Positions 1-36,890 of a DNA stretch of 36,890 nucleotides are shown one piece after another (within the stretch, counting starts at the first letter, position 1; each line of letters opens with the position of its first letter). Origin of the DNA: Candidatus Poribacteria bacterium (lineage in GTDB: Bacteria; Poribacteria; WGA-4E; WGA-3G). The stretch is taken from contig JAJEEK010000024.1 in assembly GCA_022821065.1 (NCBI GenBank), positions 1 through 36,890 on the forward strand. Reading direction: 5' to 3'. The notes beneath the pieces were generated by a model. That model was given only the letters and a program-made list of their open reading frames with translations. It searched no databases and was not told where the DNA came from. The position numbers and the translations under genes are program-made.

Positions 1-23
1 AGGTGGTTTTTTGAATCATTAGG

Positions 24-386
24 ATGCCATTTCATGCGCTAAAAATCAAGCAACTTTTTCAAAACAGACGCATTTTCACCTTGCTATACCTACTCTCTCT
101 TGATTATTACTGCCTCCATGATAACTTTGATAAATATCAGATTAATCACTTCCTGAAATCTGAAGACGGACGTGTTGGTCTCAAAACACCAATGGTATTA
201 GGTATAACAGGTGGGAGTTTGTTGTTAGTTCAATCCGTGCTTTCTCCTTCGGCTTATGCTGAAGGCCATGAGTGTTATGAGGATTACCACTGCGACCCGG
301 GGGAGTCTTGTGTACTTAAGTGTAATGGGTCACTGAACGAAGGCACATGCGAAGGGACGTGGGTAAACGAATGCGTTAAATCATGA
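24..386 (+). CDS. Small Cys-rich exported protein, function unknown
   Basis: I do not recognise the family. The reading frame gives 120 residues. Its last third has six cysteines in close spacing (CYEDYHC, CVLKC, then two more), as in disulfide-stabilised secreted peptides. Residues 57-80 form a typical signal-peptide core ending in SAYA, with likely cleavage before EGHEC, so the functional start may be Met57 (position 192) instead of the first ATG. Neither start has a convincing ribosome binding site. The first 50 residues are hydrophobic/basic and could be untranslated. The mature part contains one N-G-S sequon. It stands alone; the next gene is 209 bases away behind a hairpin. That the gene is real is likely from the Cys pattern, but not certain. 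Confidence 0.5.
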   Translation: MPFHALKIKQLFQNRRIFTLLYLLSLDYYCLHDNFDKYQINHFLKSEDGRVGLKTPMVLGITGGSLLLVQSVLSPSAYAEGHECYEDYHCDPGESCVLKCNGSLNEGTCEGTWVNECVKS

Positions 387-432
387 TCCTTGTGATACAA
401 GAATTAATTCAAGTTATTGACGCTTTATTTTC

Positions 433-461
433 GCGATCCTGTTCCTTTAAGGCAGGATCGC
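433..461 (+). terminator. Hairpin after the first Cys-rich gene, possible terminator
   Basis: A perfect 9-bp inverted repeat (GCGATCCTG at 433-441 and CAGGATCGC at 453-461) encloses an 11-base loop that can add a small inner stem. It lies about 50 bases after the preceding stop codon. No T-run follows, so intrinsic termination is uncertain. Confidence 0.35.
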
Positions 462-595
462 CCTCCATCAGGAATTACTGTGGGTAGGCACAAGACCATA
501 GGAAACACCCAAGCCCCAATATTTATTTCAACTTCGTGGAATCCCGCCTACTCAGAGAAATGATACGCTGCTCTTAAGCAATTGAGAATACACTA

Positions 596-1732
596 ATGTC
601 ATATTACGAGACTTTTCTTCTAGTTTTAGCCCTTGTTTTCTGTGGATATGCAAGTTACACCGACCTGAAGACACAGAAGATCCGCAACGTTTGTTCACTC
701 GGACTCCTTTATGCCGGGATGCTGAGTCAATTGATGTCATGGTATCTCGGCACGACAACGCCTCTCTATATTTTCGGGCTTTTCTTTGCGAGCGGACTTA
801 TTGCCTTCGCGTTCTATTGGTTCGGTATCTTCTCACCGGGGGACTCTAAACTCTTTTGGGGATTGTGTCTGAGTTTTCCCTTATCGCTTTTCAAAAACTT
901 GAGCGGTAGCCTGAGTTTTCCGCCGTTAATTCTCGCGCTGAATATTGTCATTCCATATTCGGTAGGCGGACTGGGGTATCTACTTTTCAAATTTGTATTG
1001 ATGCCGAACAAGTTGGCACTTCTCCAGAGTTTTGTGATGTCGAACTTTCAGATGGCTGCACTCCTTGAGAAATTTTTTAATCTGCTTCTCTTCATCGGTA
1101 TCGCGACCGCGCTGACACCCCTGTTGGAGCTGCTGGACTGGCAACCTGACCAATTTGTACGTCTACTTTTAGTCTTAATGGTTTTCACTTTGATACAGAA
1201 GATACTGGCACCGGTTCCGAAAACGCCGGTGTATTACGCGATTGTTGGATTTGCGTGTGTGTGGCTCTCGGTTCAGTCGGCACCGTCTGTGCCAGCGTTT
1301 CTTTTGACTTTTGCTTTTTTCTTCGGACTGTATCTCATCGTTTTTGTTCTCGCTAAGCAGCTGGTCCTGGACTTAGCAAGTATAGCGTTAGATAGTGCTA
1401 TTGATGTCAATGGTCTGCGGGTCGGTATGATTCCTGCGGAGCAGATTGTTCGGGTACCACAGCCGGATGGCGGTGTCCGTTATGAGAAAAAACAGGTTGC
1501 GTTTTCAAGCAGTCAGGACGACAATATTGTCATTTCGCCGAATCCTGTGGGGCTTGATGCCGAAGAGATCGCGCACTTGCAGCACCTTGCAGCATCCGGG
1601 GCACTTGCGGAATTTAAGAACCAGATAAGGATTCAACCTTCTGTTCGCTTCGCACCGGTGATCTCTTTCGGGGCCCTGCTCACGATTTTCTGCCAAGGAC
1701 CGTTTTATCTAAAACTAATGCAGCTATTTTAA
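596..1732 (+). CDS. A24 prepilin peptidase, archaeal-like architecture
   Basis: A polytopic membrane aspartyl protease of the A24 family, which cleaves the leader of type IV pilin-like proteins at the cytoplasmic face. The two catalytic aspartates are visible: Asp23 in YTDLKTQKIRN and Asp83 in SPGDSKLF (the GxGD site, with its first Gly replaced by Ser). The bacterial Cys-rich N-terminal methylase domain is absent. About eight hydrophobic segments are followed by a soluble region (about residues 255-350) containing NGLRVGMIPAEQIV, then a last hydrophobic helix. This C-terminal block resembles archaeal preflagellin/prepilin peptidases (FlaK/EppA type). The ATG at 596 begins just before the first membrane segment. 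No pilin or assembly gene is adjacent. The family call is good; the substrate is unknown. Confidence 0.75.
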   Translation: MSYYETFLLVLALVFCGYASYTDLKTQKIRNVCSLGLLYAGMLSQLMSWYLGTTTPLYIFGLFFASGLIAFAFYWFGIFSPGDSKLFWGLCLSFPLSLFKNLSGSLSFPPLILALNIVIPYSVGGLGYLLFKFVLMPNKLALLQSFVMSNFQMAALLEKFFNLLLFIGIATALTPLLELLDWQPDQFVRLLLVLMVFTLIQKILAPVPKTPVYYAIVGFACVWLSVQSAPSVPAFLLTFAFFFGLYLIVFVLAKQLVLDLASIALDSAIDVNGLRVGMIPAEQIVRVPQPDGGVRYEKKQVAFSSSQDDNIVISPNPVGLDAEEIAHLQHLAASGALAEFKNQIRIQPSVRFAPVISFGALLTIFCQGPFYLKLMQLF

Positions 1733-1930
1733 TTGAGTTGCAAGTTACCAGTACTCAATTTTCAGTACACAATCATATCCTCGTGGTAGCTACGAGAAAA
1801 GTGCCCGCCACAAATTGTCTCTTGGCTGACAACTGAAAGATTTTTAACAAAAAATCGTACTGATAACTGACAGCCATTCTCTACATACGAAAGGATTACG
1901 GATCAAGAGATTTTGATTTAATTTATCTTT

Positions 1931-3793
1931 ATGAAACGTGCAATTTTAGTTCTAACAATTTTGACGGTGGTGGTAACATTACCACCACTTTATTCGCAAT
2001 GGGCAGAATCTCAAAGACTCAAGAAGATACAAGCGGTAAAACAGCAAGCACGTCCGGTTTTCGGGGATCGTTTGGAAACAGTGATGACGGAACTTGAAAG
2101 CGGCGAACCGCCTTCTGTGGTTATCTTCTATACTGGCGGCACGGAGAGCCACTTGGAACCGTGTGGGTGTTACCAAGAACAGGCCGGTGGGTTGCCGAGA
2201 CGTGCGTATGTTGTGGAGGAGTTTCAGAAGCGTGGGATCCAGACGCTTTTGGTTGATTCTGGGGACATTTTTGATGGGGACGCGGAGATAGATGCCCACC
2301 GCTGCGAAACGCATATCAAGGCGTTGACAGCGATGCGGTATTCGGCGGTGGCACTGAGTGAATCGGATCTTGGATATTCTGATGCCTACCTGAATCGGCA
2401 GCGTGCTGTTGCAACGTTCCCGTTCTTGGCATCAGGTACGGGGCGCGGCGATTTCACGCAGCCGTTCCTTATTGAGCAAGTTGGACAGCGAACCCTTGCC
2501 CTTGTCGCTGGCGAGGCGAGCGAAGAAGTTGTATCACAAGCAGATGTTATTGTGGCATTGGGGGATCCAGGAAATTCAGAACATATTGATGCGGTCATCC
2601 TACCCGATAGGATTGAGGCTACGGTATCTGAAGGTGGAACGCTGTATGTCGGTTGTAAACCTGAAGGAAAAACCTTGGGTGTGTTAGCACTTTGGATGGA
2701 TTCAAACGGGGAGTTGGCGCGCCACTATACAACAGAATTGGCATTGACAGCCGAAGTCGGTGAGTCTGAACCGATCCGTCAACTGCTCACAGATTTCTAT
2801 CGAGAGATCGCAGATGAAAACCCGTCGCACGATTCACGACTTTTTGCCAAGCAGCTTTTAGAACAGCAGCGGGAAAACGGATATACCTCGGCAGCAGCGT
2901 GCCAGCGATGTCATGAACAGGAATATCTACAGTGGTCTGCAACGCGCCATGCTTTCGCCTACGAAACACTTCTGAAAAAGGAGCGATACTTTGACGCGGT
3001 GTGCGTCTCCTGCCATACCACTGGTTTCGGTTACGCCACAGGATTTCAGATCGGAGAGCAAGATTCAACACTCAAAGGGGTGCAGTGCGAAACGTGCCAC
3101 GGCCCCGGTAAGCAGCACGTCGGCAACCCAAAAAAGAGCAATATCCGCAGCGGGGCGGATACATCGCTATGTTTAGAATGCCATGACTCGAAACATTCAC
3201 CCGGCTTCACGGAAGTGGTGGCACTCCATACCAAAGATGTCGATCATAGCCGCCAACCGATGAACTTGGAGGAACTCTTAAGGTCCCGCATCGCACGCAT
3301 GGGGAAGCCGACATTGGAGTTGTTTGTGATGAGTCATTGCCCCTACGGCGTTCAGGCAGAAGAAAAGATTATTCCGATTGTGAAAAAATTTGGCGACGCG
3401 ATTGATTTCAAGCTGCAGTTTATCGCACAAGAGAAGGTAGCACCGGCCGCACAAAATATATCACCGTTTACGAGTCTGCACGGCTACCCGGAAATTGCGG
3501 AAAATGTCCGGCAGCTCCTGATCGCACAAGAATATCCAGATCGGTATCTCGACTATATTTTATGCCGCGGCAAAAAACTCGACAAGAGTTGGGAGGATTG
3601 TGCATGGGAACTCGGTATTGATGTTGCGGAGATTCAAGCGTTGTTTGACGCTCCTGAGGCAGAGCAACTTTTCCGAGAAAACATTCAGCGTGCCGCAGCG
3701 TTGCAGATTAAAGCGTCTCCGACGATTTTGGTGGATGGGCATAAATTTCGAGCGAATCAATTGTTACGGGCGAGTGGAACGCCGTGCGAATAA
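1931..3793 (+). CDS. Exported phosphoesterase-like / tetraheme cytochrome / thioredoxin-like fusion
   Basis: Three parts in one exported chain of 620 residues. Residues 1-22 are a signal or anchor. Residues about 60-290 resemble the 5'-nucleotidase-type metallophosphoesterase domain linked to multiheme cytochromes: ESHLEPCGC at 72-80, LLVDSGDIFDGD near 106-117 and a VALSESDLGY segment. The usual metal-binding Asp-His and Asn-His residues are partly missing, so catalysis is doubtful. Residues 324-418 hold four heme c motifs: CQRCH, CVSCH, CETCH, CLECH. Residues about 460-620 form a thioredoxin-like domain with a single-Cys FVMSHCPYG site, two further cysteines (CRGK...WEDC) and a cis-Pro motif KASPTILVDG. 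The likely role is periplasmic electron transfer or thiol redox; the substrate is unknown. It ends 18 bases before the nucleotidyltransferase gene. Confidence 0.75.
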   Translation: MKRAILVLTILTVVVTLPPLYSQWAESQRLKKIQAVKQQARPVFGDRLETVMTELESGEPPSVVIFYTGGTESHLEPCGCYQEQAGGLPRRAYVVEEFQKRGIQTLLVDSGDIFDGDAEIDAHRCETHIKALTAMRYSAVALSESDLGYSDAYLNRQRAVATFPFLASGTGRGDFTQPFLIEQVGQRTLALVAGEASEEVVSQADVIVALGDPGNSEHIDAVILPDRIEATVSEGGTLYVGCKPEGKTLGVLALWMDSNGELARHYTTELALTAEVGESEPIRQLLTDFYREIADENPSHDSRLFAKQLLEQQRENGYTSAAACQRCHEQEYLQWSATRHAFAYETLLKKERYFDAVCVSCHTTGFGYATGFQIGEQDSTLKGVQCETCHGPGKQHVGNPKKSNIRSGADTSLCLECHDSKHSPGFTEVVALHTKDVDHSRQPMNLEELLRSRIARMGKPTLELFVMSHCPYGVQAEEKIIPIVKKFGDAIDFKLQFIAQEKVAPAAQNISPFTSLHGYPEIAENVRQLLIAQEYPDRYLDYILCRGKKLDKSWEDCAWELGIDVAEIQALFDAPEAEQLFRENIQRAAALQIKASPTILVDGHKFRANQLLRASGTPCE

Positions 3794-3811
3794 AGGAAGT
3801 AGCAAGATCCT

Positions 3812-4516
3812 ATGCAAGCGATTATTCTATGTGGTGGATTGGCGACGCGATTAGGGGAAGCAACGAAAACGATTCCAAAAGTGTTGCTTGACATTGCCGG
3901 TAGGACAGTAGTGGATTGGCAGCTTCAACTGCTGAAATATGCAGATGTTCGAGAAGTCATCCTCGCGTCGGGGCATTTGCACAATGTACTTTATGAACAC
4001 GTCGGTGACTGCCGCCGCGGTGTGTGGGTTCGCTATGCGAAAGAGGAGCAGCGACTCGGGACTGGCGGCGCTATTCAAAATGCAATGAAACAGATTCGGA
4101 CATCTCCCTTCTTTGTGCTGAACGAGGACATCCTACTTGCCGATTTTTCGCTCCGAAAAATGTTATGCAGATTCCACCGAGGTATGATCGGATTACTGTT
4201 GAGTGTGTATGTTGATGACGTGCGTCCCTACGGACAAATTGTATCGGATACCAGCGGTAAGATCATAACTTTTCGTGAGAAACAGTCAACCTGCTCTGCA
4301 GGGGATATCAATGGTGGAGTGTATCTCTTGAATAAAACAGTTGCCGATGTGTTCCCGAAAGATAGAGCGCGTTTTTCAATTGAGCGAGATGTTTTCCCAG
4401 ATATATCAAATTTGTGGACGTTGCGATCGGATGTGAGTTGGATCGATATTGGAGTTCCAGAGCGGCTCTCTTATGCAAGACGGCATTTCCCAAAAGGGGT
4501 TTTCGATGAATCTTGA
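3812..4516 (+). CDS. Sugar-phosphate nucleotidyltransferase (HddC-like)
   Basis: A cytoplasmic NTP-transferase of 234 residues that should activate a sugar 1-phosphate as an NDP-sugar. The N-terminus carries the family signature: LCGGLATRLGEATKTIPKVL, with the nucleotide-binding loop and the catalytic Lys. A metal/sugar site follows at LNEDILLADF, and the C-terminal WIDIGVPERLSYARRHF ending is typical of HddC/WcbM-like D-glycero-alpha-D-manno-heptose 1-phosphate guanylyltransferases and related mannose-1-phosphate enzymes. Length fits that subgroup, which lacks the long beta-helix extension. Its end overlaps the following phosphohexomutase gene by 11 bases, so the two are almost certainly co-translated in one sugar-nucleotide step. 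Whether the product is GDP-heptose, GDP-mannose or another sugar cannot be told from sequence alone. Confidence 0.8.
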   Translation: MQAIILCGGLATRLGEATKTIPKVLLDIAGRTVVDWQLQLLKYADVREVILASGHLHNVLYEHVGDCRRGVWVRYAKEEQRLGTGGAIQNAMKQIRTSPFFVLNEDILLADFSLRKMLCRFHRGMIGLLLSVYVDDVRPYGQIVSDTSGKIITFREKQSTCSAGDINGGVYLLNKTVADVFPKDRARFSIERDVFPDISNLWTLRSDVSWIDIGVPERLSYARRHFPKGVFDES

Positions 4517-5951
4517 CATCTTCCGAGCGTATGATATTCGCGGTATTTTTGGCGTGGATTTTGAACCGAAAGACTTTTATCGGATTGCGTGTGCCTATGC
4601 TGAGTGTTTTCAACCAAAGACAGTTGCGTTGGGGCATGATGTTCGTGAAAGTTCTCCGCAGTTGTGGCAGCAGGTGGCAAACGGTTTACAAGATAGTGGT
4701 GCCAAGGTTCTTAACCTTGGTCAGATTTCGACGGATATGCTCTATTTCAGTGTAGCACACTATAAAACGGATGGGGGTATTGTAATCTCGGCATCCCATA
4801 ATCCAGCGGCGTATAACGGCATGAAGTTGGTTCGTCAGCATGCCACGCCGATCTCCGCGGACACTGGACTCCTTGATGTGCGAGATGCTATTGTAAGCGA
4901 ACACCCATTTAATAAACGAAACAGACACCGTTGTGACACCTTTCAACCTTCTCAATTTCTGAATGCCTATTTAGCACATCTTCGTTCGTTTGTTGGTTTG
5001 GAACGGTTGTTGAGGAAACGGATCGTTATCAACGCCAATGGTGGACTTGCTGGGTGTATTGCTGAACGGCTGTTAGCAGGTACACCGATTCAGGTATGTA
5101 GACGTTTGTTTGTAGATCCGGATGGGAGCTTCGCAAAGATCCCTGGTGGTAGACCGGATCCGCTGAGACCAGAAAACCGTGAGTTAACCGCGGCGGCGGT
5201 TAAGGAAACAGACGCGGATCTGGCAGTGACATGGGATGCCGATGCCGATCGGTGCTTTTTTTTTGATGAGACGGGAACGTTTGTTGAGGGGTGTTATATC
5301 ACGGCATTACTTGCAGAACGAGTCCTACTGGAAAGAGGTAGCGGTGGGGTCATCTTTGATCCAAGGGCGATGTGGGCAGTAGAAAATGCTGTCGTCTCGG
5401 CAAACGGCATCCCGATTCTCAACCGGTGTGGTCATTCGTTCATCAAAGCGCGTATGCGAAAGACAGATGCTCTTTTCGCCGGAGAAGCGAGCGGACACTA
5501 CTATTTCCGAGACAATTTCTATGCCGACAACGGGATGATCCCATTTCTGATCGTGCTTGAATATCTCAGCGTTCAAGGAATATCACTGGCTGAAGCCGTG
5601 AATCCTTTGCGAGCAGCATATCCGGTCTCCGGTGAGATCAATTACGCTTTTGAAAAACGTTCTCAGATACGAGATGCGTTGGATGCCATCAGCGATGCGA
5701 TACACGCTTGGGGCGATCCGGATCTTGAGGCACCTATTGACGGTTTATCTGTCAGATTTCTATCCGGTCCTGGTAGTTGGCGGCTTAATCTCCGGGAATC
5801 CAACACGGAACCACTGCTGCGGTTGAATGTTGAAGCGATTAGAGATGAGGCGTTGCTCATTGAAAAGACGATGCGGATCACTGAAAAGCTCGAAAGTATC
5901 GGTGCAAAACGCGGCACAAAATTCCGATGGGAACCTGAAAAATCTGTCTAA
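4506..5951 (+). CDS. Phosphomannomutase/phosphoglucomutase
   Basis: An alpha-D-phosphohexomutase converting hexose 6-phosphate to hexose 1-phosphate, the substrate type used by the upstream nucleotidyltransferase. All four family sites are visible: the phosphoserine loop GGIVISASHNPAAYNGMK, the Mg-binding loop WDADADRC, the sugar-specificity loop GEASGHYYF and the phosphate-binding RESNTEPLLRL near the C-terminus. I chose the ATG at 4506 because an AAAGGGG ribosome site lies just before it and the protein then begins MNLDIFRAYDIRG, the usual N-terminus. A start at 4449 would add 19 unrelated residues. Length (481) is normal. It overlaps the upstream gene by 11 bases. Hairpins follow the stop. 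Confidence 0.88.
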   Translation: MNLDIFRAYDIRGIFGVDFEPKDFYRIACAYAECFQPKTVALGHDVRESSPQLWQQVANGLQDSGAKVLNLGQISTDMLYFSVAHYKTDGGIVISASHNPAAYNGMKLVRQHATPISADTGLLDVRDAIVSEHPFNKRNRHRCDTFQPSQFLNAYLAHLRSFVGLERLLRKRIVINANGGLAGCIAERLLAGTPIQVCRRLFVDPDGSFAKIPGGRPDPLRPENRELTAAAVKETDADLAVTWDADADRCFFFDETGTFVEGCYITALLAERVLLERGSGGVIFDPRAMWAVENAVVSANGIPILNRCGHSFIKARMRKTDALFAGEASGHYYFRDNFYADNGMIPFLIVLEYLSVQGISLAEAVNPLRAAYPVSGEINYAFEKRSQIRDALDAISDAIHAWGDPDLEAPIDGLSVRFLSGPGSWRLNLRESNTEPLLRLNVEAIRDEALLIEKTMRITEKLESIGAKRGTKFRWEPEKSV

Positions 5952-5969
5952 GCAATAGGAGATAATAAT

Positions 5970-6002
5970 TTTTTTCCCAATATGCACCCTTTTGGGAAAA
6001 AA
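5970..6002 (+). terminator. Hairpin after phosphomannomutase, possible terminator
   Basis: Arms of T-run plus CCCAA and TTGGG plus A-run can pair over 11 bp around a loop of roughly 11 bases, 19 bases past the stop codon. The A/T flanks mean it could work in either direction. No T-run follows directly on the + strand, so this is only a candidate. Confidence 0.35.
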
Positions 6003-6327
6003 CTGTGTCTTTTAATTATAGAGAAGGTATCCTGTACCTTTTCTAAAAGTTTGGACAATTTATGTGTGATTGGATAGGTTTCTCACGATATAGGTGAAAC
6101 GCCGAAAACACAAACACAATTTCCTCAGCAGAACGAGATATAGAAAAAGGTTAGAGGAATCCCTAAGGTATTGCTAACTAACCTGATCTATTACGTGAGG
6201 TTTTTCAAAAAGCGTCCAAAACTTAAGAAATGGTAGTTTCCTATTTTTTTATAGGAGCGTCGTGGGTGATATGAGCACCTATCAGCGCGGCACTGCCATA
6301 GCGATTTAAGGGAATATGACAGCACTA

Positions 6328-6374
6328 ACCTAAATTGCAGCATAAAACACCTTGGTTTTGTGCAACTTTTAGGT
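6328..6374. repeat. Nested palindrome upstream of Cys-rich gene
   Basis: Three pairs of complementary blocks are nested: ACCTAAA with TTTAGGT, TTGCA with TGCAA, and AAAAC with GTTTT. Together they can fold most of these 47 bases into one long imperfect hairpin. It ends 8 bases before a TATAAA box and about 70 bases before the ATG at 6446. It could be a regulatory site or a small dispersed repeat. Confidence 0.45.
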
Positions 6375-6445
6375 CAGTTTGCTATAAAATAGGAAGGTTG
6401 CTATCAACTCAAACGCAATCCTTCAAAAAAAAAGGATGAAAATTT

Positions 6446-6721
6446 ATGATTCTGAAAAACTTTCTGTTGAAAAGTATGCCGGTTCTTGCAGTGCTTTTTG
6501 TGCTAACTGCTGGCTTCGTGATGTTTAACGATCTAGAGGCATCTGATTCCGAGGATATGAATTACTGTTCCCAATTATGGGAGATATGTGCCCAAGAGGC
6601 TGAATATGCATCGAACACGTGCGCTACGTATGGTGCAAACTCTTCTCAATGCCAAGATGCAAATGCTGACGCAGATGAAGTTTGTGATAACGCGGCAGAC
6701 TACTGCAACGATGACGAATAA
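6446..6721 (+). CDS. Small Cys-rich exported peptide, function unknown
   Basis: A 91-residue protein with a classical signal peptide (MILKNFLLKSMPVLAVLFVL, continuing to about residue 31 with likely cleavage near LEAS). An acidic mature region of about 60 residues follows, with six cysteines and no basic residues, and a motif of Asn, Asp and Ala repeats (DANADADE). An AAGGATG ribosome site precedes the ATG. The pattern suggests a secreted disulfide-bonded peptide. One NSS sequon is present in the mature part, worth noting because an STT3-like gene lies 2.5 kb downstream. A strong hairpin separates it from the next gene, so it may be transcribed at a different level. No family recognised. Confidence 0.65.
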   Translation: MILKNFLLKSMPVLAVLFVLTAGFVMFNDLEASDSEDMNYCSQLWEICAQEAEYASNTCATYGANSSQCQDANADADEVCDNAADYCNDDE

Positions 6722-6747
6722 GTTTAGAAATACGTCGTTTTCATCAT

Positions 6748-6770
6748 GGGTGCTCCGCTCAGGAGCACCC
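6748..6770 (+). terminator. Strong hairpin between Cys-rich gene and next gene
   Basis: A perfect 9-bp GC-rich stem (GGGTGCTCC, loop GCTCA, GGAGCACCC) lies 27 bases after the stop codon and 27 bases before the next ATG. No T-run follows. It may be a partial terminator or an mRNA-stabilising/processing hairpin that sets a higher level of the small peptide than of the downstream genes. Confidence 0.45.
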
Positions 6771-6796
6771 ACACAGATATCTTCTGAGGTAAGAAA

Positions 6797-7843
6797 ATGA
6801 AGAGAAAACATCTCTATAACATCGGTACCATCATGATTATTCTCGCCCTCGGTGTAGTCGGATGGCTCCTGCTAGGATCCCCGAGAGACATGGACCCCGT
6901 GGTAATATACAAATCTGTAACGCCTCACCCGCGTACGGCCGAGGAGACACAAGCGGCGGAAGGACGAAGTACAACGGTTCCACGGCTGGGAACGGAAGAT
7001 AAGGCGGACAGCAGTCAAGGCGAGTATGCACAAGCAATTGAGAAAATTGTAAACACACCTGCGTATCTCGAATATAAAAAAAAGCAAGCTGAAAATTTTC
7101 CCGGATTTAATCTCACACTTTGGTGGGACCTTCTTGAATCGCAAGACATCAAGCACTCTGGCCGTGAGGTTCAGGAAGCCTTCTTCCGTGAACACTTTCC
7201 CACCGGTGAATACGAGGATTATGAACCGATGATGCGCAAACGTCTCGCGGAACTTTTTTTTCAAGCAAATCTACCACAAGAACCTTCAGCAATTTCAGCT
7301 GTCCGCTTAGATACAATCGCAGTCCTCAGCCAATTTAGAGATGAAAATCCAGCCAATAATATCTGGATGCGTGGATATTTCAATGGGTATGATGGCGATA
7401 TCGCTTGGGCTAACGATATCCGTAATAATGCTGTGGACATCATCGCTGAGTCCATCGCTGCGGATAATCAAACAGTTCCTGCGTCAACCGACCCGGCAGC
7501 CATGTCCAGTACAATAGATGTTACCGCAGAACCTGTTGACAGCCTATCATCACGAGACGAAGGCCCGTTATTGTTTGAAGACTTAGAACAAGGAATACAA
7601 ACCGTTGAAACACTTGAAAAACAGCTCACAGAACAACTTCCTTCTGCAGGCTCTGACTTGCCTACTGAAGCGGATTTTCAAAAAGTACTCCGTGATCGTT
7701 TTTCGCCGCAACGGTTCAACAGTGCTATGAGTATTTTAACACAATACGGGCCTGAAGAAGGTTTTCGTCGCCTCAAGCAATCAGATCCCGAGGTCGCTGC
7801 ACAAGTCGAACCCTTTTTTCAACCACAGAAGGAGAATAAATAA
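6797..7843 (+). CDS. Membrane-anchored protein of unknown function
   Basis: A 348-residue protein with one N-terminal membrane segment (about residues 8-27) and a long, mostly hydrophilic extracytoplasmic part. Residues about 75-205 contain an ordered, aromatic-rich region (NFPGFNLTLWWDLLESQDIK). A low-complexity Ser/Thr/Ala/Asp linker covers about 225-255, and a short helical domain (about 275-340) ends at SDPEVAAQVEPFF. The ribosome site GAGGTAAG lies 4 bases before the ATG. The stop is one base before the next ATG, so the two genes are translationally coupled. I do not recognise the family. Confidence 0.7.
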   Translation: MKRKHLYNIGTIMIILALGVVGWLLLGSPRDMDPVVIYKSVTPHPRTAEETQAAEGRSTTVPRLGTEDKADSSQGEYAQAIEKIVNTPAYLEYKKKQAENFPGFNLTLWWDLLESQDIKHSGREVQEAFFREHFPTGEYEDYEPMMRKRLAELFFQANLPQEPSAISAVRLDTIAVLSQFRDENPANNIWMRGYFNGYDGDIAWANDIRNNAVDIIAESIAADNQTVPASTDPAAMSSTIDVTAEPVDSLSSRDEGPLLFEDLEQGIQTVETLEKQLTEQLPSAGSDLPTEADFQKVLRDRFSPQRFNSAMSILTQYGPEEGFRRLKQSDPEVAAQVEPFFQPQKENK

Positions 7844-7844
7844 A

Positions 7845-8162
7845 ATGAAAGCTAAACATCGCTTCTACACTGCCTGTCTCATCGCTGTCTTCGCAGTTGG
7901 GGCAATCGGCATCGGGTATGTGAGCGGGGTACTGCCTCCACAGAAGCAAAGGACCATCGTAACCGAAATCGTCAACACATCAGAATCTACCCAGACTGCT
8001 ATAGACACCCCAGAGATAGCAGCAAAAGTAACGGGATTAAAAAAGAAAAATTGTGCTTGCTGTGCGGAGCGTATAGCAAAAATTAGGAAACGGAGGGCAG
8101 AAATCCTTGCCCAAAAACAGGCTGAGAAAAACGGCAATACAACCCCTCAGGAAAGTGAATAA
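7845..8162 (+). CDS. Short anchored protein with CACC motif
   Basis: A 105-residue protein with an N-terminal signal or anchor (residues 8-30), a Ser/Thr-rich spacer, then a very basic helical tail (KKKNCACCAERIAKIRKRRA) carrying three closely spaced cysteines, possibly a metal or disulfide site. It starts one base after the preceding stop and ends 11 bases before the next gene, with a GGAGGA ribosome site in that gap, so it belongs to the same operon. Function unknown. Confidence 0.65.
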   Translation: MKAKHRFYTACLIAVFAVGAIGIGYVSGVLPPQKQRTIVTEIVNTSESTQTAIDTPEIAAKVTGLKKKNCACCAERIAKIRKRRAEILAQKQAEKNGNTTPQESE

Positions 8163-8173
8163 GGAGGATACCT

Positions 8174-8956
8174 ATGAAAGGTCTCATATTGCCATGTATA
8201 TTCTTTTTTATTTTTCTAGTATCAGTGAGAAGCGATATTGCAGAATATAAGCACGAAGAGAGAGAACCCACAAAACTTGAGAAACAGACCTTTGACCTAC
8301 TGAAAAAAAAATTCCCAGCCGAGTTGTTAGACGATAACTTAGAAACGCTCCACCTCCTTTCTGATAGTGACGAATACGTTGATTTTCTTTCAAAAAAGTA
8401 TCCTGAACATGCTCCCTTGACAGCATTTCAAGATTTCTATTACACTGTGCTGCCGCCCAAGAAATATTACTTCAAATTTTTTAAGGAGCAGTTCGGGGTC
8501 GAATCGATGAAAGAGATAGTGCCGGACGAACTGTCCCTTGCCCATGAATCTGCGTCATCTACTTGGGTCTTTTGGGGGTATAAACACGGAGGGGATTTAG
8601 CTCCGTATCTACGAGGCCTTCCGCAACGTAACGCTATACAAACCTTCCTGACCAAATCAAAAGGTAGAGAAATGTTAATACGCAGAGGCATTATCGACCG
8701 AAATGAGAAACCTTTTTTTCACCATATTCGCCCCATTGTATTTTCACTTTCTGCTATAGGTTCGGCGCAGCGTGAAGAAGATTTCCGGTGGATAAAAGCC
8801 CTTTTTAAAAAGCATGGACAATCTGACGGTATGTTATGGTTAGCTGTGCAAGATCCGATTCTCTTGGATAGAATCCTTTACACCTTTTCAACCGACACAA
8901 CGTTCCTCAAATCGGTTTTTGACCCTATCAAGTTGGACATTGACCGATCACAGTAA
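8174..8956 (+). CDS. Exported protein of unknown function
   Basis: A 260-residue protein with a strong signal peptide (residues 1-20, with a Phe-rich core) and a Lys/Phe-rich, mainly helical mature region without cysteines. Aromatic-rich segments (FQDFYYTVLPPKKYYFKFF) and a terminal helical part are visible, but no motif I can assign. A GGAGGATACCT ribosome site precedes the ATG. The stop lies one base before the ATG of the STT3-like gene at 8958, indicating coupled translation. It may act together with the oligosaccharyltransferase-like product, but that rests on position only. Confidence 0.65.
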   Translation: MKGLILPCIFFFIFLVSVRSDIAEYKHEEREPTKLEKQTFDLLKKKFPAELLDDNLETLHLLSDSDEYVDFLSKKYPEHAPLTAFQDFYYTVLPPKKYYFKFFKEQFGVESMKEIVPDELSLAHESASSTWVFWGYKHGGDLAPYLRGLPQRNAIQTFLTKSKGREMLIRRGIIDRNEKPFFHHIRPIVFSLSAIGSAQREEDFRWIKALFKKHGQSDGMLWLAVQDPILLDRILYTFSTDTTFLKSVFDPIKLDIDRSQ

Positions 8957-8957
8957 A

Positions 8958-9587
8958 ATGATACACACAAACAACGCGGCATATAAAAGCTGCCACCCAA
9001 TTCACACCTATAAAAAAATATCTATGGTTGTCCTTCTTACGGGCCTTTTGTGTGTGTCTTTTCTGATCCGCATCCAAGGCACGCCACACATTCCAGAAGA
9101 ACAGTTCACCTCTAACGATGGCTATTTCTATTATTGGCAGGCAGAACTCATTTCCGAACACGGTAAACTTCCGGCACGCGATATGCATCGTTGGCTACCT
9201 GTGGGTAGAGATTTAGGGCAAACCCTAAATCTCTATCCCTATGTCCTTGCGTACACCGACAAAGTGCTTTCGCGAGTGTTTCCAAGCATTTCACTTTATC
9301 ACGTTGTTTTCTACGCACCCGTTATCTGTTTTTGTATTGGACTTGGTGTGCTGTGTCTTTTTTTGTATTATACCTACGGATTTCTTTTTTCAAGCATCGT
9401 GGGAGTGTTTTTAGCGACTTTCCCGGGGGCGATGATCCGTAGTGTAGCGGGGTTCGGAGATAGAGATTCTTGGTGTTTACTGTTGGGTATCCTCACTGTT
9501 ACAACCTATCTGATTTCGTTACAGATGTCTTCGGTGTGCTTGCCCGGGGTAGCGCGTAAAAAAAAACGTTTCTATGGACACTCATGA
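8958..9587 (+). CDS. STT3-like oligosaccharyltransferase, N-terminal part (frameshifted)
   Basis: The N-terminal catalytic part of an STT3/PglB/AglB-like membrane enzyme that transfers a lipid-linked glycan to Asn. After the first membrane segment comes the acidic loop SNDGYFYYWQAELISEHGK, matching the first STT3 acidic motif, followed by LPVGRDLGQTLNLYPYVLAY. The second acidic motif appears as RSVAGFGDRDSW, equivalent to the Y-D-x-D site. The frame ends shortly after a run of nine A (9558-9566), and the remaining protein continues in the -1 frame at 9584. I chose ATG 8958, one base after the upstream stop; an earlier start at 8919 would overlap the upstream gene. The frameshift is either a sequence error, a mutation or programmed slippage. 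Confidence 0.7.
   Translation: MIHTNNAAYKSCHPIHTYKKISMVVLLTGLLCVSFLIRIQGTPHIPEEQFTSNDGYFYYWQAELISEHGKLPARDMHRWLPVGRDLGQTLNLYPYVLAYTDKVLSRVFPSISLYHVVFYAPVICFCIGLGVLCLFLYYTYGFLFSSIVGVFLATFPGAMIRSVAGFGDRDSWCLLLGILTVTTYLISLQMSSVCLPGVARKKKRFYGHS
9558..9566 (+). other. A9 run at the STT3 frame break
   Basis: Nine consecutive A lie between CGT codons in the upstream frame. One extra A, or a -1 ribosomal or transcriptional slip here, joins the two STT3 frames with coherent sequence (KKKTFLWTLMSGFTAFLGCL). Confidence 0.7.
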
Positions 9588-11047
9588 GTGGTTTCACTGC
9601 TTTTCTTGGCTGCCTCTCTTGGGAAGGTTTTGGCGTGTTCTTAGGTGTTATTCTGGCTGTGGAGTTTTGGCGGTTTCTCTCCTCTGAAACAGAGGATGGC
9701 TTAGAATTCTATCTGTTATGGGTCTGTGTTTTTGTTCCTTGGGTGTGGTTCGCCTCCGCTGCATATCGGAGTGGATACGGTTTCTCGGAACACCTCACTA
9801 CGCTTGGACTAGTGCCGCCGGTTGTGCTTTTAATACTCCGCTGTTGCCGGTATATTTTGCTGACAAAAACACCATTCGCTAGTAAACTCCGTCTCCACGC
9901 ACGATTGCTTACACTCGGGTTAACAATTGCGAGTATTAGTCTGGCAATCAGTTATATTCTTTCACAACTTGATACCTTCTCGGATACGACCGTTCCATTT
10001 AGTCAAAATATGTTCATGCAAACGGTCGGAGAACTTAAGGACACTTCTATTAGCACTTGGAAGTTTCGTTATGGTAGTTTGTTTATATTAGGCTGGCTCG
10101 GGGCCATCATAGTAGTTCTCCGTTTGTGGAAGAAGCGAGGCTTGGTCTTCGCAGGACCACTTGCATTTTTTGCAATGCCTGTCTTTTACCGATCTATCCT
10201 GGACCCCTTATGGGGCTCAAGCGTTACCAATGGACTTTTCGGCGTTGCAATCATGAGTTGTATCATAGGAAGTATTGTTCTTGCTTGGCGATGCCAACGT
10301 ACTGCTCTTAATGAACCTACGTATATTGCTTTCATAATGTTGTTGCTCTTCTGGGCAGCTCTTGCTCGGGATGCCAATCGCTATGATTTCTTTCTTGGGA
10401 TGTCCATCGCTTTCTTTACGGCGGACCTTATTCTATTTCTTGCCGATTTTTATGGAAATCAAGTCAAAAATCTAGTGCCACAATTGCTTCTAAAGACATT
10501 CATTATTTTTTCAATCCTAACTCTTATCCTGTTCTGGAAACCTGTTGGAGGACACGCGAAAGATGCCATGTATGTCGCCTCAAAAATCCGCTTCGCGACC
10601 CCCGGAGATACAGCGGTTGCAAAAGTGTTTTCTTGGATGAAAGACAATCTTCCACGTACAGCCGTTGTTGCGGCTAACTGGAGCAATGGTAGCCAACTTA
10701 ACGTCCTTGCTCGTGTTAAAACCATCGTAGACCAAGATCACTACATTCCGCACTGGATACACCTCTACAACCAACATATATACTCTGCTGTATCTGAATA
10801 TGAGGCTTTAGAGTTTCTGAAATCGCACAATGCAACACACCTTATGTTGCTCCATGGTATGGAAAGTTCTGACAGCTTTCTCCGCAAAGGTCCAAGCAAC
10901 GCTTTTATTCCTGTCTATCCAACAGAAAAATTCTCGGAAGCAAGAATCAAGGTATGGGAGATTCACTATCCATCTGATAGCCAAACCAATTTGAAATATC
11001 TTGAGACAGGTTTCCCCGAAATAGATGTCTATCTACAATCACAATAA
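9584..11047 (+). CDS. STT3-like oligosaccharyltransferase, C-terminal part (frameshifted)
   Basis: The continuation of the STT3-like protein: 487 residues with about nine membrane segments, then a soluble extracytoplasmic domain from about residue 340. That domain contains WMKDNLPRTAVVAANWSNG, which aligns by position with the WWDYG region of STT3 but keeps only one Trp and the Gly. KTIVDQDHYIPHWI and a Y-E-A-L-E-F-L segment follow, as in archaeal AglB. The acceptor-site motif is therefore divergent. Its ATG overlaps the preceding stop (ATGA), which would also allow translational coupling, but the start falls inside a membrane segment. A single frameshifted gene is the better explanation. Confidence 0.7.
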   Translation: MSGFTAFLGCLSWEGFGVFLGVILAVEFWRFLSSETEDGLEFYLLWVCVFVPWVWFASAAYRSGYGFSEHLTTLGLVPPVVLLILRCCRYILLTKTPFASKLRLHARLLTLGLTIASISLAISYILSQLDTFSDTTVPFSQNMFMQTVGELKDTSISTWKFRYGSLFILGWLGAIIVVLRLWKKRGLVFAGPLAFFAMPVFYRSILDPLWGSSVTNGLFGVAIMSCIIGSIVLAWRCQRTALNEPTYIAFIMLLLFWAALARDANRYDFFLGMSIAFFTADLILFLADFYGNQVKNLVPQLLLKTFIIFSILTLILFWKPVGGHAKDAMYVASKIRFATPGDTAVAKVFSWMKDNLPRTAVVAANWSNGSQLNVLARVKTIVDQDHYIPHWIHLYNQHIYSAVSEYEALEFLKSHNATHLMLLHGMESSDSFLRKGPSNAFIPVYPTEKFSEARIKVWEIHYPSDSQTNLKYLETGFPEIDVYLQSQ

Positions 11048-11434
11048 ACATGATCGTCATCAATCAAGCACTCTGAAAAACAAAGCTTCATAGCACCTTC
11101 CACAGAACTCTTCTATTAAAACCACCCGAAAGCCAATATTTACTTATGTTTACGACTTTTTTGAGTCTCATTGTTTTTGTGTTTTACTATGAAACACGAT
11201 CCCTTTTTCGCACCCTGAATTGGATAATTTATGTCCGAAAAATCTGATACTGAAGATCTAAGGCGACGCAGTCGCCGGACTGGTAGCGAACAACCTCCAT
11301 GGTTGAATCCGATTTTTTCTTGAATTACATTATAAAAATGTGATATAATTATTGAGAAAATATGTCAAATGCAACAGTTTGACACAGTGAACTATAGCAC
11401 CTCACCTTGATAAATGGGAGGGTTTCCGACGGAT
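11048..11434. other. Non-coding stretch with promoter before the selenoprotein gene
   Basis: About 390 bases without a credible gene. It holds a promoter candidate at 11320-11349 and a small GCGAC/GTCGC hairpin near 11263. A 33-codon hydrophobic frame at 11146-11247 lacks a ribosome site. Confidence 0.55.
11320..11349 (+). promoter_or_regulatory. Sigma70-like promoter candidate
   Basis: TTGAAT (11320-11325) and a perfect TATAAT (11344-11349) are separated by 18 bases. The spacer contains an inverted repeat, ACATT/AATGT (11327-11341), that could be an operator. Transcription would begin about 80 bases before the ATG at 11435. Confidence 0.5.
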
Positions 11435-13036
11435 ATGAAAAATTTGAGATCAAAGTTTACGGTCCATCTAATCGTGTACATGCTCTGTTCTGTGATGTTG
11501 CTCCCACTTGTAGCAGCAGACAACCACGCTGGAGACACACCCGTGAGTTATTACTCACAAATCGTTCCGATCCTCAAACGGAGCTGTCAAGGATGCCATC
11601 ATCCGGGGGATCCAAACGGCGGCTTGATTGTCACAACCTATACCGATCTTAAACAAGGCGGAATGGCAGGTGATGCAACAATCGTCCCTGGAAAACCCGA
11701 TGACAGTCTCATCATTGAACTCATCTCCGGTGATGAACCCGCAATGCCACAAAACATGGAACCACTCTCCCCTGAAGAAGTCGAGCTCTTCAGACGTTGG
11801 ATACTTGAAGGCGCACACGACGATACACCCGCCGAAGTTGATGATATCGGTGAAGGAAACTACCCAACTTACACAGTACCACCAGTGGTTTCTGCTATCG
11901 CCTATTCGCCTGACGGTAGTACGCTCACCATCTCTGGTTTCCATGAAGTTTTGTTGTATGACACCATCAATTTTGAACTCAAGGCGCGGCTCGTAGGCAA
12001 GGCACGCCGAATACAGTCGCTGACCTATTCGGCGGATGGCAAAATTTTAGGCGTAGCAGGCGGGTCTCCCGCCCAATTCGGCGAAGTACAACTCTGGGAT
12101 ACCGCAACTAACACGCTCATCAAAACCATACGGGCCAGCTACGATACAATTTATGGACTCTCTTTCTCACCTGATGCCAGTCGCGTCGCTTTCGGATGCT
12201 CAGATCAGACAGTGCGCGTCTTATCTGTTGAAGACGAAAAAGAACTCGTTAAATTTGATAACCATAGCGACTGGGTTTTCGGTACCGTCTTTTCTACGGA
12301 CGGCTCCCATTTCGTGAGTGCCGGACGTGATACCGCTCTCAAATTGGTTGAGGTCAACACAGGCTCTTTCGTCGATGACATTAACTCCAGTAACAAAGGT
12401 TACGGAGAGATCAACACCATCGCACGGCATCCGACTGCCGAACAAGTACTAAGTGGCGGCGAAGACCGGATACCGCGGCTCTACAAGATTTTTCGTGAAA
12501 TCCGAAGGGATGTCGGCAATACCGATTTTAACCTCATTCGCGCATTTGAAGCGCAAGCAGGTTCGATTGAAGCCGTCGCATTCTCACCAGATGGTCTGCG
12601 TATCGCTATCGGTAGTGCCGCAGGTGAGGTGCGAATCTACAATGTGGCAGACGGAAAACGCATCGCAACAACGCTGGGAGATGCCGTAGCCGTTTTTGCT
12701 GTCTCGTTCCACCCTAACGGCACACAAGTCGCTGCAGGCGGTTTCGACGGAAAGATTCGAGTATTTGATGCTGCCTCCGGAAAACTGATTAACGCCTTTA
12801 TGTCGGTGCCGCTTGAAGAAACAGCAAGCGCAGATGTCGCACTCGTTGTAACAGGCATGACGTGAGGGGCTTGCGTCGCAAAAGTGCAGGATGCACTTTC
12901 ACTACACCAAAGCGTTATCAGTGTTGATGTCTCTCTACCGGATCAAGCAATCATAAAAGTCCGAAAAAATACCGCGACTGCTGAAGACCTCGCAAACGTC
13001 GTTAAAGAGACCGGATTCAGCGCAACGGCTCAATAG
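11435..13036 (+). CDS. Predicted selenoprotein: heme c domain + WD40 propeller + HMA domain with Sec-x-x-Cys
   Basis: An exported protein of 533 residues if the TGA at 12863-12865 is read as selenocysteine (residue 477). In order: a signal peptide (about 1-28); a planctomycete-type cytochrome c domain with CQGCH at 51-55; and seven WD40-like blades (about 150-460, with repeated SPDG turns). A C-terminal heavy-metal-associated (HMA, MerP/CopZ-type) domain follows. That domain normally begins GMTCxxC; here the codons read GMT-TGA-GAC, then VAKVQDALSLHQSVISVDV and an ending ETGFSATAQ at a TAG stop. The frame is intact for 56 codons past TGA with clear HMA character. A stem-loop suited to a bacterial SECIS follows. 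I chose ATG 11435 (GGGAGGG 12 bases upstream) over 11414. The likely role is binding or redox handling of a soft metal or thiol outside the membrane; the substrate is unknown. Confidence 0.82.
12863..12899 (+). promoter_or_regulatory. UGA(Sec) codon and candidate bacterial SECIS element 1
   Basis: The recoded TGA (12863-12865) is followed 23 bases later by the apical loop GGA (12889-12891) of a perfect 8-bp stem, AAAGTGCA/TGCACTTT (12881-12888 with 12892-12899). G in the first loop positions and this spacing match what is known of bacterial SECIS elements recognised by SelB. Confidence 0.75.
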
Positions 13037-13057
13037 CACACACGAAGAGGTTGACCG

Positions 13058-14542
13058 ATGGCTGCCACAGCTCCCAATATTCTCTGGGTTTGCACAGATC
13101 AGCAACGCTACGACACAATCGGTGCATTGGGGAATCCGTACCTATCAACACCGAACATTGATAGCCTCGTAGCGGATGGAGTCGCGTTCACACACGCCTA
13201 TTGCCAAAGTCCTATTTGCACACCGAGTCGGGCAAGTTTTCTTACAGGCATGTACCCGAACGCAACACACGCAAATCGCAACGGAAACGATTTTTTTCCA
13301 AACGCGTACCCGCTTGTGACGCGCACCCTTGCTGACATCGGCTATGATTGTGGACTCATTGGCAAACTCCATCTCGCGAGTGCTTACCGTCGGATAGAGC
13401 CACGCGCAGATGATGGATACCGCTACTGGCAATACAGCCATGCACCACGAGACGACTGGGAACAAGGACACGATTACGCAGATTGGGTCCGTTCAAAGGG
13501 ATACATCCTCGGCGAGTTGAACCGGAATCCAGAGGGTGTACCAGCGGAATTACATCAGACAACATGGTGTGCCGAAAAAACAATTGCGTTCATTCGTGAG
13601 GAACGCGATTGTCCGTGGCTTGCGAGCGTCAACATCTACGATCCACATCCACCATTCAATCCACCGCAGACACATAGAGCGCAGCTCAACCCAGCGGAGA
13701 TGCCTGAGCCGCTTTTCCGAGACAGCGACCTTGCGCAGCAGGCCCGATTACAAGCCGTCGATTTTCAGTCGAAAGTCCGAACACCGGACGAATTGGACAT
13801 CCGAAATCCGATCTTGCCAGGGGCCGCGCTCGTTACTGCCAACGGACAGACAGCACAGACACCGCGACGAGAAACGAACCCAGTCGGGGCAAGGGATGCC
13901 AAGACACTCAAAGCCGCCTATTATGCTATGATTCAACTCATTGATGAACAGCTCGGTAGGATTCTTGAAACACTTGACGAGACGGGACAACGGGAGAACA
14001 CGGTTATTATCTTTACCAGCGACCACGGTGAAACGCTCGGCGACCACGGACTCATTCAAAAAGGGTGTCGCTTTTACGAAGGCTTAGTCAGGGTGCCTCT
14101 GATTTTCGTATGGCAGGATCAGTTTGTGAGAGGCCTGAAGAGTGATGCGCTCGTTGAACTTGTTGACAAGGCACCAACGCTCTTGGAATTAGCGGGATTA
14201 ACACCGCCTGAAGGCATGCACGGACGCTCGCTATTGCCGATTCTCCGAGGTGAAGCGGATCCGAACCACCACCGCGATTTCGTCCGATGTGAGTACTATG
14301 ATGCTGTCAATGGCCGCGACCACTCTTATGCAACAATGTATCGCGGTAGACGTTATAAATTGGCAGTCTACCACGGACACGAGGAGGGTGAACTCTACGA
14401 CCTAATCGAGGATCCAGACGAATTTGACAATCTCTGGCACGCACCCGACAAACAGGACATCAAGATGGATCTGCTAAAACGGAATTTTGATGCAGCTATG
14501 TTCGCTATGGACATAGGACCGCAGCGCGTCGGACCGATGTAA
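13058..14542 (+). CDS. Sulfatase, formylglycine type
   Basis: An alkaline-phosphatase-fold sulfatase of 494 residues hydrolysing a sulfate ester. The modified active-site Cys54 is in CTPSRASFLTG (C-x-P-x-R), needing conversion to formylglycine. Metal-binding motifs are CTDQQRYDT near the N-terminus and FTSDHGETLGDHG about two thirds along. It has no signal peptide, so it appears cytoplasmic. The N-terminal wording (TDQQRYDTIGALGNP) is that of the choline-sulfatase/heparan-type sulfatases common in planctomycetes and Poribacteria; the substrate cannot be set. A GAAGAGG ribosome site sits 7 bases before the ATG. It starts 21 bases after the selenoprotein gene, so it is probably co-transcribed. 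It is only distantly like the tandem sulfatases at 33-36 kb. Confidence 0.85.
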   Translation: MAATAPNILWVCTDQQRYDTIGALGNPYLSTPNIDSLVADGVAFTHAYCQSPICTPSRASFLTGMYPNATHANRNGNDFFPNAYPLVTRTLADIGYDCGLIGKLHLASAYRRIEPRADDGYRYWQYSHAPRDDWEQGHDYADWVRSKGYILGELNRNPEGVPAELHQTTWCAEKTIAFIREERDCPWLASVNIYDPHPPFNPPQTHRAQLNPAEMPEPLFRDSDLAQQARLQAVDFQSKVRTPDELDIRNPILPGAALVTANGQTAQTPRRETNPVGARDAKTLKAAYYAMIQLIDEQLGRILETLDETGQRENTVIIFTSDHGETLGDHGLIQKGCRFYEGLVRVPLIFVWQDQFVRGLKSDALVELVDKAPTLLELAGLTPPEGMHGRSLLPILRGEADPNHHRDFVRCEYYDAVNGRDHSYATMYRGRRYKLAVYHGHEEGELYDLIEDPDEFDNLWHAPDKQDIKMDLLKRNFDAAMFAMDIGPQRVGPM

Positions 14543-14566
14543 ACTGATAGGGTATTTTGTCGTATT

Positions 14567-15346
14567 ATGCTTGAACGCAACACCATCCATTGTGGCAACA
14601 CGTTTACATTATTGAGTGAAGTAGAAGATGCATCGGTAGACCTAATTGTATGTGATGGACCGTATGGTGTAACAGAAAATCCATGGGATGATATACCTTC
14701 AATTCAGGTGTTTAATCTCAATCTCATGGAAAAATTCACACCGAAACTCAAAGATGGCGGCGCACTCTATCTGTTCGGCAAACCGGATTGTATTGACTTT
14801 GTAGATTATCGCAAATTCCTGAATCTCCGTTCCAAAATTGTATGGTATCAACCGAGTCGGCTTGCACAAGGTCGAATCAGTTACACCAACAACTATGACA
14901 TCATCTGCTATTTCATTAAAGGTGAGAGACCAAAGTGCTATAACCTCAACGCTATCAGAGTTTCGCAACTTGTCGAGTTAGAACATCGGCTTCGGTGTGA
15001 AAATGTGCCGTCTGTGACGAATGGAAAATTTGGAAAAACGAAATACAATCCGAAAGGGAAAAATCCGGGAGATGTCTGGGGCGATATAAAGCAGTTAACT
15101 TATAAGTCGAAGGAATTGGTCAGTCGAAAGGCACTTAATACAATCCAGAAACCGGAGAAGTTAATCGAGCGAATCGTATTGGCGAGCTCATCACCCGGGG
15201 ATCTGGTTCTTGATCCATTTGTTGGTGTCGGGACCTGTCCTGTGGTCTGTAAGCGACATCAGCGGGATTTCATCGGATTTGAAATTCAACCGGAATTCGT
15301 GAAAGCCGCAAACCAACGACTTCGCGAATGCCGTCAAACACTTTGA
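14567..15346 (+). CDS. DNA methyltransferase (N4/N6 amino type), orphan
   Basis: A 259-residue DNA methyltransferase. The catalytic motif IV is DGPYG (residues 30-34, a variant of DPPY) near the N-terminus. The AdoMet-binding motif I is LDPFVGVGT (about 215-223), preceded by the motif X-like QKPEKLIERIV. Motif IV before motif I marks the beta class (N6-adenine or N4-cytosine). The middle region with basic and aromatic residues (about 85-190) should hold target recognition. No restriction endonuclease gene is adjacent; neighbours are a sulfatase 24 bases upstream and an exported protein downstream. It is therefore likely a solitary regulatory or epigenetic methylase. The target sequence is unknown. 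Confidence 0.8.
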   Translation: MLERNTIHCGNTFTLLSEVEDASVDLIVCDGPYGVTENPWDDIPSIQVFNLNLMEKFTPKLKDGGALYLFGKPDCIDFVDYRKFLNLRSKIVWYQPSRLAQGRISYTNNYDIICYFIKGERPKCYNLNAIRVSQLVELEHRLRCENVPSVTNGKFGKTKYNPKGKNPGDVWGDIKQLTYKSKELVSRKALNTIQKPEKLIERIVLASSSPGDLVLDPFVGVGTCPVVCKRHQRDFIGFEIQPEFVKAANQRLRECRQTL

Positions 15347-15371
15347 CAAAAACGTGATTGTATGATACTAT
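15343..15371 (+). promoter_or_regulatory. Sigma70-like promoter for the exported protein gene
   Basis: A perfect TTGACA (15343-15348) and TACTAT (15366-15371) are separated by exactly 17 bases. The -35 box overlaps the stop codon of the methyltransferase. Transcription would start about 20 bases before the ATG at 15397, just ahead of its ribosome site. Confidence 0.65.
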
Positions 15372-15396
15372 CTATAGAAAATCGGAGGGAGCAAGC

Positions 15397-16215
15397 ATGG
15401 AACGGAAAATTGCAATTTATTTGACATTTCTTTTCTGTTTTGGTATAAGTATTGGCAATGCAGCAGTGGAAGTCGGATTCGTTTATCTCGGCGACAAAGG
15501 TGATTTTACTGCACCCGCGTTAGAGTTCGCCGAAAACACGTTCAAAACGAAGCAACTCGCTAAGGCGGATTTGAAGAGCGATACATTCAAGCAGTTCGGT
15601 GTTGTCTGGTGGCATGATGGCGATGCTGATCCGGGCGGATTATCCGACGCACAAATAAATGCGTTCTTAGACTATGCTGAGAGCGGTGGTGCAGTGCTGC
15701 TGACAGGTGCAGCGATTCGCTATGCTACACTGTTGGGATTAGAAAACGCAGAACCACGGAAATTTGGACCCGTCGAAAATGATGGAAGCAGGGTCGGCAT
15801 TATCGTCCTCAAAGAGACGCTGGAACTCGGGTTGGTAGATGGACTTGAAAATGTTGATGGAAAGACACCGAAAGTCGAGGATTGGATTCAGGTCAACTCA
15901 ACCGGATATCCAGTAAGTGGCGACTATTTCGACACAATTTGGAAGAATTTTACGACGCTCGCGCATGCTTGGGAGGGCGGTACCAATTACACCGATAGGA
16001 TTGCAGCGTTCGGTTATTGGGAAGCCGGGAACGGTAAAGTCTTTAACATGAACTGGCGGCTTCCAAACTATCATAAAAACAACGAGAGTATTGATCAAAT
16101 AGAGAAACTCACAGAAAACGTTATCAACTGGTTGGCAAGTGAATCCGAATTCGCTGATGTTACCGCAGGTGATAAGTTACCGATAGTGTGGGGAGAATTG
16201 AAAAGTCAGAAGTAG
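15397..16215 (+). CDS. Exported protein with glutamine-amidotransferase-like fold
   Basis: A 272-residue secreted protein. The signal peptide is residues 1-22 (likely cleavage after GNA). The mature part has alternating beta/alpha pattern and motifs of the GATase1/ThuA-like superfamily: KQFGVVWWHDGD, LDYAESGGAVLLTGAAIRYA, and GNGKVFNMNWRL near the end. There is no nucleophile Cys, so glutaminase activity is not expected. Such domains occur beside cytochrome/WD40 proteins in planctomycete-like genomes, possibly binding sugars. The ATG at 15397 is chosen because CGGAGGGA lies 7 bases upstream and because the signal peptide starts there; the earlier in-frame ATG at 15358 lies inside the promoter. 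Confidence 0.7.
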   Translation: MERKIAIYLTFLFCFGISIGNAAVEVGFVYLGDKGDFTAPALEFAENTFKTKQLAKADLKSDTFKQFGVVWWHDGDADPGGLSDAQINAFLDYAESGGAVLLTGAAIRYATLLGLENAEPRKFGPVENDGSRVGIIVLKETLELGLVDGLENVDGKTPKVEDWIQVNSTGYPVSGDYFDTIWKNFTTLAHAWEGGTNYTDRIAAFGYWEAGNGKVFNMNWRLPNYHKNNESIDQIEKLTENVINWLASESEFADVTAGDKLPIVWGELKSQK

Positions 16216-16295
16216 CACGAAAGACTCTCCAGTAAACACTAAATACCGCAGGTTTAGGCTTGCATGGAATAAAAAAATAAGGAATATTATACGCA

Positions 16296-17210
16296 TTGGA
16301 TACTTCAAATATGGATGCACAATTGAATCTACCTAAAGGTGTAAAAGCACGACTTGATCAAGGAAATCTGACTGGAGATATCGCCTTCTCACCCGACGGC
16401 ACGCAACTTGCAGTCGCCTGTGACATCGGCGTTTGGATTTATGATGTAGATAGCGGTTTGGGACTTAACCTTCTCGTGGAGCATAAGGAGTATGTGAGGT
16501 GTGTCGGCTTTTCACCTGATGGTACGGCAATCGCAAGTGGTGGTGTAGACAACACAGTTATTCTATGGGATGTCGTTGGCGGTATGCCGACAGCGACGCT
16601 CAAAGGACATACAGATGCTGTGAGAAGCGTCGTCTATTCACCAGACGGGACCACAGTCGCAAGTGGAAGTCCCGACGGCACAGTACGGTTATGGGACGCA
16701 AATACTGGGGAAGCAAAAAACGTTCTTGAAGGGCATACGAGTTCCGTTAGATGTCTTGCGTATTCTCCTGATGGCAGCACGCTTACTGCTGGAAGTGGAG
16801 ACGACACCGTCGTCCTCTGGGATGCTGCGACTGGAAGGCACAAAACTACACTCACAGGACATAAAGATATTGTCAATTCCATCGCGTATTCACCAGATGG
16901 GAGTACACTCGCAAGTGGAAGTATTGACGGTACAATTCGGTTGTGGAATATGTTTGAAAACAGTTTGATTACAACGCTTACAGGACATGTCGGCTACGTC
17001 TGGAGTGTCGCCTATTCACCGGATGGAAGCACGATCGCGAGCGGCGGACGAGACGAGATAGTGCGTTTGTGGGACGCAGAGACAGGTGAACCTAAAGGCG
17101 CACTCGCTGGACACACAAGGAGTGTCACGAATGTTCTATATGCGTCTGATGGGGATGTCATGGCGAGTGGGAGTGAAGACAACTCCGTCCTGCTCTGGGA
17201 TCTTACATAG
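16296..17210 (+). CDS. Seven-bladed WD40 repeat protein
   Basis: A 304-residue protein made almost entirely of WD40 repeats. Seven units are seen, each with a YSPDGxTxASG turn and an ending like TVRLWDAxTG, closing one beta-propeller. There is no signal peptide and no extra catalytic domain, so it is probably a cytoplasmic protein-binding scaffold. The unusually uniform repeats suggest recent internal duplication. I favour the TTG at 16296, because an AAGGAA ribosome site lies 11 bases before it; an ATG at 16311 is the alternative. It precedes the DUF1549/1553 gene on the same strand. Confidence 0.82.
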   Translation: MDTSNMDAQLNLPKGVKARLDQGNLTGDIAFSPDGTQLAVACDIGVWIYDVDSGLGLNLLVEHKEYVRCVGFSPDGTAIASGGVDNTVILWDVVGGMPTATLKGHTDAVRSVVYSPDGTTVASGSPDGTVRLWDANTGEAKNVLEGHTSSVRCLAYSPDGSTLTAGSGDDTVVLWDAATGRHKTTLTGHKDIVNSIAYSPDGSTLASGSIDGTIRLWNMFENSLITTLTGHVGYVWSVAYSPDGSTIASGGRDEIVRLWDAETGEPKGALAGHTRSVTNVLYASDGDVMASGSEDNSVLLWDLT

Positions 17211-17298
17211 ATTTTGGCGCAGAATTGATAATAAATAGTGTATGAGGCGTGAGAAAACTGAGTGAACATCTAATCGAAAAAACAACAGAAGATCTAAT

Positions 17299-17319
17299 AA
17301 GGAGGTCGGTGTCTCCTCC
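17299..17319 (+). promoter_or_regulatory. Hairpin over a strong ribosome site
   Basis: AAGGAGGT (17299-17306) is the best ribosome site in this gap. Its GGAGG can pair with CCTCC (17315-17319) around a 9-base loop. The nearest in-frame ATGs are 17327 and 17357, so the hairpin may control or shift initiation of the DUF1549 gene. Confidence 0.3.
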
Positions 17320-17356
17320 GTCAACTATGGTCGGGGGTACCTACGCCGAGTTTTTG

Positions 17357-19858
17357 ATGAAACCCAGGTATAACTTTTTAACAGTGCTTCTTGTTGCATT
17401 CTCTATCTGCTTCGCGTTCCACTTAACAGCGACGGGTGAGATGGCGCAGCCCGCGAGTACGATGGTTCCGACAGCAGATGAGTGGATTGCAAGCATTGCT
17501 CTAACGGAGTTAAAAGTCCATCCAGAAGCACTGGCATTAGAGCATGCACGCGACGGTAGGCGCGTACTTGTGTCGGGTAAGACGAAAGATGGTACATGGG
17601 TGGATGTAACACCGTGGGCAGTGTTGAAACCTGCGAATACCACCGTAAAGGTGCATGAAGATGGTTATATCTTCCCGGAATCTGTGGGCACAACGAACAT
17701 TGCCGTTACTGTTAAGGGTGTGAGCACTGAGTTCCCAGTTACCGTTAATAGTGTTGAAGCGCAACCCGTCAGTTTTGTGCGAGATGTCATGCCGCTCCTC
17801 AGCCACGCTGGGTGTAATAACGGCACATGCCACGGGGCAGCAAAAGGAAAAAATGGATTCAAACTTTCACTCCGCGGTTATGATCCCGATTTTGATTATG
17901 AACTTCTGATTGAGGATATATCCGGTAGACGTTTCAACCGAGCGTTCCCTGAACAGAGCCTAATGCTTCTCAAACCGACATCCGAAGTACCACACAAAGG
18001 TGGACAGGTCATTGTACCCGAATCACGCGATTACGAACTTATCCGCCAATGGATAGCAGAGGGCGCGAATTCTGATGTCGAAACGACGCAGCGGGTCGAA
18101 AGGTTAGAGGTCATACCGGGTTCCGCTGAACTCGCTATGCCAGGGATGAAGCAGCAACTGATAGTAATTGCGCACTATCCGGATGGTACCAAGCGCGATG
18201 TTACCCGTGAAGCGAAATTTACGAGCAGCGTCAATGAAGTCGCAAAAATTACTGACGACGGTGTCATAACCGCAGAACGCCGCGGCGAAACCGCTATCCT
18301 GACCCGATATGAAGGGGCATACAGTACGAACGGCATCATTGTCATGGGCGACAGGAGCGGATACAAATGGGTTGAAACGCCTGAATACAATTACATTGAT
18401 ACGCACGTACACAATAAACTCAAACGGATGAAAATCCTGCCATCTGATCTCTGCACCGATGAAGAGTTCGTACGACGTATCTATTTTGATCTCACAGGCT
18501 TACCACCGACCCCGGAGCAGGCTCGCAGCTTCCTCACCGATACCACGGATTCTAAAACCAAACGCGAAAAACTGATTGACACACTCGTCGAAACGCCTGA
18601 GTTTGTTGACCACTGGACGCATAAATGGGCAGACCTGTTACAGTCTAACCGTAAGTTCCTCGGGGAACGCGGTGTCTGGCTCTTCCGGCAGTGGATTCAT
18701 CAGGCTATTGCACAGAATCGTCCGTACGACGAATTCGTGCGGGACCTAATCACCGCAAGCGGAAGCACGTATCAGAATCCGGCTGCAAACTATTTCCGCG
18801 TTTCACGTGAGTATACGGCTGCTGTGGAGAATACAACGCAGCTCTTCTTAGGGGTTCGGTTCTCTTGCAACAAGTGCCACGATCATCCGTTTGAGAAGTG
18901 GACACAAAATCAGTATTATGAACTCGGGGCGTTTTTCGCTGATGTTGAGATAAAACCGGGGCAGCTACCCGGCGATGAAGTCGTCTACGCAAGTTACACG
19001 CCTCAGCCCGTGCAACACCCGCGAACACTAGCAGTTGTGAACCCGTCTGTCCCGTTTGGGGAAGTGACCGCACAAGTCGATAATAAGCAACAGATGCTCG
19101 CAACATGGCTTACTTCAAAGGACAACCCGATGTTCGCACGCGCAGGCGTAAACCGTATCTGGAGCTACTTCATGGGGCGCGGGATTATTGAACCCGTTGA
19201 CGACATCCGAACAAGTAATCCGCCGAGTAACCCCGAACTGCTTGAGGCGTTGACGAAAGATTTCGTGGACAGTGGGTTTGACATGAAACATATCATGAAG
19301 ACAATCACCCGCTCACGAGCTTATCAACAGAGCATCAAGACGAATAAGTGGAACAAGTCAGATACGATTAACTTCTCACACGCCGTGGCAAGACGCTTAA
19401 CGGCTGAACAGTTGTTAGATGCTATCGGTGTCGCAACAGGAAGTCGACCACGCTTCCAAGAAGTACCCAAAAACTTCCGCGCAGCCCAATTACCAGATAG
19501 TAAGGTCAAAGATGACGGATTTTTGAAACTGTTTGGCAGGCCCGAACGCGAGACCTCTTGTGAATGTGAGCGCACAACCGAGGTCAGTCTCGCACACGCA
19601 ATGAACCTTATTAATGGACCCACGGTCGCAGAGGCACTTATTGATCCAGAAGGACGTGTCGCAAAACTTATTAAAACGAATCAAGATGACCGAGTGCTCG
19701 TTGAAGAACTATATCTTGCAACACTTTCTCGGTTACCAGAGAAGAACGAATACGCGGTAGCGGTTGAATATATCGCGAACGCTAAATCGAAAGAAGAAGG
19801 CGTACAAGATTTGCTTTGGGCGTTAATCAACAGTCCCGCCTTCTTGTTCAATCGCTAA
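17357..19858 (+). CDS. DUF1549/DUF1553 exported protein with heme c-type motifs
   Basis: A large exported protein of the planctomycete cytochrome c/DUF1549/DUF1553 family. After the signal peptide (about 1-28) comes a Big-type immunoglobulin-like domain. A PSCyt1-like segment with CNNGTCHGAAKGKNGFKLS follows, then a second Big-like domain (about 245-325), DUF1549 with CNKCHDHPFEKWTQ, and DUF1553 with GRPERETSCECERTTE and AMNLINGP. The family is almost always paired with a DUF1501 protein, which follows here after 21 bases. It is thought to act in the periplasm on polysaccharide- or heme-linked chemistry, but no enzyme activity is established. The start is uncertain: I prefer ATG 17357 for its signal peptide, but ATG 17327 or GTG 17249 would lengthen it in frame. 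Confidence 0.85.
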   Translation: MKPRYNFLTVLLVAFSICFAFHLTATGEMAQPASTMVPTADEWIASIALTELKVHPEALALEHARDGRRVLVSGKTKDGTWVDVTPWAVLKPANTTVKVHEDGYIFPESVGTTNIAVTVKGVSTEFPVTVNSVEAQPVSFVRDVMPLLSHAGCNNGTCHGAAKGKNGFKLSLRGYDPDFDYELLIEDISGRRFNRAFPEQSLMLLKPTSEVPHKGGQVIVPESRDYELIRQWIAEGANSDVETTQRVERLEVIPGSAELAMPGMKQQLIVIAHYPDGTKRDVTREAKFTSSVNEVAKITDDGVITAERRGETAILTRYEGAYSTNGIIVMGDRSGYKWVETPEYNYIDTHVHNKLKRMKILPSDLCTDEEFVRRIYFDLTGLPPTPEQARSFLTDTTDSKTKREKLIDTLVETPEFVDHWTHKWADLLQSNRKFLGERGVWLFRQWIHQAIAQNRPYDEFVRDLITASGSTYQNPAANYFRVSREYTAAVENTTQLFLGVRFSCNKCHDHPFEKWTQNQYYELGAFFADVEIKPGQLPGDEVVYASYTPQPVQHPRTLAVVNPSVPFGEVTAQVDNKQQMLATWLTSKDNPMFARAGVNRIWSYFMGRGIIEPVDDIRTSNPPSNPELLEALTKDFVDSGFDMKHIMKTITRSRAYQQSIKTNKWNKSDTINFSHAVARRLTAEQLLDAIGVATGSRPRFQEVPKNFRAAQLPDSKVKDDGFLKLFGRPERETSCECERTTEVSLAHAMNLINGPTVAEALIDPEGRVAKLIKTNQDDRVLVEELYLATLSRLPEKNEYAVAVEYIANAKSKEEGVQDLLWALINSPAFLFNR

Positions 19859-19879
19859 CCATAACGGAGGACACAATAG

Positions 19880-21325
19880 ATGTTATCGTTACCACAATTA
19901 CCCGGACGCTTATGTGACGGGTTCTCACGTCGTGAATTTCTACGTGTCGGTGGTGCGGCGATGCTCGGCATTAGTCTGCCACAAGTATTGTCACTCCAAG
20001 CGAACGCGAATACGGCAGTTGACCCCGCTAAACCGCTAAACGGATGGGGGAAAGCCAACTCGGTCATTCTCCTCTTCCTACAAGGCGGTCCAAGCCATCT
20101 CGATATCTGGGATCCGAAACCGGAAGCACCGTCAAACATTCGCGGCGAATTCAAGCCGATTCCAACCAATGTGAAAGGAATCCAACTCTCTGAAACTATG
20201 CCGCGTTTGGCGCAGCAGATGGACAAAGCCTGTTTGATCCGTTCCGTAAGTTATACACCGGCTGGACTCTTCAACCATACCGCTGCAATGTATCAGATGG
20301 TTACCGGTGAAACACCGGATAAGGTCGCACCGTCAGGGCAGCTGGATCCGCCTTCACCTGCTGACCACCCCAACGCCGCAGCACATATCGCCAACTACAG
20401 ACCACCGGATGAACCGATGCTCGCCGCTGTCCAACTGCCGCGGCCCATGCAAGAGAGTAACATCATCGGTAAAGGCGGGAACGCCGGTTTCCTCGGTAGA
20501 GCGTACGATCCGTACTTCCTCTTCCAAGATCCGAATCAGGAAATTAATCTTGACGATTTGAGTTTACGTCCAGAGGTGCCACCTGTGCGTCTGAAACGCC
20601 GGAAAGATCTCCTTGAAACGATTAATGCCGGTATGCCCGAAATTGACAAGGTAGCGGACTCCTATGCCTTGAACGAATATTATGAGAAGGCGTACAACCT
20701 TATCTTGTCGCAACGTGCACGCAATGCTTTCGATTTGTCTCAAGAACCAGATGAGATGCGAGATAAGTACGGTAGACATACCTTCGGACAGAGTGCACTC
20801 CTTGCCCGACGGTTAGTCGAAGCAGGCACCCGTTTCGTTCAGGTAAACTGGCCCTCTGTCGCAAACGGTAATCCGAACACGACCGCATGGGATACACACG
20901 CAACCAACTTCGGTCCCCTGAAAAACCTTCACTGTCCGAAGTTAGACAGCGCGGTCTCCTCACTGCTTGAAGATTTGGATCAACGCGGACTTTTAGAAGA
21001 AACGCTCGTCTTGGCTATCGGTGAATTCGGACGCTCCCCGAGGATGGGGATTAGCACATCCGGGAACAGCAACGCACCTGATGGACGCGATCACTGGCCC
21101 TATTGCTATACAGGATTGATCGCAGGTGCAGGTGTCCGAGGTGGACAAGTTTACGGAAAATCCGATGCAACAGGTTCAACACCACTTGAAAACCCGGTGC
21201 ATCCGCGCGACATCCTCGCCACGGTCTACCATACGCTTGGTATTGACCCGCACACCATCGTTTACAATCATTTAGATCAACCCCGTGAATTGGTGAAAGG
21301 CGAACCGATTGTAGGAATCTTTTAA
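19880..21325 (+). CDS. DUF1501 Tat-exported protein
   Basis: A 481-residue DUF1501 protein, related to the alkaline phosphatase/sulfatase superfamily. The N-terminus carries a twin-arginine signal, SRREFLRVGGAAMLG. Family motifs include LFLQGGPSHLDIWDPKP near the N-terminus, IGEFGRSPRMG, and DGRDHWPYCYTGLIAGAG near the C-terminus. Export folded by Tat fits a metalloprotein. It follows the DUF1549/1553 gene by 21 bases with a CGGAGGA ribosome site, the standard two-gene unit of planctomycete-like bacteria. The exact substrate of these pairs is not established. Confidence 0.88.
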   Translation: MLSLPQLPGRLCDGFSRREFLRVGGAAMLGISLPQVLSLQANANTAVDPAKPLNGWGKANSVILLFLQGGPSHLDIWDPKPEAPSNIRGEFKPIPTNVKGIQLSETMPRLAQQMDKACLIRSVSYTPAGLFNHTAAMYQMVTGETPDKVAPSGQLDPPSPADHPNAAAHIANYRPPDEPMLAAVQLPRPMQESNIIGKGGNAGFLGRAYDPYFLFQDPNQEINLDDLSLRPEVPPVRLKRRKDLLETINAGMPEIDKVADSYALNEYYEKAYNLILSQRARNAFDLSQEPDEMRDKYGRHTFGQSALLARRLVEAGTRFVQVNWPSVANGNPNTTAWDTHATNFGPLKNLHCPKLDSAVSSLLEDLDQRGLLEETLVLAIGEFGRSPRMGISTSGNSNAPDGRDHWPYCYTGLIAGAGVRGGQVYGKSDATGSTPLENPVHPRDILATVYHTLGIDPHTIVYNHLDQPRELVKGEPIVGIF

Positions 21326-21427
21326 CTATGGGCCATAGCACTGATCTTTCCGTGTTGACCATCCATTCGTGCCTTTGTCCATTGTGTCAGAGGCGAGTTA
21401 ATGGTCAAGAGACCGGTGCTTTCTGCG

Positions 21428-21479
21428 AACCCGTACGGGTTTAGTTCTTTCTGTAGGGACGGATTTCCACATCCGTCCC
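21428..21479. repeat. Palindrome and GGGACGGAT hairpin, dispersed-repeat-like
   Basis: A perfect 14-base palindrome (AACCCGTACGGGTT, 21428-21441) is followed by a 9-bp hairpin (GGGACGGAT, loop TTCCAC, ATCCGTCCC, 21456-21479) and then T-rich sequence. It sits between DUF1501 and the selenoprotein gene. It looks like a REP/MITE-type dispersed element and may also end transcription. Confidence 0.5.
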
Positions 21480-21550
21480 TATCTAATAGATTTTTTAGAT
21501 TTTTTTGCAAGTACTGATGGCTCAAGAGATTCCAAAGTTCTGAGGAAGAT

Positions 21551-23179
21551 ATGAAACCAACCTGCAACAAAATCGCGCTTAATATTGATGGTGATACCAA
21601 AGTTTCCATCAAAGGCTTCATCGCTCCGATTGAATATACCTTAGCTAATTACCACGTGGCGTATGAGTGGAACGAGTTAGCGAATCTCCGAGTCGCTGCA
21701 CCAGAAAAAGAGTATTCCGCATCCATTTTTCGCGCGTTTCTGCCAGACGAAGCGGTGTCTGTTGGCACTCTTTGGCAGATTGAACAAACAGGTGCTCTTG
21801 AACTGCTGCGGCAACTTCACCCGAACCCACATTTGGATATGCGTGGTTACGGGGATCCCGGGTTGTGGGCTTGCCTGCGTGCTTACACTGATGAATTCGC
21901 AGATATTGTATTTCGTATTCATGCAGAATTCAAGTTAGGTGATGGGTGGTTCACGCCTTCACAGTTTACGGGACATCTCATTATCAACCGTCTGGAGGAG
22001 ACAGTCTCGTTCTTTCAGATGCGCCTACCGGACGGTCCTGTGAACTTTGAGGTTGGCTGGCAGGACGAAAAGAGTTGGGATGACTTCAACGAGATTATGG
22101 ATACCGGTTTCTGTGCACAAATGGAACTCCGTATTGGTGCCGAAGCCGTTTTGCAAGACATCACAACCCATTTGGAAAGTGCAATGAGCGGCTCTACCTC
22201 CATCACGCAGGAGAAAGTCGAGCGTGCGCTAAACTGTCAGTTTTACAAATCGGAACAAATCGATTGGGTGCCGATGGAGGCGGCGTTGGAATTAGCACAA
22301 GTACAGCAGAAACCGATTCACGCCATTTCCATAGATGGACCTTTGGTAGACGAAACTTGCTGAGGGAGTGGTAAAGCCCTGAGGTCAGGTGCTCTCTCCG
22401 ACGAACAAACTATAAAATTCTTGAATGAACACTTTATCAACACATGGGTGTCCAATGTTGCCTTCGGGCGCACGCCAAACCAGCGTGCCTACCTTGCCCA
22501 GAGAATTCAGCACGGCTTCAAGGGGGTTGACACAATACATCCGTTGGCACAAGCTGTCATAGACGGATGGCATCTACACGCACCGGTAGATTGTTTGGTT
22601 ATCTCGCCTGAACTTGAACTGATGGGTAGGCAAGATGCTAATCAGCTCTTCGGAGATTGCATGGATAAGGGGCTGTCTCAAGCGAAGGGGTACCGCCTCT
22701 TTTTATCGGAAGCCTTATCAGGAAAACGCCCTGGTTTGGGTAGAATTGTCCTCACCGCTGTGTGTCCTTCAGTGGAGGTAATGGACACTTTTCATACCCC
22801 TATGGTACCGCATCAGGACTACACTATCGTAGAGATTGATGCCACGGCGTTTGAAGACGGTGGGACGCTTACGCTGGATATTGGCGTTGGGAGAGGAAAA
22901 GCGGAAGGGACTTTCTATTTATTTGATGGCGACAAAAACCTCCCGACAGAAAAAGCTCCTAAAGGTGTATCTACTTCTGTCTGGGAGCGTCAACAAGGCG
23001 ATGCTTATGTGGAAGCTCTCGGTGCCCTCGCCACAAAATGGCATATTGGTCCCGAAAAAACGGGAAAAATTACATGCCTTTTTGATCAAGGCAAGTTGTT
23101 TCGCTTGTGTATTACTGGGAGTCCATACAGTGTGAAAGGGAGCCGCAATGCTTTCAGCCTCAAAATTTCTGTTTCTTAA
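21551..23179 (+). CDS. Predicted selenoprotein, SELENON-like thioredoxin-fold protein (Cys-Sec motif)
   Basis: A 542-residue protein if the TGA at 22361-22363 is selenocysteine (residue 271). The upstream frame ends KPIHAISIDGPLVDETC and the downstream frame begins GSGKALRSGALSDEQTIKFL then NEHFINTWV, in the same frame and without any other stop. Together this makes C-Sec-GSGK in a thioredoxin-like setting. It matches the SCUGSGRTLR redox site and following NExFxxTW segment of animal SELENON. The first 240 residues and the last 230 (including LVISPELELMG and a beta-rich C-terminus) match no family I know. No signal peptide is visible. A GAGGAAG ribosome site precedes the ATG. A SECIS-like stem-loop follows the TGA. 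It is probably an oxidoreductase; the partner is unknown. Conventional annotation would give two unrelated hypotheticals. Confidence 0.85.
22361..22393 (+). promoter_or_regulatory. UGA(Sec) codon and candidate bacterial SECIS element 2
   Basis: The TGA (22361-22363) is followed 18 bases later by the loop AGGT (22382-22385). The loop closes a stem, CCTG/CAGG, that extends through one bulged T (22390) to AGC/GCT (22375-22377 with 22391-22393). An AGGU-type apical loop and a bulged U are both features of the E. coli fdhF SECIS, although the bulge is on the opposite side here. Confidence 0.7.
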
Positions 23180-23301
23180 ATTTCCCTTGCTGTTCGGTAA
23201 GCGGGTTTGAATATCGACGTGCTTTTACGTATATCCAGTCCAGTTTGTTGCCTATGGACTTATGTGTTCTTTATAACTTTTCAAACATGAGGTGATTGAC
23301 A

Positions 23302-25797
23302 ATGCCTAATGTGTTATTTCAGCAGAGGAGATGGGTTAATTCGTCGTTTTCTGCTTCCTTAACAAAACAGTCTGTTCTCTTCATGGCGATCTTTTTCCTA
23401 ACAATTGGCTTCGCACACGCGCAGGTTGTCCCCGCGTTATCGAGCATCTCCGCACAAGGGGCGCAACAGGGGCAAAACGTAGATGTGATCCTTACGGGTA
23501 AGAATCTTGACACAGCAACAGCCTTGTGGTTCAGCGGAACCGGCATCACCGCGGAAATCAAGCAGGAAACCGAGCAAGCAGCAGTCCTCTTTAATGGCAC
23601 TGGTATTTCTGGACGGGTCCCGACCGATGTGCAGTTAGTCACCTCCTTGACGATTGCTCCTAATGCGCCGTTAGGCATACAACAGGTCCGAATCGTCACG
23701 CCTTATGGTGTTTCCAACGCGCAAAACTTCGTCATCGGTAATCTACCGGAAGTCAATGAAAACGAGACGACTGAAAAGGCTGAAAAGTCAAATTGGTTGG
23801 AGCTGCCTGTCACTGTTAACGGCGTGATTGCATCTATTGATGATGCGGATAGTTTCAGTTTTGATCTGAAGAAGAATGCACGGCTTATCTGTGAAGTGAC
23901 GGCACAACGTATTGGGTCTCCGTTGGATTCATATCTCGTGCTTCGTGACCCTAACGGTGCTGAAGTGGCGAACAGCGGACAGGGCAGCGGATTGGATTCC
24001 GTCCTCGATTACACCGCACTTGCAGCAGGGAAATACACGCTCCATATTCGGGATATCCGCTACAAAGGTGGCGGCGGGTTTCGTTACCGCCTAAATATCG
24101 GTGAGTTACCGTATCTTGAGACAATTTTTCCGCTCGGCGGACAACGTGGAACTGATAATACGATTGCCGTTAACGGTGCGAACCTTGATACTGTGAATGC
24201 GATACAGGTTTCTATAGATGCTGAAACACCAAAAGGTCAGCAATCACTAAGGGTTAAGACACCTTCTGGATTGACGAGTAATCCGCACCCATTTTCTATC
24301 GGAAGTTTAGCAGAGATGACGGAAAGTGAACCTAACGATTCAACTGATAAAGCGAACACGGTAAACACACCGATAACAATCAACGGGAAAATTGATAAAC
24401 CAAGTGATGTTGACTGGTTTTCGTTTGAGATAAAAACACCACAACTTCTCGTTTTTGATGTGGAGGCACTTAGACTCTCATCGCAGCTGGACGCGCTTCT
24501 CACGCTTTACGGAGCAGAGAACGACAAGGTCTTGGCTGTCAATGACGACGCTCGCCGCAGTGATGCACGTATTGAACAGAATTTCACGCAAGCAGGGAAA
24601 TATTCTATCGCTATCCGAGACCTAAACAATCAAGGTGGAAATGCTTATTCATATCGCTTGAATATCCGTCCCTTGGAACCGGATTTTGCTCTCAGTGCAG
24701 TCGTACTTGACAGCCAGAATCGTCCGTCTGGTTTAGATAGTCCGCGCGTCAGTCGTGGTGGCACCTTCACAATGCAGGTTAACGTTAGCCGTCTCGATAG
24801 ACTCAGCGGGCCTATCCGCTTACACTGTCCTACACTGCCGAGAACATTTGACGTGAGTCCGGCTGTTATTGAAGTCGGCAAAAACCAGGCGGTCATCACA
24901 GTAACAGCACCCTGGGATGCACCAATCGGTCTGATGCCTTTCTCCGTGGCAGGTGTCAGTGCTGTCGGTAGTCGTCAGGTAGAGCGGATCGCTACACCTT
25001 CTCCGATACTTCTGACCGTGATGGAGGCACCCGAATTCACGCTGGCACTTGCTGAAATTAGCGCGAGTGTTGCACATAATAAAACAGTCAACCTCCATCT
25101 GACAGCGAATAGGCGCGACGACTTCACAGGTCCGATCACACTTTCGGTTGTCGGCTTGCCACCCCGTGTAACCGCAGCACCTGTCACTATCGCTCCAGAC
25201 AAAAATGAGGCGGTCCTCTCAATACGAGCCGGAAGCTTTGAACGGAGAGAGCAGTTCTCCGTTGTACCACCACCCGGTATCAACTATATCTCTGTCGTCG
25301 GTACAGCGAGCGTTGAAGGAGAGACGGTGAGTCAATCGACACCTGCTATTCCGTTGACGATCCTTGAGGCTCCATTCATTGTAACAGTAGAACCTTTACG
25401 TTTTAGCATCGTCTTCCCTGCAACAGTTGCTGCAAACGGCGACGCAAATCCAACAGCACAAGGAGACACTGTGGCGATTGCAGCGAATCCAACTGCGGAT
25501 ACTGAAACAACAGAAAGTGAAGCTCCTATGACAAAAGAGGCGATGCTCACGCTAACAGTCGTCCGCCAAGGCGGTTTTACAGATGTGGTTACGCTGACAC
25601 CAATCAATTTGCCAGAAGGTTTCACCACCGAAGCCGTTACGATTCCGGTAAATGAAACCGAAGTTCAAGTCCCGCTGAAGGCCATCGGTTCCTTGGAAGA
25701 TAAGACCTATCAGTTCAGATTCCGAGGATCTGCCACAATCAACGGCAAAGCATTTATACAGGACAGTCCGATTCTAAATGCAAAGATTATCCATTGA
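23302..25797 (+). CDS. Exported IPT/PPC-domain protein
   Basis: A large secreted protein of 831 residues. The signal peptide ends near FAHAQ (about 41). An IPT/TIG-like domain follows (SSISAQGAQQGQNVDVILTG). Two pre-peptidase C-terminal (PPC)-like beta domains come next, each with a D-x-D-x-F-S-F opening (DDADSFSFDLKK and PSDVDWFSFEIK) and an AAGKYTLHIRD or QAGKYSIAIRD ending. A second TIG-like half lies between them, and several further beta-sandwich repeats make up the C-terminal half. There are no catalytic motifs, so it is likely an adhesive or scaffold protein at the cell surface. GAGGTG 7 bases before ATG 23302 decides the start over TTG 23296. The last part has a Thr/Ala-rich linker. 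It ends in a double stop (TGATAG). Confidence 0.78.
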   Translation: MPNVLFQQRRWVNSSFSASLTKQSVLFMAIFFLTIGFAHAQVVPALSSISAQGAQQGQNVDVILTGKNLDTATALWFSGTGITAEIKQETEQAAVLFNGTGISGRVPTDVQLVTSLTIAPNAPLGIQQVRIVTPYGVSNAQNFVIGNLPEVNENETTEKAEKSNWLELPVTVNGVIASIDDADSFSFDLKKNARLICEVTAQRIGSPLDSYLVLRDPNGAEVANSGQGSGLDSVLDYTALAAGKYTLHIRDIRYKGGGGFRYRLNIGELPYLETIFPLGGQRGTDNTIAVNGANLDTVNAIQVSIDAETPKGQQSLRVKTPSGLTSNPHPFSIGSLAEMTESEPNDSTDKANTVNTPITINGKIDKPSDVDWFSFEIKTPQLLVFDVEALRLSSQLDALLTLYGAENDKVLAVNDDARRSDARIEQNFTQAGKYSIAIRDLNNQGGNAYSYRLNIRPLEPDFALSAVVLDSQNRPSGLDSPRVSRGGTFTMQVNVSRLDRLSGPIRLHCPTLPRTFDVSPAVIEVGKNQAVITVTAPWDAPIGLMPFSVAGVSAVGSRQVERIATPSPILLTVMEAPEFTLALAEISASVAHNKTVNLHLTANRRDDFTGPITLSVVGLPPRVTAAPVTIAPDKNEAVLSIRAGSFERREQFSVVPPPGINYISVVGTASVEGETVSQSTPAIPLTILEAPFIVTVEPLRFSIVFPATVAANGDANPTAQGDTVAIAANPTADTETTESEAPMTKEAMLTLTVVRQGGFTDVVTLTPINLPEGFTTEAVTIPVNETEVQVPLKAIGSLEDKTYQFRFRGSATINGKAFIQDSPILNAKIIH

Positions 25798-25801
25798 TAG
25801 T

Positions 25802-27059
<1,258 letters not shown>

Positions 27060-27060
27060 G

Positions 27061-28011
27061 CTACCCGACCAAGTATTTAAACACAGAAGATAGATTGTCA
27101 TCAGGCGAATAGAGTTGAGAAACCTTCAACTCGTTTTCGATGAGGAGTTCGGGGAGTCGAGCATAAAAAGCATCAGGTTTGGCAGTTTCAATAACAATAT
27201 CGCCTGCTGTATCTATTTCCGATTCATCCAGCGTGTCACCGTTATTGACAAAGGTTACGCTCAGAATATCTGAAAAAGGCAGGCAGACTTGCGCTAAACG
27301 GCGCGGTTCATCTGTGCTTAAATAAACCTTATGCGGATGTTCATCAATGAGTTCGCGAATATCGGAGATGGTGCCTTCTGCAAGAATACGGCCTTGATGA
27401 ATAAGCAAAATCGTCTCCGTTAGTGCCTCGATCTCATAGAGGATATGGCTCGATACAATGATGCTAATACCTTTGTCAGCAAGGTCTTTCAGCAGGGCAA
27501 GGACGTGCCGTCTCCCATTCGGGTCTAAACCTGTGAGCGGTTCATCAAGAAATAGGAGTTCCGGTTCATGCACCAAGGCTTGTGCAAGTTTGATACGTTG
27601 CCGCATCCCTTTACTATAGGACCCAATCGGTTTGTCCTTCGCCGATAGCATATCTACCGTTTCCAATACTTGTAGGCTCCGCGATTTGACCGCTGCTTCA
27701 TTGTATCCGCTCAATTTAGCAAAGAATGTAACGAACTCGTATCCGCTCATGAATTGATACGCGAGTTCTATATCGGGGCAATAGCCGACTTGCCGCGTCA
27801 ACTCTGGGTTGTTCCATACCGTTTGGTTTAGTACTTTGACTGTGCCTTGGTTCGGTTTAAGTTGTCCCGTCATGAGTTTGATTAAACTGGTTTTGCCTGC
27901 ACCATTTGGGCCCAATAAGCCGGTTATTCCGGGACGGATCGTGAGCGTTACATCATTCACTCCCATAACTTCGCCATACCATTTAGATAGATTTTCTGTT
28001 TGAGCGATCAT
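27061..28011 (-). CDS. ABC transporter ATP-binding protein
   Basis: A 316-residue ABC ATPase with Walker A GPNGAGKT (34-41), signature YSKGMRQR (about 132-139) and Walker B LLFLDEP (about 152-158). A C-terminal extension of about 95 residues follows, as in the ABC-2 type (DrrA/NatA-like) exporters. The extension ends in an unrecognised acidic region. No permease gene lies next to it; the neighbours are tgt (convergent, one base apart) and a sugar kinase across a repeat. The membrane partner is therefore elsewhere or unrelated by position. The start follows repeat copy B and has no clear ribosome site. Confidence 0.85.
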   Translation of the reverse strand: MIAQTENLSKWYGEVMGVNDVTLTIRPGITGLLGPNGAGKTSLIKLMTGQLKPNQGTVKVLNQTVWNNPELTRQVGYCPDIELAYQFMSGYEFVTFFAKLSGYNEAAVKSRSLQVLETVDMLSAKDKPIGSYSKGMRQRIKLAQALVHEPELLFLDEPLTGLDPNGRRHVLALLKDLADKGISIIVSSHILYEIEALTETILLIHQGRILAEGTISDIRELIDEHPHKVYLSTDEPRRLAQVCLPFSDILSVTFVNNGDTLDESEIDTAGDIVIETAKPDAFYARLPELLIENELKVSQLYSPDDNLSSVFKYLVG

Positions 28012-28022
28012 TTAATCTTTTA

Positions 28023-28176
28023 ACAGTTACCAGTTACCAGTTACGAGTTACCAGAAAAGAGGACTGAAAGAAAAGATTGGAAGATTGGAAGATTGGGGGG
28101 GGCATCCTTCCACCCTTCCATCCTCTTAAATGGTTACTGGCTACTGGTTACTGACTCACTGGTTACTGTTAACTCC
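28023..28176. repeat. Heptamer inverted-repeat element, copy B
   Basis: The left arm of CAGTTAC heptamers (28023-28054) pairs with a right arm of GGTTACT/GGCTACT units (28130-28176). The centre contains three GATTGGAA repeats and a G-run. The right arm supplies the stop codon and last residues of the sugar kinase on the minus strand. Confidence 0.7.
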
Positions 28177-29093
28177 TTTATTTTCAGGATATCTTCAAGA
28201 TTTTGGATGCCTGCACTGGTTCCCATAGCCGTGACACATGCTGCCCCGGTCGCGGATGCTAATTCTGCAGTCGCTTTCAAGTCCCAACCCATAATAGTAC
28301 CAGCGAGGAAGCCAGCGCAGTATGCATCACCCGCACCTGTTCCATCAACGACGTTGACAGGATAGGCAGGTACAGAGAGTTCTGTTGCTGGTGTAGAGAC
28401 ATAACTACCCTTCTCCCCCATCTTAATGGCAATAGTATCAATGTCGTAGTTATGTCTCAAAAATTGTGCAATTTCACGGCATTCAGATAGACCGGTGAGG
28501 TGTTGCCCTTCAACGATGCTTGGCATAAAGATGTCTACGTGTTGCAAACACGGTGCTAAGGTTTCCATCCATTTTCCAGTAGCGTCATACACTGTGTCGA
28601 GTGAGGTGGTTATGCCCTGTGCCTTCGCCTCTCGGAGGACGTTTGCCATCGGGGTACCGTCAAAACTTGGCATGACGAGGGCACCAGCGATGTGCAAAAT
28701 TTTGGTTGTTTTAATGACGTCCCAATCAAGGTCTGCTTCGCAGAACACCCCGTTCGCCCCGATATAGTGACAGAAGGTTCTTTCTCCATCGGAGGCGATC
28801 GCGACAAATGTGAATGAAGTGCTAACATCGGTGTCCTGACGCATGCCAGTAACATCAACGCTGTTGTCTGAAAGCGTTTGCAGAATCAGATCGCCGAAAG
28901 CATCGGTGCCAATTTTACCCATTGCACCGACAGAGATCCCCAAGCGCGCGAGCGCGAGTGCTGTGTTGTTGGCACAACCTCCGGTATGGATTTCGAGTTC
29001 ATCGAAGAGCACTAATTTCCCTTTTTCGGGGAACCGATCTATCGGTCGTCCAAGCACATCAACGACGTAAATACCGAGCGATAGCACATCCAT
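28134..29093 (-). CDS. PfkB-family carbohydrate kinase
   Basis: A 319-residue ribokinase-fold sugar or nucleoside kinase, cytoplasmic. The N-terminal PfkB signature is seen as ELEIHTGGCANNTALALARL, and the C-terminal signature with the catalytic Asp as VVDGTGAGDAYCAGFLAG. A middle SLDTVYDATGKW segment is typical of the 2-keto-3-deoxygluconate/ribokinase-like group, but the substrate cannot be assigned. I prefer the start at 29093 (MDVLSLG), because GAGG lies 7 bases upstream; the ATG four codons earlier is the alternative. The last residues (about SESVTSSQ) are encoded by repeat copy B, so the natural C-terminus was probably changed by repeat insertion. Confidence 0.85.
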   Translation of the reverse strand: MDVLSLGIYVVDVLGRPIDRFPEKGKLVLFDELEIHTGGCANNTALALARLGISVGAMGKIGTDAFGDLILQTLSDNSVDVTGMRQDTDVSTSFTFVAIASDGERTFCHYIGANGVFCEADLDWDVIKTTKILHIAGALVMPSFDGTPMANVLREAKAQGITTSLDTVYDATGKWMETLAPCLQHVDIFMPSIVEGQHLTGLSECREIAQFLRHNYDIDTIAIKMGEKGSYVSTPATELSVPAYPVNVVDGTGAGDAYCAGFLAGTIMGWDLKATAELASATGAACVTAMGTSAGIQNLEDILKIKELTVTSESVTSSQ

Positions 29094-29108
29094 AGTTTTC
29101 CTCATTTT

Positions 29109-29193
29109 CCAGTTTCCAGTTTCCAGTTAAGAGAGGTTGTGTTAAACTCCGCATCTCTTTTCTGGTAACTGTTTACTGTTTACTGTTAACTCC
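29109..29193. repeat. Heptamer inverted-repeat element, copy C
   Basis: The left arm has three CCAGTTT/CCAGTTA units; the right arm has CTGGTAA and CTGTTTA units ending CTCC. The shortest copy. It supplies the stop codon of the large minus-strand gene ending at 29173. Confidence 0.7.
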
Positions 29194-31119
29194 TGGACGA
29201 AAAATCACTAAAGTTTCGTCAGCCGTCTTAACATTTCCATCTACTACTATATTTGTAAAGCTTTGCGAAACCCATCCGATCAAATAGGATGGCAGTTTTA
29301 CATCCGCCTCTTCCTCCAGATGTCGTAACACATACTCCTGCCGTAGAATTCGGGCAAACCATTTCCGCTTACCGCTGAGTTCTTTATACGGATCGGGGGG
29401 TATCTGCGGTGTTATTTGCAGTTGAAGTGCTGCCGTTGAAAGTTCGGGTTCGGCATCAAGGGCAACGTCTCCTAAGTAGGTTATCTCTCTGCCTGTAACA
29501 TACCACGCATTTTCGAGCGGATACGGGAGTTCGGAGACATCCAGAAATACTTCTTTTACATACGTCGTAGGCTGCCACGGGTCCACAAGCAGCTCGCGGA
29601 GTTGAACCTGCGAATCTTGAAAGAGGATCCCAATCTTTTGGCGATGTTCAACGCGTGAGTCCTCGACTTCCAGATGACGAATAAAACTCCGTTTTGTATA
29701 ACCGATAGATGTTTCAGCGCGGGCGGCAGCCCTAACGGAGACGTAACTTAATAAGTGTGCACGCTGCCGCTCAGGATAGACTGATAAAATTGACAGCCGA
29801 TCTGCTGTAACGCTGTTCGGCAACGCATTTCGCGAAGCTGCAATTGTACTTACCGACAGTAGAACCAATACACAACCGCCTGTCCAATAGGTGTGTACCT
29901 TCTGTTTCGACTTCCTAAAATAGAACAATAAACCACCGAAACTGAGCAGATATATTGGTAAAATAACAAACAACAATTTTACGAGTGGCACTTGAGGTGC
30001 CCCAGTTTTGACAGAATTTGAGAGGAAGTGCTCGTGAATTTTTTCTTCGTGTTGAAGCACAAGCGCGTATTGATCTATGAAGTGCCGCGCCGATTTACCG
30101 TAGCTACTGAGTAACTCGTGCCAGAATGTTTCACCTACTTGTTGCTCTGAAAATGGCGGGGAATTGTAATCAAATGCGAGGCAGATAATTTGTCCATCTC
30201 CAAATTTCCGTTTCGCGACGTATATCTGTTCTTCTGTACCGATCAGCGTTTCGCATCCGACTTTTGGAACAAATTGAATACGTTCAAACACAGTGCTGTT
30301 AGCATCCAATCCTTGAAAGCCGAGTTTTTCACGCACGGTGTCTGGGAGTCTATCTGTTTTCTGTAGGCTTTTCAATTCAACTGGGAGGAAAGGCTCTACG
30401 AAACTGCCCCGTAGGATACTAAAGTTGTTACCTCCTGATAGAATAAGTGTGCCACCGCGTTGGACCCAGTCCAATAATGCTGTTTGTTGTGCTTTAGAGA
30501 TACGTCTCTCTGTCAAGACTGTCTTACGGATTACCAGAACATCAACTGCGCTATAACCTATCCAGTCCTGTGGCAGTAAGTTTGAATTCTGCAGGTCTTC
30601 AACATGTACTTGTGCACCACCATCGGAACCGGCTAACTGTTTTTTATCAATGAATCGTTTGAGTTTGTCACCACTCTCTGCTAATACCAGGACGAGGTAG
30701 TCTTTACGTGAAAGAGGTGTCTGTAACAGAACCTCCTGTATCACATTCGGCTGCGTATTCCCCAACGCTGTGTTTTTCGAGGATGTTGTCGGCACAAGTT
30801 GAACGACGAGTTGTGCTGCATTTTTCGGACAATAGATATAGAATTTTTTCTCTTTTTCTTCAGTGGCGCGGAGATACAGCTCGGAGGCGTAGCGTTCAAT
30901 ATGTGTGTCTGAAGAAAAACCTCGGACATTGACTACCAAATCTCCAATAAATGGGGTCGGTTGGTCCTTGCTTTCAATGGTGATACGTAAAGGTGCCCAG
31001 GTGCCGGTTTTGTAACGATCATTGAACCCGAAATCCACATCTGCAGCTTCCGCTACACCGAAGGCAACGGATACGAAAAAAAGTGATAGGAAAATTTTAA
31101 ATAATTGGCTTCTGTGCAT
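29173..31119 (-). CDS. Large exported membrane protein with GATase-like domain, function unknown
   Basis: A 648-residue protein. Its signal peptide (about 1-25, ending AEA) is followed by a beta-rich domain (FNDRYKTGTWAPLRITIES). A GATase/Rossmann-like region comes next, with YSAVDVLVIRK, LLDWVQRGGTLILSGG and FGDGQIICLAFDY. Two membrane helices follow (about PLVKLLFVILPIYLLSFGGL and a second near WTGGCVLVLLS), then a second beta-rich domain. This layout resembles bacterial membrane proteins with a class I amidotransferase-like domain found with MoxR/vWA systems, but no such partner is adjacent. ATG 31119 is preferred because the signal peptide starts there; 31179 would add 20 charged residues. 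The very C-terminus (GVNSKQ) comes from repeat copy C. Confidence 0.7.
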   Translation of the reverse strand: MHRSQLFKIFLSLFFVSVAFGVAEAADVDFGFNDRYKTGTWAPLRITIESKDQPTPFIGDLVVNVRGFSSDTHIERYASELYLRATEEKEKKFYIYCPKNAAQLVVQLVPTTSSKNTALGNTQPNVIQEVLLQTPLSRKDYLVLVLAESGDKLKRFIDKKQLAGSDGGAQVHVEDLQNSNLLPQDWIGYSAVDVLVIRKTVLTERRISKAQQTALLDWVQRGGTLILSGGNNFSILRGSFVEPFLPVELKSLQKTDRLPDTVREKLGFQGLDANSTVFERIQFVPKVGCETLIGTEEQIYVAKRKFGDGQIICLAFDYNSPPFSEQQVGETFWHELLSSYGKSARHFIDQYALVLQHEEKIHEHFLSNSVKTGAPQVPLVKLLFVILPIYLLSFGGLLFYFRKSKQKVHTYWTGGCVLVLLSVSTIAASRNALPNSVTADRLSILSVYPERQRAHLLSYVSVRAAARAETSIGYTKRSFIRHLEVEDSRVEHRQKIGILFQDSQVQLRELLVDPWQPTTYVKEVFLDVSELPYPLENAWYVTGREITYLGDVALDAEPELSTAALQLQITPQIPPDPYKELSGKRKWFARILRQEYVLRHLEEEADVKLPSYLIGWVSQSFTNIVVDGNVKTADETLVIFRPGVNSKQ

Positions 31120-31289
31120 CGTTCCACTTCGTTTCACGATGGTTTTTGATCGATATTGATGGAGATTATTGGTGAACACTATTTGAACCTATTAGAAGCC
31201 ACCGCGGAATGCAAGGGAGCAGTGCACTGGTGCTGAATCATTTGAAATCACCGTTGTTTGCTCACCTGAGGAACGATATCGCCTTACTC

Positions 31290-32138
31290 TTACGAGATAA
31301 GACGTGCTGGATTATGAACGAGTTTTGTCTCCACTGCGTCCTGAAAAGGGTGCGTGCTAAAAACACCGTTTCCTAACATAATCATTGAGGCAACGCCCCC
31401 TTCTGCTTCAATATGTGTGATTGTATCTATCACCCGGGCATCACTGAGTAACCCGCTCTCCACCGAAAAATGTTTTGAGGCGACACAACAGGCGTTGAAG
31501 AGGTCGGCACTCGGTTTCGCATCGGTGAGTGTTTTCAAGACATTCAATGCCACGTCCGCAGCCCGATTGATACGCAGCGTCTGTTCTCTGTTCGCAAGCA
31601 CTTCGCTGGTCTGAATCGGTCCGAAGTAACGGTAATAGATAGGCTGTTCTGCAATCGGTAATCTGTCAGCAGTTAAAGGTGCGCCCTCTTTCAACTTGAC
31701 GAGGCAGCCGCCGTGGTATTGTGAGCAGACATCGCCTAACCCCGTCCGGTTTTCAACCTCTGAGACGTGTGCGATCATAGCGAGTGCTTCATCGTCTTTG
31801 TGTGACGACAAAAGTTCATTGAGCGCGTAGGCTGTCGCGAGCGATGCGGCACCGCTGAGGCCGAAACCGCAACCGAGCGGCAATGGAGAGGTAAGCTCTA
31901 CCTTTACGCCTGCGATACCGCTCTTTTGGGTGAGTCGTTTGACAACAGAGCGGACTGTCGGAAAGTTGATACGTTCTCCATTAAACAGCACTGCCGTCTC
32001 ATGATACTCAGAAACGGTAGCCTCTACACCTTCTTTAACGGTGAAACCCATGCCGAGCGAGTGCATACGCGCCGGATCGGTGTGCCGAATAACCTTGAAA
32101 ACACACGATATGTTGCCGGGGGCAAATGCTCTCGCCAT
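31290..32138 (-). CDS. Pantoate kinase, archaeal-type GHMP kinase
   Basis: A 282-residue GHMP-superfamily kinase with the ATP-binding motif PLPLGCGFGLSGAASLATAY (85-104), an N-terminal ARAFAPGNISCVF typical of COG1829 and a C-terminal glycine loop SMIMLGNGVFS. COG1829 members in archaea are pantoate kinases, which phosphorylate pantoate in the archaeal route to coenzyme A (followed by phosphopantothenate synthetase). Most bacteria use PanC/CoaA instead. If the function is the same here, this bacterium has at least part of the archaeal CoA pathway; its partner is not in the window. Alternatively it is a paralog for another small molecule. It starts just before repeat copy D. Confidence 0.8.
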   Translation of the reverse strand: MARAFAPGNISCVFKVIRHTDPARMHSLGMGFTVKEGVEATVSEYHETAVLFNGERINFPTVRSVVKRLTQKSGIAGVKVELTSPLPLGCGFGLSGAASLATAYALNELLSSHKDDEALAMIAHVSEVENRTGLGDVCSQYHGGCLVKLKEGAPLTADRLPIAEQPIYYRYFGPIQTSEVLANREQTLRINRAADVALNVLKTLTDAKPSADLFNACCVASKHFSVESGLLSDARVIDTITHIEAEGGVASMIMLGNGVFSTHPFQDAVETKLVHNPARLIS

Positions 32139-32141
32139 TAT

Positions 32142-32240
32142 CAGTTAACAGTTTCCAGTTAACAGTTTCCAGTAAGAGAAAGACTTAATACATCCGTTAC
32201 CTTCTTAACTGGCCACTGGCCACTGGCCACTGGTTACTCC
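32142..32240. repeat. Heptamer inverted-repeat element, copy D
   Basis: The left arm alternates CAGTTAA and CAGTTTC twice; the right arm has three perfect CTGGCCA units and then CTGGTTACTCC. It lies between the pantoate kinase start and the Uma2 gene and supplies the Uma2 stop codon (32234). Confidence 0.7.
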
Positions 32241-32812
32241 TTTGTAAATTTGACCCGTCTATAGATGTGCCCCAAAGATAGTTCGCAGCGAATGGAATCC
32301 AGGGTTAATACCTCTGCAGGCTCCCGAAATTCGAGGGCTTTCCACTGCGTTCCCAAGCGAAAATGACGTTCAACGTTTACCCTATCTTGCGAAACAAGGA
32401 TGTATTCTTGCAAGGACGTGATCTGCTTATAAGCCTCGAATTTCTCTCCCTTGTCATAAGCTGCAGTTGAGCGGGAAAGTACCTCTACGACAACAGTTGG
32501 GTTGAGGAGTGTGTCGAACACATCATCTTCAAAACGCGGTTCATCACAGACGACAGCAACATCCGGATAGAAGTAAGATGTTATGGGTCTCGCCTTCACA
32601 CGCATCTCGCCAGTGTAGACCTCACAATCCCGTTCCATCAATTGGTTGTAAAGTCCATTAAATATATTGCCTGTAATGAGATTATGCGCGCGACTTGCCC
32701 CGGACATCGCGAGTATCTGTCCGCTGAGATATTCATTTTTGAAGGGTGCTTTGCGTTCCCAAGCGAGGTATTCCTCAGGTGTCAGTTGGGTTTGCACAGC
32801 AATAGCTGTCAT
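32234..32812 (-). CDS. Uma2-family (DUF820) putative nuclease
   Basis: A 192-residue DUF820/Uma2 protein with a PD-(D/E)xK-like fold. Visible family motifs: LTPEEYLAWER at the N-terminus, GQILAMSGASRAHN, the putative active-site run YFYPDVAVVCDEP, NPTVVVEVLS, and KGEKFEAYKQITSLQEYIL. These genes occur in many copies in cyanobacteria and other genomes and often travel with mobile DNA, but their role is not established. The AAGGGAG ribosome site supports the ATG. The last residues (FTKE) come from repeat copy D. Confidence 0.85.
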   Translation of the reverse strand: MTAIAVQTQLTPEEYLAWERKAPFKNEYLSGQILAMSGASRAHNLITGNIFNGLYNQLMERDCEVYTGEMRVKARPITSYFYPDVAVVCDEPRFEDDVFDTLLNPTVVVEVLSRSTAAYDKGEKFEAYKQITSLQEYILVSQDRVNVERHFRLGTQWKALEFREPAEVLTLDSIRCELSLGHIYRRVKFTKE

Positions 32813-32951
32813 GATATTCTCCCTTAACGGACGGAAAAATCTGCGTCCTTTGTAGTTTCAGTTGCTTGTTACATAGCATACACGAAGTCTATTCTGATGT
32901 CAACGTAGAAACTGAAGAAGAAATAACTTAGAAAGACGAAAGATCAATTTC

Positions 32952-34490
32952 CTAAGCGTTCCCTCGAGGGGGTGCCTGTCTTGGATTGAAGGCATCTTCA
33001 CCATACATTCCATCTCCAATTTTTGCCTTTTGTCCTCTGCCGGTAACCCCACATCTCGTGCCGTCCAATCGTGGGTCTACGTATCGTTCAAACCACGCAC
33101 CCATCTGTCGCTGCATATCGCCTATCAATGCTTTCTGCGATTTGTCGTCTATTAGATTTTTTCGTTCTCTTGGGTCTTTCGCTAAGTCATATAACTCATG
33201 GGGTCCGTAAGGATAGCGGTGAACATATTTCCACGCTTGTGTTCGGATCATACGGACAGGACCGTATTCATCAAATACAACGACCTCGTCTTGCGCATCG
33301 TTTGTTTTTCTCGTAAGTGCTGGGACAAAGCTTCTGCCAGGTGACATATCGTCATTGGGATCTGGTAAACCGAGGTAATCGAGCAGTGTCGGCATGAAAT
33401 CGTATTGACTCACCATCGCTTCGCTGACGCGTCCCTCTGGTATCTTACCGGGGTGGCTCATAATAAAAGGCACTTTAACCGAATTCTCATACATATTTAG
33501 CGGGAATGTACCGTTGCCTTTGTGCCAAAATCCGTGATGCCCACACGAATAGCCATTATCGCTGCTGAAAACGATGAGCGTATTTTCGCGGATGCCTAAT
33601 TCAGAAAGGCGTTCTAAAATCCTGCCAACGTTTAAATCAAGTGCTGTTATTGCTGCGAAATAACCCTTCAACGACTCGCGATTACCCATGTGAGGGAGTG
33701 TGCCTCGGCCCGCCCACGGGTGCAATGCTTCCTGCGGACACGTCTTGAACGGGCAATCATCATAAGAATCCACAATGTCTTTTGGATGTCCGTTAAACGG
33801 GGTATGTGGTGCGTTATAATTGACGCTGAGGTAAAAGGGACCTTTGCTATTCGCTGAAATGAAATCTAATGCGTCGTCAGTAATGACATCTGTAAGGTAC
33901 CCGGGTTGTATCTCTACTTGTCCATCTCTAATCATGTTAGCGTTGTTGTATTTGCTTCCACCTAAAGGCATAGCGAACCAGTGACTAAACCCGTGTTGTG
34001 GTGTTAGACTATCACCAAGATGCCATTTACCACTTAACCCGACAGTGTAGCCATTGTCAGCGAGTACATCGGTATAGCAGGTCAACCCTTCAAGATACCG
34101 TTCAGCATTGGGTGGCATGCTGCCGTCCCGGCAAAAATCATGAACGCCGTGTGCAGAAGGGATGCGTCCGGTCATCAGGCTTGCCCGTGCCGGTGAACAT
34201 ACAGGAGTCGTGCAGAAAAAATTGGGGAAACGTGTCCCTTCTAAAGCAAGTTGGTCAATAAAAGGTGTGCGGACTTCATCGTTCCCGCAACAACCCGCAG
34301 CCCAGGGGCCTTGGTCATCCGTCAAAATAAAAATGACATTGGGTCGGTTTTGCATCTGATTTCCTCCAGTTTTCTCTGCACCGATAAAGACCGCTGGCGT
34401 AACTGCTGCAGCAACAGTACCAGTGCCTACGTTCTTCAAAAAACGCCTACGCGAAATATTCGGGCTCCGGTTTTTCGCCTGATCTGACAT
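32952..34490 (-). CDS. Tat-exported sulfatase, formylglycine type
   Basis: A 512-residue sulfatase. The N-terminus has a twin-arginine signal (SRRRFLKNVGTGTVAAAV) and then RPNVIFILTDDQGPWAAG, with the first metal ligands. The active-site Cys98 is in CSPARASLMTG (C-x-P-x-R), to be converted to formylglycine. Further sites are LSGKWHLGD and VFSSDNGYSCGHHGFWHKG. The start at 34490 gives the Tat signal with GGAGG 5 bases upstream; 34502 would add four residues. It is one half of a tandem duplication with the gene upstream (34575-35978); the two share long identical blocks, but only this one has an export signal. It likely desulfates an environmental polysaccharide; the substrate is unknown. Confidence 0.9.
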   Translation of the reverse strand: MSDQAKNRSPNISRRRFLKNVGTGTVAAAVTPAVFIGAEKTGGNQMQNRPNVIFILTDDQGPWAAGCCGNDEVRTPFIDQLALEGTRFPNFFCTTPVCSPARASLMTGRIPSAHGVHDFCRDGSMPPNAERYLEGLTCYTDVLADNGYTVGLSGKWHLGDSLTPQHGFSHWFAMPLGGSKYNNANMIRDGQVEIQPGYLTDVITDDALDFISANSKGPFYLSVNYNAPHTPFNGHPKDIVDSYDDCPFKTCPQEALHPWAGRGTLPHMGNRESLKGYFAAITALDLNVGRILERLSELGIRENTLIVFSSDNGYSCGHHGFWHKGNGTFPLNMYENSVKVPFIMSHPGKIPEGRVSEAMVSQYDFMPTLLDYLGLPDPNDDMSPGRSFVPALTRKTNDAQDEVVVFDEYGPVRMIRTQAWKYVHRYPYGPHELYDLAKDPRERKNLIDDKSQKALIGDMQRQMGAWFERYVDPRLDGTRCGVTGRGQKAKIGDGMYGEDAFNPRQAPPRGNA

Positions 34491-34574
34491 ACCTCCCTCC
34501 ATTTCATGTTACTAAATCAACGCTAAATGCGCGTATAGCATTCAGCATATCTGATTCAGATGAAGATATGTTGT

Positions 34575-35978
34575 CTACACATTTCGTCGAGGCGGCGCGT
34601 ATCTCGGATGGAAGGAATTTTCACCGTAATTTCCTTCTCCTAACTTTTCTGCTTGTCCGCCGCCGGTAACCGAGCATCGCGCCCCATCTAATTCCGGAAG
34701 AACGTACCGTTCAAACCATGCGCCCATCTGTTGACGCATATCACCAACGCGAGCATTCTGAGACTTGTCATCTATCAGGTTTTTCCGTTCGCCTGGGTCG
34801 TTCACAAGATCATACAATTCATGGGGTCCGTAAGGGTAGCGGTGAACATATTTCCACTCTTGTGTTCGGATCATACGGACGGGACCGTATTCATCGTAAA
34901 TAACGATCTCATCTTTCGCATCGTTCGTCTCTCCAGAAAGCGCGGGAACAAAGCTCCTACCCGGCGACATATCGTCATTCGGATCCGGTAAACCGAGGTA
35001 ATCGAGCAGTGTCGGCATGAAGTCGTATTGGCTCACCATCGCTTCACTGACGCGTCCTTCTGGGACGCTACCCGGATGACTGACGATGAACGGGACTTTG
35101 ACAGAGTTTTCGTACATATTCAGTGGGAATGTGCCGTTGCCTTTATGCCAAAATCCGTGATGCCCACACGAATAGCCGTTGTCGCTACTGAAGACCACAA
35201 GCGTATTTTCACGGATGCCTAACGCCGAAAGCCGATCCAGGATGCGCCCGACATTTAAATCGAGTGCCGTTATCGCTGCGAAATAGCCTTTCAACGATTC
35301 ACGGTTACCCATGTGCGCCGCTGCGCCCTGAACAGCCCACGGATGCAATGCCTCTTGTGGACATGTTTTGAACGGACAATCGTCATAAGAGTCAACTATA
35401 TCCTGCGGATGCCCTGTAAATGGTGTGTGTGGTGCGTTATAGTTGACGCTAAGATAGAACGGTCCCTCTTTGTTCGCTGAGATGAAGTTCAAAGCATCAT
35501 CGGTGATGACATCCGTGAGGTAGCCGGGCTGCATCTCTACCTGACCATCTCGGATCATATCCGCATCGTTATACTTACTTCCTCCGGTAAGCAGAGCAAA
35601 CCAATGACTAAAACCGTGTTGCGGTGTCAAACTATCGCCGAGGTGCCATTTGCCGCTCAATCCGACAGTATAGTTATTGTCGGCTAAGACATCCGTATAA
35701 CACGTCAAACCTTCGAGGTATCGAGCGGGGTCGGGTGGCATGTTTCCATCTCGGATCCAGTCATGGACACCGTGTGCTGACGGAATACGTCCGGTCATAA
35801 GGCTCGCGCGTGCTGGCGAGCAGACGGGACTTGTGCAGAAGAAATTCGGAAAACGGGTGCCTTCTGAAGCCAACTGGTCGAGATACGGTGTCCGTACCTC
35901 ATCGTTGCCGCAGCAACCTGCAGCCCACGGTCCCTGATCGTCCGTTAAGATAAAAATGACATTCGGTCTATTTTCCAT
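34575..35978 (-). CDS. Sulfatase paralog without export signal
   Basis: A 467-residue sulfatase nearly collinear with the downstream paralog: same RPNVIFILTDDQGPWAAG, CSPARASLMTG (Cys53), SGKWHLGDSLTPQHG and HKGNGTFPLNMYENS blocks. It begins directly at the catalytic domain, with no signal peptide. A GGAGGATTC ribosome site 5 bases before the ATG makes this a real start, not a truncated call. It may therefore act in the cytoplasm, or be exported in partnership. The 84-base gap to the paralog suggests co-transcription from this gene. Confidence 0.9.
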   Translation of the reverse strand: MENRPNVIFILTDDQGPWAAGCCGNDEVRTPYLDQLASEGTRFPNFFCTSPVCSPARASLMTGRIPSAHGVHDWIRDGNMPPDPARYLEGLTCYTDVLADNNYTVGLSGKWHLGDSLTPQHGFSHWFALLTGGSKYNDADMIRDGQVEMQPGYLTDVITDDALNFISANKEGPFYLSVNYNAPHTPFTGHPQDIVDSYDDCPFKTCPQEALHPWAVQGAAAHMGNRESLKGYFAAITALDLNVGRILDRLSALGIRENTLVVFSSDNGYSCGHHGFWHKGNGTFPLNMYENSVKVPFIVSHPGSVPEGRVSEAMVSQYDFMPTLLDYLGLPDPNDDMSPGRSFVPALSGETNDAKDEIVIYDEYGPVRMIRTQEWKYVHRYPYGPHELYDLVNDPGERKNLIDDKSQNARVGDMRQQMGAWFERYVLPELDGARCSVTGGGQAEKLGEGNYGENSFHPRYAPPRRNV

Positions 35979-36046
35979 ATTGAATCCTCCATTCCATCAG
36001 TGAAGTTTGTATAATAGACTATATTTCTTTTCTTATATTTACTCAC

Positions 36047-36655
36047 TTATTCGATCGTTGCTTTTTGCAATTCTTCAAGGAGGCGCACTATATCACGATA
36101 ACATTTATCAAACGAATCGGCTTGACGCGCTTGTTCAATGTCAAAAAGTGCTGTGAGTGCGGGTTGATCGCGCGTTTCACGATACGCTCTACTGTCTTTC
36201 ATTTGATTGCTTAACCATCCCTTCGCGTCTCGGATTGCCTCTGGGTTGTCTGGAGAGTGAATATCATTTTTTAACCCTCTTCGCCCACGGATGGATTCGG
36301 CTGCTGCCAGGAACCATGCCTCAAATTCACGCTTAGCGAGCACAACGGCAATGGGCACATTCCTAAAAACTTGTGAAACCCGATGAAGTAGTGCCGGCCC
36401 TAGTTCTGCCGGACAATCATCATCACTGTCAAGAATGATGAATATAGCACCTTGCCTACCAATATTCTGAGATGCGAACCCGACTGCTCGTTCAAGTTCA
36501 CTTGTCTTAAAAACCTTATTCCTGGAAATACGGGTAGAGGGTGGAATAACAGTCGCCAATTCAGGATAATGGATGGCTGCTACACGTCGAATCAAGATTG
36601 GCACGGATGCTACCTCACTTTTTCCCTCAACAACACATCCGATTTTGATTGTCAT
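36047..36655 (-). CDS. DUF4276 (TOPRIM-like) protein
   Basis: A 202-residue DUF4276 protein. The TOPRIM-like acidic signature is seen at the N-terminus: GCVVEGKSEV with the conserved Glu, and IFIILDSDDDCP with the Asp cluster. A helical AKREFEAWFLAAAESIRG follows, as is usual in the family. Its ATG overlaps the stop of the upstream gene (ATGA at 36652-36655), so the pair is translationally coupled. DUF4276 proteins are typically the second gene of an ATPase/TOPRIM-like nuclease pair, an arrangement resembling OLD-family defence modules. The nuclease role is inferred. Confidence 0.8.
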   Translation of the reverse strand: MTIKIGCVVEGKSEVASVPILIRRVAAIHYPELATVIPPSTRISRNKVFKTSELERAVGFASQNIGRQGAIFIILDSDDDCPAELGPALLHRVSQVFRNVPIAVVLAKREFEAWFLAAAESIRGRRGLKNDIHSPDNPEAIRDAKGWLSNQMKDSRAYRETRDQPALTALFDIEQARQADSFDKCYRDIVRLLEELQKATIE

Positions 36656-36890
36656 TCATACATTCCTTCATTCTTAGTTTCAGCAGGGTTTATTTTCTTG
36701 GAATCAAATAGTTTAAGCTGTCCTACCTTTTTAGCGTGAGCCACGGATGCCTGATTTGGATCAGGTTGCAATTGATCCATATGTAAGAGTTCTCCGATTG
36801 TAAACAGTTTATCGCGCACGACAGACCTGCTAACTTCATTAACCGGGGCAATTACCGTATTTCCCTCGTGTACTGCAACCGCGAGAATAG
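36652..36890 (-). CDS. C-terminus of gene upstream of DUF4276, probably an ATPase (partial)
   Basis: An open frame enters from the right window edge and ends at TGA (36652-36654), encoding 78 residues: ILAVAVHEGNTVIAPVNEVS, then RSVVRDKLFTIGELLHMDQL, then QPDPNQASVAHAKKV and a Lys-rich tail. It overlaps DUF4276 by four bases. The RDxLFTxGELLxMDQLxPD stretch is what I would expect at the end of the AAA-type ATPase that usually precedes DUF4276, but the Walker motifs lie outside the window, so the identification is from context. Confidence 0.6.
   Translation of the reverse strand, partial: ILAVAVHEGNTVIAPVNEVSRSVVRDKLFTIGELLHMDQLQPDPNQASVAHAKKVGQLKLFDSKKINPAETKNEGMYE

What the first reader, a model, noticed from the sequence alone, without database searches (positions are those of the whole stretch)
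21551..23179. Bacterial SELENON-like selenoprotein hidden as two hypothetical ORFs
Seen: two frames join across TGA 22361 with no other stop, giving ETC-Sec-GSGKALR...LNEHFINTW. The Cys before the TGA and the GSGK after it reproduce the animal SELENON redox site (SCUGSGRTLR, then NExFxxTW). A stem-loop with AGGT loop and a bulged T lies 18 bases downstream. The flanking ~240 and ~230 residue regions are unrecognised. Usual annotation would end the first ORF one residue before the active Sec and start the second at a false TTG.
Basis: partly seen in the sequence, partly recalled or inferred. Interest (0 to 1): 0.93.

Follow-up and report, generated by a model that had tools for sequence, protein, structure and literature searches.

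The report
Bacterial selenoprotein N gene, split by annotation
This bacterial gene, which gene calling cuts in two at a UGA codon, is a relative of vertebrate selenoprotein N (the protein behind SEPN1 muscle disease) and is predicted to carry selenocysteine at the same site; related bacteria hold up to 15 copies of its motif per genome, so they would be a place to learn what this poorly understood protein does.

Summary
One frame runs 21551-23179 with a single in-frame TGA (22361), directly after a Cys codon. Relatives name the genome as Candidatus Poribacteria. The protein aligns with vertebrate SELENON over residues 14-390, on both sides of the TGA (hhalign E 1.9e-52), so the flanks called unrecognised are SELENON too. 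Residues 393-542 are an extra beta-sandwich; SELENON's membrane anchor and EF-hand are absent. TGA fills the site in 108 of 108 segments of the first set and in 8 of 8 syntenic orthologues (dN/dS 0.23 after it). The flanking motif occurs 392 times with TGA in 64 of 84 Poribacteria genomes, and not with TAA, TAG, TGC, TGT or TGG. A hairpin after the TGA pairs fully in 96 of 101 sequences, against 4.9 in synonymous recodings; the five exceptions include the window gene, which forms a variant. selA, selB, selC and selD are present. Some paralogues are fused to ECF sigma factors or redoxins; some have Gly, Thr, Trp or Cys instead of Sec. Sec insertion and redox activity are inferred. No report of bacterial SELENON was found in the open-licence papers searched. 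Filed as a SELENON-like variant, not SELENON in the strict sense.

The parts
21551..23179 (+). Whole SELENON-like coding sequence, 542 residues with TGA 22361 read as selenocysteine (stop TAA included)
   Evidence: orthologues in synteny and dN/dS on both sides
21542..21548 (+). Possible ribosome binding site GAGGAAG, two bases before the ATG (short spacing); in-frame TGA stop upstream at 21515
   Evidence: sequence; inference
21590..22252 (+). N-terminal SELENON-homologous domain (residues about 14-234), beta-rich
   Evidence: hhalign of residues 1-238 alone to vertebrate SELENON 99.9, E 1.4e-33, aligned from residue 48; model pLDDT 88.7
22253..22726 (+). Predicted thioredoxin-fold domain, residues about 235-392, carrying the Cys-Sec pair
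22358..22363 (+). Redox pair: TGC Cys270 then TGA Sec271 (predicted)
   Evidence: TGA in 108 of 108 segments, TGC/TGT before it in 108 of 108
22375..22393 (+).
22381..22396 (+). Alternative hairpin in the register shared by the family (5 of 6 pairs in this gene; 6 of 6 in 96 of 101 distinct sequences when loop 4 or loop 6 is allowed)
22727..23176 (+). C-terminal PPC/GOLD-like beta-sandwich module (residues 393-542), outside the SELENON alignment; in relatives also duplicated, and on ECF sigma proteins

Best explanation
The two ORFs are one gene for a 542-residue SELENON-like protein in which UGA 22361 is predicted to be read as selenocysteine, giving a Cys270-Sec271 pair in a predicted thioredoxin fold that would act as a thiol-disulfide oxidoreductase. 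Shown: one conserved frame through the TGA, homology to vertebrate SELENON on both sides, selA/selB/selC/selD in the genome, and an RNA hairpin after the TGA that is conserved beyond protein coding in the family. Inferred: SelB with Sec-tRNA binds the hairpin and inserts Sec; the adjacent Cys resolves Sec as a selenylsulfide; the N-terminal beta domain positions a protein partner; the C-terminal beta-sandwich is a binding module. This copy has no hydrophobic segment of membrane type (maximum 19-residue hydropathy 1.17), so it would work in the cytosol, while sister copies with lipoprotein-like or membrane-anchored architectures would work outside the membrane.
For: Frame and single TGA. TGA in 108 of 108 distinct segments (137 extracted, 29 identical or contained ones dropped) and one in-frame TGA in the window gene plus 9 close orthologues (78-88% identical). 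Motif with TGA: 392 sites in 64 of 84 genomes, reversed-pattern control 0; the same motif with TAA/TAG 0 of 84, with TGC/TGG/TGT 0 of 84. Arg codon in the hairpin AGG 91, AGA 17, CGN 0 of 108, while CGN is 2017 of 2850 elsewhere in the same ORFs. 6/6 stem in 96 of 101 versus 4.9 +/- 2.3 (maximum 14 in 300 runs) in synonymous recodings. dN/dS after the TGA median 0.23, range 0.19-0.34, 28 pairs of 8 orthologues; before it 0.20. SELENON: BLASTP 29% over 299 aa, E 1e-34; hhalign E 1.9e-52 whole, 1.4e-33 upstream only, 8.1e-11 downstream only. tRNA-Sec 76.4 bits (cut-off 47), SelB 362.5 (242), SelA 597 (268), SelD 362.5 (125). Predicted thioredoxin fold. Of 120 listed database hits (1915 in all), the 100 under 300 aa all end in Cys, at the place before the Sec site.
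Against: No protein or 75Se data. By generic SECIS criteria 80 of 101 pass against 36.8 +/- 4.6 in recodings, and this one gene is not distinguished from its own recodings (381 of 1000 pass). The five sequences short of 6/6 are the window gene (5 of 6) and four of its orthologues. Sec is not kept everywhere: in the P0002 group 8 of 13 genomes have one in-frame TGA and 5 have none, and 4 of 52 distinct stretches of the second set have Gly codons. Those four Gly copies keep the stem 6/6, so the stem is not a clean marker of Sec use. Four of the 42 tested genomes with the family (G025, G031, G034, G035) have no tRNA-Sec over cut-off. selB and selC occur in relatives without the family too, so their presence does not discriminate. 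Redox function is by predicted fold and homology only.
Confidence: 0.85

Rival explanations
1. TGA is a true stop and two separate proteins are made, the second by reinitiation at TTG 22421.
For: Gene callers produce exactly this split and the database holds N-terminal and C-terminal pieces of relatives.
Against: If a stop were all that was needed, TAA or TAG should appear; 0 of 84 genomes have one in the exact motif against 392 TGA sites. Residues 272-290, which the second ORF would lose, include G274, K275, L277, R278, L282 and I288, invariant in 11 of 11 diverse members, and SELENON aligns across the site.
Confidence: 0.04
2. TGA is reassigned to a standard amino acid in this lineage, or read through nonspecifically.
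For: TGA is read through in a conserved frame.
Against: TGA ends 2 of 8 Pfam-recognised genes in the window; a complete selABCD set is present; the hairpin is under selection at RNA level in the family.
Confidence: 0.03
3. It is a Sec protein, but the SELENON likeness is convergent on a generic thioredoxin-fold motif.
For: The Sec domain has the common thioredoxin fold in the model (DsbH, AGR2/3).
Against: Residues 1-238 alone, ahead of the thioredoxin domain, match SELENON at E 1.4e-33.
Confidence: 0.02
4. It is a Sec-containing SELENON relative whose main role is redox sensing rather than catalysis, with the copies serving membrane-bound ECF sigma factors (overlaps with the best explanation; concerns role only).
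For: An ECF sigma-hydrophobic segment-SELENON fusion in this genome with many database relatives, and ECF sigma proteins carrying only the C-terminal module beside Sec genes.
Against: None of the nine neighbouring window genes scanned is a sigma factor; the sigma fusion placed in the tree (P0243) is in the other clade.
Confidence: 0.25

Closest known systems
SELENON (selenoprotein N, SEPN1) of vertebrates
   Same: Same order of domains over residues 14-390; Cys-Sec-Gly redox site, then LR...LNExFI.TW. SCUG motif and Sec position from passages of PMC12839072.
   Different: No EF-hand and no membrane segment before residue 14; extra C-terminal beta-sandwich; hairpin inside the coding frame rather than a SECIS in the 3' UTR; many copies per genome.
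SELENON of algae
   Same: Sec-containing relatives reported outside animals (passages of PMC7539508).
   Different: Eukaryotic; sequences not compared here.
DsbH / thioredoxin-like oxidoreductases and AGR2/AGR3
   Different: Redox motif is adjacent Cys-Sec, not CxxC (CxxC recalled); 15-18% identity; large N-terminal domain.
Bacterial selenoproteins in the 2026 catalogue (PMC13188914)
   Same: In-frame UGA with a hairpin obeying the published limits on loop, stem and spacing (passages).
   Different: Term searches of that text for selenoprotein N, SelN, SELENON and Poribacter found no such entry.

Membership tests
Selenoprotein | In-frame TGA conserved in homologues | tested here: met
   108 of 108 segments; 8 of 8 orthologues; lost in some paralogue groups
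Selenoprotein | Bacterial SECIS: loop 3-9, stem 4-16 bp, G in first two loop positions, 16-37 nt from UGA, MFE at most -7.5 | tested here: met
   window gene passes, but so do 381 of 1000 of its recodings; 80 of 101 family members pass, recodings 36.8; criteria from PMC13188914
Selenoprotein | selA, selB, selC, selD in the genome | tested here: met
   all over cut-off in G000
Selenoprotein | Selenium found in the protein | not testable with these tools
   needs 75Se or mass spectrometry
SELENON | Homologous luminal region on both sides of Sec | tested here: met
SELENON | xCUG redox motif | tested here: met
   TCUG here; Cys-Sec followed by Gly (95) or Ala (13) in 108 of 108
SELENON | N-terminal membrane anchor and EF-hand (animal SELENON) | tested here: not met
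   only 13 residues precede the aligned part, which starts at SELENON residue 119; no hydrophobic segment of membrane type; hence filed as SELENON-like
SELENON | Redox control of SERCA and calcium sensing | not testable with these tools
   animal function; no bacterial equivalent tested
Thioredoxin fold | Fold of residues 235-392 | tested here: met
PPC / GOLD-like beta-sandwich | Fold of residues 393-542 | tested here: inconclusive

The most novel reading that the evidence does not exclude
The SELENON core is a bacterial selenocysteine redox-sensing module: in Poribacteria it is amplified into operons and wired straight to transcription by fusion to membrane-anchored ECF sigma factors, and the calcium-sensing, EF-hand form of animals is a later derivative of that module.
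Probability: 0.22. Interest if true: 0.93.

Novelty: new variant of a known kind. Interest (0 to 1): 0.78.

Why it matters
Loss of SELENON causes a human myopathy (abstract of PMC12839072). To my knowledge its enzymology is unsettled, and a profile of vertebrate SELENON finds no solved structure (one chance-level hit, E 0.51), nor does the bacterial profile. A soluble bacterial version without membrane anchor and EF-hand would make the core open to structure and assay. The family is also a large hidden set: 392 motif sites in 64 of 84 Poribacteria genomes, with 100 of 120 listed database hits being stumps that end at the Sec site, and no NCBIfam model over 31 scanned members beyond one weak hit. 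The fusions to sigma factors and redoxins give testable hints of what the module does.

Full report
What is there. The window (G000:C109, 36,890 bases) belongs to a 5.14 Mb, 124-contig genome. The loci of the gene found in named genomes, up to 88% identical, are all Poribacteria MAGs (18 of 18). From ATG 21551 one frame runs to TAA 23179 with a single TGA at 22361, right after a TGC. Ordinary ORF calling gives 270 aa plus 252 aa.

Translation continues past the TGA. I compared gene order in 8 of the 18 loci (L038-L045): seven share the order PSCyt2, DUF1501, SELENON-like, PPC protein, TGT with the window; the eighth shows none of the four neighbours. In the seven and the window the TGA is kept 8 of 8, and dN/dS after it is 0.23 (0.19-0.34, 28 pairs), against 0.20 before it. 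In the wider family, 137 segments were extracted and 108 remained after dropping identical or contained ones; all 108 have TGA at this column. Because those ORFs were cut at TAA and TAG, that count could not have shown TAA or TAG, so I searched the genomes with a pattern drawn from these sequences: with TGA 392 sites in 64 of 84 genomes and no hit of the reversed pattern; with TAA/TAG none in 84; with TGC/TGG/TGT none in 84 (two reversed-pattern hits). The pattern demands exact flanks, so it misses variants. The 64 genomes are the same ones that have protein matches. Sec is not universal: a second set of 52 distinct stretches, 22 of them already in the first and partly drawn with a Gly copy as bait, has 48 TGA and 4 Gly codons, and in the P0002 group 8 of 13 genomes keep a TGA and 5 do not.

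Selenocysteine. The genome has tRNA-Sec with anticodon TCA (76.4 bits), beside SelB (362.5 bits), plus SelA and SelD over cut-off. TGA is also an ordinary stop: 2 of 8 recognised genes in the window end with it. The RNA after the TGA is constrained beyond the protein: the Arg codon in the stem is AGG or AGA in 108 of 108 although CGN makes up 2017 of 2850 other Arg codons, and a 6-pair stem forms in 96 of 101 distinct sequences against 4.9 +/- 2.3 in 300 runs of synonymous recoding. I chose the register after looking at these data; the same rule was applied to the recodings, and relatedness inflates the contrast. The five exceptions are the window gene and four of its orthologues. With the published general criteria (PMC13188914, passages) the contrast is smaller, 80 of 101 against 36.8 +/- 4.6, and for this gene alone it is not significant (381 of 1000 recodings pass).

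A family with architecture. The genome has nine TGA-bearing sites by pattern. Other genomes have up to 15; in L070 eight genes lie head to tail with gaps of -64 to 122 bases by ORF calling. The tree has two deep poribacterial clades: the window's, and one whose members include the redoxin fusion L005 and the sigma fusion P0243. In this genome L067 joins an ECF sigma factor, a hydrophobic segment (hydropathy 2.35) and a SELENON-like domain; L005 joins SELENON-like and AhpC/TSA redoxin; L062 starts with a lipoprotein-like signal, read by eye. Of 22 listed database proteins of 540-584 aa, 20 end in Cys at the place before the Sec site. Of the copies without Sec that I resolved, 14 have Gly, one Thr, one Trp and one, a sigma fusion, Cys; P0017 was not resolved. 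The C-terminal module also sits on ECF sigma proteins just after Sec genes (L079 17524-18852).

How it likely works. Inferred: SelB-directed Sec insertion; Cys270 and Sec271 cycle as selenylsulfide and selenol-thiol. PMC12839072 (passages) calls the SCUG motif of SELENON its catalytic site with oxidoreductase activity; the selenylsulfide step is my inference. Targets are unknown. The lack of EF-hand and anchor means calcium sensing by that route is not part of the core.

Verdict. A well-supported bacterial SELENON-like selenoprotein family; a new variant of a known kind. No earlier report was found in the searches listed, which cover open-licence papers only.

Noticed in passing
L067 4088-6172 (G000:C43): ECF sigma factor, hydrophobic segment and SELENON-like Sec domain in one frame; database relatives of 576-581 aa whose ends I read stop in the Cys before the Sec site.
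   Followed up: partly
L005 1312-3213 (G000:C6): SELENON-like Sec domain fused to an AhpC/TSA-redoxin domain; database relatives of about 351-391 aa are C-terminal pieces, some named TlpA family, and the one read (P0244) starts inside the hairpin.
   Followed up: partly
L070 3733-17105 (G033:C38): Eight TGA-bearing SELENON-like genes head to tail between an IMP dehydrogenase gene and a polysaccharide deacetylase gene on the other strand.
   Followed up: partly
L094, L095, L096, L100; P0002-P0018, P0242, P0243: Copies whose Sec is replaced by Gly, Thr or Trp rather than Cys; one sigma fusion has Cys-Cys. In the P0002 group 8 of 13 genomes keep a TGA.
   Followed up: partly
L079 17524-18852; L075 13897-15222: ECF sigma proteins carrying only the C-terminal beta-sandwich module, downstream of Sec genes.
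   Followed up: partly
L122 (G000:C4:27473-28396): The genome's own SelD gene has an in-frame TGA, so SelD may be a selenoprotein too.
   Followed up: no
G025, G031, G034, G035 (L130-L133): Genomes with the family but no tRNA-Sec over cut-off; in G031 it is absent beside selB, in the others the selB match is partial or at a contig end.
   Followed up: partly
window 17249-21325: PSCyt2/PSD1 and DUF1501 gene pair directly upstream, in conserved order with the Sec gene in seven other MAGs; functional link unknown.
   Followed up: partly
window 16296-17210: WD40 beta-propeller protein with strong likeness to eukaryotic propeller models.
   Followed up: no
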